Assembly: GCA_017617655.1 (NCBI GenBank)
Contig: JAFZVU010000045.1
Coordinates: 1-52,155 of the forward strand
Direction: 5' to 3'
DNA: 52,155 nucleotides
DNA from: Bacteroidales bacterium
Lineage (GTDB): Bacteria; Bacteroidota; Bacteroidia; Bacteroidales; UBA932
Of the stretch, positions 1 to 52,155 are shown one piece after another; position 1 is the stretch's first letter, and each line of letters opens with the position of its first letter. Position numbers and translations under genes: made by a program. The notes beneath the pieces were generated by a model. It was not told where the DNA came from. It worked only from the letters and a program-made list of their open reading frames with translations, and made no database searches.

Positions 1-1227
1 CGGGGAGGTGCCGGTGTCGTAGCAGTTGATGCGGTTGCGGTCGCGATAGTCCTCGTTCCACTTGTGCTCGCCCCATCTCGCCGCATCCGGCAATTCCTGC
101 TTGGGATACGCTACGGGGCCGCTCTTAGTGCAGAGCTTCTGCCCGAGCTTGACGGCGCCAGCGGGGCAATACTCCACGCAGCGGCCGCAGGCCACGCAGT
201 TCTTGGGATCCACCTTGGCTACGTATGCGCTGCGGGAAAGGTTCGGAGTGTTGAACAGCTGAGATGTACGCAGCGCGTTACATATCTTGACGTTGCAGTT
301 GCAGATGGCGAAGATCTTGCCCTCACCGTCGATATTTGTAACCTGATGGACAAAACCGTGGTCCTCGGCCTTGCGGAGGATAGCCATAGCCTCGTCGTAT
401 GTAATGTAATGGCCGCGGCCCGTCTCCGCACAGTAGTCAGCCATGTCGCCGACGCCGATGCACCAGTCGCGGTAGTCGTCCGCACAGCCCTCGTCCATTT
501 TCTTGCGGCCGTAGCGGCAGCTGCAGATGCCAACTCCCAGATGCCCCTCATAGCGTTTCAGCCAGTATGAGAGGTGCTCTATATCCACCGACTGGTTTTC
601 CATCGAGATGGCCTTCTCCACCGGGATAACGTGCATACCGATACCGCTTCCACCCATAGGCACCATCGGAGTGATTTTCTCCAGAGGCAGGAAAGTCATG
701 CGCTCGAAGAACATCGCCAGTTCAGGATGCTTGTCCATCAGGTCGGTATTCATGTTGGTGTACTCAGCGCTGCCGGGCACGAACATGGGCACCCAGTATA
801 CGCGGTCTTCGCGATTGTAGGTAGTGCCGGGTATAGGGCCGTCCTTGGTGTATTTGTCTCCGTAGTCATACTCCACCATGCCAAAGTACGACAGCTTGTC
901 GAGCAACTCGTCCAGAGATGCGTCGTCAGGGGTGTAGTGCTTGGCTGCGTTCATCTCGTGCAGCAGCTCGTAGCTGTGATGCTTGCGCACCTTGAAGAAA
1001 TCCTTCGGCAGCATGTCCAGCAACAGGTCGAGAGCCGCCTCGCGGGTTACGGCATCCATCTCGTCCTCGAAGATGCAGGCCAGGCCCCAGTATTCGGGGG
1101 CGTCGGAATCCATCTTGATCTTTCCGGGAACGCGGTCCGTCACATGGCGGACGAATTTCAGGAGCTTCGGGTTCGGGTTCTTATCCCCTTTGTGTTTGGG
1201 GACGAACTTTGTCGACATTTCAGGCAT
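1..1227 (-). CDS. Iron-sulfur oxidoreductase, N-terminal 409 residues (runs off window)
   Basis: Open from an ATG at 1227 to the window edge, so the C-terminus is missing. Seen: a helical N-terminal region, a Cys cluster (C235, C237, C248, C256, C266), then a ferredoxin motif C344-x2-C347-x2-C350-x3-C354 followed by P355. The last residues (NCYDTGTSP) resemble the start of the Fe-S domain that precedes an FAD/NAD(P)-binding GltD-like module in large (about 800 aa) flavo-iron-sulfur oxidoreductases of anaerobes. An NAD(P)-linked flavin electron-transfer enzyme is therefore inferred, not seen. It starts 22 nt after hypB and looks co-transcribed with it. The alternative start at 1218 (M4) is in frame; M1 was kept because it leaves the shorter gap. 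Confidence 0.7.
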   Translation of the reverse strand, partial: MPEMSTKFVPKHKGDKNPNPKLLKFVRHVTDRVPGKIKMDSDAPEYWGLACIFEDEMDAVTREAALDLLLDMLPKDFFKVRKHHSYELLHEMNAAKHYTPDDASLDELLDKLSYFGMVEYDYGDKYTKDGPIPGTTYNREDRVYWVPMFVPGSAEYTNMNTDLMDKHPELAMFFERMTFLPLEKITPMVPMGGSGIGMHVIPVEKAISMENQSVDIEHLSYWLKRYEGHLGVGICSCRYGRKKMDEGCADDYRDWCIGVGDMADYCAETGRGHYITYDEAMAILRKAEDHGFVHQVTNIDGEGKIFAICNCNVKICNALRTSQLFNTPNLSRSAYVAKVDPKNCVACGRCVEYCPAGAVKLGQKLCTKSGPVAYPKQELPDAARWGEHKWNEDYRDRNRINCYDTGTSP

Positions 1228-1249
1228 AAGCTATAGTGTTTTATTGTTT

Positions 1250-1933
1250 TTATACTTCAGGGGCAGTCTTCCAAGTCCCCACTTCCTTCAGTATCCAGTC
1301 CGCAAGGACGTCAACACCTTCGCCGGTGCGGGCGCAGATGGGGATTATTCCGGCCTTGGGATTGCGCATGTGGACATACTCGGCGCATTTATCCATATCG
1401 AAATCGAAATACGGCAGCACGTCGATTTTGTTAATAATGACAAGGTCGCATACGGTAAACATCAGGGGGTATTTGAGAGGCTTGTCGTGGCCTTCGGGCA
1501 CGGACAGGATCATGGCGTTGCGGCAGGCACCAGTGTCGAACTCCGCCGGGCATACCAGATTGCCGACGTTCTCCAGAATTACCAGATCCAGACCGTTTTC
1601 CGGCAGGCCTGCGAGGCCCTGGCGGGTCATCTCAGCGTCCAGGTGGCACATGCCGCCAGTATGGAGCTGGATAGAATGCACTCCGGTCGCCTCAAGTATC
1701 TTCACGGCATCGACATCCGAATCGATGTCAGCCTCCATCACAGCCACGCGAACTTTATCCTTGATTCGATTCAGCAGCTGGATGAGCGTAGTCGTCTTGC
1801 CGCTGCCAGGCGATGACATAAGGTTGAGCAGGTACACTCCCCTCTCCTTCAGCTGACGCCTCAGCGCCGCTGCATCCTTGTCGTTGTCTTCAAAAACACT
1901 CTTCTTGATTTCTATAACTTTCACTGCATCCAT
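1250..1933 (-). CDS. hypB: Hydrogenase nickel incorporation GTPase HypB
   Basis: A 227-aa SIMIBI-class GTPase that delivers nickel to the [NiFe]-hydrogenase large subunit, usually together with HypA. Visible motifs: Walker A SSPGSGKTT (40-48), the conserved Cys-His metal site GGMCHLD (C96, H97), a further conserved Cys in NLVCPAEFD (C128) and the guanine-specificity motif NKID (168-171). The N-terminal His-rich nickel-storage stretch of some HypBs is absent; the protein begins almost directly with the G-domain lead-in. It follows the amylase gene by 2 nt and precedes the Fe-S oxidoreductase by 22 nt. No hypA or hydrogenase structural gene is in the window. Family assignment is firm; the target enzyme is unknown. 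Confidence 0.93.
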   Translation of the reverse strand: MDAVKVIEIKKSVFEDNDKDAAALRRQLKERGVYLLNLMSSPGSGKTTTLIQLLNRIKDKVRVAVMEADIDSDVDAVKILEATGVHSIQLHTGGMCHLDAEMTRQGLAGLPENGLDLVILENVGNLVCPAEFDTGACRNAMILSVPEGHDKPLKYPLMFTVCDLVIINKIDVLPYFDFDMDKCAEYVHMRNPKAGIIPICARTGEGVDVLADWILKEVGTWKTAPEV

Positions 1934-1935
1934 AT

Positions 1936-3630
1936 CTAGAACTTATAGATTGCTGCAGACACCGGGGAGATGCTGACTACGTCCCCTTTCTTAGTCTGCT
2001 TGTAAGTGCATTTCTTGTAGTTGCCGCCTATCAGCTCAGGCTTCGAAGGCTCTGAAGGAAGGGTGACTGTCACTGCTTTTGCGGAAGGGTTCAGCACCAC
2101 GTAGCAGCGCTCGCTTCCGAGCTTCCTCTCATACACCATCGGATACGGCTGGTCGAGCGAGCTGACCAGTCTCCATGAGGCATCTGCGCCCAGAGCCTTG
2201 ACCTCCTTGCGAAGCTGGAGCATCGCACGGACGTAGTACAGCAGCGAATTGTGGTCAGCCTCAGCCTTCTCGACTGTCATGCGGTTCGGGTCGGGATCCT
2301 GAGGGATGTATATCTTCTCAATGGGAGCCGTCGAGAAGCCGGCGTTTGTGGTGGCATTCCAGAGCATGGGGATGCGGCAGCCAGCCCTGAAACCGGAACC
2401 ATCAGTTGAAGGAGCTGCGGGATTTTGCTTGAGGCCGATCTCGTCGCCGTAATAGATGAACGGCACGCCCGGCATAGTCAGAAAGAAGGTCATGGCTACC
2501 TTGAGCTCTTCAGGATTCGTGCGACCTTCAGTGCAGACGCGGTTGAAGTCGTGGTTGCCGGTAGGCATGCAGACATAGCCCTTGCCTTTGACGGCATCGT
2601 ACTGATAAGTATAGAGGTCATACCACTCTTTCAAGGTTCCGGCGCCAGCCTCGTCGAAATAAGGGACAGACTGTGTGGCATTCGGGCCGAAACCGCGGCG
2701 GCCGTAGAAGAACAGTGTAGAGTAGTTGTAGCGGCCGTCGTGGCAGAAGAAGTCGAGGTCGAATCCGGCTTCGATAGACTGCTCGGGATTGAACCACTCG
2801 GCGATCAGCACTCCTTCCGGATATTCGCTGCCGAACCATTTCATCAGGTCGTCCTTCCATAACTTTATTGTTGCAGACTTGTCAGGGTCGTTCTTGACAA
2901 GGCTGGCTGCCATGTCCACCCTGAAGCCGTCAACACCTTTGTCCATCCAGAAGGATATTATGTTCTTGAGCTCGCGTCGCATAGACATCGGGCCGGGAGC
3001 GTCGACAGCCTGTTCCCAAGGGTGCTTAGGATTGGGATTAGCGAAACCGAAGTTAAGCGCAGGCTGGGTGTCAAAAAAGTTCTTGATATAGAAAGGCCCG
3101 CGCGGGGCGTCCGTGGCTACGAACTTGCTGAGCAGAGCAGCGTCGGGGCCGGTGACTCCCTCAGGTTTGAATGAGGGCCAGATATAATAGTCGGAGTAGC
3201 GCAGGTCCGGAGCTTCCTTCGACTGCAGGAACCATTCGCACTGGTCGGATGAGTGTCCGGCCACGAGGTCCATCACCACCTTGATGCCACGCGCATGAGC
3301 CTGACGGATCAGTTCCATGAGGTCGGAATTCGTACCGAAACGCTTGTCCACGCGGTAGAAGTCGATCACGTCATATCCACCGTCAGTCCATCCAGACACA
3401 TACACCGGGTTCAGCCAGATAGCCGTCACCCCTATCGACTGTATATAATCAAGACGAGATATTATGCCCGGGATATCCCCGATGCCGATGCCGTCGCTGT
3501 CCTGATATGAAGAGGGATAGATCTGATAGAAAACCGCGTCGCTAAGCCAGCTCGGCTGCTGAGGATTCTGCGCCGACACTCTTGCCATGCATCCCGCCAG
3601 CATCAGAAAGATGCAAATGATTCTTTTCAT
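1936..3630 (-). CDS. Secreted GH13 alpha-amylase family glycoside hydrolase
   Basis: A 564-aa protein with a Sec signal peptide (about 1-20, ending VSA-Q). The GH13 (beta/alpha)8 barrel is complete: region I DLVAGH (121-126), region II GFRVDM with nucleophile D239, region III LIAEWF with acid/base E278, region IV GNHD with D361. A C-terminal beta-sandwich follows (about 475-564). The start of the barrel (DAVFYQIYPSSYQDSDGIG) resembles alpha-glucosidase and oligo-glucosidase-like GH13 members, so it probably cleaves alpha-1,4 or alpha-1,6 glucans or oligosaccharides in the periplasm. The subfamily cannot be fixed by eye. It is the first gene of a tight group with hypB, an odd partner, and its likely promoter (3653-3684) touches a REP hairpin. 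Confidence 0.9.
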   Translation of the reverse strand: MKRIICIFLMLAGCMARVSAQNPQQPSWLSDAVFYQIYPSSYQDSDGIGIGDIPGIISRLDYIQSIGVTAIWLNPVYVSGWTDGGYDVIDFYRVDKRFGTNSDLMELIRQAHARGIKVVMDLVAGHSSDQCEWFLQSKEAPDLRYSDYYIWPSFKPEGVTGPDAALLSKFVATDAPRGPFYIKNFFDTQPALNFGFANPNPKHPWEQAVDAPGPMSMRRELKNIISFWMDKGVDGFRVDMAASLVKNDPDKSATIKLWKDDLMKWFGSEYPEGVLIAEWFNPEQSIEAGFDLDFFCHDGRYNYSTLFFYGRRGFGPNATQSVPYFDEAGAGTLKEWYDLYTYQYDAVKGKGYVCMPTGNHDFNRVCTEGRTNPEELKVAMTFFLTMPGVPFIYYGDEIGLKQNPAAPSTDGSGFRAGCRIPMLWNATTNAGFSTAPIEKIYIPQDPDPNRMTVEKAEADHNSLLYYVRAMLQLRKEVKALGADASWRLVSSLDQPYPMVYERKLGSERCYVVLNPSAKAVTVTLPSEPSKPELIGGNYKKCTYKQTKKGDVVSISPVSAAIYKF

Positions 3631-3652
3631 CGGATAAAGAAATTTGTTTCTG

Positions 3653-3684
3653 TAAATATACAGAAAACTTGCGAGCCGTCCAAG
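3653..3684 (-). promoter_or_regulatory. Candidate promoter of the GH13-hypB operon
   Basis: Read on the minus strand: CTTG (3684-3681), a 20-nt spacer, then TATATTTA (3660-3653), close to the Bacteroidetes TTTG/TAnnTTTG consensus. It lies 22 nt before the amylase ATG. The upstream box coincides with the outer end of the REP pair at 3682. Confidence 0.5.
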
Positions 3685-3776
3685 TGCGGTAGGTCAGCAA
3701 GATTATGTACGACCTACCTCAAAATAAGCCGTTTTTGCGGTAGGTCGGTCGAAAAAAGCAACGACCTACCGCACTT
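3682..3776. repeat. Paired REP-like hairpins, copy A
   Basis: Two successive imperfect palindromes with arms GTGCGGTAGGTC and GACCTACC(G/T)C: 3684-3720 and 3735-3774. They are separated by a linker AAAATAAGCCGTTTTT. The outer ends AAGTGCGG and CCGCACTT make the whole unit palindromic as well. Two more copies lie at 8198-8286 and 10127-10221. Loop sequences differ between copies while arms and linker are kept, as expected of REP/BIME elements mobilised by a RAYT. Confidence 0.85.
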
Positions 3777-3778
3777 CA

Positions 3779-4720
3779 TCAATATTTCTTCCCGGGGAAG
3801 AAGCGGTTCACGCGCTGGCAGTAGAGGCCGTACTCCGGATATTTGCCGCCGCTGATTTCCTCTGCGAGCGACGAGCTGCCCTGGAAGAGGACAACAAGCA
3901 GCAGTGCTCCGATGACGCTCCAGTTCAGGATGCCCATGCCGGCACCGATTGAGAAAATGTAGAATGCCACCCAGATACTCTGCTCTGCGAAATAGTTCGG
4001 ATGGCGGCTGCGGCTCCACAGGCCGACAGTGTTAAATCCCTTGTTGTAAGGCGCAGGAAGATCTTCCAGCTTGCGACCCTCTGCCAGCAAAGCATGCTTG
4101 CGGGTCTGGAATGCCCATTGCTGCTCGTCGGCGACAGTCTCCCAGATGATCAGGGCAAGCATCAGCACCGCAGCAACGCAGTCAATCCAGCCGAAGGGGG
4201 CGTCAGACCGCATGGCCACCAGTGCGGGGAAAGTAGTCATAAGCACCAGTGCGTTCTGATAGATTGAAATGAAGCCGAGGTCGAACAGAGTCCATGCCCA
4301 GCGCTTGCGGAAGGTGCTGCCGGAGCGGACGATTGCCCAGCGATAGTCTTCCACACCTTCCCAGAACTTAAGGCTGTAGGCTCCCTTGCGGGCGAAATTG
4401 AAGGTCAGTCGGATTCCCCAAAGAGTGGCCAGGACCGCCATCACCACCAGCCTCGGACCCATTCCGCCCTTGGCTGCTATAATCCACGTGTACGCGATGG
4501 GCAGCAGGCTCCAGAGCTTGTCCATCTGGCTGTTGTTGCCGGTGGCCTCGCCGACTATGAAACAGAATGCCGCACTGCATCCGGCTATTATCAGGAGAGT
4601 CTTCAGCGCGTCCATCTGGGTGGCGTCCAGCTTAGGGCCTACGGTGAAATAAAGGATCGGACATACAATGATGGACAGCACCAGCAAGGTGGCCATCAAG
4701 GGGATATTCATTTTTTTCAT
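3779..4720 (-). CDS. DUF1295 family membrane protein (steroid 5-alpha-reductase-like fold)
   Basis: A 313-aa polytopic membrane protein with about seven hydrophobic segments. The family signature is near the C-terminus: LWSRSRHPNYFAEQ (234-247) followed by a conserved tail (AEEISGGKYPEYGLY, 286-300, then NRFFPG). This is the NADPH-binding end shared by DUF1295, isoprenylcysteine methyltransferases and 5-alpha-reductases. Such proteins probably reduce or methylate a lipid-like substrate, but none is established. The stop lies 2 nt from REP copy A. It is 24 nt downstream of the DUF418 gene on the same strand, so co-transcription is likely. Confidence 0.85.
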   Translation of the reverse strand: MKKMNIPLMATLLVLSIIVCPILYFTVGPKLDATQMDALKTLLIIAGCSAAFCFIVGEATGNNSQMDKLWSLLPIAYTWIIAAKGGMGPRLVVMAVLATLWGIRLTFNFARKGAYSLKFWEGVEDYRWAIVRSGSTFRKRWAWTLFDLGFISIYQNALVLMTTFPALVAMRSDAPFGWIDCVAAVLMLALIIWETVADEQQWAFQTRKHALLAEGRKLEDLPAPYNKGFNTVGLWSRSRHPNYFAEQSIWVAFYIFSIGAGMGILNWSVIGALLLVVLFQGSSSLAEEISGGKYPEYGLYCQRVNRFFPGKKY

Positions 4721-4744
4721 AGTTCAGATCAGGTTGGTAAGGAA

Positions 4745-5890
4745 TTACTTGCTGCCAAGCCATGTGAGTTTGCGCCAGATGGTCTCCAGAGGGCCGCGCT
4801 GATGCTTCTTCGCCCACTGGCGGAGTATGATGATCTGCAGCACGACGATTGCGATGCCGGCAAGGAAAGACCAGGTCGTGCCGAAGACGTAGTGCATGCC
4901 CAGGCCCCAGCCGTAGAAGATGAAACTGCCAAGGATGGAGGACATCAGGTAGTTGGTCAGCGACATCCGGCCGAAGAAACATATATGTGACAATGCCTTG
5001 CGGAAGCCCTTGAAAGCGTACCAGAGCAGTACGACGCCGGAAACAATAAGCAGCAGCATGGCCAGATTGTAAAGAGGATGGATCAGCGAGTCGATCTTGC
5101 CGAAGAAGACATTGCCGTTGTTCCACTTGCCAGCAATCGAGCCGGCTGCCACAGCCAGCGCTGTCACGATGCATACCACACGCCATATTTTGAGGTGGTT
5201 GCCCTCATTGTAGAAGAGGCGGTGCCGCCCGAAGAGTATACCGAGGAAGAACAGGCCGATGGTCTGTGTGACGCGGCCTTTCATTACGAACCACAACCAT
5301 GATGCCTTGAAGCCGTACTGCAGGCTGGCTGCAGCGTGCTCCAGAAAGGTGCCGTCAGCACCGGTCCGGCCGATTTCCATATAGTATTTGCCCATCGCAG
5401 AGATGTCCGGCCGCCAGCCGCTCAGCAGACTGTAAATCTCCACAGGCTGGATCAGCAGCAAGATGGTGACGGCCCAGAGCAGAGGAGTGCAGAGGTAGCC
5501 GGCCGGAATCATCAGCAAGCCCCAGAGAGCGTAGAAAGTAAGGATGTCGCCGTCGTAGAACACCAGATTGATGATGCCGAAACCCAGCAGCAGAAGCATG
5601 CGCCATGCGAAGCGCAGCGAGAAGTCTTTCCCCTTCTGGGCCTGGTTATCCCTCATGATGAAGAAGCTCAGACCGAACAGCAGTGCGAAGATGCCATACA
5701 TCTTGCCGGACAGAAGGACCGTAAGGATATTGAATACTTTGCCGTCGAAAGGCAGAGCCCAGCTCACTTCTGGAGTGCCGAGGTTGAAATGTTCTACTGA
5801 GTGGTAAAGGATGATGCCGATTACGGCAATGCCCCTGAGGGCGTCAGCCACTTCGATGCGGCTGTTCTTGAGGCCTTGGGTCTGGTACAT
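4745..5890 (-). CDS. DUF418 family integral membrane protein
   Basis: A 381-aa protein with about ten membrane helices. It starts MYQTQGLKNSRIEVADALRG and carries the N-terminal RGIAVIGI segment and the C-terminal DUF418 block (LRQWAKKHQRGPLETIWRKL, then TWLG). The reading frame stays open upstream to 6103, but that part is a shadow of the neighbouring repeat gene. The ATG at 5890 is chosen because the conserved N-terminus begins there and a TATATTTG box sits just upstream (5909-5916). DUF418 proteins are of unknown function, with proposed roles in transport or envelope acylation. DUF1295 follows after 24 nt. Confidence 0.88.
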   Translation of the reverse strand: MYQTQGLKNSRIEVADALRGIAVIGIILYHSVEHFNLGTPEVSWALPFDGKVFNILTVLLSGKMYGIFALLFGLSFFIMRDNQAQKGKDFSLRFAWRMLLLLGFGIINLVFYDGDILTFYALWGLLMIPAGYLCTPLLWAVTILLLIQPVEIYSLLSGWRPDISAMGKYYMEIGRTGADGTFLEHAAASLQYGFKASWLWFVMKGRVTQTIGLFFLGILFGRHRLFYNEGNHLKIWRVVCIVTALAVAAGSIAGKWNNGNVFFGKIDSLIHPLYNLAMLLLIVSGVVLLWYAFKGFRKALSHICFFGRMSLTNYLMSSILGSFIFYGWGLGMHYVFGTTWSFLAGIAIVVLQIIILRQWAKKHQRGPLETIWRKLTWLGSK

Positions 5891-5908
5891 TCTGCAGGTA
5901 TTGTCCTG

Positions 5909-5916
5909 CAAATATA
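5909..5916 (-). promoter_or_regulatory. Candidate -7 box for the DUF418 gene
   Basis: The minus strand reads TATATTTG, an exact TAnnTTTG match, 19 nt before the chosen ATG at 5890. No clear -33 TTTG is visible at the usual distance. It supports the shorter start. Confidence 0.4.
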
Positions 5917-5918
5917 CA

Positions 5919-6335
5919 TTAATATGTGCTGAAGAAGAAATAGAATGCCGCCCAGCGTGTCGGAATATCCTTGGCGTGGCCGATGGTGCGGTAGTTGGAG
6001 TCCTGGACAGTGCCGTCGTCCTTGACATGGCCGATGGTGCGGTAGCTTGCATCCTGCACGGTGCCATCCTTCTTGATGTGGCCGACGGTCCGGTAGCTGG
6101 CATCCTGGACAGTGCCGTCGTCCTTCAGATGGCCGATGGTGCGGTAGCTGGCGTCCTGGATGGTGCCGTCCTTCTTGATATGGCCGACGGTGTGGTATGA
6201 CTTGTCCTGGATGGTGCCGTCAGATTTGATGTTGGCGACCGTCTGGTAGTTGGAATTGGTGATGGTCTGCGCGCGGCCGGGGATGGCGGCGAACAGCAGA
6301 CTGGCGAGCAGCAGAAGTTTGAAGAGTCGTGACAT
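5919..6335 (-). CDS. Secreted tandem-repeat protein, five to six 17-residue repeats (beta-flower-like)
   Basis: A 138-aa protein with signal peptide MSRLFKLLLLASLLFAAIPGRAQ (cleavage near GRA-Q), then repeats of the form YRTIGHLKDDGTVQDAS, 17 residues or 51 bp each: five full units and one partial (YRTIGHAKD), ending in an aromatic tail AAFYFFFSTY. The regular GHxKxDGTxQDxxYRT pattern suggests short beta-hairpins closing a ring, like '5-fold beta-flower' proteins of Bacteroidetes; the function is unknown. An in-frame ATG at 6374 exists, but an exact TAnnTTTG box (6362-6369) lies between the two ATGs, favouring 6335. The aromatic C-terminus may matter for outer-membrane targeting. Confidence 0.75.
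   Translation of the reverse strand: MSRLFKLLLLASLLFAAIPGRAQTITNSNYQTVANIKSDGTIQDKSYHTVGHIKKDGTIQDASYRTIGHLKDDGTVQDASYRTVGHIKKDGTVQDASYRTIGHVKDDGTVQDSNYRTIGHAKDIPTRWAAFYFFFSTY
5960..6240. repeat. 51-bp tandem repeats inside the beta-flower-like gene
   Basis: About five copies of a 51-bp unit (for example gatggtgcggtagct plus ggatggtgccgtc blocks on the plus strand). The repeats are nearly identical in places, so copy number could vary by slippage or recombination. Confidence 0.8.
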
Positions 6336-6361
6336 GACCGTCTGGATATCAAGTTTCTTAC

Positions 6362-6369
6362 CAAAGTTA
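6362..6369 (-). promoter_or_regulatory. Candidate -7 box for the repeat-protein gene
   Basis: The minus strand reads TAACTTTG, an exact TAnnTTTG match, 26 nt before the ATG at 6335. No convincing -33 box was found at 19-21 nt. Confidence 0.4.
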
Positions 6370-6427
6370 ATCATTTTTTGTAACAAAGGGAGTATCTTAG
6401 TGTCCGGAATCACAAGCCATTTGAAAG

Positions 6428-7297
6428 ATGGGAAAGAAGAAGAAACATGACCTTGCGGCCAGACGCCGCGCTTTCAGGATCTGGCAGAAGCTAGGATACT
6501 TTCCGTGGAGGAAAGCCGGCAAGGCCCGCAGCAAGGATTCCGGAGGTTTCTATAAGGGTGCTTTCGACTCTATTCCTTTTATGAACGAAGACGGCAAGCG
6601 TACATTCTCACACCTGCTGCTGCGCCCGGGATACATGATAAGGGATTATATAGGCGGCAAGCATGACAATTATCTCGCTCCCCTTGCCTCACTGATTATT
6701 TTCTACGCATTCTTCGCTTTGGTTTCTGCCATCATGCAGCCTGTCCAGCAAGAGAAGTCTGAGCCTGCTATCTTGAAGATGTCGTATGACACGGACGACG
6801 AGCTTGGATCAGGCATTCTCCGCAATACGATCGATATCGTCAAACGCGGTTATTTGTTCCTGTTTCTGGACCAGTACCCCGATGAAGTGGACACGCGTGC
6901 GGAAGCGGCAGTCGCCGCCCTTGAAGGAAAGCTCAGGAGTCAGGGTATCCCTCTGTTCCTCGGCAAGTTCATCTTCCTTTGGCTGGCGATGGCTCTGGCG
7001 CTTCGGAAATACAAGATCGGAATGTCTGCAGCCGCTGCCGGGTCGGCGTATATCCTATGTCAGTTCAGTTTCTTCATGCTGTTCGCCCTGCTGTTGTCAT
7101 TAGGAGAAAACACCACCATTGGAGTCGGACTTATGGCTATACTGATGACTATCGATTACTACCAGTGGTTAGGTGTCAGCGGCGGCAAGGCCTTCCGCCT
7201 GACCGTGAAAACTGGCTTGTTTTATCTGGGGCTGTTCATTCTTTTCCTACTGCTTATAAGTGCGGTGATTGTGCTGATAGCATGGATAAAAGCTTGA
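6428..7297 (+). CDS. DUF3667 family membrane protein
   Basis: A 289-aa protein with a basic N-terminus (MGKKKKHDLAARRRAFRIWQ), a conserved DUF3667 core RTFSHLLLRPGYMIRDYIGG (about 58-77) and then four or five transmembrane helices. The family is widespread in Bacteroidetes and of unknown function. The usual N-terminal zinc-ribbon cysteines of many DUF3667 proteins are not present, so this is a shortened version. It is transcribed away from the repeat gene, and the YtxH/holin pair follows on the same strand after 26 nt. Confidence 0.8.
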   Translation: MGKKKKHDLAARRRAFRIWQKLGYFPWRKAGKARSKDSGGFYKGAFDSIPFMNEDGKRTFSHLLLRPGYMIRDYIGGKHDNYLAPLASLIIFYAFFALVSAIMQPVQQEKSEPAILKMSYDTDDELGSGILRNTIDIVKRGYLFLFLDQYPDEVDTRAEAAVAALEGKLRSQGIPLFLGKFIFLWLAMALALRKYKIGMSAAAAGSAYILCQFSFFMLFALLLSLGENTTIGVGLMAILMTIDYYQWLGVSGGKAFRLTVKTGLFYLGLFILFLLLISAVIVLIAWIKA

Positions 7298-7323
7298 TAT
7301 GATGTATCTTAAATTGTAATAAT

Positions 7324-7500
7324 ATGAAAGCTAACACTTTTCTGGCCCTTATGGCCGGCCTGGCCGCCGGCGTCATGCTGGGCATCATGATAGCTCCTCA
7401 GAACGGTGAGGAGAACCGCAAGGAGTTCCGCCGCAAAGTCGATGAATTCCTTGACAAACATTGCAGCGAAAAAGGAAAGGAGGCCCCCGCAAATGAGTGA
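7324..7500 (+). CDS. Small YtxH-like membrane protein (58 aa)
   Basis: The 58-aa product begins MKANTFLALMAGLAAGVMLG. One glycine-rich transmembrane helix (about 5-22) is followed by IMIAPQNGEENRKEFRRKVDE. The helix, the AP-(Q/K)-G-E-E-(N/T)-R motif and the charged helical tail match the YtxH family of small envelope proteins. Its last 8 nt overlap the ATG of the next gene, so the two are translationally coupled. This pairing with a holin-like two-helix protein is common in Bacteroidetes and often linked to envelope stress; a specific role is not known. Confidence 0.82.
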   Translation: MKANTFLALMAGLAAGVMLGIMIAPQNGEENRKEFRRKVDEFLDKHCSEKGKEAPANE

Positions 7501-8182
7501 TTCCAATTATTTCGTACGTCCGGCAGAGAATCTGGCCAGTGACGCCCGCAACTATGTCGGCGCCCAGTGGGACAATGTCAAACTGCGCTCAGTGAAAGCC
7601 TTGTCCTCCGGCACAGGGAAGATATTCTGGGTCGTACTCGTATTTATACTTATAGCAGTTCTTGTGCTCACACTGTCTTTCGCCTTCGTGCTGTGGATCG
7701 GTGAAGCTCTCGGCAGCTACGCCGCCGGCGCATTCATAGTTTCAGGCGCCCTGCTGCTGATTCTGGTGGTAGTATTCCTGCTGCGCAAAGTCCTGTTCCG
7801 AAACACACTCGTTTCATCCTTCGTGAAGTCGTTCTTCCCGCATGGCAACGAAGTCGCTCACAATCAGGATGATCTTGAAAAGGCCATCCTGCGCAACGAA
7901 GTCGTTCTGACTCGCGAGGAGTGCCGCATCAACCAGAGCTTCGGCGAAGCAAAATCGTTCTACACCAGTCCCGGCTCCTACATGGACGGAGTTACTTCCA
8001 TAGTAAGCCGTATCGTTTCCCTCTTCGAGAAGAAGAAGGAAGAGAAGAAGGCGGAAGAGGAAGTCAAAGTAGAGGTCAAGGATGCCGTCAAGAGTGAGGC
8101 TGGAGACACTCCCGAAGCAGATGTTCAGGAGAAAAAGTCTTCCAGATCCAGGAAAACTACCAAGAAAGAAGCAGAAGAGTAG
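7493..8182 (+). CDS. Phage-holin-family (Phage_holin_3_6-like) inner membrane protein with charged tail
   Basis: A 229-aa protein starting MSDSNYFVRPAENLASDARN. Two transmembrane helices (44-68 and 75-97) form a hairpin typical of the PF07332-like family, which despite its name is mostly chromosomal and not phage. An unusual C-terminal extension follows: a conserved helical stretch (about 125-175), then a lysine/glutamate-rich disordered tail (EKKKEEKKAEEEVKVEVK) with a final RSRKTTKKEAEE. The open frame extends upstream to 7406, but that part is a shadow of the YtxH gene; 7493 gives the conserved N-terminus and the coupling overlap. Function unknown, probably in envelope homeostasis. Confidence 0.8.
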   Translation: MSDSNYFVRPAENLASDARNYVGAQWDNVKLRSVKALSSGTGKIFWVVLVFILIAVLVLTLSFAFVLWIGEALGSYAAGAFIVSGALLLILVVVFLLRKVLFRNTLVSSFVKSFFPHGNEVAHNQDDLEKAILRNEVVLTREECRINQSFGEAKSFYTSPGSYMDGVTSIVSRIVSLFEKKKEEKKAEEEVKVEVKDAVKSEAGDTPEADVQEKKSSRSRKTTKKEAEE

Positions 8183-8197
8183 TTATTTCAAGGCGGG

Positions 8198-8286
8198 GTG
8201 CGGTAGGTCTGCTAAAAACTGTCCTACCTACCGCGAAAAAGGCCGATTTTGCGGTAGGTCGTCCCAAAAGACGCAGACCTACCGCA
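8198..8286. repeat. Paired REP-like hairpins, copy B
   Basis: Hairpins 8198-8235 (arms GTGCGGTAGGT and CCTACCTACCGC) and 8250-8286 (TGCGGTAGGTC and GACCTACCGCA), with linker AAAAAGGCCGATTTT. It has the same architecture as copies A and C. It sits in the gap between the holin-like gene and the convergent alkD-like gene. Confidence 0.85.
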
Positions 8287-8327
8287 GTCCAATGTAATTA
8301 CATGGTGTGATGAAACAGGATTGAAGG

Positions 8328-9164
8328 CTACTCCGCCTTTCCGGAGAGATATGCCTGCCGTTCAGCCTCCGAAAACTTCTCGATAGCGTAACGCAGCATC
8401 GTTCGCGGCATGGTCTGATAACGGAAATGTTGCGACTTGCCTTCAGAAGAGGTCTGTCGTTCGGGTTCGGGTCCCAGAAGGTACGCTTCGAGAGCGTGCT
8501 TGTCTTTCTTCCCCGCCTCCCGGAGCAGCCAGCCGACGGCTTTGTGGATAAGGTCGTGAGGATGGTGCAGCAAGATATCTGCGATGGCAAAAGTGTCATC
8601 CAGCTGGCCGTGACGTATGAATGTCATTGTACTCACCATGCCAATGCGCTGCTCCCAGATAGTCTTACCGTCGCGCGCCAGGTCGTAGAGCAGTGTGCGG
8701 TCCTTGTCAAGGAGCCATTCGCCAAGAATGTTGTAGCAGCTCAAGTCCACCAGGTCCCAGTTGTTGATGTAGTCAGTGTGCTTCAGATAGAACTGCACGC
8801 AGTCCTCACGCGTCATTGCCAACGCTGATCCAGATGAAACAATCGGATTCGCTATTCCAAGCTCAGACGTCTGCCTGCTTTTGGAAGACGACCTCTTGCC
8901 CGCATGCTTGAAAATTTCAACCAAAGAAAGGAGCGCCGCCAGCCTCACTTCATGATAATCATTGACAATGCATTCTTCAAGTTCGGAAACAGATAAAGAA
9001 TTCCAACTTTGTTTTACGACTTCGCGAGTCACTGGAACCTTGATTCCCAGGAACTTGTCGCCTTCGCCATATTGACCTGGCCCGGTTTTGAAGAAACGGG
9101 AGAGTCCTGCCACTTGTGAAGGGTCTGCATGGGACTGCATCTGCGCCAGCAAAACATTATCCAT
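8328..9164 (-). CDS. AlkD-like DNA alkylation repair protein
   Basis: A 278-aa HEAT-repeat DNA glycosylase-like protein (PF08713) that removes N3- and N7-alkylpurines. Seen: the conserved TGPGQYGEGDKFLGIKVPVTR opening (from about residue 28), HTDYINNWDLVDLSCYNILG (about 130-149) with the family Trp-Asp pair, and the IWEQRIGMVSTMTFIRHGQ helix. Against typical members (about 230-240 aa) it carries two insertions: about residues 89-116 (RSSSKSRQTSELG...) and about 232-247 (PERQTSSEGKSQH). Both are Ser-rich and share an RQTS(S)E string. It diverges from RAYT1, with overlapping palindromic promoter boxes between them. Confidence 0.9.
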   Translation of the reverse strand: MDNVLLAQMQSHADPSQVAGLSRFFKTGPGQYGEGDKFLGIKVPVTREVVKQSWNSLSVSELEECIVNDYHEVRLAALLSLVEIFKHAGKRSSSKSRQTSELGIANPIVSSGSALAMTREDCVQFYLKHTDYINNWDLVDLSCYNILGEWLLDKDRTLLYDLARDGKTIWEQRIGMVSTMTFIRHGQLDDTFAIADILLHHPHDLIHKAVGWLLREAGKKDKHALEAYLLGPEPERQTSSEGKSQHFRYQTMPRTMLRYAIEKFSEAERQAYLSGKAE

Positions 9165-9190
9165 ACTTAAACGTTTAATATACGACTAGG

Positions 9191-9198
9191 CAAAGATA
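9191..9198 (-). promoter_or_regulatory. Candidate -7 box of the alkD-like gene
   Basis: The minus strand reads TATCTTTG, an exact TAnnTTTG match, 26 nt before the ATG at 9164. A TTTG lies 23 nt further upstream (9225-9222), slightly farther than usual. It forms one arm of an inverted repeat with the box at 9205-9212. Confidence 0.5.
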
Positions 9199-9204
9199 AG
9201 GCAA

Positions 9205-9212
9205 TATCTTTA
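9205..9212 (+). promoter_or_regulatory. Candidate -7 box of RAYT1
   Basis: TATCTTTA, 24 nt before the RAYT1 ATG. It is the mirror arm of the alkD box, in AAAGATA-N6-TATCTTT (9192-9211). No good -33 box is visible, so this promoter is weak or needs activation. Confidence 0.3.
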
Positions 9213-9236
9213 CCTCGCTGGCAAAAGTGCCGGTTG

Positions 9237-10115
9237 ATGATTATGAAAGACTTTTATTTGCTCACTACGGAACATCTCGAAAATGGCCTATGGTTCCGTG
9301 ACGACAGTGACTTTAAGGTGGCCATGAATTATGTGGCTATCCAGGCCGCTTGTTGTCCTGATGTTGACGTCCTTGCTTTTATCCTGATGTCGAATCATGT
9401 GCATTTCGTGTTGTATGGTAGACTAATGGATGTAGAAAGGTTTATTTGCCAGTTTAAAAGACGGTATTCACAGTATTTCAGAAACAGGCATGGTGTCCAG
9501 TCGTTTCTACGCAGAAATAAAGTGGATATACGCCCAGTTAATTATGTAGATGATTCACTGAGAAGAGCGATAGCTTATGTCCAGATGAATTGTGTTGCTG
9601 CGAATATCTGTTTGCACCCGAGCCAGTATCAGTGGGGAACCGGCAATTCATTCTTTACGCAATCGAGGTTGTCAGGTAGACCCATAAGCGATTTGTCTGA
9701 ACGGGCACGAGAAAGGATTCTGCGAAGCAATTGCGATTGCCTGCCAAAGGACTGGATACTCAGCGAAGATGGGTATATCTACCCACAATCATATATAGAT
9801 ATTCGTACTGTCGAGACAGTGTATAGAACTCCCAGACGGATGAATTACTTCCTTTCCAGTTCATCAAAAGCCAGGACGCGGATTGAGACTGCCGAGGACA
9901 AACTTCCATCGTTCAGAGACCAGACCATCCTATCAGTTCTACCGGAATTATGTAAAAGTATGTTCAATAAAAACTCATTTGAAGATTTGTCGGAGACAGA
10001 ACAGAACGAATTCGTTCGACAAGTCCGTTTCCGCTTCAGCGCAGATGCCAACCAGATAGCACGAGTCTGTGGAATAACTTATGCTGAAGCAGCACGTCTG
10101 TTGGATAATTACTGA
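9237..10115 (+). CDS. REP-associated tyrosine transposase RAYT1 (Y1/IS200-like HUH domain)
   Basis: A 292-aa single-domain HUH endonuclease. Seen: the metal-binding HxH in LMSNHVHFVLYG (H54, H56), the catalytic tyrosine helix AIAYVQMNCVAANI (Y114) and the partner YQWGTGNSFF. A Bacteroidetes-type C-terminal region ends in a helix-turn-helix-like ANQIARVCGITYAEAARLL (about 270-288), also present in RAYT2. RAYTs cleave and join single-stranded REP hairpins carrying GTAG-type tetranucleotides; here REP pair C begins 12 nt after the stop and every arm holds GGTAG. Start: a TTG at 9234 also fits, but ATG 9237 (or 9243) is preferred. No IS200/605 ends are seen, so it is probably a domesticated RAYT, not an insertion sequence. 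Confidence 0.88.
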   Translation: MIMKDFYLLTTEHLENGLWFRDDSDFKVAMNYVAIQAACCPDVDVLAFILMSNHVHFVLYGRLMDVERFICQFKRRYSQYFRNRHGVQSFLRRNKVDIRPVNYVDDSLRRAIAYVQMNCVAANICLHPSQYQWGTGNSFFTQSRLSGRPISDLSERARERILRSNCDCLPKDWILSEDGYIYPQSYIDIRTVETVYRTPRRMNYFLSSSSKARTRIETAEDKLPSFRDQTILSVLPELCKSMFNKNSFEDLSETEQNEFVRQVRFRFSADANQIARVCGITYAEAARLLDNY

Positions 10116-10126
10116 TTTAATCGAAC

Positions 10127-10221
10127 GGGTGCGGTAGGTCGTTACTTTATTTGACAGACCTACCGCGAAAATGGCTTATTTTGCGGTAGGTAGCACCAAA
10201 TTTGGCCGACCTACCGCACCC
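10127..10221. repeat. Paired REP-like hairpins, copy C (next to RAYT1)
   Basis: Hairpins 10127-10168 (GGTGCGGTAGGTC and GACCTACCGC) and 10181-10221 (TTGCGGTAGGT and GACCTACCGCACCC), with linker AAAATGGCTTATTTT. The linker reverse-complemented (AAAATAAGCCATTTT) matches copy A better, so copy C appears inverted relative to A and B. Confidence 0.87.
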
Positions 10222-10254
10222 GGGGCGGAGAAGGTCCCTTTCGGGAATTATTTC

Positions 10255-10262
10255 TAACTTTG
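10255..10262 (+). promoter_or_regulatory. Candidate -7 box for the GH92 gene
   Basis: TAACTTTG, an exact TAnnTTTG match, 28 nt before the ATG at 10291. No clear -33 box is seen at 19-21 nt, because that position falls just after the REP hairpin. Confidence 0.4.
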
Positions 10263-10290
10263 GAGCCGGGGAAATATCCATACTTAATCT

Positions 10291-12993
10291 ATGAGAAGAC
10301 TTATTTTACTCACTATATTGGCGGTGCTAGTCACAGCAGCAGCGGCGCTGGTACTGTCGAGTTGCGGCAGGCACATTTGCAAGGATTGCGGTAAGAACGG
10401 GATGGAGAACATCCAGTCAGAAGGTCGGGTCGACAGCACCCGGGGAACCCAGGCTGACAACCAGAAGATCGCAGGCCAGACCGCTGACCTTACTGTATAT
10501 GTCGACCCGTTCATCGGCACTGACGGTATGGGTCACACTTTTCCCGGGGCATGCGTACCGTTCGGAGGCGTGCAGGTAAGCCCGGACACCGACACTATTC
10601 CTCACAACGTGGCCGGCAAATACCAGCCGGAAGTGTATTCTCTCTGCGCAGGCTACCGTTACTCCGACAACACTATAACAGGCTTTTCACATACTCATTT
10701 AAGCGGCACCGGGCACTCGGACCTTGGCGACGTTCTTCTGATGCCGACTGTCGGCCAATTGCATCTCAATCCCGGCACTGCGGCCAGACCTGAGCAAGGC
10801 TACAGGAGCCGCTTCAGCCATGAGAGCGAGACTGCCAGCCCCGGCTACTATGCTGTCACCCTTTCTGACTACGACATCCGTGCGGAAGTCACTGCCACAA
10901 CCCGTACCGCACGCCACCGTTACACTTTCCAGGCAGACACCGGAACCGAAGCCTCCCAGCCCCGCCACCTCATCGCAGACCTCTCCCACGGCATCTACGA
11001 TTACGAGGGCAAGACTCTCTGGGCAAGCGTCCGCATGCAAGGCGACAATCTTCTCACCGGCTACCGCATCACCCAGGGCTGGGCACGCGAACGATACACC
11101 TATTTCGCCATCCGTTTTTCTAAACCTGTAACAGACTACGGTTACAAGGAGACTGTCCGCTCGCAGTACAACGGTTTCTGGAGGAAACTCCCCGTTAACC
11201 GCAACTTCCCGGAGATGGCCGGGCGAGGCATAGTCTGCTGGTTCGACTTCGACTGGAGCGGCGACGACACGCTGGAAGTGGAAGTAGCCCTGAGCTCCAC
11301 CTCGGTGGAAGGCGCCCTGAAGAATCTCATTGCCGAATCCATAAGCGAATACAGTCCCGACAGAATCATAGATGCCAGCATTGAGAGTCTCTGCAAGTTG
11401 TCTCAGAACGGAAGCTTGAAGCCCTTCGACGAAATCGCACGAGCAGCAGCTGCAAGCTGGAACAAGGAACTGAGCAAGCTGGAGGCCGTCGGCACTCCGG
11501 ACCAGCTCCGCATGCTCTACACCTCTCTGTACCACACTATGATCAATCCTTCGATCTATAGCGACGTGGACGGAGCATACCGCGGTCTGGACGGAGCAAT
11601 CCATCACACCGACGGCGACAACTACACTGTCTTCTCTCTCTGGGATACCTACCGTGCCGAGCATCCCCTGCTGCTTCTGATGCACCCTCATCGAGCCACC
11701 GACATGGCAGCATCCATGCTGGACCACCAGGCGCAAAGCGCTCACGGCCTGCTGCCTATATGGTCACTGATGGCCAACGAAGGCTGGTGCATGAGCGGCT
11801 ACCACGCAGTATCAGTGCTGGCAGACGCTCTTGGAGTTAATTATGCAAGTGACAGCAAGAAAGCCCGCAACACCGGCGTTACTCCTGACTCCGACCGCAG
11901 CGACATCAGACAGAATGCTGACCGGAAAAGACACGGCCTGCGAGGCAGCCGCCGGGCCCTTAACGAATTCCTGGACATCGAGACAAACAAGACATCGGGC
12001 CAGGCACTCGATCCCGGCCGTGTCCTCGAAGCGATGACCGCCACTTCTACTGTTCCCTATCTGGAAGGTCTCGGCGAATATATGGAGAAAGGCTATGTGC
12101 CTCTCGAAGCATCATCCACCGGAGCTTCCACCACTCTCGAATATGCCTACGACGACTGGACCATCTACCGCACGGCACTGCTCCTTGGCAAGGATTCGCT
12201 GGCAGAAGTCTACAGAAACCGCGCTCTTAACTATCGCAACCTTTTCGACGGCAACAGCCCATTCGCAAGGGCACGCCATGACGACGGCAGCTGGAAAAGT
12301 CCTTCCGACCCGCGACAGACCTACGGCGAGGGTTTCATTGAAGGCAATTCATACAACTTTTCTTTCCACGTTCCGCACGATGTAGCCGGCCTGATAAGCC
12401 TTATGGGCGGCGAGGAGCGTTTCCTGAGCATCCTCGACACGCTCTTCCGGCTTCCTCTGGCTCCGAAGTACTATGCCGACAACGAGGACATCGAGGCTTC
12501 CTGCCTCATCGGAGGCTATGTCCACGGCAACGAGCCTAGCCACCACATCCCCTACCTCTTCCAGTGGACAAGCGAACCCTGGCGCACTGCATACTGGATC
12601 CGCGAGATAATGGAGCGTATGTACATCCCTCAGAAGGACGGTCTCGGCGGCAACGACGACTGCGGCCAGATGAGCGCATGGCACATCTTCTCAGCCATGG
12701 GCTTCTACCCCGTCTGCCCCGGCAGCGGAGAGTATGTTCTCGGCGCGCCCTTCCTTCCCGAGATGACACTTAGGCTGGACAACGGCAAGACCTTCACTGT
12801 CAAGGCGCCGGGAGTAAGCACTGAGAACAGGTACGTCAAGTCAGTGAAACTTAACGGCAAACCCTATACGAAACGCTACATAACACAGCAGGACGTCCTT
12901 CGCGGCGGTGTGCTGGAGTTCGAAATGACCGACAGTCCGGAGCCGGCTTCAGCCCCTGCCCCGGGAGACCTTCCCTACTCTCTTTCACACTAA
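10291..12993 (+). CDS. GH92 alpha-mannosidase, surface or periplasmic lipoprotein
   Basis: A 900-aa exo-acting alpha-mannosidase of the Ca-dependent GH92 family, which trims high-mannose N-glycans and related mannans. A lipoprotein signal is seen (VLSSC, C25). The N-terminal beta-sandwich opens YVDPFIGTDGMGHTFPGACV, followed by GYRYSDNTITGFSHTHLSG. The catalytic (alpha/alpha)6 domain has the family blocks EASSTGASTTLEYAYDDW, HGNEPSHHIPY (E748) and GGNDDCGQMSAW (N788-D790). An unusual hydrophilic insertion of about 55 residues (about 517-572, KKARNTGVTPDSDRSDIRQN onward) interrupts the barrel before EAMTATSTVPYLEG. It is a monocistron behind REP copy C. Linkage preference cannot be read by eye. 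Confidence 0.93.
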   Translation: MRRLILLTILAVLVTAAAALVLSSCGRHICKDCGKNGMENIQSEGRVDSTRGTQADNQKIAGQTADLTVYVDPFIGTDGMGHTFPGACVPFGGVQVSPDTDTIPHNVAGKYQPEVYSLCAGYRYSDNTITGFSHTHLSGTGHSDLGDVLLMPTVGQLHLNPGTAARPEQGYRSRFSHESETASPGYYAVTLSDYDIRAEVTATTRTARHRYTFQADTGTEASQPRHLIADLSHGIYDYEGKTLWASVRMQGDNLLTGYRITQGWARERYTYFAIRFSKPVTDYGYKETVRSQYNGFWRKLPVNRNFPEMAGRGIVCWFDFDWSGDDTLEVEVALSSTSVEGALKNLIAESISEYSPDRIIDASIESLCKLSQNGSLKPFDEIARAAAASWNKELSKLEAVGTPDQLRMLYTSLYHTMINPSIYSDVDGAYRGLDGAIHHTDGDNYTVFSLWDTYRAEHPLLLLMHPHRATDMAASMLDHQAQSAHGLLPIWSLMANEGWCMSGYHAVSVLADALGVNYASDSKKARNTGVTPDSDRSDIRQNADRKRHGLRGSRRALNEFLDIETNKTSGQALDPGRVLEAMTATSTVPYLEGLGEYMEKGYVPLEASSTGASTTLEYAYDDWTIYRTALLLGKDSLAEVYRNRALNYRNLFDGNSPFARARHDDGSWKSPSDPRQTYGEGFIEGNSYNFSFHVPHDVAGLISLMGGEERFLSILDTLFRLPLAPKYYADNEDIEASCLIGGYVHGNEPSHHIPYLFQWTSEPWRTAYWIREIMERMYIPQKDGLGGNDDCGQMSAWHIFSAMGFYPVCPGSGEYVLGAPFLPEMTLRLDNGKTFTVKAPGVSTENRYVKSVKLNGKPYTKRYITQQDVLRGGVLEFEMTDSPEPASAPAPGDLPYSLSH

Positions 12994-13071
12994 GGTGGCT
13001 TTCTTCATAAAAAAGCTTAACTTAGCATTTTATTCAACAGCCGATACAACTGTTCCACTCATACTAAGAAT

Positions 13072-13938
13072 ATGGAGACCCGTCAATACATAGTCGCAGA
13101 CCATCTTTTCACTGTCGAGGCAGAAGAGAGCATCTTCCAGCTGATGGGCAATTACGCCCCTTTCCAGACAGAGCTGGCAGAAGACTCCCCCGCCCCGTTG
13201 TTTTCCCTGACTGTCACTGACGGCGAGGCTATCGATTATGTCGAGGAACTCAACCAGGAAGAAGAGGGCCAGGAGATAATCTGCGGACACACAGACGACG
13301 GCAAATCTGTCTTCGAGACCCGCTGGAACGGCAAATCTGCCGGCTGGCTGGTAAGCACACAGGATTATACCGAAGCCACCCTCCTTCTGAGCGGCTATCT
13401 TCCAAAATCCGCCCTTGACAACGCGCTGATGGTCCTCTTCGCGATGGCGTCAGCAGTCCATGAAACGGCGCTGTTCCATGCCTCGGTTGTGAGCCTTGAC
13501 GGCAAGGGTTACATGTTCCTGGGCCGCAGCGGCACCGGAAAAAGCACTCATGCCAGCCTTTGGAGGAAGTATATTGATGGCACCGCACTGATGAACGACG
13601 ACAACCCTGCAGTGCGCATCAAGCCGGATGGCACGGCCTGGGTCTACGGCTCGCCCTGGAGCGGCAAGACGCCATGCTACAAGAACGTCAAATGCCCTGT
13701 TGGAGGCATCGTCCTTCTCAGCCAGGCTCCCTATAACAAGATTACAAGGCTTGCAGGAGTGGCAGCCTACGCAGCCGTGATGCCCAGCATTTCAGGCAAG
13801 CGCTGGGACAGGAAGATAGCTGATGGCCTTCATCATACCGAAAACACACTGGCCGGCGCCGTACCTGTATGGCATCTGGAATGTCTGCCGGACGAGGCCG
13901 CGGCAAGACTTTGTAAAGACACCATAACAACTGCATGA
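13072..13938 (+). CDS. HPr-kinase-like P-loop protein of a RiPP-type cassette
   Basis: A 288-aa protein with a non-conserved N-terminal half and a C-terminal HPrK-like kinase fold: Walker A GRSGTGKST (151-159), ALMNDDNPAV (172-181) with the acidic pair D176-D177 as in HPr kinases, and YGSPWSGKT (192-200). Homologues occur in lasso-peptide and other RiPP loci, where some phosphorylate the precursor; others are only chaperone-like. It is the first gene of a coupled operon: its stop overlaps the next ATG by 4 nt. It is not a true HPr kinase, since the N-terminal domain and PTS genes are missing. Its substrate, presumably a peptide handled by the downstream PqqD-like protein, is inferred. Confidence 0.75.
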   Translation: METRQYIVADHLFTVEAEESIFQLMGNYAPFQTELAEDSPAPLFSLTVTDGEAIDYVEELNQEEEGQEIICGHTDDGKSVFETRWNGKSAGWLVSTQDYTEATLLLSGYLPKSALDNALMVLFAMASAVHETALFHASVVSLDGKGYMFLGRSGTGKSTHASLWRKYIDGTALMNDDNPAVRIKPDGTAWVYGSPWSGKTPCYKNVKCPVGGIVLLSQAPYNKITRLAGVAAYAAVMPSISGKRWDRKIADGLHHTENTLAGAVPVWHLECLPDEAAARLCKDTITTA

Positions 13939-14390
13939 ACGATGTCGATATCATAAAGGAAGCCGTAAAGCTGGTGCAGGACGGTGTCAGCGTGACCTTC
14001 CCGGTGAAGGGACGCAGCATGATCCCGTTCATAATCGGAGGCAAGGAGAGTGTCATCCTGCAGCAGGCCGGCCCCCTGAAGCCCGGTATAGTTGCGCTAG
14101 CTGAGATTGCTCCTGAGCACTACGTACTGCACCGCATAATAAAAATCGACCGGCAGAAAGGCATCGTAACGCTGATGGGCGACGGCAATGTACGCGGAGT
14201 AGAGCGCTGCGCCCCTGCCTCCATCCTGGCCCGCGCCACTCATGTGGTCGGCAGCGACGGCCGCACCCGCCCTCTGGAGACCCGCGGTCAGCGGTTCAAG
14301 GCCAGGATATGGCGCCTGCTTCTTCCGCTCAGGAGATATCTGCTTGCCGCCTTGAGGATTATTTATAAAAAATACAGATATGAAAATTAA
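13935..14390 (+). CDS. S24/S26-family peptidase (Sec11/SipW-like active site), 151 aa
   Basis: A soluble-looking signal-peptidase-like protease. Motifs: GRSMIPFI with nucleophile S28, YVLHRIIKI with H66 at the place where bacterial type I peptidases have lysine, and TLMGDGN with D83. This Ser/His/Asp set is that of ER-type Sec11 and SipW, not LepB. There is no N-terminal membrane anchor; instead a basic amphipathic C-terminus (ARIWRLLLPLRRYLLAALRI, 123-142) could bind the membrane. In the cassette it is the natural candidate for removing a leader from a peptide recognised by the PqqD-like protein. It overlaps its neighbours on both sides (4 and 11 nt). The peptidase role is family-based. Confidence 0.8.
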   Translation: MNDVDIIKEAVKLVQDGVSVTFPVKGRSMIPFIIGGKESVILQQAGPLKPGIVALAEIAPEHYVLHRIIKIDRQKGIVTLMGDGNVRGVERCAPASILARATHVVGSDGRTRPLETRGQRFKARIWRLLLPLRRYLLAALRIIYKKYRYEN

Positions 14391-14649
14391 GAAAGGATTT
14401 GTGCTTCGCGAGGTCTGCGGACAGAACGTCATCGTAGGCGAAGGCCTGGATGCCATTAACTTCGGCCGCATGCTCAGTCTCAACAATACCGCCGCTTGGA
14501 TATGGAAGGAAGGCATAAGGCAGGGTGAATTCACTGCCCAGAGCCTCGCCGTCGCCATGTGCGAAGAGTACGATGTAGCTCCCGACCGGGCACTGAAAGA
14601 CATTGAGGCCACTCTCGCCCAGTGGCTCGAGCTTAACGTGATCGAATGA
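14380..14649 (+). CDS. PqqD-family RiPP recognition protein (89 aa)
   Basis: An 89-aa winged-helix-like protein: MKIKKGFVLREVCGQNVIVG, a central LNNTAAWIWK (about 45-54) and a helical second half (DIEATLAQWLELNVIE). The pattern of beta-hairpins, the LN-x-TA-x-x-(I/L)W motif and the C-terminal helices is that of PqqD and RiPP recognition elements, which bind precursor leader peptides and present them to modifying enzymes. It overlaps the peptidase by 11 nt and the ABC transporter by 4 nt. No radical SAM, cyclase or YcaO partner is present, so the peptide may only be phosphorylated, cleaved and exported, or be modified elsewhere. Confidence 0.85.
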   Translation: MKIKKGFVLREVCGQNVIVGEGLDAINFGRMLSLNNTAAWIWKEGIRQGEFTAQSLAVAMCEEYDVAPDRALKDIEATLAQWLELNVIE

Positions 14650-16262
14650 AATATCTGAGCTGGATATGGCGTAACTCGCACGGCATCCGCTGGAGTATGC
14701 TGGCACGTATCCTTGCCGGCACCGCCCAGGTTGCCGCCGGATTGATGATGGTGTGGCTCAGCCGCCGCTTCATCGACGAAACCATCATGTCCGGCACGGC
14801 CCGTGACGTCACCATAATGATCCTCTGGCTGGTGCTGACCGTTGTGCTGAGAGTGGCTTTCCGCCAGGTCAGCTACCTGCTGACTACGGTTGCCGGCGTG
14901 AAGCTCACCAACGGGTTGCGCCTGCGTATGTACAGCAGCCTCTTCCGCCGCCAGCTCTATACCGGCAAGGACATGCACTCCGGCGACATAAGCTATCGCC
15001 TTTCCAAAGACATCACCGAAGTGAGCGATACCCTTACCGACGTCATTCCCCAGATATTCATCACGCTCATCCAGCTGACAGGAGCCTTCTTCCTGCTGCG
15101 GTATTTCGACCGCTGGCTGGCATGGGCTCTGATACTCCTGACTCCGGCGGCCATTTTCCTGACCAAGCTGGTAGGCCGCAAGCTCCGTGAGATGACTCTC
15201 AGCATCCGCGAAGACGAGAGCCGCATCCAGATGCATGTCCAGGAAGGCAGCGAATACAACGCCGTGCTCCGCGCGATGGGCAGCGAAGAATGGGTTACCG
15301 GCCGTCTGGACGACATGCAGCAGCAGCTCAAGGGCGACGTGATGCGCCGCACTCGCTTCACCATCATAATGCGCACCGCTCTGGGGCTTACTTTCGGCCT
15401 GGGATATCTTCTGGCCTTCGTCTGGGGAGGACTGCAGCTTCGTAACGGAGCTATCACATTTGGTATCATGACATCCTTCCTGCAGCTTGTCGGCCAGATC
15501 CAGCAGCCAGTAATGTCTATTATGAACATGGGCTCCCAGATCTTCCACTCATCAGCCAGCATGGACCGCCTGATGGAGCTTGAAAACAGCGGCAGCGCAC
15601 CGGAAGGCAGCATGCTCCATCCCACCCTGTCCGGCATCCGTTTCGACAATGTCAGCTTCCGCTATGAAGACGGCGACAGCCAGTTGTTCAGCGGCTTCAA
15701 CTTCGATTTCGCCCCGGGAAGCAAGACAGCCCTGATGGGCGAGACCGGTGCTGGAAAGACCACTCTCTTCCGTCTGATGCTGGGCTTCATACGTCCCGAC
15801 AGCGGCAGCATCACCATCTACGGCAAAGACGGCTCACTCGAAGTCGGAGAGGCCACCAGGCCCGATTTTGTATATGTTCCTCAGGGAAATACGCTGATGA
15901 GCGGCACCATCCGTTTCAACCTTCAGCTTGCAGCTCCCGACGCCACTGACAGCCAGCTAGAAGAAGTGCTTCACATCGCATGCGCCGATTTCGTGTATGA
16001 GCTCCCGGAAGGCATCGACACTGTGCTCGGAGAGCGCGGCAACGGCCTCAGCGAGGGGCAAGCTCAGCGCATAGCGATAGCCCGCGGTCTTCTGCGCCCT
16101 GGCTCGATACTTCTTCTGGACGAGATAAGCTCGTCGCTGGATGCGGCCACGGAGAGCGAACTTTATGACCGTCTCTTCGCAGCCCGCCCGGACGAGACCA
16201 TGATCTTCATCACCCACCGTCCCAACGTCACCACACACTGCGACGGAATCCTCAGCCTCTGA
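14646..16262 (+). CDS. ABC exporter (fused TMD-NBD) of the RiPP-type cassette
   Basis: A 538-aa half-transporter: a six-helix type IV exporter domain (about 1-300) and a nucleotide-binding domain. The NBD is complete: Walker A GETGAGKTT (365-373), Q-loop region VPQGNT, signature LSEGQ (468-472), Walker B LLLLDE with D492/E493, H-loop H524. There is no N-terminal C39 peptidase domain, so leader removal must come from another protease, such as the S24/S26 peptidase two genes upstream. It likely acts as a homodimer in the inner membrane, exporting a peptide or lipid. It is the last gene of the operon. Confidence 0.9.
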   Translation: MKYLSWIWRNSHGIRWSMLARILAGTAQVAAGLMMVWLSRRFIDETIMSGTARDVTIMILWLVLTVVLRVAFRQVSYLLTTVAGVKLTNGLRLRMYSSLFRRQLYTGKDMHSGDISYRLSKDITEVSDTLTDVIPQIFITLIQLTGAFFLLRYFDRWLAWALILLTPAAIFLTKLVGRKLREMTLSIREDESRIQMHVQEGSEYNAVLRAMGSEEWVTGRLDDMQQQLKGDVMRRTRFTIIMRTALGLTFGLGYLLAFVWGGLQLRNGAITFGIMTSFLQLVGQIQQPVMSIMNMGSQIFHSSASMDRLMELENSGSAPEGSMLHPTLSGIRFDNVSFRYEDGDSQLFSGFNFDFAPGSKTALMGETGAGKTTLFRLMLGFIRPDSGSITIYGKDGSLEVGEATRPDFVYVPQGNTLMSGTIRFNLQLAAPDATDSQLEEVLHIACADFVYELPEGIDTVLGERGNGLSEGQAQRIAIARGLLRPGSILLLDEISSSLDAATESELYDRLFAARPDETMIFITHRPNVTTHCDGILSL

Positions 16263-16274
16263 AGTCGCGCGTGA

Positions 16275-16305
16275 TTTGAAATCTCGCTGATATTTCCTAT
16301 CTTTA
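16275..16305 (+). promoter_or_regulatory. Promoter of the Omp85-hydrolase-GH27 operon
   Basis: TTTG (16275-16278), 19-nt spacer, TATCTTTA (16298-16305): a near-perfect Bacteroidetes housekeeping promoter 41 nt before the ATG at 16347. It separates this operon from the ABC transporter gene. Confidence 0.7.
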
Positions 16306-16346
16306 CATATTAACGACTCAAATAATAACCAAAACTATAACCTGAC

Positions 16347-17636
16347 ATGAAGAAAATTCTCACTACTCTCCTGGCTCTGGCATTCGTGCTGACTGCCTCA
16401 GCCCAGGAAGCTGAAAAATCTGAAATCGTAAAGACCGGCCTTAACTTCGGCCCCCTGCCGGCGGTAGGTTACTCATCTGACCTCGGATGGCACTACGGCG
16501 CCCTCTCCGACATCTACTGGTATGGAGACGGCTCGACCTATCCCGACTATATGTGGAAGGCCAACGTTGAGATTTCAAAGTATTCAAAAGGTAATACCGT
16601 GCTGCACAGCTTCTTCGACAGCAAATACCTCATTCCCGGCATCCGCGTGAGCGCAGCCGTTTCATACTTCGGCAACAAGACCACCAACTTCTACGGCTTC
16701 AACGGAGCCGCATCGGTCTACAATCCCGACTGGGATAAGATCACAGAAGACGGCAAGGGCTTTTACCTGATGCGCCGCGACATCTTCCGCATCCAGACCT
16801 GCTTCCAGGGCTCGTTCGGAGACAGCAACTGGGGATGGGCCGGAGGTCTGACCTTCTGGAGCATCAAGACCGGACACGCCGTCAATAACGGTTTGAATTA
16901 CGCGAACGACTACTCTCTCTATGATTTGTATGTCGACAACGGCGTCATCCATCAGGCAGAGAAAGACGGCGGCAAGCATCTCGAGTTCAAGGCCGGCGTC
17001 GTATATGACACCCGTGACCACGAGAACAACCCTACCCGCGGTACCAACCTCGAAATTTACATGTTCGGCAGCCCCGACATCATCTCACACCACAACAACC
17101 ACTATCTCAAGCTGGCTGTTCACTTCAAACAGTTCTTCCCTCTCGGTGAGCGCGTAGTATTCGGTACACATCTGGCGTACCAGGGCCTCGTAGCCGGCAA
17201 TGCTCCGTTCTATATGCTGCAGACCATCCAGTCTATCAACATGAAGCAGATCAACACCGAAGGCCTCGGTTCTACCTGCACCCTCCGCGGTACTGTTACC
17301 AACCGTCTGCAGGGCGACGGATACGCATGGATGAACAACGAGTTCCGCTGGAGCTTCGCCAAGTTCCGCTGGATCAACCAGAACTGGACCCTTGCCCTCA
17401 ACCCGTTCTTCGACCTGGGTATGGTAGTTCAGCCCTATCACCTCGAGCAGATGAAGAAGATAGCATCTACGGCTGTCTGCACCGGCAACCCCGAGAAACT
17501 CCACATGAGCGCTGGTACTGGTCTGCACGTGATCATGAACCAGAACTTCAACATCAACTTCGAGTTCGGCAAGTGCTTCGACCCGAACGACGGCACAGGC
17601 CTCGGCATCAACATCGGTCTCAACTACATCTTCTAG
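16347..17636 (+). CDS. Omp85/BamA-like outer-membrane beta-barrel protein without POTRA domains
   Basis: A 429-aa protein with signal peptide MKKILTTLLALAFVLTASAQ and alternating beta-strand pattern to a terminal F. Hallmarks of the bacterial surface-antigen barrel are seen: GVVYDTRDHENNPTRGTNLE (about 218-237) and an LRGT block (about 313-316) at the position of the substrate-contacting RGF motif of BamA/TamA/FhaC. There is no room for POTRA repeats: the mature protein is nearly all barrel. Such short Omp85 proteins may transport or insert a lipid or partner protein. The lipoprotein hydrolase starts 3 nt after the stop, suggesting a joint function at the outer membrane. Confidence 0.75.
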   Translation: MKKILTTLLALAFVLTASAQEAEKSEIVKTGLNFGPLPAVGYSSDLGWHYGALSDIYWYGDGSTYPDYMWKANVEISKYSKGNTVLHSFFDSKYLIPGIRVSAAVSYFGNKTTNFYGFNGAASVYNPDWDKITEDGKGFYLMRRDIFRIQTCFQGSFGDSNWGWAGGLTFWSIKTGHAVNNGLNYANDYSLYDLYVDNGVIHQAEKDGGKHLEFKAGVVYDTRDHENNPTRGTNLEIYMFGSPDIISHHNNHYLKLAVHFKQFFPLGERVVFGTHLAYQGLVAGNAPFYMLQTIQSINMKQINTEGLGSTCTLRGTVTNRLQGDGYAWMNNEFRWSFAKFRWINQNWTLALNPFFDLGMVVQPYHLEQMKKIASTAVCTGNPEKLHMSAGTGLHVIMNQNFNINFEFGKCFDPNDGTGLGINIGLNYIF

Positions 17637-17639
17637 GAT

Positions 17640-18614
17640 ATGAAAAGACTTCTGAACGCAGCTTTGCTGCTGCTGGCGCTTTTCAGCATGACCAGCTGCC
17701 TGGCCGGAAAGTTCATGTGCAACTATGCCCTCAAGCCGACTCCGCACGGTGTGGATGACATAGAACGCACCCGTTACAAAGCCGATTCGCTGCTTGACGG
17801 CAGCACCGCATGGTACGACAACCTGAAGGAGAAAGGCATCCTGAAAGACATTTATGAAGACGGCTACAACGGCAAGAAGGTCCATGCAGTCTACGCTCCT
17901 GCAGCCGATCCTGCCAATGCCAACGGCACGGCAGTAGTGGTGCACGGATACACCGACAACCACTATGTATTCCTCTATCTGGTGCGCATGTACCGCGACG
18001 AACTCAACTACAACGTGATGGTTCCCGACCTGCAGTACCACGGCTATTCCGAGGGTGATGCAGTCCAGATGGGCTGGTTCGACCGCTACGACGTGGAGAT
18101 GTGGGCCGACAAGGCATACGAAATCTTCCACAACGACTTCACTGTAGTACACGGCGTATCAATGGGTGCCGCCACCACCATGATGATGAGCGGCGACAAC
18201 CTTCCGGAATACATCAAGGCTTTCGTGGAGGACTGCGGCTACAGTTCAGTATGGGACCAGTTCTCTACCAACCTTCATGACAGTTTCCACCTCCCTCCTT
18301 TCCCCATCCTCTACAGCGCCAACAGGGTCTGCAAGAAACGTTATGGCTGGGATTTCAAGGAGGCTTCATCTGTGAACCAGCTGGCCAAGTCTTATCTGCC
18401 GATGCTCTTCATCCACGGCGACGCCGATGATTTCGTACCGTTCGACCATCTGAAGAAGAACTACGACGCCAAGACCGCCGGTTACAAAGAGATGTGGGTG
18501 GCCGAAGGTGCCGTGCATGCCAACGCATATGCAAGCCATCCGGAAGAATACACCCGCCGCGTGTCTGAGTTCCTGAAAAAAGTTAAAACCCTCCAGACTG
18601 ACGACCTTTATTAA
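17640..18614 (+). CDS. Lipoprotein alpha/beta hydrolase
   Basis: A 324-aa protein with lipobox FSMTSC (C20). The alpha/beta-hydrolase core shows VVHGYTDN (oxyanion region, about 100-107), nucleophile elbow HGVSMGAA (S174), HGDADDFVP with D263 and VHANAYASHP with H293: a complete triad. It resembles the acyl-peptidase/BAAT-like serine hydrolases with a YsgK-type 'HGYxxN' loop. It is likely an esterase or peptidase tethered to the periplasmic face of a membrane or exposed outside. It lies between the Omp85-like gene (3 nt) and the GH27 gene (5 nt) in one operon; the substrate is unknown. Confidence 0.85.
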   Translation: MKRLLNAALLLLALFSMTSCLAGKFMCNYALKPTPHGVDDIERTRYKADSLLDGSTAWYDNLKEKGILKDIYEDGYNGKKVHAVYAPAADPANANGTAVVVHGYTDNHYVFLYLVRMYRDELNYNVMVPDLQYHGYSEGDAVQMGWFDRYDVEMWADKAYEIFHNDFTVVHGVSMGAATTMMMSGDNLPEYIKAFVEDCGYSSVWDQFSTNLHDSFHLPPFPILYSANRVCKKRYGWDFKEASSVNQLAKSYLPMLFIHGDADDFVPFDHLKKNYDAKTAGYKEMWVAEGAVHANAYASHPEEYTRRVSEFLKKVKTLQTDDLY

Positions 18615-18619
18615 TAGTT

Positions 18620-20239
18620 ATGAAAGCAAAGTATATCGTTCTTCTCTCACTGCTTGCGGTAGTTGCCTGCACGCCTAAGCAGCGCTCCACCGAGATACTT
18701 CTGCCCACCATGGGCTGGAGTTCATGGAACACCTACAGTGTAAATATCTCCGACTCGCTCATCATGAGCCAGGCCGATGCCATGGTATCCACTGGTCTGG
18801 CCGACGCAGGATACAACCACATCAATATCGACGACGGCTATTTCGGAGGCCGCGATCCCAAGACCGGACAGCTGCTGATCCACCCCACCCGCTTCCCTAA
18901 CGGAATGAAGAAGGTGGTTGACCACATCCACTCTCTCGGCCTGAAAGCCGGCATCTACAGTGACGCCGGAGCCAATACCTGCGGCAGCTACTACAACCGC
19001 GACACCATCGCCCGCGGAGTGGGCCTCTATGGCCACGACCAGCAGGACGCCGACTTCTTCTTCAAGGAGCTGGGCTTCGACTTCATCAAGGTCGACTTCT
19101 GCGGCGGAAACGCCCCCCAGAATTCAGACCGCCTCGCCCTCGACCCGCAGGAGCGCTATACAGCCATCTGCCGCGCCATCGAGAACACCGGCCGCAAGGA
19201 TGTGCGCCTGAATGTATGCCGCTGGGATTTCCCGGGCGTATGGGTACGTGACGTGGCCCTCTCATGGCGTATGTCGCATGACATAGCTGACCGCTGGCAG
19301 TCTGTGAAGAGCATCATCAACCAGAGTCTCTACCTCTCTGCTTACGCAGGCGGCGGACACTACAACGACATGGACATGCTGGAGGTTGGCCGCACGATGT
19401 CGGCTGAAGAAGACAAGACCCACTTCGGCATCTGGTGCATCATGTCGTCTCCTCTTCTGATCGGCTGCGACATGACCACTCTTCGCAGCGACGCATTCGA
19501 CCTTCTCACCAACCGAGACCTGCTGGCGCTCGACCAGGATCCTCTTGGCCTGCAAGCCTACGTAGTCCAGCATATCGGCGAGACTTTCGTATTCGTTAAG
19601 GATATTGAGAAGCGCTTCAGCACCGTCCGTGCAGTGGCATTCTACAACCCGACTGACGAGCCTTGCTACATGGCCATCGACCTTAAGGACCTCGACCTTG
19701 CAGGTGGAGCTGAAGTCCGCGACCTCTTCGAAAGGAAAGATATCGGCAGCATAAACAACCGTCTCGAGGCCTACGTTCCGGCCCACGGCACCCGTATCTA
19801 TCGTGTTGATGCCAAACAGCGTCTGGAACGCGTACGTTACGAGGCCGAAACCGCATGGCTCAGCGACTACCAGGAGCTCTACAACAACCAGGCATTCAGG
19901 ACTGCGACCTACACAGTCGTGCCCGAGTGCTCCGGCGGAGTAGCTGTCACCCAGCTTGGATACAAGCCCACCAACGACATCCAGTGGCGCGACGTCTACA
20001 GCCCGAAAGGAGGCGACTACACCCTCACCCTCCGCTGCCGTGCCACCGATCCCCGCTCGATGCTCTATCTGTCTGTCAACCCGGACAGGGCAGTTTCAGT
20101 CCGCGTTCCTCAGGCAGAAGGCTGGCAGGACATAACCCTCACCGTCCACCTGGAGCCCGGCCTCAATACTGTCCGCATCGTCAACGACCGCGGCGCCATC
20201 CCTGACATCGACTACATGGACCTCGTCCCCGCAGCCTAG
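18620..20239 (+). CDS. GH27 alpha-galactosidase with C-terminal CBM35-like domain
   Basis: A 539-aa lipoprotein (LAVVAC, C17). The GH27 TIM barrel has MGWSSWNTY at its start (31-39), INIDDGYF, nucleophile D159 in FIKVDFCGG and acid/base D221 in SWRMSHDIADRW. After a beta-sandwich, a C-terminal module (about 410-539, YEAETAWLS to IDYMDL) has the form of a CBM6/35-like carbohydrate-binding domain. It should release terminal alpha-galactose (or alpha-N-acetylgalactosamine) from host or plant glycans. It is the last gene of the 16.3-20.2 kb operon, followed by a hairpin terminator. Confidence 0.93.
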   Translation: MKAKYIVLLSLLAVVACTPKQRSTEILLPTMGWSSWNTYSVNISDSLIMSQADAMVSTGLADAGYNHINIDDGYFGGRDPKTGQLLIHPTRFPNGMKKVVDHIHSLGLKAGIYSDAGANTCGSYYNRDTIARGVGLYGHDQQDADFFFKELGFDFIKVDFCGGNAPQNSDRLALDPQERYTAICRAIENTGRKDVRLNVCRWDFPGVWVRDVALSWRMSHDIADRWQSVKSIINQSLYLSAYAGGGHYNDMDMLEVGRTMSAEEDKTHFGIWCIMSSPLLIGCDMTTLRSDAFDLLTNRDLLALDQDPLGLQAYVVQHIGETFVFVKDIEKRFSTVRAVAFYNPTDEPCYMAIDLKDLDLAGGAEVRDLFERKDIGSINNRLEAYVPAHGTRIYRVDAKQRLERVRYEAETAWLSDYQELYNNQAFRTATYTVVPECSGGVAVTQLGYKPTNDIQWRDVYSPKGGDYTLTLRCRATDPRSMLYLSVNPDRAVSVRVPQAEGWQDITLTVHLEPGLNTVRIVNDRGAIPDIDYMDLVPAA

Positions 20240-20257
20240 ACGTCAGTACAAAACTAC

Positions 20258-20285
20258 AAGAGGTGGCCGTCACGGGTCACCTCTT
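20258..20285 (+). terminator. Hairpin terminator after the GH27 gene
   Basis: An AAGAGGTG stem pairs with CACCTCTT across a 12-nt loop and is followed by TAATTATG. It starts 19 nt after the GH27 stop and lies just before the DUF3810 ATG, so it may also attenuate read-through into that gene. Confidence 0.55.
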
Positions 20286-20304
20286 TAATTATGCCAAGGC
20301 AATC

Positions 20305-21345
20305 ATGAAGAAAGTCTTCACCATCATAGGCCTCGTTCTGCTGGGGTTTGTTATCTGCTGCAGGTGGGTGACTCCGGTTGCGGATTTCTACTCAGCTTAT
20401 ATCTATCCGGCCATCTCCGGCGGGATGTCGCTCGTTGCGTCTATCTTTCCTTTTTCTCTGGAAGAAATCACCGTAGTGAGCTTTGTCGCCGCGTTGATAA
20501 CTGTCATCGCGAGAGCAATCAGAAAACGGGCTGGTTTCCTCTCATGGCTGAAAGGTACTGCGCTGATTGTGATGTGGCTTGTGGTATGGTTCTACATGGG
20601 CTGGGGGAACAATTACTTCCGCACCTCACTGAGCGGAAGGCTGACTCTGGCGAAGGTCAGCTTCGACAAAGAAGCCTTCAGCCTGTTCCTGGACGAATAC
20701 ACCGCACAAATAAATCTGACCGCCGCAGAAACTATCAGCTACGAAAAAGAAGCGCTGGAGGAACAGATCAAGGATTTCTACGATGGCAAGGCGGCTGCGT
20801 ACGGTTACACCCGTATCCGGAGCTGGCAGCATGTAAAGAAGCCTCTTCTCAACAATCTGTATTCTGCAGTCGGCGTCCTCGGATTCATGGGGCCATTTTT
20901 CTGCGAAACCCAGCTTAACAGTGACCTGCAGGATTTGGAGTATCCTTTCGTGATGGCTCATGAGAAGGCTCATCTGGCGGGAGTCACCAGCGAAGCTGAA
21001 GCAAACTACTGGGGCTATTCTTTCTGCCGCCAGTCAGACAATCCGGCAATACGCTACAGCGGATATCAAGAACTACTCCCCTACGTTTTCTCTAACGCCA
21101 AAGCACTTCTTACAGAAGAGGAGTACGAATCGTGGACGTCCACATTGTCAACAAAAGTCATAGCTGACTACAACGCATCCCGCGAATACTGGAAGGACAG
21201 ACGGGTCGACTGGATCAACAAACTCCAGCATACCGCCATGGACCTTATGCTCAGGACCAACAAAGTCAGAGAGGGAGCGAAAGATTATTACGGCGTCGTC
21301 GCCATCCTTATGAGCATGGACGCATACGAGGCTGCTAATCCTTAG
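20305..21345 (+). CDS. DUF3810 membrane protein with HEKAH metalloprotease-like motif
   Basis: A 346-aa protein: three hydrophobic segments in the first 100 residues, then a soluble domain holding HEKAHLAG (H219, E220, H223) followed by SEAEANYWGY (E230, E232), a typical gluzincin-like arrangement. This is the DUF3810 family of Bacteroidetes and Firmicutes, predicted zinc metallopeptidases without known substrates. An in-frame GTG at 20263 would place the start inside the upstream hairpin; ATG 20305 (MKKVFTII) is chosen. Its stop overlaps the stop of the convergent glpT-like gene by 4 nt. Confidence 0.8.
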   Translation: MKKVFTIIGLVLLGFVICCRWVTPVADFYSAYIYPAISGGMSLVASIFPFSLEEITVVSFVAALITVIARAIRKRAGFLSWLKGTALIVMWLVVWFYMGWGNNYFRTSLSGRLTLAKVSFDKEAFSLFLDEYTAQINLTAAETISYEKEALEEQIKDFYDGKAAAYGYTRIRSWQHVKKPLLNNLYSAVGVLGFMGPFFCETQLNSDLQDLEYPFVMAHEKAHLAGVTSEAEANYWGYSFCRQSDNPAIRYSGYQELLPYVFSNAKALLTEEEYESWTSTLSTKVIADYNASREYWKDRRVDWINKLQHTAMDLMLRTNKVREGAKDYYGVVAILMSMDAYEAANP

Positions 21346-22712
21346 CGGCGTTCCTCCTTCAGCGTAAGGCCCATGAAGAGGATGGAAAGCAGGCAGGCGG
21401 CTACCAGCAGCACGAAGGTCCAGCTCCAGCCGGCATTCTGAGCCACCAGGCCGATCACAGTGTTGGCCAGCAGGAAGGTGCCGAAGAAATAGCCGAAGAA
21501 GCCTGTAAGGCCGGCGGCAGTTCCCGCAGCGTTCTTCGGGGCGAGATCGAGAGCCTGGACGCCGATCAGCATCACCGGCCCGTAGATGAAGAAGCCGATG
21601 CCGATGAGGCATATTATCACTACGGTCAGATTGTCGATGAACGCCCAGTAGAGCAGCACGAACACCATCACCAGAGACATGAACAGGATGGTCGGCAGCG
21701 CACGCTTGCCGTGGAAGAGCTTGTCGGACAGCCAGCCGCAGAGCAGCGTGCCGGGGATGGCCGCGAACTCGTAGGCGAAATAGGCCCAGCCGGCACTCTT
21801 GAGGTCGATGCCCTTCTCGGTCAGAATAGTCGGCGCCCAGTCCAGACAGCCGTAGCGCACCATATATACGAACGCGTTGGAAAGTGCGATGAACCAGAGG
21901 AACTTGTTGTTCAGCACGTGCTTGAAGAAGATTTCTTTTGTGGTAAGAGTAGTCTCGTGCTTCTCGGAATAGTTCTTGGGATAGTCGTTGCGCCAAGCCT
22001 CGACAGACTGCAGGCCGCAGGACTGAGGAGTATCTCGGAGCAGTATGTAAGCCAGCAGGGCGATGAACAGAGCCACTGCAGCCGGGAAGGCGAAGGTGCC
22101 GATGAGGAAGTAAAGCTCCTCGTGGGTGCCGTAGAACCAGCTGCCGAACCATGCCGCACCATAAGTAGCCATAGGGCCGACCAGCGCTCCGCCGACATTG
22201 TGGGCACAGTTCCAGATGCTCATCATGGTTCCGCGCTCGCCCGGGGAGAACCAGTGCGTCATTACTCGGCCGCAAGGAGGCCAGCCCATGCCGTTGAACC
22301 AGCCGACCAGGCAGTTCAGCACGCCCATGACCAATATGGCAAGAGCCTTGTTTTCAGCTCCTATCCACTGGATGGGGACTATCATGAAGCACATCGAGAT
22401 GGCGGTCAGCACCAGGCCGAGAGGCAGGAACACCCTTGCATTGGAACGGTCCGACACGCTGCCCATCAGGAACTTCGACAGGGCGTAGGCCGCTGCGTTG
22501 AGACCAAGCACAAAGCCGAGCTCGGTCTTCTGGAAGCCTAGCGGCACCATCGCGGGGATGGCCATCGAAAGGTTTTTGCGGACAAGGTAGAATCCGGCGT
22601 AGCCTATGAAGGCGCCGATGAATACCTGCAGACGCAGACGCTTGAACTTGGCGTCGGCCTCAGGGCCGGTCTGGGCAGGCTTGTAAGCAGGTTGCTTAAG
22701 AAACTTTAGCAT
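21342..22712 (-). CDS. glpT: GlpT-type glycerol-3-phosphate transporter (organophosphate:phosphate antiporter)
   Basis: A 456-aa MFS protein with twelve helices and the OPA-family signatures FIGYAGFYLVRKNLSMAIP (about 34-52), SDRSNARVFLPLGLVL, GWPPCGRVMTHWFSPGERG (about 142-160) and DWAPTILTEKG. It would import glycerol-3-phosphate in exchange for phosphate at the inner membrane. Its ATG overlaps the stop of the phosphodiesterase gene (TAATG), and the pair forms a salvage route for phospholipid head groups. A related hexose-phosphate substrate cannot be excluded, but the neighbour favours glycerol-3-phosphate. Confidence 0.88.
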   Translation of the reverse strand: MLKFLKQPAYKPAQTGPEADAKFKRLRLQVFIGAFIGYAGFYLVRKNLSMAIPAMVPLGFQKTELGFVLGLNAAAYALSKFLMGSVSDRSNARVFLPLGLVLTAISMCFMIVPIQWIGAENKALAILVMGVLNCLVGWFNGMGWPPCGRVMTHWFSPGERGTMMSIWNCAHNVGGALVGPMATYGAAWFGSWFYGTHEELYFLIGTFAFPAAVALFIALLAYILLRDTPQSCGLQSVEAWRNDYPKNYSEKHETTLTTKEIFFKHVLNNKFLWFIALSNAFVYMVRYGCLDWAPTILTEKGIDLKSAGWAYFAYEFAAIPGTLLCGWLSDKLFHGKRALPTILFMSLVMVFVLLYWAFIDNLTVVIICLIGIGFFIYGPVMLIGVQALDLAPKNAAGTAAGLTGFFGYFFGTFLLANTVIGLVAQNAGWSWTFVLLVAACLLSILFMGLTLKEERR

Positions 22713-23596
22713 TATCTTACAGTTTCGATAAGTATGTCAGGATAGTTTGATATGATGGCCTCTACGCCGCAATCCACAAGGCGGCGCATCTCGGCTGGGT
22801 TGTCGACAGTCCAGGGCACCACGCCGAGGCCATGCTTGTGGCACCAGGCCACATTCTCAGCAGTAACGACGCTGGATTCGGGGCTCCACCACTGCGGCGT
22901 GAAGTCGAGATTCCTCAGCAGAGCCTCTATGTCGCCGCCGTCATAATCCTCGGTGAGATAAGACAGGATCAGCTGCGGCCATTTCTCGTGCATGTAATTC
23001 AGAGCGCGGGTATCGAAGCACTGGACGATTAGTCTGTCGCCAAGATTCTTGGAGAGCAGCAGAGGGATGCAGGTGTCGCAGAATGTCTTATAGTCGGGCC
23101 AGAGAGTTCCCTCTCCGTCGCCTGGCCAGGATTTGATTTCGATATTGTAGTTCACCGGCTTCAGACCTATCTCCTTTGCATAAGCCTCGCTGAAGTCGAT
23201 CAACTCGCTTGCAAGCGGCTTAACCTCATGTATCTTCTTCTGGTCCGGCCAGCGGCTGACAGGCCTCATACCCACCTCATATCGGGCGATGCTGTCGTAT
23301 GACATAGTATAGAGGTACTCCTTCGGCTCATCATCCAGCACCGGAGTTCCGTCCGGACGGATCGAGTATCTGGGATGGAAATAATTGTCGTGAGATACAA
23401 CCACGTCGCCGTCCTTCGACAGCTGAAGGTCGAATTCAAGGGTGTTTACGCCAAGATCCAGAGCGTTTTTCATGGCGGATATGGTGTTCTCGGGCATCAG
23501 GCCCGCCCCTCCCCTGTGAGCCTGCACGTCTATTACGGGCTTGTGAGAGCAAGCAGCAAGAGCGGCGCAAGCCAGCATCAGCATCATTCTTTTCAT
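22712..23596 (-). CDS. glpQ: Glycerophosphodiester phosphodiesterase, lipoprotein
   Basis: A 294-aa GDPD-fold protein with lipobox ALAAC (C16). Active-site elements: AHRGG (H27, R28), PENT (E36, N37), LEFDLQLSKDG (E54, D56) and VSHDNYF (H69). It hydrolyses glycerophosphodiesters to glycerol-3-phosphate and an alcohol, anchored in the periplasm. The coupled downstream transporter would take up the product. Nearly 45 residues separate the H69 motif from the next conserved block, slightly long but usual for Bacteroidetes members. The symbol is by function, since ugpQ and glpQ forms cannot be told apart by eye. Confidence 0.85.
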   Translation of the reverse strand: MKRMMLMLACAALAACSHKPVIDVQAHRGGAGLMPENTISAMKNALDLGVNTLEFDLQLSKDGDVVVSHDNYFHPRYSIRPDGTPVLDDEPKEYLYTMSYDSIARYEVGMRPVSRWPDQKKIHEVKPLASELIDFSEAYAKEIGLKPVNYNIEIKSWPGDGEGTLWPDYKTFCDTCIPLLLSKNLGDRLIVQCFDTRALNYMHEKWPQLILSYLTEDYDGGDIEALLRNLDFTPQWWSPESSVVTAENVAWCHKHGLGVVPWTVDNPAEMRRLVDCGVEAIISNYPDILIETVR

Positions 23597-23618
23597 AGCT
23601 TAGTCAAGATTGTTAATG

Positions 23619-23626
23619 TAAAGTTA
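23619..23626 (-). promoter_or_regulatory. Candidate -7 box for the glpQ-glpT pair
   Basis: The minus strand reads TAACTTTA, 22 nt before the ATG at 23596. The -33 region is AT-rich without a clear TTTG. Confidence 0.35.
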
Positions 23627-23739
23627 GAGAATTTTTAATGTATAAACACACTGCATCCGCGAATACATACCTATATAATATTCCTTGTTCCGACAAATAC
23701 TGAAATTTTAAAAATATTATTAAAATTTATGTACTTTGT

Positions 23740-23772
23740 CTTGCAAGGTATTAAAACTTTTATATATCTTTG
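23740..23772 (+). promoter_or_regulatory. Promoter of the outer-membrane receptor-like gene
   Basis: CTTG (23740-23743), 21-nt spacer, TATCTTTG (23765-23772), in a markedly AT-rich intergenic stretch (23640-23860). The predicted transcript has an 85-nt leader before the ATG at 23864, long enough for post-transcriptional control, but no known riboswitch is recognised. Confidence 0.65.
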
Positions 23773-23863
23773 CGCCATAAAGAATATGAAAAACAAAAAA
23801 AGTAGAGATAACAACCAACCATTTGGAACGTCTTTACGTTATAAGAGATAAACAAACAAAACC

Positions 23864-26227
23864 ATGAAAAGACTGATTGTAGTAACGATGATGTTGCTGA
23901 CCGCCATGACGGCCGGCGCGAAGACCAAAGGAGACTGGAAAGGAAAAGTTGTGGACGCCAACGGCGAACCCGTAGCATACGCTAACGTAGCCGTGCTTTC
24001 AAAAGCCGACTCGAGCGTAGTCTGCGGCGCAGTGACGCTGGAAGACGGCACATTCAATATAGTAACAAGTGAAACTGACGGTATAATGATGGTGGCCATG
24101 CTCGGTTACGGCACACAGTATCTTACCCCCGTGGACGGCATGCTGATTACCCTCATCGAAGACACTCAGATGCTGGAGGGCGCAGCTGTTACGGCAGTGA
24201 TGCCCGTAATCAAACTTACTGGAGAAGGACTGCAGACCAATGTGCGCGGCTCTGTGCTGGAGAATGTCGGCACCGCCAATGACGTACTGTCCAGGACCCC
24301 CGGTCTTATCACCAGCCAGAATGGCTTGGAGGTTATCGGCAAGGGCACCCCGCTGGTATATATAAACGGGCGTAAGGTGACTGACGCAGGAGAGTTGGCC
24401 CGCCTTCAGAGCAACGAAATCCAGAGCATCGAAGTAATAACCAACCCCGGAGCACAATATGACGCTACAGTGCGTGCCGTTGTGCGCATTAAGACAATCC
24501 GCCGCCAGGGCGACGGCTTCGGCCTCAACTTCAGCACATACGACGCCCAGTCCCTGCGCAGGGCCGACTTCAATGACCAGTATGCCAACCTTAATATGAA
24601 TTACCGTACAGGCGGCGTGGATATCTTCGCCGGCATCAATTACGACAACAGCCACATGTCCCAGATCAGCGACGCCGAGAAGAAAACGACTACTACTCCC
24701 GTGTACAAGGACAATGCAACAATAGATGGAGTCGGTAATGAAAAAAGCCTGGGCGGAAACGCCGGCGTCAACTGGCAGATTGCCGACAATCACTTCCTTG
24801 GCGGCAAAGTTGAATGGGGCCGCGCCCTTAGCGTCAAGGACCATACCATCATCAACGACAAGGTGACCCGCGACGGAGTGCTTGTCGACGACATTACGAC
24901 TCTTACCGAGGATAAATTCGGAGCCATCGCTCCCTATAACGTCGGCACCAACCTGTATTACAACGGCACTGTCGGCGGCAAGCTCAACATCGACTTCAAC
25001 GCCGATTATTTCACAAACGCCAGCACTACGGACTCTCACTCAGCAGAGACCAGTACGATGTCAAATAACGCCACGGTAAGCACCTCCTCAGACAGCCGCA
25101 ACACGATGTATGCCACCAAGCTGGTCCTCACCTACCCCGTCCTGATCGGACAGCTGCAGTTCGGCACCGAAGAGACTTTCACACGCAGCACCGACAAATA
25201 CACCCTCACCGGCATTCAGGTACCGGCTTCAGACGCCAGCGTGAAGGAAGACAATATTGCCGGCTTCACTTCATACGCATTCTACCTTCCGAAGGTGGGA
25301 CAGCTGAGCGCCGGCGTCCGCTACGAGCATGTGAATTACGACTATGTGGATGCACTTGCCCATCAGAACGACATAAGCCGCTCATACGACAACTGGTTCC
25401 CTACCGTGTCATACGCCAACGACTTCGGCCCCGTGCAAGTTCTGCTTAACTACAGTGCAAAGACTCGCCGTCCGGACTTCTCGATGCTGTCCAGCGCTAT
25501 CCGTTACAACAGCCGCTACCTGTGGCAAAGCGGTAACGCAACCTTGCAGCCTCAGACAATGAATGACTTCAGCCTTACCGCCGTCTGGAAGTTCTTCACC
25601 ATGGGTGCCTCTTACAGCCATGTAGACAAAAGAATCGTCACCTGGGCAAGCCCTTACAACGACGAAGGAGTGCTGCTGGTGAAACCCCGCAACCTCGACG
25701 AGCCTTTCCGCGGCCTTGAAGTATTCCTGAACCTCACCCCCACCATCGGCCCCCTGTCGCTGAATTACACCTTCGTTATGGAGAAGCAGTGGCTTACCAT
25801 CAACGCTCCCGATCCCAGCGTACCTTCAGGCATAAGGCAGACTTCATTCAACGACAAGCCCCTCTTCGTTGCACAGTTGTTCAACACCCTGCGTCTGAAA
25901 CACGGATGGCAGTTTGAGCTCGGAACAGAGGTCTTCAGCCACGGTTACACCGAGAACATCTACCTCACCAACATCTATTGCAACGTTACCGCAGCCATTC
26001 AGAAGTCGCTTCTCAAGGACGGTTCGCTGGTGCTGCGCCTCGAAGGCAACGACCTGGCCGGCATGGCTCACAACGACATCGCCACCGACTTCGGCAACTA
26101 CAAGGTATGGCAGACTAACATAATGGACACCCAGCGCATCAAATTCTCAGTCCGCTACATGTTCAACACAGCGAACAGCAAATACAAAGGAACAGGTGCC
26201 GGAAAGGACACCAAAGACAGGATGTAA
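23864..26227 (+). CDS. TonB-receptor-like outer membrane beta-barrel protein (CarboxypepD_reg, plug, OMP_b-brl)
   Basis: A 787-aa protein with signal peptide (MKRLIVVTMMLLTAMTAGA). Domains in order: carboxypeptidase-regulatory-like beta-sandwich (about 22-85, GKVVDANGEPVAYANV), plug (about 115-210, with DVLSRTPGLITSQNG and IEVITNPGAQYDA) and a C-terminal barrel ending FSVRYMFNTANSKYK plus a short charged tail. This is the outer-membrane beta-barrel family often annotated beside TonB-dependent receptors. No SusD partner is adjacent, so it is not a Sus-type glycan importer; the ligand is unknown. It is monocistronic and converges with the ACT gene 2 nt away. Confidence 0.88.
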   Translation: MKRLIVVTMMLLTAMTAGAKTKGDWKGKVVDANGEPVAYANVAVLSKADSSVVCGAVTLEDGTFNIVTSETDGIMMVAMLGYGTQYLTPVDGMLITLIEDTQMLEGAAVTAVMPVIKLTGEGLQTNVRGSVLENVGTANDVLSRTPGLITSQNGLEVIGKGTPLVYINGRKVTDAGELARLQSNEIQSIEVITNPGAQYDATVRAVVRIKTIRRQGDGFGLNFSTYDAQSLRRADFNDQYANLNMNYRTGGVDIFAGINYDNSHMSQISDAEKKTTTTPVYKDNATIDGVGNEKSLGGNAGVNWQIADNHFLGGKVEWGRALSVKDHTIINDKVTRDGVLVDDITTLTEDKFGAIAPYNVGTNLYYNGTVGGKLNIDFNADYFTNASTTDSHSAETSTMSNNATVSTSSDSRNTMYATKLVLTYPVLIGQLQFGTEETFTRSTDKYTLTGIQVPASDASVKEDNIAGFTSYAFYLPKVGQLSAGVRYEHVNYDYVDALAHQNDISRSYDNWFPTVSYANDFGPVQVLLNYSAKTRRPDFSMLSSAIRYNSRYLWQSGNATLQPQTMNDFSLTAVWKFFTMGASYSHVDKRIVTWASPYNDEGVLLVKPRNLDEPFRGLEVFLNLTPTIGPLSLNYTFVMEKQWLTINAPDPSVPSGIRQTSFNDKPLFVAQLFNTLRLKHGWQFELGTEVFSHGYTENIYLTNIYCNVTAAIQKSLLKDGSLVLRLEGNDLAGMAHNDIATDFGNYKVWQTNIMDTQRIKFSVRYMFNTANSKYKGTGAGKDTKDRM

Positions 26228-26229
26228 AA

Positions 26230-26649
26230 CTAAGACAGATCTTCCGCAGTAAGATAGTGGAGCCCGTTAGCCGCAATGGCGCCACGGGCTTCTTCTTCCT
26301 GGTCGGTGCGGAACACAAGTATGCCCTTGCTCTTGTAGAGGAAAGCATACATGTAGGTGATGCCGATGGCCGCGTCGCTGAATACGCGCACTACGTCAGC
26401 TGCTCCGCCCGGCTGGTCATCCAGCTCGATGGCGAACACGTCCGAAAGGGCTACGGCTACGCCGGCCTCCTTGAGTTCGCGGCAGGCCCTTTCAGGCTCG
26501 CTGCAGATAATCCTGAAGATGCCATACTCCGCCGTGTCGGCGATGGTGCACGCGATCATCTGGATGCGTGACTGCTTCATCAGCTCCAGCACCTTGATGA
26601 GTGTGCCGGAACGGTTCTCGATGAAAATAGATAGTTGGGGAATGGTCAT
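26230..26649 (-). CDS. Tandem ACT-domain protein of the ior-paaK operon
   Basis: A 139-aa protein made of two ACT folds (about 1-70 and 70-139), opening QLSIFIENRSGTLIKVLELM and continuing IACTIADTAEYGIFRII. Stand-alone ACT proteins bind amino acids; linked to paaK and ior genes, as here, they probably sense an aromatic amino acid or aryl acid and regulate the pathway or the ligase. It lies 12 nt after the paaK-like gene. Confidence 0.85.
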   Translation of the reverse strand: MTIPQLSIFIENRSGTLIKVLELMKQSRIQMIACTIADTAEYGIFRIICSEPERACRELKEAGVAVALSDVFAIELDDQPGGAADVVRVFSDAAIGITYMYAFLYKSKGILVFRTDQEEEARGAIAANGLHYLTAEDLS

Positions 26650-26661
26650 ATCCTGTGGGTT

Positions 26662-27972
26662 TTATTTCAGTTTGCGGTTGTCGATTACGCGGGTGCTCTT
26701 GCCCTGGCTGCGCTCTATTGTGCCGGGAGCCTTGAGCTGCACCTTGGCAGCTATGCTGAGCACGCTCTTGAGCTTGGCGGCGAGCTTCTTGGACAGCTCG
26801 TCGATAGCTGCCGGTGTATCCATGGTGGCGTTGAAGTATTCCTGACGGAGCTCCACCTGCACCATGAGGGTGTCCAGATTGTTGACGCGGTCCACAACAA
26901 GCATGTAACGCGGTGCAATTTCTTCCATGGTGAGGACTACGCTCTCGACCTGGCTCGGGAAGACGTTGATACCGCGGATGATGAGCATGTCGTCGCTGCG
27001 GCCTTCGATTGCAGTCATGCGCACGCTCGTACGTCCGCAGTCGCAAGGACCGTCGATAAGAGAGCAGAGGTCGCGGGTACGGTAGCGCAGCAGCGGCATA
27101 CCTTCCTTGGTGAGGGTGGTGAACACAAGCTCTCCGGTCTGGCCGTAGGGCAGCGGCTCGAGGGTCGCCGGGTCGATGATTTCCGGGAAGAAGTGGTCCT
27201 CGTTGATGTGCGAGCCGTTCTGTGCGTCGCACTCGTAGCTGACGCTGGGGCCCATGATCTCGCTCAAGCCGTATATGTTGTAGCCTTTCAGGCCCAGCCT
27301 TTGCTGGATTTCCTGCCTCATCGCTTCAGTCCAGGGCTCTGCTCCAAACGCTCCAACGCGCAGTTTAATCTGGTCTTTGGTGATGCCCATCTTCTCCATC
27401 GTCTCTGCCAGATATAAGGCGTACGAGGGTGTGCAGGCGATGCAGGTGATGCCGAGGTCACGGATAAGGCGGGCATGTTTCTCAGTGTTGCCGGTTGATG
27501 CAGGGACTACTGCAGCGCCGATCTTTTCCACTCCGTTGTGGGCTCCCAGACCGCCTGTGAACAGGCCGTACCCGTATGCTACCGAGAATATGTCATCGCG
27601 GCCGGCCCCGAAGGAAGTAAGGCTGCGGGCCATACACTCGCTCCATACTCCGATATCCTTGCGGGTGTAACCGACTATGGTTGGATTACCGGTTGTGCCG
27701 GAAGAGGCGTGGATGCGGATTATCTCGCTGGCAGGGGCTGCCTGGAGGCCGAAGGGATAGTTGTCGCGGAGGTCCTTCTTGGTGGTGAAGGGCAGTTTCA
27801 CGATGTCGTCGATGGAAGCGATGTCTTCCGGAGTCAGGTCCATCTGCTGGAGCTTTTCGCGGTAGAAGGGAACATTGTGGTAGACGTATTCAACTATTTT
27901 GTGAAGACGTTTTCCCTGCAGCTCGCGCATCTGGTCGCGGCTCATGCATTCTTTTGTAGGGTTCCAGATCAT
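26662..27972 (-). CDS. paaK: Phenylacetate--CoA ligase (PaaK-like)
   Basis: A 436-aa adenylate-forming ligase. P-loop ASSGTTGNPTIVGYT (89-103), A5 YGLSE (234-238) and the hinge GRSDDMLIIRGINVFP (about 322-337) are all in place. In anaerobes lacking aerobic phenylacetate catabolism, this enzyme together with IorAB is thought to run in reverse, making ATP from aryl-CoA formed by oxidative decarboxylation of aryl pyruvates. The strict link with iorAB here supports that fermentative use. It is 13 nt downstream of iorB. Confidence 0.93.
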   Translation of the reverse strand: MIWNPTKECMSRDQMRELQGKRLHKIVEYVYHNVPFYREKLQQMDLTPEDIASIDDIVKLPFTTKKDLRDNYPFGLQAAPASEIIRIHASSGTTGNPTIVGYTRKDIGVWSECMARSLTSFGAGRDDIFSVAYGYGLFTGGLGAHNGVEKIGAAVVPASTGNTEKHARLIRDLGITCIACTPSYALYLAETMEKMGITKDQIKLRVGAFGAEPWTEAMRQEIQQRLGLKGYNIYGLSEIMGPSVSYECDAQNGSHINEDHFFPEIIDPATLEPLPYGQTGELVFTTLTKEGMPLLRYRTRDLCSLIDGPCDCGRTSVRMTAIEGRSDDMLIIRGINVFPSQVESVVLTMEEIAPRYMLVVDRVNNLDTLMVQVELRQEYFNATMDTPAAIDELSKKLAAKLKSVLSIAAKVQLKAPGTIERSQGKSTRVIDNRKLK

Positions 27973-27985
27973 GTTATTGATGTGC

Positions 27986-28567
27986 TTACTGATTCATTGA
28001 GTGGTTGTGGCCGAGGTCGAAGGCCTTCAGGTTGGCTGCCACGACTGCTTCGCCCTTTGGAGCGAAGATACGGGCGACGGCGGCACGAAGCTGCTGCGGC
28101 TCGATGAGCTTGATGAAGGGGGCTGCCATGCCGAGCAGAACTACGTTGGCACTTCTGGGAAGGCCGTTGTCGCGGGCTATGCCTTCGATGTCGAGGCGGA
28201 CGCAGTGCGGCATTGAGTCCAGTTCAGCCAGTACGGCGGCTTCGTCGGGGTAGTTGGAGATGTTTACGAATGGCTTGGAGGATGTTACGATAACACCGTC
28301 TTCAGCGAGGTACGGCAGATAGCGCAGGGCTTCCATTGGCTCCATGGAAAGGATCATATCTGCCCCGCCTTTGGCGATAAGGTCGCTCCAGATGAGTTCG
28401 GTGGACAGGCGCAGGTCGCTCTGGACGTCGCCGCCCCGCTGGCTCATGCCATGCACTTCGGCTTGCTTCAGATAGAGGCCGGCCTCAGTGGCTGCTTCCG
28501 CTATTATGGTCGCGATGGAGAGGATCCCCTGCCCTCCTACACCGCAAAGTTTAATATCTAATTTCAT
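27986..28567 (-). CDS. iorB: Indolepyruvate ferredoxin oxidoreductase subunit beta
   Basis: A 193-aa gamma-type subunit of a 2-oxoacid:ferredoxin oxidoreductase. The N-terminus KLCGVGGQGILSIATIIAEA, HGMSQRGGDVQSDLRL (about 39-54) and the following IAKGGADMILSMEPMEALRY are the family signatures. With IorA it oxidatively decarboxylates indole-, phenyl- or hydroxyphenylpyruvate to the aryl-acetyl-CoA, reducing ferredoxin. It starts 2 nt after the iorA stop, so expression is coupled. Confidence 0.94.
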   Translation of the reverse strand: MKLDIKLCGVGGQGILSIATIIAEAATEAGLYLKQAEVHGMSQRGGDVQSDLRLSTELIWSDLIAKGGADMILSMEPMEALRYLPYLAEDGVIVTSSKPFVNISNYPDEAAVLAELDSMPHCVRLDIEGIARDNGLPRSANVVLLGMAAPFIKLIEPQQLRAAVARIFAPKGEAVVAANLKAFDLGHNHSMNQ

Positions 28568-28569
28568 TA

Positions 28570-30234
28570 TTATTCCTGTTTTTTACTGCGGAGCTTGCGG
28601 CCCAGCGTCTGCATGCATTCTCGCTGCGGGATGATTACCGAAACGCCCTTGTACATCATTTCCTTGCGGATTATGGCCTTGATCTGCTCCATGTTCTTAG
28701 GGATTGGCACTACCAGGTGCAGATGCTCGCGCTCCACTCCGAGGGCGAGGCAGATAGCTTCGTAATTGTTGAGGCCGGCCGAATCTTGGCCGCCGGTCAT
28801 CGCCGTAGTGAAGTTGTCACTGATGATGACAGTGATGGGGCTGTTCTCATTCACTGCATCCAGCAGGCCTGTCATGCCCGAATGGGTGAAGGTGGAGTCG
28901 CCGATTACGCAGAATACCGGGAACATGCCGGCGTCTGCGGCGCCTTTGGCCAGCGTGATGGCGGACCCCATGTCGACGCAGCTTTCGAGAGCCCTGAAGG
29001 GCGGCAGGAAGCCGAGGGCGTAGCAGCCGATGTCGCCGAATATCCTTGAATCAGGGAACTCGTCGGCGATGAATCCGAGAGCAGCGAAGACATCTCTGTG
29101 GCCGCAACCCTGGCAGAGCTGTGGCGGACGGGGCGCGACGTTTTTAGCGGGGCTGTATACTGAACTTGATTTGACGCCGAGGGCAGCCGCAACACTATCG
29201 GGAGTCAACTCACCCATGCGCGGCAGAACTCCGTCGATAAGCTCGCCTGTCAGTGGCATGCGGCCTATGGTATTAGCCTTGTCTCCTGTGCGGCCAGCCA
29301 GTTTGCCTATGACGGGATAATCAGCGCCGAGGATGCCTTTGACCAGTTCTTCAACGAAAGGCTGGCCGTCTTCTACGACGAGTATCTTATCACAGCAGGA
29401 TGCGAGGGCCTTGATCTTAGCGACGGGCAGCGGGTATTGCGAGATTTTCAGTATGGGGATGCCAGCCGGGGCGGATTCTTTTACGTAGTTGTAGCCGATG
29501 CCGGCGGCGATGATGCCGAGAGGGTGTTTCTGCGTCCCGAGATTCTCTATCCAGTTGTATTTCGACTCGGCGGCGCTACTCTCGACACGAGGCTGCAGCG
29601 AAACGAGCTTGGCATACTGCCTGCGGGCATTCAAGGGGATCAGCACCCAGCGACTGAGGTCCTTGTCGGGGTTGAAAGGGTTCTCTTCGCGAGCCTCATG
29701 CACTGTCACGGCTGCGCGTGAATGTGCAAGCCGTGTTACAAAGCGCATCAGCACCGGCAATTGCAGAGCTTCCGACAGTTCGAAAGCATCTGCCATCATG
29801 TCGTATGCTTCCTGCTGGTTCGAAGGCTCGAATATGGGCACCATCGCGAATTTGCCGTAGAAGCGCGAGTCCTGCTCGTTCTGTGAAGAATGCATCGACG
29901 GGTCGTCTGCACTCAACACCACTAGGCCTCCGTTTACACCAGTGCTGGCACTGTTCATGAAGGGGTCGGCGCAGACGTTCATGCCGACGTGTTTCATGCA
30001 CACCAGAGCACGTTTGCCGGCGTAGGACATACCCAGAGCCGTCTCCATCGCTGTCTTCTCGTTAGTGCACCAGCGGCTGTGGACTCCGCGTTCTTTTGCA
30101 AGTGTGTTTTTCTGTATGAATTCGGTGATTTCGGTGGACGGCGTCCCGGGATAAGCATAAACACCGGACAATCCGGCATGCAGCGCTCCGAGGGCCAGCG
30201 CCTCATCGCCAAGTAACAGTCGTTTCTCAGACAT
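28570..30234 (-). CDS. iorA: Indolepyruvate ferredoxin oxidoreductase subunit alpha
   Basis: A 554-aa TPP enzyme. The N-terminal pyrimidine-binding part opens LLLGDEALALGALHAGLSGV and continues AYPGTPSTEI. The C-terminal TPP part has QLCQGCGHRDVFAALG (about 373-388), GDIGCYALG, and the TPP/Mg motif GDSTFTHSGM with IISDN. The protein ends soon after QRECMQTLGRKL; the 2x[4Fe-4S] ferredoxin domain found at the C-terminus of archaeal IorA is absent, so electron transfer must use another cluster or partner. It is the first gene of the operon iorA-iorB-paaK-ACT and has a well-placed promoter at 30258-30289. Confidence 0.94.
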   Translation of the reverse strand: MSEKRLLLGDEALALGALHAGLSGVYAYPGTPSTEITEFIQKNTLAKERGVHSRWCTNEKTAMETALGMSYAGKRALVCMKHVGMNVCADPFMNSASTGVNGGLVVLSADDPSMHSSQNEQDSRFYGKFAMVPIFEPSNQQEAYDMMADAFELSEALQLPVLMRFVTRLAHSRAAVTVHEAREENPFNPDKDLSRWVLIPLNARRQYAKLVSLQPRVESSAAESKYNWIENLGTQKHPLGIIAAGIGYNYVKESAPAGIPILKISQYPLPVAKIKALASCCDKILVVEDGQPFVEELVKGILGADYPVIGKLAGRTGDKANTIGRMPLTGELIDGVLPRMGELTPDSVAAALGVKSSSVYSPAKNVAPRPPQLCQGCGHRDVFAALGFIADEFPDSRIFGDIGCYALGFLPPFRALESCVDMGSAITLAKGAADAGMFPVFCVIGDSTFTHSGMTGLLDAVNENSPITVIISDNFTTAMTGGQDSAGLNNYEAICLALGVEREHLHLVVPIPKNMEQIKAIIRKEMMYKGVSVIIPQRECMQTLGRKLRSKKQE

Positions 30235-30257
30235 AGTAAAGAAGATAATCTGAGGGG

Positions 30258-30289
30258 CAAAAATAGACTTTTGACGTCACTAATGCAAG
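30258..30289 (-). promoter_or_regulatory. Promoter of the iorA-iorB-paaK-ACT operon
   Basis: Minus strand: CTTG (30289-30286), 20-nt spacer, TATTTTTG (30265-30258), an exact TAnnTTTG match 23 nt before the ATG at 30234. Confidence 0.6.
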
Positions 30290-30358
30290 AAAACCCTCCT
30301 CTTTCGCGATAAAATGGCAAAAACACCCCGTTGCAGCCGCCGGGCAGCAGAGGTTGGA

Positions 30359-30421
30359 GGGTTATCCTCGTGAGGCGAAGCGAGCCACCGGCAGAGCTCG
30401 CTGCCTCGCGGGAGATAACCC
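30359..30421. repeat. Large bulged hairpin between iorA and the RAYT2 unit
   Basis: GGGTTATC at one end pairs with GATAACCC at the other; inside, an AGCGAGC/GCTCGCT stem with GAGGC/GCCTC closes on a loop CACCGGCAGA. About 63 nt in all. A separate AACCCTCC (30292-30299) could instead pair with GGAGGGTT (30356-30363), which overlaps the first arm. It may be a different REP-like element or a transcription stop upstream of the RAYT2 unit. Confidence 0.6.
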
Positions 30422-30472
30422 ATCGTGGCATTTCCTTCATGGTCAGCAATAGCCTCGTGAAGTTTCCTCGTC

Positions 30473-30625
30473 AAACCCAACTTTCACGGATCTGTTGTGA
30501 GCCCTCTGCAGATAGCTACAGAAGGGGCGCCGTGAATCCGTGGCAGGAAATCGTGCCACGGATTTCGCCAATGTGCCCCGCGAGGCCCTCCAGGGCGTGC
30601 TCAGGCAATCCGTGAAAGTCGGGTT
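30473..30625. repeat. Left 153-bp repeat of the RAYT2 unit
   Basis: It has nested palindromes. Outer arms AACCCAACTTTCACGGAT (30474-30491) and ATCCGTGAAAGTCGGGTT (30608-30625) differ by one base pair. The inner stem AATCCGTGGCA (30535-30545) pairs with TGCCACGGATT (30554-30564). The heptamer CACGGAT occurs four times, twice per strand. It is the same length as the right copy, with 11 differences counted by eye (about 93% identity). Confidence 0.92.
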
Positions 30626-30766
30626 GCCATGGTTGAACCCAGCGCAGCAAATACACAAATACTAGTGCAAATTTGGATTTGCGACACAAGGTCAAAAATT
30701 GTCGATAAGGTGCATTCTGATTACACCAGACCGACTATATTAGTGTCCCGACTGCCATTAGCGGCG

Positions 30767-31678
30767 ATGGGCAAAACTATGGACACACAATTCAACAAAC
30801 AACTACAAATCGAGTCAGACCTCGGCCTTGACAAACCATTTGTAAAAGGGCAGACAATAGCAGTCAGCAATTGCTGGCATTTCAGCACGGATGGTAATGC
30901 AGTCGACGCCATGTTCATTGATAAAGATGATTTCCGGGACGGTATGAACCGCATATATCCTCTAATTCAGAGGTATAAGATCACGATACTAGCGTTCTCG
31001 CTGATGGACACCCATATCCATTTTATCCTCCATGGCGCCTTCGACCCATGCAACCGTTTCATTCATGAATATGTGAAACAAACATCATGGGCTATATCCC
31101 ATAGATATGGCGAGCGTCATAAGTTCCGGACAGTCCCCATCAACCATCAGGTAATAGACACTGACCGATATCTTAAGACAGCAATATGCTATGTGATAAA
31201 AAACGCCCCTGTCGGAGGCATTAATTTCAATGCCTATGATTACCCGTGGTCTAGCGCCGCTCTGTATTTCCGCAAGCCAGGACACTGGACTTCTCCCGAT
31301 TGGACAGACAAAACTGACGATTCGGCAATCTGCCAAAAAGACCAGATCATCTTTCCGGGGAGATATGTCGACTATTATCTGGTGGAGAGAATCTTTAAAA
31401 CGCACAAGAGTTTCAACTACTTCATGTGCGTTTCGAAAGAATCAGATGTCGATGAACGTGGTGGAACCATTTCGCGTCTCTCATTGCCCATGCAGGAGAT
31501 GCGCCAGCACAAAACAGAAACATGCTACGAACTGTTCAGAGTGCACAGCATCCGCACATTATCAACGACACAACGTCTTCACCTTGCCAAAGTGCTCAAG
31601 GCCCGATACAACTCTTCCACAAAGCAACTGGCCCGTCTGTGTGGCCTCGTCTACGAGGAAGTATGCAAGATGATTTAA
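30767..31678 (+). CDS. REP-associated tyrosine transposase RAYT2 (Y1/IS200-like HUH domain)
   Basis: A 303-aa HUH endonuclease. HxH is in SLMDTHIHFILHG (H83, H85), the catalytic tyrosine in LKTAICYVIKNAPVGG (Y142), followed by DYPWSSAALYF. The C-terminus ends in STKQLARLCGLVYEEVCKMI, the same helix-turn-helix-like tail as RAYT1; otherwise the two are only distantly alike. The open frame extends to 30629, but that part lies in or next to the left repeat; ATG 30767 or 30779 is chosen. It is the only gene between two 153-bp repeats and inside a perfect 21-bp inverted repeat (30471-30491 and 31833-31853), so it probably acts on these sequences. Confidence 0.87.
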   Translation: MGKTMDTQFNKQLQIESDLGLDKPFVKGQTIAVSNCWHFSTDGNAVDAMFIDKDDFRDGMNRIYPLIQRYKITILAFSLMDTHIHFILHGAFDPCNRFIHEYVKQTSWAISHRYGERHKFRTVPINHQVIDTDRYLKTAICYVIKNAPVGGINFNAYDYPWSSAALYFRKPGHWTSPDWTDKTDDSAICQKDQIIFPGRYVDYYLVERIFKTHKSFNYFMCVSKESDVDERGGTISRLSLPMQEMRQHKTETCYELFRVHSIRTLSTTQRLHLAKVLKARYNSSTKQLARLCGLVYEEVCKMI

Positions 31679-31697
31679 CGAGACGGCTTCCGATCCG

Positions 31698-31850
31698 AAA
31701 CCCGACTTTCACGGATCTGTTGTGAGCCCACTGCAGATAGCTACAGAATGGGCGCCGTGAATCCGTGGCAGGAAATCGTGCCACGGATTTCGCCAATGTG
31801 CCCTACAAGGTCCTCCAGGGCATGTTCAGGTAATCCGTGAAAGTTGGGTT
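31698..31850. repeat. Right 153-bp repeat of the RAYT2 unit
   Basis: A direct repeat of 30473-30625. Outer arms AACCCGACTTTCACGGAT (31699-31716) and ATCCGTGAAAGTTGGGTT (31833-31850); inner stem 31760-31770 with 31779-31789. The variant base in each outer arm matches the opposite arm of the other copy, so both the outermost and innermost arms of the whole unit are perfect inverted repeats. Confidence 0.92.
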
Positions 31851-31971
31851 TGAGCAATGTCGGATGCAGGATAGTGTTGTTCCTTGATACGTGTTGGTAC
31901 TTACGAAGTGTAAGGGATGGATAATGTGACAGTTTTGACATGTGCATACGGATTGGCACGGGTGTTGATTA

Positions 31972-32101
31972 ATATTGCGCCTGTAACCGCAATGAAAGCA
32001 ACGATTACAGTTATTATTGCATCAATTATATGTGCATTACGGCCATGGCGCTTACCGGATTTATGTATACTTAATTGATTACACACGCGCAGGCGCAATA
32101 T
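31972..32101. repeat. 12-bp inverted repeat with 106-bp spacer upstream of the fimbrial operon
   Basis: ATATTGCGCCTG (31972-31983) and CAGGCGCAATAT (32090-32101) are perfect inverted copies around an AT-rich spacer. The geometry is like that of short invertible segments in Bacteroidales, but no recombinase gene is adjacent and no consensus promoter is seen inside. The rest of the gap 31854-32216 holds only the candidate -7 box at 32142. Confidence 0.65.
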
Positions 32102-32141
32102 ATAAAGTGTATAAAATTGAATAATGTTAGCGATTATTTTG

Positions 32142-32149
32142 TACATTTG
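32142..32149 (+). promoter_or_regulatory. Candidate -7 box of the fimbrial operon
   Basis: TACATTTG, an exact TAnnTTTG match, 67 nt before the first ATG (32217). A possible -33 ATTG lies 22 nt upstream (32116-32119). It is outside the 12-bp inverted repeat. Confidence 0.4.
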
Positions 32150-32216
32150 AACGATAAAATGATTATTAGTCGTACTGTTTGAACGGCACTATTATTACAA
32201 TTGGCTGACTATCAGA

Positions 32217-33080
32217 ATGTTGACAAATGTCATAATATCACTGGCGGTTTCTCTGCTCTCCATCCTTCCAGGAAATGAGCCCGTGCGCACTTACGATTTC
32301 ACAGACGCAAGCGTTTCTGCCGCGGATATTACTGGAGCAGAAGCAGCTCAGCCAGACACCGTCCTGACAGCCGAAAGAAAGTCTTTTGAAGACATGACTC
32401 CAGCCGAGTTGATGCGCTTCTACACTGTAACCGGCGCCCCCAGAGCAACTGAACCCTCCGGACCTGCAATCCGCCGCCCTGCCATCGGCATTTCCACAAA
32501 TCTTATATACGACTTAACTTACCTGCCGCATTACGGATTGACATCAATCCCGAATGTCAGCGTCGAGTACTACCCCGCCAGCGGCCACTGGACCTATGGC
32601 ATCGACATCGACTTCTCACATTGGCGCCATTACGACAGCCACCGCTTCAACCAGATCCACAACCTCACCCTCAGCACCCGCCGTTACTTCAAGAGCGCTG
32701 GAAGTATCTCCCACTCAACAAATCAAGACTATAGCTTCTACGGCCTATACCTGTCCGGCAGCATCAATGGCGCGCAGTACGGCTTGGGCTGGAACGCTAA
32801 AGGCTGGGAAGGCGAAGGTCTGGGCGCCTCCGTCGGCATAGGTTACAAGTGGGCGCTCGGCCCTCGCATGTACCTCGACCTCGGAGCCTCGGCCGGTTTC
32901 TTCTACTCGCGCTACGACCCGTTCGTCTGGGGGAACGACCCCACCGGATGGTACTACTACGACTACAGCGGAGACCCCGCCGACTTCGTCAGACGCCGCA
33001 TGTCCCTCTCGTGGTTCGGCCCCACAAGGGTATACATATCGCTGGGAATAAACCTTTTTGACAGAAACAACAAGAAGTAA
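32217..33080 (+). CDS. DUF3575 outer-membrane-type protein, first gene of fimbrial operon
   Basis: A 287-aa protein with a weak signal peptide (MLTNVIISLAVSLLSILPG), a linker, and a DUF3575 domain (about 88-287) starting IGISTNLIYDLTYLPHYGLT and ending ISLGINLFDRN. The alternation of aromatic and polar residues suggests an eight-stranded outer-membrane barrel. DUF3575 genes regularly open fimbrillin operons in Bacteroides, followed by DUF5119, as here. The role is not established; it may help assembly or anchoring. Its stop overlaps the next ATG by 1 nt. Confidence 0.87.
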   Translation: MLTNVIISLAVSLLSILPGNEPVRTYDFTDASVSAADITGAEAAQPDTVLTAERKSFEDMTPAELMRFYTVTGAPRATEPSGPAIRRPAIGISTNLIYDLTYLPHYGLTSIPNVSVEYYPASGHWTYGIDIDFSHWRHYDSHRFNQIHNLTLSTRRYFKSAGSISHSTNQDYSFYGLYLSGSINGAQYGLGWNAKGWEGEGLGASVGIGYKWALGPRMYLDLGASAGFFYSRYDPFVWGNDPTGWYYYDYSGDPADFVRRRMSLSWFGPTRVYISLGINLFDRNNKK

Positions 33081-34117
33081 TGACCAGGAAGACCCTCATA
33101 CTTGCATTGCTGACCGCGACAATAATTGCGGCTAGCAGCTGCATTGAGCCGCCTCTCCATCTGAGGCAGTCCCTGGAGGTACTGGTCAAAGTGCTTTGGA
33201 AAGTTGATGTCTACCCTGACGGTGAAAAGCCCGACGGCATAACATTATACTTCTTCCGCGAAGGTGAGTTCTACATGCAGCACACAACCTCAAATGTTGA
33301 TTCCTGCGTAGTGCAGCTGGCACCCGGCCGTTACAAGCTTTACATGATCTCGCAGAGCCCCGAGGAGTACTGGACTATGGATTTCGAAGATCTGCACGAC
33401 TTCGACAATGCCAGAGTCAGCGTCGTCGAGACGAAGAGCAGCTGGTACACCCGATCAGAAGAGGAAGTGGTAATCAACAATCCCGAAATCATGCTTGCCG
33501 GCGTTTCGCAGGAATTCGAGGTTACTGAAGACATGATATATCTCCAGAGGAAAAACGCCACCAAGGCCCCTGACAACACTTATTACTACACGATAGTAGT
33601 TCCCATCGCCCCGCAGAGCATAACCTCTCAATACTGGGTGACAATCTATTCCGACAATGCCGACGTGCTGAAAGCAGTGCGCGCCAGTACCACCGGAATG
33701 GCCCGAACCTTCTACCTCACCCAGGGCAAGACCGGAGACGATGAAGGCACCCAACTCATCACACAGTGGACTCTCACTATTGACGACGAGCAGCGCCGCG
33801 TCGGCCACCTTGACGGATATATCACCACCTTCGGTTTCCCCCGCGGAGAACTTCCAAGTTCAGACCGCGACTCCACTCTGAACGTGACCACCCTGCTGGT
33901 AGACGAAGAAACCGTCGAGAACTATGTCTTCTATGTAGGAGACAAGATCCACCTCGAAGACCCGCCTGCAGGATACCGCTATCTCTACAGGATCATATTT
34001 GGCAGCATTTTTGAACCAGCAATCCACCCGAAGAATGTTAAACCTAAAGGAACTGGTGGTTTTACAGCTGGCGTGACAGATTGGGACGAAGAAATGACAT
34101 TAGATATAGGCATTTAA
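33080..34117 (+). CDS. DUF5119 lipoprotein of the fimbrial operon
   Basis: A 345-aa protein with lipobox AASSC (C21). It contains the DUF5119 pattern: LWKVDVYPDGEKPDGITLYFF (about 40-60) and GRYKLYMISQSP, with two beta-sandwich-like halves (about 30-170 and 170-345). The arrangement recalls Mfa2/FimB anchor subunits, and in related operons this protein is thought to anchor or cap the fimbria base. It overlaps DUF3575 by 1 nt and is followed by a 49-nt AT-rich leader before the major subunit. Confidence 0.85.
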   Translation: MTRKTLILALLTATIIAASSCIEPPLHLRQSLEVLVKVLWKVDVYPDGEKPDGITLYFFREGEFYMQHTTSNVDSCVVQLAPGRYKLYMISQSPEEYWTMDFEDLHDFDNARVSVVETKSSWYTRSEEEVVINNPEIMLAGVSQEFEVTEDMIYLQRKNATKAPDNTYYYTIVVPIAPQSITSQYWVTIYSDNADVLKAVRASTTGMARTFYLTQGKTGDDEGTQLITQWTLTIDDEQRRVGHLDGYITTFGFPRGELPSSDRDSTLNVTTLLVDEETVENYVFYVGDKIHLEDPPAGYRYLYRIIFGSIFEPAIHPKNVKPKGTGGFTAGVTDWDEEMTLDIGI

Positions 34118-34166
34118 AATTGCATATAATTAACCTAACAATAATCAACAAATTCATTAAAGCTTT

Positions 34167-35396
34167 ATGAAAAAATTAATGATCTTCGCAGCAATTGCTG
34201 CACTGACCTTGGCCTCATGCGCCAAGATCGAGAACTCAGCTCCCACCAAGGAGACTGCGGTTCCTATCGGTTTCACCAACTACGCGCCCAAGCAATTAAC
34301 TAAGGCGAACGACACTTATGCACCCAGCACAGAACTCATCGCTTCCAAGCAATTTGCTGTTTACTCTTATGCAACCACTAATGGAACTGAATTTGCCACA
34401 AGTTCACTTAGTGCACTTGGCACCAAGTTCATGGATCGCGTTGCTGTTACGTTTACTGATAACAATGACAACGGTGCTAATAACGATTATTCACCGCGTC
34501 GTTACTGGCCTTCAGGTGATACACCAGACTGGCTTACTTTCTGGGCTTACTACCCTGTAGAATCTTCTGCCGGAATTGCCACAAACCCTACCAATGGCAT
34601 CAATTATACAGCACCTACCGGATCCAATGGCCTTGGTTCTTTCGTCTTCACTGCTGCTTCAACACCAGCAACAATGGTTGACTTTATGGTTGCAGATGTT
34701 GTAAATGACAAGATTTACGGCACCACTTCTGGCGAACATATAGCCGTTAATGGAGAAGTACCTTTTACATTTAGACACCAGCTCGCCAAGATTCGTTGCC
34801 AGTTCAAGACAGACCTCGATCCTGCAACAGATGCAACAACCAAAGTAGTCTTGACAAGTGCCGAGCTTCAGAAAGTTAATACCGTCGGTACGCTCTCTGC
34901 TACTTATAATGTTTCTGCATCGCCCGCCACTCAAACATCTTGGGGTAGTCAAGGCACACCAAGCACTTACGCAGTCACTATCGGTGGAAGTGCCATTGAT
35001 AATAATGTTCTTACAACTACCCTTGTAGGTGGTGAAAACGCGGACCTCTTTTTGATGATTCCTCAAGAGACGTTAGTTAACACAGACGCTAATGCCCAGA
35101 AACTCGTTATCACTTGGGATGTAAAAACTTTTGATTCAAGCACTAATGCCAATGCAGCCACTGCGGCTACTGCCACTACAGTCGGAAATGATGGTCTTCT
35201 TTCAATAACTCACAACAGTGCCGTCCTCTTCCTTGATGATGTTACCGTAAAGGATGGCGACACAACTAAATCTAACGACTGGGCTAAAAACCAGTTTACA
35301 ACCTATGCAATCACAATCGGTCCGAAGCCTATCCTCTTCACCGCAACAGTTCAACCTTGGGATAGCGAAACAACTGGTACTATCAACGTACAATAA
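34167..35396 (+). CDS. Fimbrillin-family protein, probable major subunit
   Basis: A 409-aa protein with lipobox LASC (C18) and a T-K-A site (45-47, after PKQL), where the arginine/lysine-specific protease that matures Mfa1/FimA-type pilins would cut before polymerisation by donor-strand exchange. Typical fimbrillin features follow: RRYWPSGDTPDWLTFWAYYP (about 111-130), DFMVADVVNDK, and VPFTFRHQLAKIRCQFK. It is visibly more AT-rich than its neighbours, with many simple TCT/ACT codons, a common sign of a highly expressed or diversifying surface protein. A stem-loop just downstream (35413-35436) may raise its level over later genes. 'Major' is inferred from position and leader. Confidence 0.85.
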   Translation: MKKLMIFAAIAALTLASCAKIENSAPTKETAVPIGFTNYAPKQLTKANDTYAPSTELIASKQFAVYSYATTNGTEFATSSLSALGTKFMDRVAVTFTDNNDNGANNDYSPRRYWPSGDTPDWLTFWAYYPVESSAGIATNPTNGINYTAPTGSNGLGSFVFTAASTPATMVDFMVADVVNDKIYGTTSGEHIAVNGEVPFTFRHQLAKIRCQFKTDLDPATDATTKVVLTSAELQKVNTVGTLSATYNVSASPATQTSWGSQGTPSTYAVTIGGSAIDNNVLTTTLVGGENADLFLMIPQETLVNTDANAQKLVITWDVKTFDSSTNANAATAATATTVGNDGLLSITHNSAVLFLDDVTVKDGDTTKSNDWAKNQFTTYAITIGPKPILFTATVQPWDSETTGTINVQ

Positions 35397-35412
35397 CATT
35401 TTTTTTATAGCT

Positions 35413-35436
35413 CAGACGGGCCTGACCGCCCGTCTG
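35413..35436 (+). terminator. Intra-operon stem-loop after the probable major fimbrillin
   Basis: A perfect 9-bp GC-rich stem CAGACGGGC / GCCCGTCTG with loop CTGACC. It is preceded, not followed, by a T-run (35399-35406), so it is not a classic full terminator. It could act as a partial stop or as a 3' stabiliser that raises major-subunit mRNA relative to the four downstream genes. Confidence 0.6.
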
Positions 35437-35446
35437 GGTACTACTA

Positions 35447-36550
35447 ATGAAGATCCTTGCCTCACATAGGAATTTGAATCTCAGGATGGCAATCCAGCCG
35501 CTCTGCATTGCCTTGCTGGTGCTGGCAGTGCTTGCCTTCATTCCTTCGTGCAACAAGATCGACAATCCCAGCCCCGGAGATGACGGCTGGACAGAGCTTG
35601 GCGGCGACCGCCCTGTCATTTTCAATTCGAGCCTTGCTACCCCAGCCACGAAAACGACACCAGAACCAGAAACTCTTCCTGACAACACCACTTTCGGTGT
35701 ATTCGCTTTCTATCAGGAAGGTACTCCAAGCAGTGCGGGAAAATGGAATAACAACCGAACTCCGAACTTCATGTTCAATCAGGCGGTTGAATTCAGACTG
35801 CCTGATCAATATACCTACACACCTCTCAGATACTGGCCAAGCAACGAGTATAACACCATATCCTTCTGGGCTTACTGCCCTTATAAAGTCACTCCTGACT
35901 TGCTTGTCTATAATTCTGCAAATACTTACACCAGCACCTCGAAGAGAATCCCGGACATCCGGTTCACCTCTGACGGGCATACCGACCTCATGGTATCGAA
36001 TCTGGTCACCAATCAAAAATACAGCTCCAACAACGGCATCGTGCCGCTGACCTTCAACCACGTCCTGTCGAAGATTGATATCAAAGCAGAGAAAGTCGAT
36101 TCAGATGATAATTTCACTGTAACGCTGACAGCAGTGAGTCTCAAAGGTTTATACGGTACAGCCATACTCAGGAATCAAAGTGGAAACTGGGAATACAGCG
36201 GCTCAAGGCAGGAAGTCTGGAGAGCTACCCCGACTCCGAGTCCCGAGCTTTCTCATGGAACATCCACGGATATTGGAAGCGCTATCCTTATCCCTCAGGA
36301 CCTCAGCGACGATGCATCCAGGCTGCAAGTCGAGTTTAGCGTTTCGTACACCGATGGAGGTACCCCCCATTCGTACTCCACAGTACGTGAAGCTTATCTG
36401 AGAGATGTTTTTTATAGTATCGGCGGTGGAACTTGGACCAAGAACTCCCACTATGTTGTGACAATTAAGATAACCCCCGGCAACCCTATCCAATTCACCG
36501 TCACCTGGGACACCTGGGGCGCGGACCATAACTATCACCTTTCAAGTTAG
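35447..36550 (+). CDS. Fimbrillin-family minor subunit (lipoprotein)
   Basis: A 367-aa protein with a long n-region then lipobox FIPSC (C35). An alternative start at M14 (35486) would give a standard signal peptide and is equally likely. A T-K-T site (68-70) sits at the expected maturation position. The core shows PLRYWPSNEYNTISFWAYCP and VPLTFNHVLSKIDIKAEK, the same blocks as the upstream fimbrillin. It is followed after 1 nt by the next fimbrillin gene. Probably an accessory or tip-proximal pilin. Confidence 0.82.
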   Translation: MKILASHRNLNLRMAIQPLCIALLVLAVLAFIPSCNKIDNPSPGDDGWTELGGDRPVIFNSSLATPATKTTPEPETLPDNTTFGVFAFYQEGTPSSAGKWNNNRTPNFMFNQAVEFRLPDQYTYTPLRYWPSNEYNTISFWAYCPYKVTPDLLVYNSANTYTSTSKRIPDIRFTSDGHTDLMVSNLVTNQKYSSNNGIVPLTFNHVLSKIDIKAEKVDSDDNFTVTLTAVSLKGLYGTAILRNQSGNWEYSGSRQEVWRATPTPSPELSHGTSTDIGSAILIPQDLSDDASRLQVEFSVSYTDGGTPHSYSTVREAYLRDVFYSIGGGTWTKNSHYVVTIKITPGNPIQFTVTWDTWGADHNYHLSS

Positions 36551-36551
36551 G

Positions 36552-37598
36552 ATGAAACTTTGGCATATCATATCACTCTGGATCGCCTCCGCAGTTCTCA
36601 TCAGCTGCGGAAAGGACCATTTTGTTGATACGGACGGAACTCCGATGCCAATCAGTTTCTCCGCCGGCGTATCTGCCACGTCCAAAGCCATCAAGCCGGA
36701 CGATCCTACCGTCCTCCTGACCGTTGGCAATGAAGTCAGCATTTTCGGCACCAGAATAGATGCCGGTTTGCCTGAGACAGTCTTCTCCAACCGAGATCTT
36801 AAATGTGATGCCGTACCCAATCCGTCCACGCCGTCTGATCCGCTCAGCAGTTCTTGGAGCTATTCTCCGGTCGAATACTGGAAAGACAACGGAGACTATT
36901 ACTTCTCAGCCGTTTATCCGTTCAACCAGGATATCGTCATTGACAACACATATAAACTTAATGTGAGTTATCAGGCTGGTAACAACACAGATATGATGGT
37001 TGCCAGAGCATACCGGGATGCTTCCTTAAGCAAAGACCCGGTGAACCTGACGTTCAAGCACACAACCGCAGCCGTACGTTTCCTGTTCGGCAAATCATCC
37101 GCTTCTGATGCAGACCAGTATCAGCTGACATCCTTCCGACTTGAAAATTTCATTCCTTCAGGCAGTTTCTCGATGTTGACCCAGGTTTCTGGAAATCCGA
37201 CTATCAATTCCAGTGACTGGACAGTCAGCAATACATACATCACTCTGTTCCCCTGGACTGCAGACACGCCTTCAGACCGTAAGACTATCACCCACCCCAC
37301 TTCAGTAAACGATCCGGCTGGATATACTCCCATGGGCTGGTACTACATGGTTCCCCAAACACTTTCAACAAATGCCTCGGTACGTTTTTCTGTTTCTTAC
37401 AACGGAGGAACACCTGTTGAGACTGTCCTCAATCTCTACGGAGCAACCGACCAAACCAGCGAATCCGGAACCTCATGGGCTCCAAACCAAGTTTACAACT
37501 ATTTCATAACACTCAACCAGAGCGGTGTTGACCTTACCGTAAGAGCAATCCCCTGGGATGAGGTGAAGGTAACCACAGACGATTTTAACTTCGAATGA
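36552..37598 (+). CDS. Fimbrillin-family minor subunit (lipoprotein)
   Basis: A 348-aa protein with lipobox VLISC (C19) and an S-K-A site (44-46). The fimbrillin blocks are VEYWKDNGDYYFSAVYPFN and VNLTFKHTTAAVRFLFGK, followed by LTSFRLENFIPSG. The C-terminal half ends in VRAIPWDEVKVTTDDFNFE, the usual final strand (W-D) of the fold. It overlaps the next gene by 4 nt (ATGA). Three consecutive, divergent fimbrillins suggest a fimbria with several accessory pilins. Confidence 0.82.
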   Translation: MKLWHIISLWIASAVLISCGKDHFVDTDGTPMPISFSAGVSATSKAIKPDDPTVLLTVGNEVSIFGTRIDAGLPETVFSNRDLKCDAVPNPSTPSDPLSSSWSYSPVEYWKDNGDYYFSAVYPFNQDIVIDNTYKLNVSYQAGNNTDMMVARAYRDASLSKDPVNLTFKHTTAAVRFLFGKSSASDADQYQLTSFRLENFIPSGSFSMLTQVSGNPTINSSDWTVSNTYITLFPWTADTPSDRKTITHPTSVNDPAGYTPMGWYYMVPQTLSTNASVRFSVSYNGGTPVETVLNLYGATDQTSESGTSWAPNQVYNYFITLNQSGVDLTVRAIPWDEVKVTTDDFNFE

Positions 37599-39346
37599 TG
37601 ACGATGAGAAAGGCCTCGTTCATATTGATTCTGCTTTGTTTCCTGACAGCCTGGTCCTGCCACAAGGAGGTAGTGCCTGGTGCTGAAGATATAGGGTCCG
37701 GCACTGGCAGTATTGAGCTGAGGTTGGACTCTGGCAAAGCCATCAACCTCCAGACAAAAGCCACCAACCTTGAAGAGGGGCTGGAGTATAATAATGCTCT
37801 GGTCATATTGGTCAATAACAGCGGCAATGTCGTTGGCAAACAATTTATAGAAGAAGCTTCGTCTGTCACGGAAGACGTCGTCCATTTTAACGGCCTGCTG
37901 CCCGGGAACTACCAAGTCTATGCATACGCAAATATTGATGCCACGGCATGGCAACGAAGTGAAACAATAGCATCTCAGGAAAAGGACCTTGCGATAGGAA
38001 CATCTTTCTCGACTTTTGTAGACCGCGAACTCGCATCTCTCACGGGCACGGACGTGCCATCCGATCCGACCACATCCATGCTTCTTACCGGGCATAAGGA
38101 GATCGCTGTCGGACTTGCAAGGGTCACCGAAACTCTGGACTTTCTGCGTCCGGTAGTACGCTTCAAAGTCACAGTCCGAAACCACACCAAGTTTCCCGTA
38201 ACAGTCAATGAACTCAGATTCAGTTCTTTCAATCCCGATAAAGCCTACCTGCTGGACCACCGGAATGCTTCAGGCGTACCCTCTGTCCCGGCCGGTGTAA
38301 CATACAGGGAGATGCCCGCATTTGACACTTCTGCCGGAGATGAAAATTCAGTTGCCATGGAGGCCGAGGAGGTCATTTACCAGAGGCTGATGTACGAAAA
38401 TGCATATCCGGGTACATACAAGATATATGCTACCCTCTCACTTGACCGTTCTTCTGTAGAAATGAGTACCATTCAGCTCAGTCTTGGAGGCCATCCCTTC
38501 GGACTCATCGACTATGCCACCTTGAATGCGATGGAAAAAGGAGATCGTGCCAAAGTACTTCTAATCAATCCACGTACTACCACCCGTTCAGGGCGTCTCT
38601 ATTACGGAATCGGAGACACAGGCATTGCCTGGGAGAGCTGCGGATATGATTCATACTCTAAGTTTTTATCTAGGGCCCTAGACATATACAACGAGGAGCC
38701 TGAGCACGTATACACAGGTTTCACTTTTACTGGATACCAAAATAACAAATCAGGACTAGCTGGATGGACCGGCAATAGTGGCGATCAAGTATACAAAGGA
38801 AATACCTTTAACTATACCGGGGCCAGGAACCGCTATTTCTTGTCTCTGTCAAATCATGGTAATTATTTCTCTATTGACGGGTTGTCCACCAATGCGCCAG
38901 CACAAACATCTATACCAAAAGTTAGGATTGCCGATGGAATCAAACCTTCCGGCCGTTTTCCCAACGACTTGCCAGTCAGTTATATGGTTCAATTCGTTAA
39001 TGACGATTCCAGCGATAGCGATTACGGAAAATATCTTAAATCTGACTGCTTGTATAATGCCAATAGCGAAGCGAATGCGACGCCATGCAAAGTCTCATGG
39101 GAAGACTATGGCGAATCCCAACATGATCATCAGTTCATCCTTTTCGGCACATCCATAACTGGAGGTCCTATGAAGCGCATCCTCAAAGAGAACAACAAGG
39201 AAGTACCACTTACATACATGGCTCGCAACGAGGAGATCAACGTCATAATTAATGTATACTACTCCGACAAGTCCGGAGAGCTGAACTTCGTTGTGGACAA
39301 TTCTACATGGAAAACAGCCACAACATCCACACATACATTCAATTGA
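37595..39346 (+). CDS. FimB/Mfa2-like fimbrial lipoprotein with extended C-terminus
   Basis: A 583-aa protein with lipobox TAWSC (C22) and a T-K-A site (54-56). The first 330 residues resemble Mfa2/FimB-type subunits: GSIELRLDSG, then NALVILVNNSGNVVG, then LLPGNYQVYAYANIDA. The remaining 250 residues (from about TTTRSGRLYYGIGDTG) are unfamiliar, rich in Asn/Tyr/Gly, and could form a lectin-like or adhesive domain. It is tightly coupled to the genes on both sides (4-nt overlap and 7-nt gap). It may be a tip or anchor component; the family placement is moderate. Confidence 0.65.
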   Translation: MMTMRKASFILILLCFLTAWSCHKEVVPGAEDIGSGTGSIELRLDSGKAINLQTKATNLEEGLEYNNALVILVNNSGNVVGKQFIEEASSVTEDVVHFNGLLPGNYQVYAYANIDATAWQRSETIASQEKDLAIGTSFSTFVDRELASLTGTDVPSDPTTSMLLTGHKEIAVGLARVTETLDFLRPVVRFKVTVRNHTKFPVTVNELRFSSFNPDKAYLLDHRNASGVPSVPAGVTYREMPAFDTSAGDENSVAMEAEEVIYQRLMYENAYPGTYKIYATLSLDRSSVEMSTIQLSLGGHPFGLIDYATLNAMEKGDRAKVLLINPRTTTRSGRLYYGIGDTGIAWESCGYDSYSKFLSRALDIYNEEPEHVYTGFTFTGYQNNKSGLAGWTGNSGDQVYKGNTFNYTGARNRYFLSLSNHGNYFSIDGLSTNAPAQTSIPKVRIADGIKPSGRFPNDLPVSYMVQFVNDDSSDSDYGKYLKSDCLYNANSEANATPCKVSWEDYGESQHDHQFILFGTSITGGPMKRILKENNKEVPLTYMARNEEINVIINVYYSDKSGELNFVVDNSTWKTATTSTHTFN

Positions 39347-39353
39347 TTTAGTA

Positions 39354-42300
39354 ATGAAGAAACACCTTTCCATATTCACCAGTTTGCTCAGTGTAGCCCT
39401 TCTTGCATGCAGCTGCTTGATGGATGAACTGCATCAGCCCCGCAACAGCAATGATGGAGAATTGGTTGACTGCGTTATCTCTTTCGGCTCACCCGAGGGA
39501 GCGACGGTCGATGTCGACACCAAAAGCGAACTCGGCATCGTACGTGAAAGCAATGTGTTCAACATCTACTTGATGGTATTCGAGGGCAATGCTCCTGGCA
39601 GTAATAAGATTTACGGCAGATACTTCGACGGAAGGAACCTGAACGCCACTTCCGAATCCAACTATTGGACTGTAACAAACATGGCTAACAAGGACAGCAA
39701 TCCAACATCCGGCAAACTCCATATCAAAGCTCCCAGCAAGACTGGCTGTACCATTGTGGCCGTGGCCAATATGAACCCCAACGACCTTGACGTTTCAGCC
39801 GGTCTGCTTTCTACTATCCAGACCTTCGGTGAACTTCAGAATGTCGTAGCCAGCCAGGTCCGCAGCGAAATAGCGGCCAACTCAGGTTTCTTCCTGATGA
39901 CCGGACAGGTAGACGGAGTCACCATCAGCGACAACACCTCGGACCCCGGCCACATCAGCACAAAAACCTTAACGCTGAAGCGCCTTTACGCCAAGGTAAC
40001 CTTCAATGTTCGTGTAGCCAAAAATCCAGGAGGGGGTCCTAATTCACTGCTACGCGATTTTGATCCCTATACCTGGCAAGTTGTCAACGTCCCCTCATGC
40101 GCCTATCTGCTGGAAAGGGCAAATGATGATGCAGCTGATACTCCAGCAGAGCTTTTTTCAACAGATGAACTTGGATTCGAGACAGAGACACAGACAAAAG
40201 ATAACAATGACTTCTACAGCGACGGAGTGACCAAGGTTTCAATCCACAGTTTCTCTTTCTACATGATGGAGAACCGCCATGCTCCCAAATCGGGTATTTC
40301 TTCATACGCAGACCGTGAAAAACGTAAAAAAGACGCATCTGGAAGAAATGGGGATTATGAATACACAGATCCCTTGTCAGCATACGTAGTCATCACAGGA
40401 AAGCTGGTGATGGGCACCTCTGCTTCCGGGAATGCGAATGCCACGCTGGATGCCAATGTCCGATATGAAATACATCTCGGAGATTTCACGTCCAATGTTG
40501 CGAACTTCAATACGGAGAGGAACCACAATTATGTCTACAACATTTACATTGGAGGAGCCGAAGACATCAAGGCCGAAGTGGAGACTGGCGTAGAACGGGA
40601 ACCGGGAGCTACAGGTCGCGTAGTCGTTGCACTCGAACAGGTCTTTGACAGCGACTGCCATTACAGTACACAGGTCATTTCGTTCCATGCAAAATATATG
40701 GATCCGGTCAACATAAGCTGGTACGTCGAAACGCCTTTCAATCCGGACGGTGTCGGCGGAACGGATGTCCAGGAGGGCAGAGCTACAATGGAACAGATAG
40801 ACTACAAGTGGGTAGAGTTCTTTGTAAATGAGAAAGATGCCAACGGCAGCTACTATTCCGACAGGCGTGCGGTTTACAAACCTCACGATTACGATTTCAG
40901 GGATATCGATGGAAATGTCATTCCTCCTGGAGACAAGCGAAGGACGATGTATGTTGATGAACTAGTCACATACCTGAAAACCCAGAAACAGAACTATGAT
41001 GCTCATGTGGCCGATCAATCACAGCCACTAAGCGATTTCGACACCGATAGTGGTACCGACGGGCCGAAGATATCAGTAACTGCCTTCATCAATGAGTACT
41101 ACTATACAAAGAACCCTATTTCAAACGAGTATGACCCTACTCTCTGGAAAACGGTAGTGAACCACCCGATGCGCCGTATGCACATCCTCGCCTCATCGGC
41201 CAGGTCTGCCGACAAGGAGAGTTCGGTGATCGGATCATCTTTCACCCTTCAGCAGCGCTCAATTCAAAGCATTTATGCAGTCCATGAAGTAGCGGGCCTG
41301 CAATCCGCCTGGGGTATGGAATTCACCGATGACGAGCGAGAAACAGGAGCTTCTTCATATTGGAAAAACAAAAGTTTGGAGGACTGTGGCAACACAAGCG
41401 CCACGAATGGCCGACTGAACTCTATGAAGATTTGGGGAATATTGAATCCAGACGGAAGCGAGAATATGATTGGAGAAAGGTGGGACAAGTATCTTAACCT
41501 TCGCGGCACCAATGAGACATCCCAACTTGTCTCTGACTACAATTATCTTCGTTACAGCTGCCTCTCCCGCAACCGGGACAATAATGGCAACGAAATTATC
41601 GATCCGGACGAAATACGCTGGTATATGGCTTCAGACATCCAGCTGATTGGAGTTTTTCTGGGTGCATATGGCATCGAAGGTGACGCCCGCCTCTACCAAA
41701 GAAGCGCTTCAGACCAAGCTAGCAGCGACAAAGATAAATGGCGCCAGCACATCATCGCCAGCAACCGTTACATTTATACTCCCCAGCAACAGCCAGACTG
41801 GAACAACAGTAATAAATATCCCCGAATCGTATGGGCTGAGGAAGGTGTAAACGGTAGTAATTACAATTATTCCGGTGATGACCAGACCACCAAATTCAGC
41901 ACCCGTTGTCTGCGAAACCTTGGTTATTATCTCGATGGAGGACAAAGAAAAGACATCACGCTGGCTGATGACCCTGAGGTTGAACCCAATCCATATATGC
42001 TTGTAACCAGAAAGCATCTCGAGGAAAACGGTACTATCACTTCTCCGTATACCGGCCAATACGATAATCGTACATTCTACGAATTTGATTGCTCCAGGAT
42101 CAATCAGGCTTCTATCCGCGAATCTGTGGACCATGAACTCATCGGCCATGACGAGCACAGTAAGATGGCCTGTCTGGCAAAAGGATTTGTTACCCTTCCT
42201 GCTATCAGTACTGGCAATCTTAACAATTACACTTCCTATACATTTAATGGAAGGACCTACAATTTGAAGAGAATCAACGAGCTTAACTCCTATCTGGACG

Positions 42301-42599
42301 ACAGCTTCCCTGACCTTGACGCCAATCTTGATGTCTGCCCGGATGGATACAGGCTGCCCAACGTAAGGGAGATGTCAATTATGTGGACCATGCTTACTGC
42401 CATGACCACCAATGATGCCGATTACCTTGGTTCCGACGACAACCATGCTGTGCCATGCAGGACTCACTGGTCACTAGGTAAAGAGGGCACGACAATAAAG
42501 ATGAGCAGCAAATGGGGTTGGGCGATGAGCAAGCGCCATCTCCTGATGTCTGATAATAACGTTGAAAGACCAACCATCCGCTGCGTCCGGGATCTGTAG
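39354..42599 (+). CDS. Large DUF4906-type fimbrial tip/adhesin lipoprotein (1081 aa)
   Basis: Signal MKKHLSIFTSLLSVALLACSC (lipobox Cys at C19 or C21) and a T-K-S site (56-58). The N-terminal part (about 40-430) is fimbrillin-like (FNIYLMVFEGNAPGSNKIYG, RLYAKVTFNVRV). The C-terminal part has DUF4906 blocks LSRNRDNNGNEIIDPDEIRW and, near the end, CPDGYRLPNVREMSIM with a final RPTIRCVRDL, a C-type-lectin-like pattern. ATG 39354 is chosen over an upstream in-frame ATG at 39291, which lies inside the previous gene. As the largest and last gene of the operon it is the likely tip adhesin. Its ligand is unknown. Confidence 0.8.
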   Translation: MKKHLSIFTSLLSVALLACSCLMDELHQPRNSNDGELVDCVISFGSPEGATVDVDTKSELGIVRESNVFNIYLMVFEGNAPGSNKIYGRYFDGRNLNATSESNYWTVTNMANKDSNPTSGKLHIKAPSKTGCTIVAVANMNPNDLDVSAGLLSTIQTFGELQNVVASQVRSEIAANSGFFLMTGQVDGVTISDNTSDPGHISTKTLTLKRLYAKVTFNVRVAKNPGGGPNSLLRDFDPYTWQVVNVPSCAYLLERANDDAADTPAELFSTDELGFETETQTKDNNDFYSDGVTKVSIHSFSFYMMENRHAPKSGISSYADREKRKKDASGRNGDYEYTDPLSAYVVITGKLVMGTSASGNANATLDANVRYEIHLGDFTSNVANFNTERNHNYVYNIYIGGAEDIKAEVETGVEREPGATGRVVVALEQVFDSDCHYSTQVISFHAKYMDPVNISWYVETPFNPDGVGGTDVQEGRATMEQIDYKWVEFFVNEKDANGSYYSDRRAVYKPHDYDFRDIDGNVIPPGDKRRTMYVDELVTYLKTQKQNYDAHVADQSQPLSDFDTDSGTDGPKISVTAFINEYYYTKNPISNEYDPTLWKTVVNHPMRRMHILASSARSADKESSVIGSSFTLQQRSIQSIYAVHEVAGLQSAWGMEFTDDERETGASSYWKNKSLEDCGNTSATNGRLNSMKIWGILNPDGSENMIGERWDKYLNLRGTNETSQLVSDYNYLRYSCLSRNRDNNGNEIIDPDEIRWYMASDIQLIGVFLGAYGIEGDARLYQRSASDQASSDKDKWRQHIIASNRYIYTPQQQPDWNNSNKYPRIVWAEEGVNGSNYNYSGDDQTTKFSTRCLRNLGYYLDGGQRKDITLADDPEVEPNPYMLVTRKHLEENGTITSPYTGQYDNRTFYEFDCSRINQASIRESVDHELIGHDEHSKMACLAKGFVTLPAISTGNLNNYTSYTFNGRTYNLKRINELNSYLDDSFPDLDANLDVCPDGYRLPNVREMSIMWTMLTAMTTNDADYLGSDDNHAVPCRTHWSLGKEGTTIKMSSKWGWAMSKRHLLMSDNNVERPTIRCVRDL

Positions 42600-42631
42600 T
42601 GCAAGTTTGCTGCTTTCTTTTCAACAAATAG

Positions 42632-42662
42632 TTTGAGGCAAGGAAAATACTCGTTATCTTTG
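42632..42662 (+). promoter_or_regulatory. Consensus promoter of the alarmone operon
   Basis: TTTG (42632-42635), 19-nt spacer, TATCTTTG (42655-42662): an exact match to the Bacteroidetes consensus, 24 nt before the ATG at 42687. It separates this operon from the fimbrial genes. Confidence 0.75.
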
Positions 42663-42686
42663 AGTCAAGAGTATTAATCCAGACTT

Positions 42687-43754
42687 ATGTCCACCTCCCA
42701 ATACCATTTAGACTTGCATTCGCAGGCGATCCTCGATGAGTATCGCAGCAATTTGACTCTGTTCCAGAAGACTTCGGCGGATGCTATCGCCGACATCAAG
42801 GAGAAGCTCGCGAAGGCCGACATTTCTGTTGTGGCCGTAGAGTCTCGTGTCAAGACCGAGAAGTCGCTTGCAGGGAAGCTGGAGCTTAAAGGTTCCAAGT
42901 ATGCTTCGCTCAAGGATATAACGGATATCGTGGGAGTGCGTGTCATCACCTATTACATCGATGATGTGGACAAGGTTGCCAGTGCTGTAGAGCGCCTCTG
43001 GGAGATTGATTGGGACAACAGCGTAGACAAGCGCAAGCTCCATCAGATAGACTCCTTCGGCTACATGTCGCTGCACTATATCTGCCGTCCCGCGGGTTCC
43101 CCCTACCGCTTTGAAGTGCAGATCCGCACCTTGCTCCAGCATGCATGGGCAAATCTGTACCATGATACCGGCTACAAGTCCGGCGTCGAGATTCCCAGGG
43201 AATATCTCCGCAACATGAACCGCCTGGCGGGTATGCTCGAGCTTGCGGACGAGCAGTTCAGCCGCATCCGCACCGAACTTACCGACTACCGCCGCAGGGT
43301 GCATGCCCTGGTGGCCTCCGGAAACCTCGACGAAGTGCCGCTGGACGGCGATTCGTTCCGCAGCTTCCTCGAACTGGACCCCTTCGGCCCGCTCAACCGT
43401 AAGATTGCCGCTGTCAACCAGGCCGAGATCGAAGATGTGTCGCTGCTTGGTTATCTTGCAGTTTTCAAGTCTCTGGGCTTCAACACTCTCGGCGAAGTTT
43501 CCAAGATGATAAGAGAGTATTCCGAGGCTGCTTTCCAGATGGCCTGCTACCAGATAGGCCTGACAGACCTAGACATCCTGTCGTCTTCGATAGCGCCGCA
43601 GAATCTCTGCATAGTATATATTCTGATGAACGGCCGGGGCCGCGCCGGTCTTCGTTCTATGATGGACACACTTAACGGTCCCAGCGAAAGCAACGAAATG
43701 ATTGCCGGCATGCTCGAAGAGCAGGCCATGGACCTCCCCTTCATGAATACCTAG
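42687..43754 (+). CDS. RelA/SpoT-type alarmone synthetase with C-terminal extension
   Basis: A 355-aa protein (COG2357-like). The synthetase core (about 30-200) is intact: VESRVKTEKSLAGKL (basic ATP-binding stretch, 51-65), ITDIVGVRVI with D80, SFGYMSLHY (Y126, H130) and FEVQIRTLLQHAWANLYHD (E143, R147, W154, H159). No HD hydrolase, TGS or ACT domain is fused. The C-terminal 150 residues (about 205-355) are an unfamiliar mixed helical domain, absent from minimal RelP/RelQ enzymes. The HD hydrolase gene begins 6 nt downstream. It may be a small (p)ppGpp synthetase, or an adenylating or tRNA-modifying toxSAS relative; sequence alone does not decide. Confidence 0.85.
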   Translation: MSTSQYHLDLHSQAILDEYRSNLTLFQKTSADAIADIKEKLAKADISVVAVESRVKTEKSLAGKLELKGSKYASLKDITDIVGVRVITYYIDDVDKVASAVERLWEIDWDNSVDKRKLHQIDSFGYMSLHYICRPAGSPYRFEVQIRTLLQHAWANLYHDTGYKSGVEIPREYLRNMNRLAGMLELADEQFSRIRTELTDYRRRVHALVASGNLDEVPLDGDSFRSFLELDPFGPLNRKIAAVNQAEIEDVSLLGYLAVFKSLGFNTLGEVSKMIREYSEAAFQMACYQIGLTDLDILSSSIAPQNLCIVYILMNGRGRAGLRSMMDTLNGPSESNEMIAGMLEEQAMDLPFMNT

Positions 43755-43760
43755 TTACCT

Positions 43761-44342
43761 ATGGCAAACAAACCTCTCGACACAAGCCTTCTCGACAAGG
43801 CCATACTATACGCAGTCCGCGCCCATGCCGGCACCGAACGCCGCGGCAAGGGCTTTCCCTACATAGTCCATCCGATGGAGGCCGTGGAAATAGTGGCCAC
43901 CATGACTTCCGACCAGGAGCTTCTGGCCGCAGCTGTACTGCATGACGTGGTTGAGGACACCTCCGTCACCGTGGAAGACCTGCGGGCCTCCTTCGGCGAC
44001 CGAATCGCCCGTCTGGTCGAGGAAGAGAGCGACAAATGCGTGGAAGGCCGGAGCGAAGAGGCCAGCTGGCACGAACGCAAGCAAGGTGCCATCAACCGCC
44101 TGGCCAGAGCGTCCCGCGACGCCAAGATGGTTGCTCTGGGCGACAAGCTATCGAACATGAGGGCCATCTGGCGCGACTGGCTCGTAAAAGGCGACGATTT
44201 ATGGAAGATTTTCCACGTTACCGACCGCGCTGAGCACGAATGGCACTACCGCGGCCTGGCAGACTCGCTGCGCGAACTCGACGACACAATAGCATTCAAG
44301 GAATTCGAACACCTCATCAATAAAGTATTCGGTAATAAATAA
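43761..44342 (+). CDS. HD-domain alarmone hydrolase (Mesh1/SpoT-type)
   Basis: A 193-aa single-domain hydrolase. Conserved residues: H22 in AVRAHAG, PYIVHP (H37), LHDVVEDT (H61, D62, E65, D66) and VALGDKLSNMR (D128, N132). This is the Mn-dependent (p)ppGpp 3'-pyrophosphohydrolase set found in SpoT and Mesh1. It lies 6 nt after the synthetase and 1 nt before the kinase gene, so synthesis and removal of the nucleotide are co-expressed. In toxSAS modules such an enzyme is the antitoxin. Confidence 0.88.
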   Translation: MANKPLDTSLLDKAILYAVRAHAGTERRGKGFPYIVHPMEAVEIVATMTSDQELLAAAVLHDVVEDTSVTVEDLRASFGDRIARLVEEESDKCVEGRSEEASWHERKQGAINRLARASRDAKMVALGDKLSNMRAIWRDWLVKGDDLWKIFHVTDRAEHEWHYRGLADSLRELDDTIAFKEFEHLINKVFGNK

Positions 44343-44343
44343 T

Positions 44344-45177
44344 ATGGAAGCAAGGCAAATTTCCCTCCACGATTTCGTACTGTCCGGCGGAGGATTCAAC
44401 GGCGAAAGCTACGACCACAAGACTGACCCTTCAATAATGCTCAAGCTCTACTTTCCGGGCAAGATCCAGCAGCCTCTTGACGAGATGATGCTCGCCCGCA
44501 AGGTGTACAGCATGGGAATCCCCACTCCGGAGCCTGGCGAATATGTCGTTACGGAGGACGGCCGCTACGGCATCCTGTTCCACCGCATCCTCGGAAAGAA
44601 GTCATATTCGCGCGCAACGGGAGACGAACCCGAGAAAGTAGCCCTGTTTGCCTCAGAATTCGCCAAGATGTGCCTCAAGCTGCACTCGACGCACGTTGAC
44701 ACCACTCAGTTCGAAAACGTCAAAGACCGCTATTTCAGGCTTCTGGAGGCGAATCCTTTCTTCACCCCTGCCGAAAAAGAAAAGATTGGCAAGTTCATAG
44801 CTGACACTCCTGACGAAGACACTGCCATCCACGGCGACCTGCAGTTCAGCAACGCAATCTTCACCGGCGACAAGCGCTATTTCATCGACCTGGGCGATTT
44901 CTGCTACGGCAATCATCTGTTCGACCTTGGAATGGTTTTTCTGTCCACAAATCTCAGCCAGGAAGATTTCATAACCGAGACCTTCCACATGCCCAAGGCT
45001 GTGGCCATGGAGTTCTGGCGCAATTTCGTGCCGGTATATTTCGGCAAGGACGCGGTGCTGGAAGAAATCAACGAGATGATCCTCCCCTACGCCGGCCTCA
45101 AGACCCTCATCATAGAACGCGATGCAGGGCAGCCCCAACCTTTGTTCAGAGCCGCCCTGCGGAATATTCTTGGCTGA
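44344..45177 (+). CDS. APH-like phosphotransferase (TIGR02172-like)
   Basis: A 277-aa protein-kinase-like phosphotransferase. Gly-rich loop LSGGGFNGESYDHK (13-26), lysine in IMLKLYF (K34), catalytic loop AIHGDLQFSNAIF (H163, D165, N170) and metal-binding FIDLGDFCYGN (D182). Members of this family phosphorylate small molecules or are uncharacterised; it is unlikely to be an antibiotic resistance gene. It follows the HD hydrolase by 1 nt, which suggests a function tied to the alarmone pair. The substrate is unknown. Confidence 0.82.
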   Translation: MEARQISLHDFVLSGGGFNGESYDHKTDPSIMLKLYFPGKIQQPLDEMMLARKVYSMGIPTPEPGEYVVTEDGRYGILFHRILGKKSYSRATGDEPEKVALFASEFAKMCLKLHSTHVDTTQFENVKDRYFRLLEANPFFTPAEKEKIGKFIADTPDEDTAIHGDLQFSNAIFTGDKRYFIDLGDFCYGNHLFDLGMVFLSTNLSQEDFITETFHMPKAVAMEFWRNFVPVYFGKDAVLEEINEMILPYAGLKTLIIERDAGQPQPLFRAALRNILG

Positions 45178-45195
45178 CAGTCGCAGCCGTCAGCA

Positions 45196-47169
45196 CTAAT
45201 AGCTCAAGCCGAAGCCGAAGGGGAATGAAGGATCCTTCGAGTCGTACGGCATATCCTCTTTCTGTGCCCTTACCGCATCCATAGATGACGGTATCTCGAA
45301 CGGGAGTTTGCTCTTCGGATTATGACGTCCGAAGACTACATCCATCACTGCCACGTCCGTCGGGTCGAATGAAAGGATCATCGCCTGCGGAAGGCCTTTG
45401 AGTTCCTCGGTAATCACAAGTGATGAACCTGTGGGGTTGATGTCAGCCACCACCGGTTTGCCTGTTGCTACGTATGCCTTTACCTTGGCAAGCTTCTCGG
45501 CCGGGAAGTCGATGTTAACTTCCTGTGCGTCCAGAGGTCCTGCAAAGCCACCACCGCGTCCGGGCCTGCGCTCAGGCGAAGGAGTAGTGCGGTAGATGAT
45601 GAGGTCGGCCTGAGCCGGCTTGTCCACCACAGTGCCGTACTTGGCAGCAACGTCGGGAGCAATTCCGTCCACGAAGATCTTGATGCCCTCTTTGGCCGGC
45701 AGGATGCCGTTGTTGGTCAGCAGCACGTTCGAAACTCTCTGGCACTCCAGGCCGAAGGCCTCACTCTCGGGGCTCTGGAGGATCTGTGCTGCCTTCACAG
45801 GGTCCACATAAGGATTCTCGAAGAGACCGAGGATGAAATGCCATTGGAGGATGCGTGAGGCAGCGAGATTGATGCGATCTTCTGTCACACGGCCTTCGTT
45901 CACCAGCTCTACAACCAGCTCCGGAGTGGTCTCAGAACCCATCTGATCGACACCGGCGTTAATGATCATCTCCATGTTGTCCTTACGGGTGGTCTTGCCC
46001 TGCAGAGAAGGTTTCAGCGGGCCGTTGCCCACTACGCCCCAGTCGGTGCAGATGGCGCCCTTGAAGCCGAGCTCTCCGTAGAGGACTTCGGTAGACATGT
46101 GGTATGAATAGTTGACGTTGAGAGAGTCTGAGAAAGTGCCGCTATAATAGCCCATTGCTGCCAGGGCGCCTTTCTCAATGCCTTTCCTCCAGGGGAGGTA
46201 GTGATATTCCTGGTTGCCGCCGGGATATACCAGCCAGCGTCCGCTGCCGCCGAGGTGCGGACCGCTGCCGGGCCAGTGCTTCAGGTGGACGAGGATTTTG
46301 CCGGGGCCGACATTTTCGCCCTGCGCACCCTCGATGAGAGCTGCCGTCATCTCGGCGGTGAGCTCAGCAGACTCTGAGAAGCAGCCCATGTTGCGGCTCC
46401 AGCGAGGCTCGGTGATCACGTCGATCTGAGGGCCGAGGAACATGTGGAGGCCGACGGCACGGTATTCAGCCGCCATGATCTCGCCGAAGCGGCGCATCAT
46501 TTCAGGGTCTCCGCCGGCAGTGATACCCACCTGGCCTTCACCGTTGGTGATGTGAGAGAAATACTGGGTTCCGCTCACGTGGCCGCCCAGCTTGGCGCTG
46601 TGACGAGGGTCTGAAGAGAAGACGATGGGAATACCGAGGCGCGAGGCTTCAGCTATCTCCTGCATCTGGTTCGACCAGTTTGCGAACTTCTCGGGAGCTG
46701 CCACACCGTTGTTAAGGATGCAGCGGAAGTTCTTCTCCTCGATGTAGCTCTTGGCTGTAGCAGCGCGGCGCATCTGGCCCATCGCCATAGCTCCGGCGTT
46801 CTGTCCGCCGGGGCCGATGGGGCCAGCATAGCGCTCTTCCTCTGCCCTGCGGAGGGCTTCCTTCTCCTCGTCGGTAAGGTCGTATTTAACGATTCCGCTC
46901 TCTGTAACGGCGATGTTAGGATGGAACATCAGGCCCACTTTCTCCTCCAGGGTCATCTGGGAGACGAGGTCGGCTATGCGTTTCTCCATGGGCTGGCGCC
47001 AGTCTTCGTAGACGTCGAGGCGGCCGTTCTTGTTAAGATCCTTGAACTGATATTTGCCCACTGAGAGGATATCCACCTTGCGGGCGCCCAGCTCGGGCTG
47101 CTCGTATTTCTTGCAGCCAGATGAAAGGATGGCCAGGACGGCCAGAGCTATGATGGCTGTTCTTTTCAT
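45196..47169 (-). CDS. GH3 beta-glycosidase, lipoprotein
   Basis: A 657-aa protein with lipobox SSGC (C19). GH3 barrel: VSQMTLEEKVGLM (about 49-61), HLKHWPG (the KHF-type motif), and FKGAICTDWGVV with nucleophile D376. The second domain (about 460-657) ends DPSFPFGFGLSY, the usual GH3 terminal motif. There is an insertion with an RRPGRGGGF stretch near residue 540, and a long loop ARRAEEERYAGPIGPGGQN-like after the first motif. The substrate is probably a beta-glucoside or beta-xyloside. It is the last of three genes with the CE1 esterase (9 nt) and the patatin protein. Confidence 0.92.
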   Translation of the reverse strand: MKRTAIIALAVLAILSSGCKKYEQPELGARKVDILSVGKYQFKDLNKNGRLDVYEDWRQPMEKRIADLVSQMTLEEKVGLMFHPNIAVTESGIVKYDLTDEEKEALRRAEEERYAGPIGPGGQNAGAMAMGQMRRAATAKSYIEEKNFRCILNNGVAAPEKFANWSNQMQEIAEASRLGIPIVFSSDPRHSAKLGGHVSGTQYFSHITNGEGQVGITAGGDPEMMRRFGEIMAAEYRAVGLHMFLGPQIDVITEPRWSRNMGCFSESAELTAEMTAALIEGAQGENVGPGKILVHLKHWPGSGPHLGGSGRWLVYPGGNQEYHYLPWRKGIEKGALAAMGYYSGTFSDSLNVNYSYHMSTEVLYGELGFKGAICTDWGVVGNGPLKPSLQGKTTRKDNMEMIINAGVDQMGSETTPELVVELVNEGRVTEDRINLAASRILQWHFILGLFENPYVDPVKAAQILQSPESEAFGLECQRVSNVLLTNNGILPAKEGIKIFVDGIAPDVAAKYGTVVDKPAQADLIIYRTTPSPERRPGRGGGFAGPLDAQEVNIDFPAEKLAKVKAYVATGKPVVADINPTGSSLVITEELKGLPQAMILSFDPTDVAVMDVVFGRHNPKSKLPFEIPSSMDAVRAQKEDMPYDSKDPSFPFGFGLSY

Positions 47170-47178
47170 GACGGGCTG

Positions 47179-50513
<3,335 letters not shown>

Positions 50514-50588
50514 CTTACGAAAATCGATAGTTTTTATCAATTTGTAAATATACGCAGAATTTCGCATCCGTCATACACCTGCAAATAA

Positions 50589-50620
50589 AACGCAGCGGAC
50601 CGAGACCGACCCGCTGCGTT
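50589..50620 (-). terminator. Rho-independent terminator of the aquaporin gene
   Basis: Minus strand: AACGCAGCGG stem, 12-nt loop, CCGCTGCGTT, then TTATTTG. A perfect 10-bp stem with a T-run, 25 nt after the aquaporin stop. Confidence 0.8.
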
Positions 50621-50644
50621 CAACAGAGTTAAAAGAATGCTTCG

Positions 50645-51319
50645 TTATTTCTTCTCGGGAGCGATAGCCTTCCATACGGGGACAGCGCAAGCGCCGCCTA
50701 CCATAGGAGCAACAATGAATACCCATACGTTCTTAAGAGCTTCACCGCCAGCGAAGAGAGCCGGTCCGATAGAACGGGCAGGGTTCACTGAAGTGCCGGT
50801 GAGGTTGATGCAAACCAGATGGATGAGGATCAGTGAAAGACCGATGGCCAGACCTGCGAAGTTGCCGGCGCCAACCTTAGAGTCGGTAGTACCGAGAACA
50901 ACGAGGACGAAGAGGAAGGTTGCGATGAACTCGACGAGCAGCGCACCACCTACACCACCTGCATTTGCAACGCCGTTTGATCCAAGACCGCCAGTGAGGT
51001 CAGGAGCAGCAACGACCTTGGTGAGGAGAAGCAGGATTGCACCGGCGATTATTGCGCCGATGACCTGGCCGCACCAGTAGCCGACAGCATCTTTCCAGCT
51101 CATACGGCCTGCAAGAGCAACGCCGAAGGTGATGGCAGGATTGATGTGGCAACCAGAAACGCCGCCGATGGTGTACGCCATGGCAATAACGGACAGACCG
51201 AAAGCAATAGCAGTGCCGACAACGCCGGCCGGGGTGTTACAGCCGAGGAACATTGCAGTTCCGCAGCCCAGAAGAGTCAGAACGAACGTTCCGACGCACT
51301 CAGCAAAATACTTCTTCAT
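50645..51319 (-). CDS. aqpZ: AqpZ-type aquaporin
   Basis: A 224-aa MIP channel with six helices and two half-helices: NPA at 60-62 (CHINPAITFG) and at 179-181 (TSVNPARSIGPALF). The selectivity-filter pattern H167 (ILIHLVC) plus R182 after the second NPA is that of orthodox water channels, not glycerol facilitators. It allows rapid water flux across the inner membrane. It is monocistronic with its own terminator; a TACCTTTA box on the minus strand (51358-51351) is a plausible -7 element. Confidence 0.93.
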   Translation of the reverse strand: MKKYFAECVGTFVLTLLGCGTAMFLGCNTPAGVVGTAIAFGLSVIAMAYTIGGVSGCHINPAITFGVALAGRMSWKDAVGYWCGQVIGAIIAGAILLLLTKVVAAPDLTGGLGSNGVANAGGVGGALLVEFIATFLFVLVVLGTTDSKVGAGNFAGLAIGLSLILIHLVCINLTGTSVNPARSIGPALFAGGEALKNVWVFIVAPMVGGACAVPVWKAIAPEKK

Positions 51320-51374
51320 ATTTTAAAGTTTAAAAAGGTTTTAGTTAACCTAAAGGTAAGAAAAAATCTGTTAA

Positions 51375-52155
51375 TTATCGTGTGGCCGGGATAATAATCT
51401 TATAGGACTTGCCGGCCGGGACGGTAAGCTTGGTGCCCAGCAGCCAGAGGTTGGCATTGCGCAGCTCGGCGTATGTAATGCCGTTGTCAGCAGCGAAATC
51501 TGGCAGCGAAGGGATCGAAGATGTGACTGTAATCACCTTGCGGGGCTCTCGGTAGGGGTAATAATCCTCCTTAGGAACATCGAAGCCGAAAGAAGCCGGG
51601 TCGTTGAAGAACATCTTGGCCACCAGGATGCGGAACATATACCTTGAAGTCTCCTCCGGAAGGAAGAGGTTGAGGGCGTGAGTCTGCTTCTGGTCGTTTA
51701 ATCGCTTTGTGATGCCTGCCTGGCCTGCGTTGTAACTGGCGGCCACGGTGAGCCAGTCGCCGTACTTGGCATAGGCCTCCTTGAAATACTTGCAGGCCGC
51801 CTCGGTCTCTTTCTCGATATTGTAGCGCTCATCCACCTCCGACGACACTTCCAGCCCGTACTGCGGAGCGGTGCTCTTCAGGAACTGCCAGAGCCCGGCC
51901 GCGCCAGACGTGGACACAGCCTTAGGGTCGAGGTTGCTCTCGATTGCCATCAGATATTTGAGGTCCTCGGGGATGCCGTTTGCCTTGAGAATAGGCTCCA
52001 CCATGCGGAAGAATCGCGTGGAGCGCTTCAGCATCAGAGTGGAGTTGGTATGCATATAGGTGAAGGCGATCAGCTCGCGGTCCATGCGCTCATACATGGC
52101 ATCGGTGTCGAAACGGTAGGTCTTGCCGGCGAATTCTATTGATTCAGGAACGGAC
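51375..52155 (-). CDS. Lytic transglycosylase (SLT domain plus LysM), N-terminus missing
   Basis: The frame runs off the window edge (first complete codons read SVPESIEFAGKTYRF), so only the C-terminal 259 residues are present. The SLT domain shows LMAIESNLDPKAVSTSGAAG with the catalytic Glu, GLWQFLKSTAPQYGL, and ASYNAGQAGI. A LysM-like end (ITYAELRNANLWLLGTKLTV) follows. It is of the MltD type, a periplasmic muramidase cleaving peptidoglycan to anhydromuropeptides. A downstream ATG at 52097 is internal and not the start. Confidence 0.92.
   Translation of the reverse strand, partial: SVPESIEFAGKTYRFDTDAMYERMDRELIAFTYMHTNSTLMLKRSTRFFRMVEPILKANGIPEDLKYLMAIESNLDPKAVSTSGAAGLWQFLKSTAPQYGLEVSSEVDERYNIEKETEAACKYFKEAYAKYGDWLTVAASYNAGQAGITKRLNDQKQTHALNLFLPEETSRYMFRILVAKMFFNDPASFGFDVPKEDYYPYREPRKVITVTSSIPSLPDFAADNGITYAELRNANLWLLGTKLTVPAGKSYKIIIPATR

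Follow-up and report, generated by a model that had tools for sequence, protein, structure and literature searches.

The 153-bp repeat that stands on either side of the gene RAYT2 in a Bacteroidales genome is probably a non-autonomous, REPIN-like mobile element, and RAYT2 is most likely the enzyme that mobilises it. The window that we analysed is a stretch of 52,155 nucleotides (contig JAFZVU010000045.1 of assembly GCA_017617655.1), which belongs to the host genome G000 and carries, besides RAYT2, a second RAYT gene of another class, RAYT1.

The RAYT2 unit and its two repeats

RAYT2 lies in a 1383-bp unit (30471..31853) between two 153-nt direct repeats that are 93% identical to each other, and the unit ends in perfect inverted repeats of 21 nt (30471-30491 and 31833-31853). 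The original prediction had described this unit with its perfect 21-bp inverted ends and its 153-bp direct repeats of equal length, each of them a palindrome inside a palindrome with the heptamer CACGGAT present four times per copy when both strands are counted. All of this was borne out. The outer arms measure 18 nt in the left copy (94%) and 19 nt in the right copy (95%), an inner stem of 11 bp (AATCCGTGGCA/TGCCACGGATT) is common to both, both copies are 153 nt long, and all eight core sites could be located as follows.

30473..30625, + strand: left 153-bp REPIN-like element; arms reach 30471; covariance model 152.3 bits; fold z -5.2
30485..30491, + strand: core CACGGAT, left element, outer left
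30536..30542, - strand: core CACGGAT, left element, inner left
30557..30563, + strand: core CACGGAT, left element, inner right
30608..30614, - strand: core CACGGAT, left element, outer right
30779..31678, + strand: RAYT2 gene; 299 aa from the ATG common to relatives; the longest ORF begins at 30629
31698..31850, + strand: right 153-bp REPIN-like element; arms reach 31853; covariance model 151.6 bits; fold z -7.5
31710..31716, + strand: core CACGGAT, right element, outer left
31761..31767, - strand: core CACGGAT, right element, inner left
31782..31788, + strand: core CACGGAT, right element, inner right
31833..31839, - strand: core CACGGAT, right element, outer right

The layout of the element is core, 44 nt, core', 14 nt, core, 44 nt, core', where core' is the reverse complement of the core, and each 44-nt linker contains an inverted repeat of its own. 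Folding of 150 of the 153 nt of each copy as single-stranded DNA gave z-scores of -7.5 (right) and -5.2 (left), and an equally stable fold was reached by 0/200 shuffles for the right repeat and by 0/200 for the left. Repeat analysis and fold, together with the covariation discussed below, describe two inverted REP-like palindromes that are able to form one hairpin. Since each repeat is itself palindromic, the perfect inverted ends of the unit follow from this architecture and provide no independent evidence for an insertion sequence.

Further repeats border the unit. A GC-rich hairpin repeat (GGTTATC...GATAACC) at 30347-30428 lies just upstream of the RAYT2 unit and is separate from it; dispersed copies of this hairpin occur in the genomes G000, G001, G004, G007 and G022, and in G022 it is found near several solo elements. 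Just downstream of the unit, a 12-nt inverted repeat (ATATTGCGCCTG / CAGGCGCAATAT) spans 130 bp (31972-32101).

The RAYT2 protein has the HUH motif DTHIH and a candidate catalytic tyrosine within CYVIKNAP. DTHxH and Y155 are invariant in an alignment of RAYT2 with nine relatives, which corresponds to an HUH motif with one tyrosine. RAYT2 remains under the curated cut-offs of the relevant families (Y1_Tnp, 16.5 vs 23 in Pfam; REP_Tyr_transpos, 18 vs 80 in NCBIfam), and at E values up to 1 a weak match to Y1_Tnp is obtained for seven of these ten proteins (best 1.8e-4). Profile comparison relates the RAYT2 group to four RAYT1-class proteins with 99.9% probability; all four match Y1_Tnp (best 4.8e-6). 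In a separate run RAYT1 and C44 just attain the Pfam cut-off of 23 (RAYT1 scored 21.2 in the former run). Searches of solved structures, PHROGs, plasmids, phages and viral contigs returned no match.

RAYT1 is accompanied by quadruple-core elements of its own, and when four-way core identity was scored across 15 chunks of the window, it exceeded 5/9 in two only, the RAYT1 chunk (9) and the RAYT2 chunk (7).

3686..3772, unstranded: solo RAYT1-type element; GTAGGTC at four places; ~4.5 kb from the upstream RAYT1 element
8200..8285, unstranded: RAYT1 upstream quadruple-core element, core GCGGTAGGT; core to core
9171..10115, + strand: RAYT1, second RAYT, class different from that of RAYT2; NHVH motif; stop-to-stop open frame with its stop
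10131..10217, unstranded: RAYT1 downstream quadruple-core element, core GCGGTAGGT; core to core

Solo copies and concerted change of the core

A third copy of the 153-bp repeat stands alone on contig C27 of the host genome, and others are found across the genus. The original prediction had called for a search for such solo copies in the host and its relatives, and was to be abandoned if there were no other copies or only full units with target duplications; as the partner repeat of this RAYT has solo copies in both, neither is the case. A covariance model built from 20 copies (20 of the 21 first copies, with L070 left out for wrong coordinates) and applied to no more than 117 candidates in each genome returned at least 83 matches, which merge over the two strands to at least 50 places in at least eight of the 26 genomes of the genus.

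We extracted 47 of the 50 places. Exactly 153 bp is the length of 43 of the 47, and the remaining elements measure 152, 152, 154 and 131 bp. Judged by coordinates, 17 flank a RAYT of the RAYT2 subfamily and 30 do not, so that copies dispersed apart from such a RAYT gene make up 30/47 of the sample; a contig end lies less than 500 bp away for four of these 30. With unverified open frames of at least 100 aa as a proxy for genes, 22 elements overlap none and 25 overlap one, the frames concerned being mostly of 101-241 aa, and for two elements longer frames reach in from one side. The largest number of places found in any genome is 10, which is a lower bound for draft MAGs and lies under a copy number of tens to hundreds.

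The quadruple-core plan recurs at other RAYT loci with other cores. From 40 loci (L009-L048, the best per genome among a longer match list) we retained 37, leaving out L011 and L015, whose genes are already represented by another piece, and L038, a piece at a contig edge. Four-way identity was at least 7/9 at 21 of the 37 loci as opposed to 0/185 shuffles (0/37 and 0/148; shuffle maximum 6), and 16 loci score under 7. The matches at L032 and L044 were set aside; L044 looks tandem-repeated. Cores in the long layout include ACAGAGCGG, ACAAAGCAG, CGCATTC, CGCAGCGCA, CCGGAACGC, AGGTTGC, CGCGGCGGC, CGCAGCGGC, CACCTTTCC, CACCGGGCG, ACCTTTTCG and TGCGGCAGG, while shorter or differently spaced versions carry GCGGTAGGT (RAYT1 of the window), CGTGCATAC, GCTCCCAAT, GGACTAG or CTCAAAATG; some copies of the plan contain mismatches. 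Many elements of the long class have AACCC/GGGTT at their ends and a central loop rich in A/T, while their cores vary.

The RAYT genes are flanked by cognate repeats that coevolve with them. In a tree of the RAYT proteins, to which the cores were added as labels and from which the grouping was read without a statistic, most loci with like cores fall together: all five CACGGAT loci, both ACARAGC loci, three AGGTWGC loci, both ACCTTT loci, and CGCGGCGGC with CGCAGCGGC. An exception is L025 (CGCAGCGCA), which groups weakly with L027 (CCGGAACGC) and not with the similar-cored L033.

Concerted change of the core is visible in an alignment of 24 elements chosen to span the cores (21 of the 47 copies and three RAYT-flanking elements, several rows being close copies from G007). 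The outer/inner pairing scored 0.467 vs at most 0.127 for slid partners, and the number of cells paired and the score were each reached by 0/500 shuffles; both sides had changed in 18 of 29 pairs, a number reached by 27/500 shuffles. Pairing within the half-element scored 0.750 vs at most 0.202 when slid. Both folds are allowed because all four copies of the core change together. The signal is present across core families only; within the CACGGAT family covariation did not rise above shuffles. One element of G022 (L112 3065-3217, at C1:55964) has its core altered at all four places (CATTAG/CCAATG type), and the G022 RAYT of the RAYT2 subclade is itself flanked by CACGGAT-type elements.

Composites, site comparisons and alternative explanations

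Six copies in G007 have one shorter second element in common on their left, and their right flanks mostly differ (those of 157093 and 156396 resemble each other). Four of the six left neighbours contain the four-fold core CACAGAATG and two contain one-letter variants of it; a further exact CACAGAATG four-fold core adjoins the G007 copy at 165823. All CACAGAATG-type elements of G007 have a half-length of 29 and a spacing of 43, as do those of the C78 RAYT class (CTCAAAATG). The G007 composites are mosaics, in which elements of two RAYT classes stand side by side. At five G007 loci (L114, L115, L116, L117 and L126), composites of CACAGAATG-type and CGCATTC-type elements were observed with nearly fixed spacing.

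In the C78-type class, 14 of 19 loci reach at least 7/9, compared with 0/57 shuffles (maximum 5); two of the 19 are also counted among the 37 above. We had predicted that G007 itself carries a RAYT of the CACAGAATG class. This failed in G007, whose assembly (80% complete) yielded no close RAYT of that class when searched with the C78 protein, and succeeded in G019 of the same genus, where the same search found a close RAYT with a CACAGAATG four-fold core of identical geometry on one side.

A presence/absence comparison with both flanks was possible at a single junction. Between the convergent genes proA and proC (NCBIfam), G001 C223 has an element, whereas G000 C34 has 7 bp in place of 192 bp and matches G001 C223 on both flanks at 94-97% identity. 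For G007, G019, G002 and G004 the similarity to this locus stops at proA, and these genomes therefore say nothing about the junction; G022 C45 shows proA along with a short stretch from the right side, and G002 C50 has the start of a CGCATTCG-type element past proA. The solo element common to G000 C27 and G001 C174 is accompanied by 122 bp that match the left side of the proA insertion, of which about 104 bp are proA coding sequence, and the similarity ends at most 6 bp from the right end of the element. HUH enzymes can transfer flanking DNA on one side. The 122 bp would fit such a one-sided transfer, with segmental duplication as an alternative. Since such a copy presupposes that the proA site was once filled in an ancestor, the state of G000 C34 may be secondary, in that it may have lost its element. 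At the level of sequence comparison, the presence/absence site and the copy with its 122 bp of flanking DNA support mobility.

A different kind of site occurs on C57 of the host genome (L124, about 2762-3370), where a 608-bp mosaic contains, by eye, three different palindromic repeats including the 153-bp element. G001 lacks the mosaic at the corresponding position, and so apparently does G014, where that position is split over contigs. Because the element lies within this mosaic, the C57 site is no test of single-element insertion. A query for empty sites with the two solo copies of G002 C254 found no usable one.

Solo copies could also be remnants of recombination between direct repeats that deleted the RAYT gene, as in solo LTRs, and not products of transposition. 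The flanking copies are indeed direct repeats of high identity, and a deletion has left its scar at the window locus of G014, where one outer arm (~20 bp) is joined to sequence from 31948 on, while G001 has the RAYT unit at this locus. This explanation does not account for the six G007 copies, whose common left neighbour and mostly different right flanks point to short composites copied without RAYT, nor for the C27 copy with its DNA from beside proA, and we regard it as improbable.

Another reading takes the 1383-bp unit for an ordinary insertion sequence that has terminal inverted repeats of 21 bp and of which the 153-bp repeats would merely be the ends. The inverted ends are perfect, and the iorA-like locus of G022 has no RAYT within about 1.7 kb, with the related RAYT on another contig, which indicates that the gene can change place. 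We also looked for a place into which the whole RAYT unit had never been inserted, with the G014 scar as the outcome; the matches in G002 and G004 stop at contig ends, in G002 at the iorA-like gene. Against an insertion sequence, one RAYT of the CACGGAT class was found in the host genome, with no near-identical full copies, and the two RAYTs of G002 are dissimilar (86% and 73% identity to RAYT2). Moreover, the 30 elements that do not adjoin a RAYT of the RAYT2 subfamily, and flanks of the unit at which no target duplication was seen by eye, make us consider this reading hardly probable.

That the repeat is a regulatory RNA hairpin or terminator for RAYT expression, copied by chance, would suit the strong folds and a right copy that begins 19 nt past the RAYT2 stop codon, but is very improbable given copies that flank RAYT on either side or stand by themselves at other sites, a DNA core that tracks the RAYT clade, and no Rfam match in the window (gathering cut-offs) or at two solo-copy loci (E up to 0.1).

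Relation to known repeats and proposed mechanism

The original prediction set the 153-nt repeat against classic REPs of 20-40 nt and found it far larger. Its view of the repeat as the partner of a RAYT stands; the yardstick has to be replaced by the REP doublet (REPIN/BIME), which has been modelled as 71 and 110 bp (PMC3116915). We therefore best read the 153-bp repeat as a REP doublet, REPIN/BIME-like, and not as one oversized REP. The further suggestion of an undescribed class was too strong at class level, since PMC6006769 reports that Bacteroidetes TnpA_REP genes of subclass 2.6 are flanked by secondary structures of an atypical kind, further copies of which occur at other genomic sites. 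An overlap between the 153-bp elements and those structures, which are given in the supplements of that paper, is possible.

In gammaproteobacteria it is established that RAYTs are flanked by REPs and coevolve with them (PMC2817692); cleavage by TnpA_REP beside GTAG-footed REPs has been shown, and RAYT-REP recognition has been dissected in a few gammaproteobacterial pairs (PMC8266576). Like the REPIN/BIME of these bacteria, the elements described here consist of two inverted REP-like palindromes, are dispersed, and have a cognate RAYT flanked by copies. They differ in having linkers of about 17-44 nt between cores where REPIN/BIME have a short loop, in a core-to-core span of about 86-130 nt (153 bp for the whole element in the RAYT2 class), in a low copy number, and in the GT[AG]G foot, which was present at the four hairpin feet tested in 0/24 elements. 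The half-elements, with ~76 nt, also exceed the single-REP size of about 20-60 nt. As GT[AG]G foot, short REP and high copy number are lacking, we call the element REPIN-like rather than classing it as a REPIN.

Other known systems share some of these properties. The REPtrons of TnpA_REP subclass 2.6, or Bertels group 5, are likewise from Bacteroidetes, with an HUH Y1-type enzyme and atypical flanking structures that have copies; the text of PMC6006769 gives them a median of 179 aa, NH[LIV]H and YIH[QN]NP, as opposed to ~300 aa, THIH and YVIKNAP in RAYT2, which falls outside this description. TIRYTs and TIRtrons, as described in PMC3733652, also have a Y1 gene between terminal repeats, some of them double palindromic and some with genomic copies; their GGGGWSAS occurs in three of the 47 elements and in neither of the window repeats, and the quadruple private core was not found among the descriptions that this source offers in its accessible part. 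IS200/IS605 elements resemble the unit in their Y1 HUH-type enzyme and the hairpins at their ends, whereas here there is a hairpin doublet on each side and no multicopy, near-identical transposase. In the open-licence literature, taken without supplements, we found no description of the quadruple-core layout, of a class-specific geometry or of a private core for each RAYT clade.

The element is built of two inverted REP-like hairpins, each formed by a 7-nt core, a 44-nt linker and the reverse-complement core; a central loop of 14 nt connects the two hairpins, and AACCC/GGGTT marks the ends of the element. RAYT2, as a putative Y1 HUH-type enzyme, would most likely recognise the single-stranded element via the four copies of the core, cut near the AACCC/GGGTT ends and move the element to other sites, whereas the RAYT gene itself would stay near single copy between two elements (REPtron). 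By analogy with IS608, one might further speculate that the private core serves as a DNA guide, whose inner copies pair with the outer ones in the half-element fold and thereby set the cleavage site. We consider this rather unlikely, and the four-fold concerted changes of the core, including that at C1:55964 of G022, would be compatible with it. It would then be the element that determines specificity, and changing a single word at its four places could retarget a RAYT.

Altogether, more than 20 RAYT loci from one bacterial family carry repeats of one scaffold, in which a core of 7-9 nt, written four times, is the lineage-specific part. This combination of one scaffold with a lineage-specific core makes both the specificity code and coevolution testable, and it provides a natural test set for DNA recognition by RAYT-type enzymes. 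The mosaics bring together elements from different RAYT classes, and the REPIN idea is extended to large, low-copy, compound elements.
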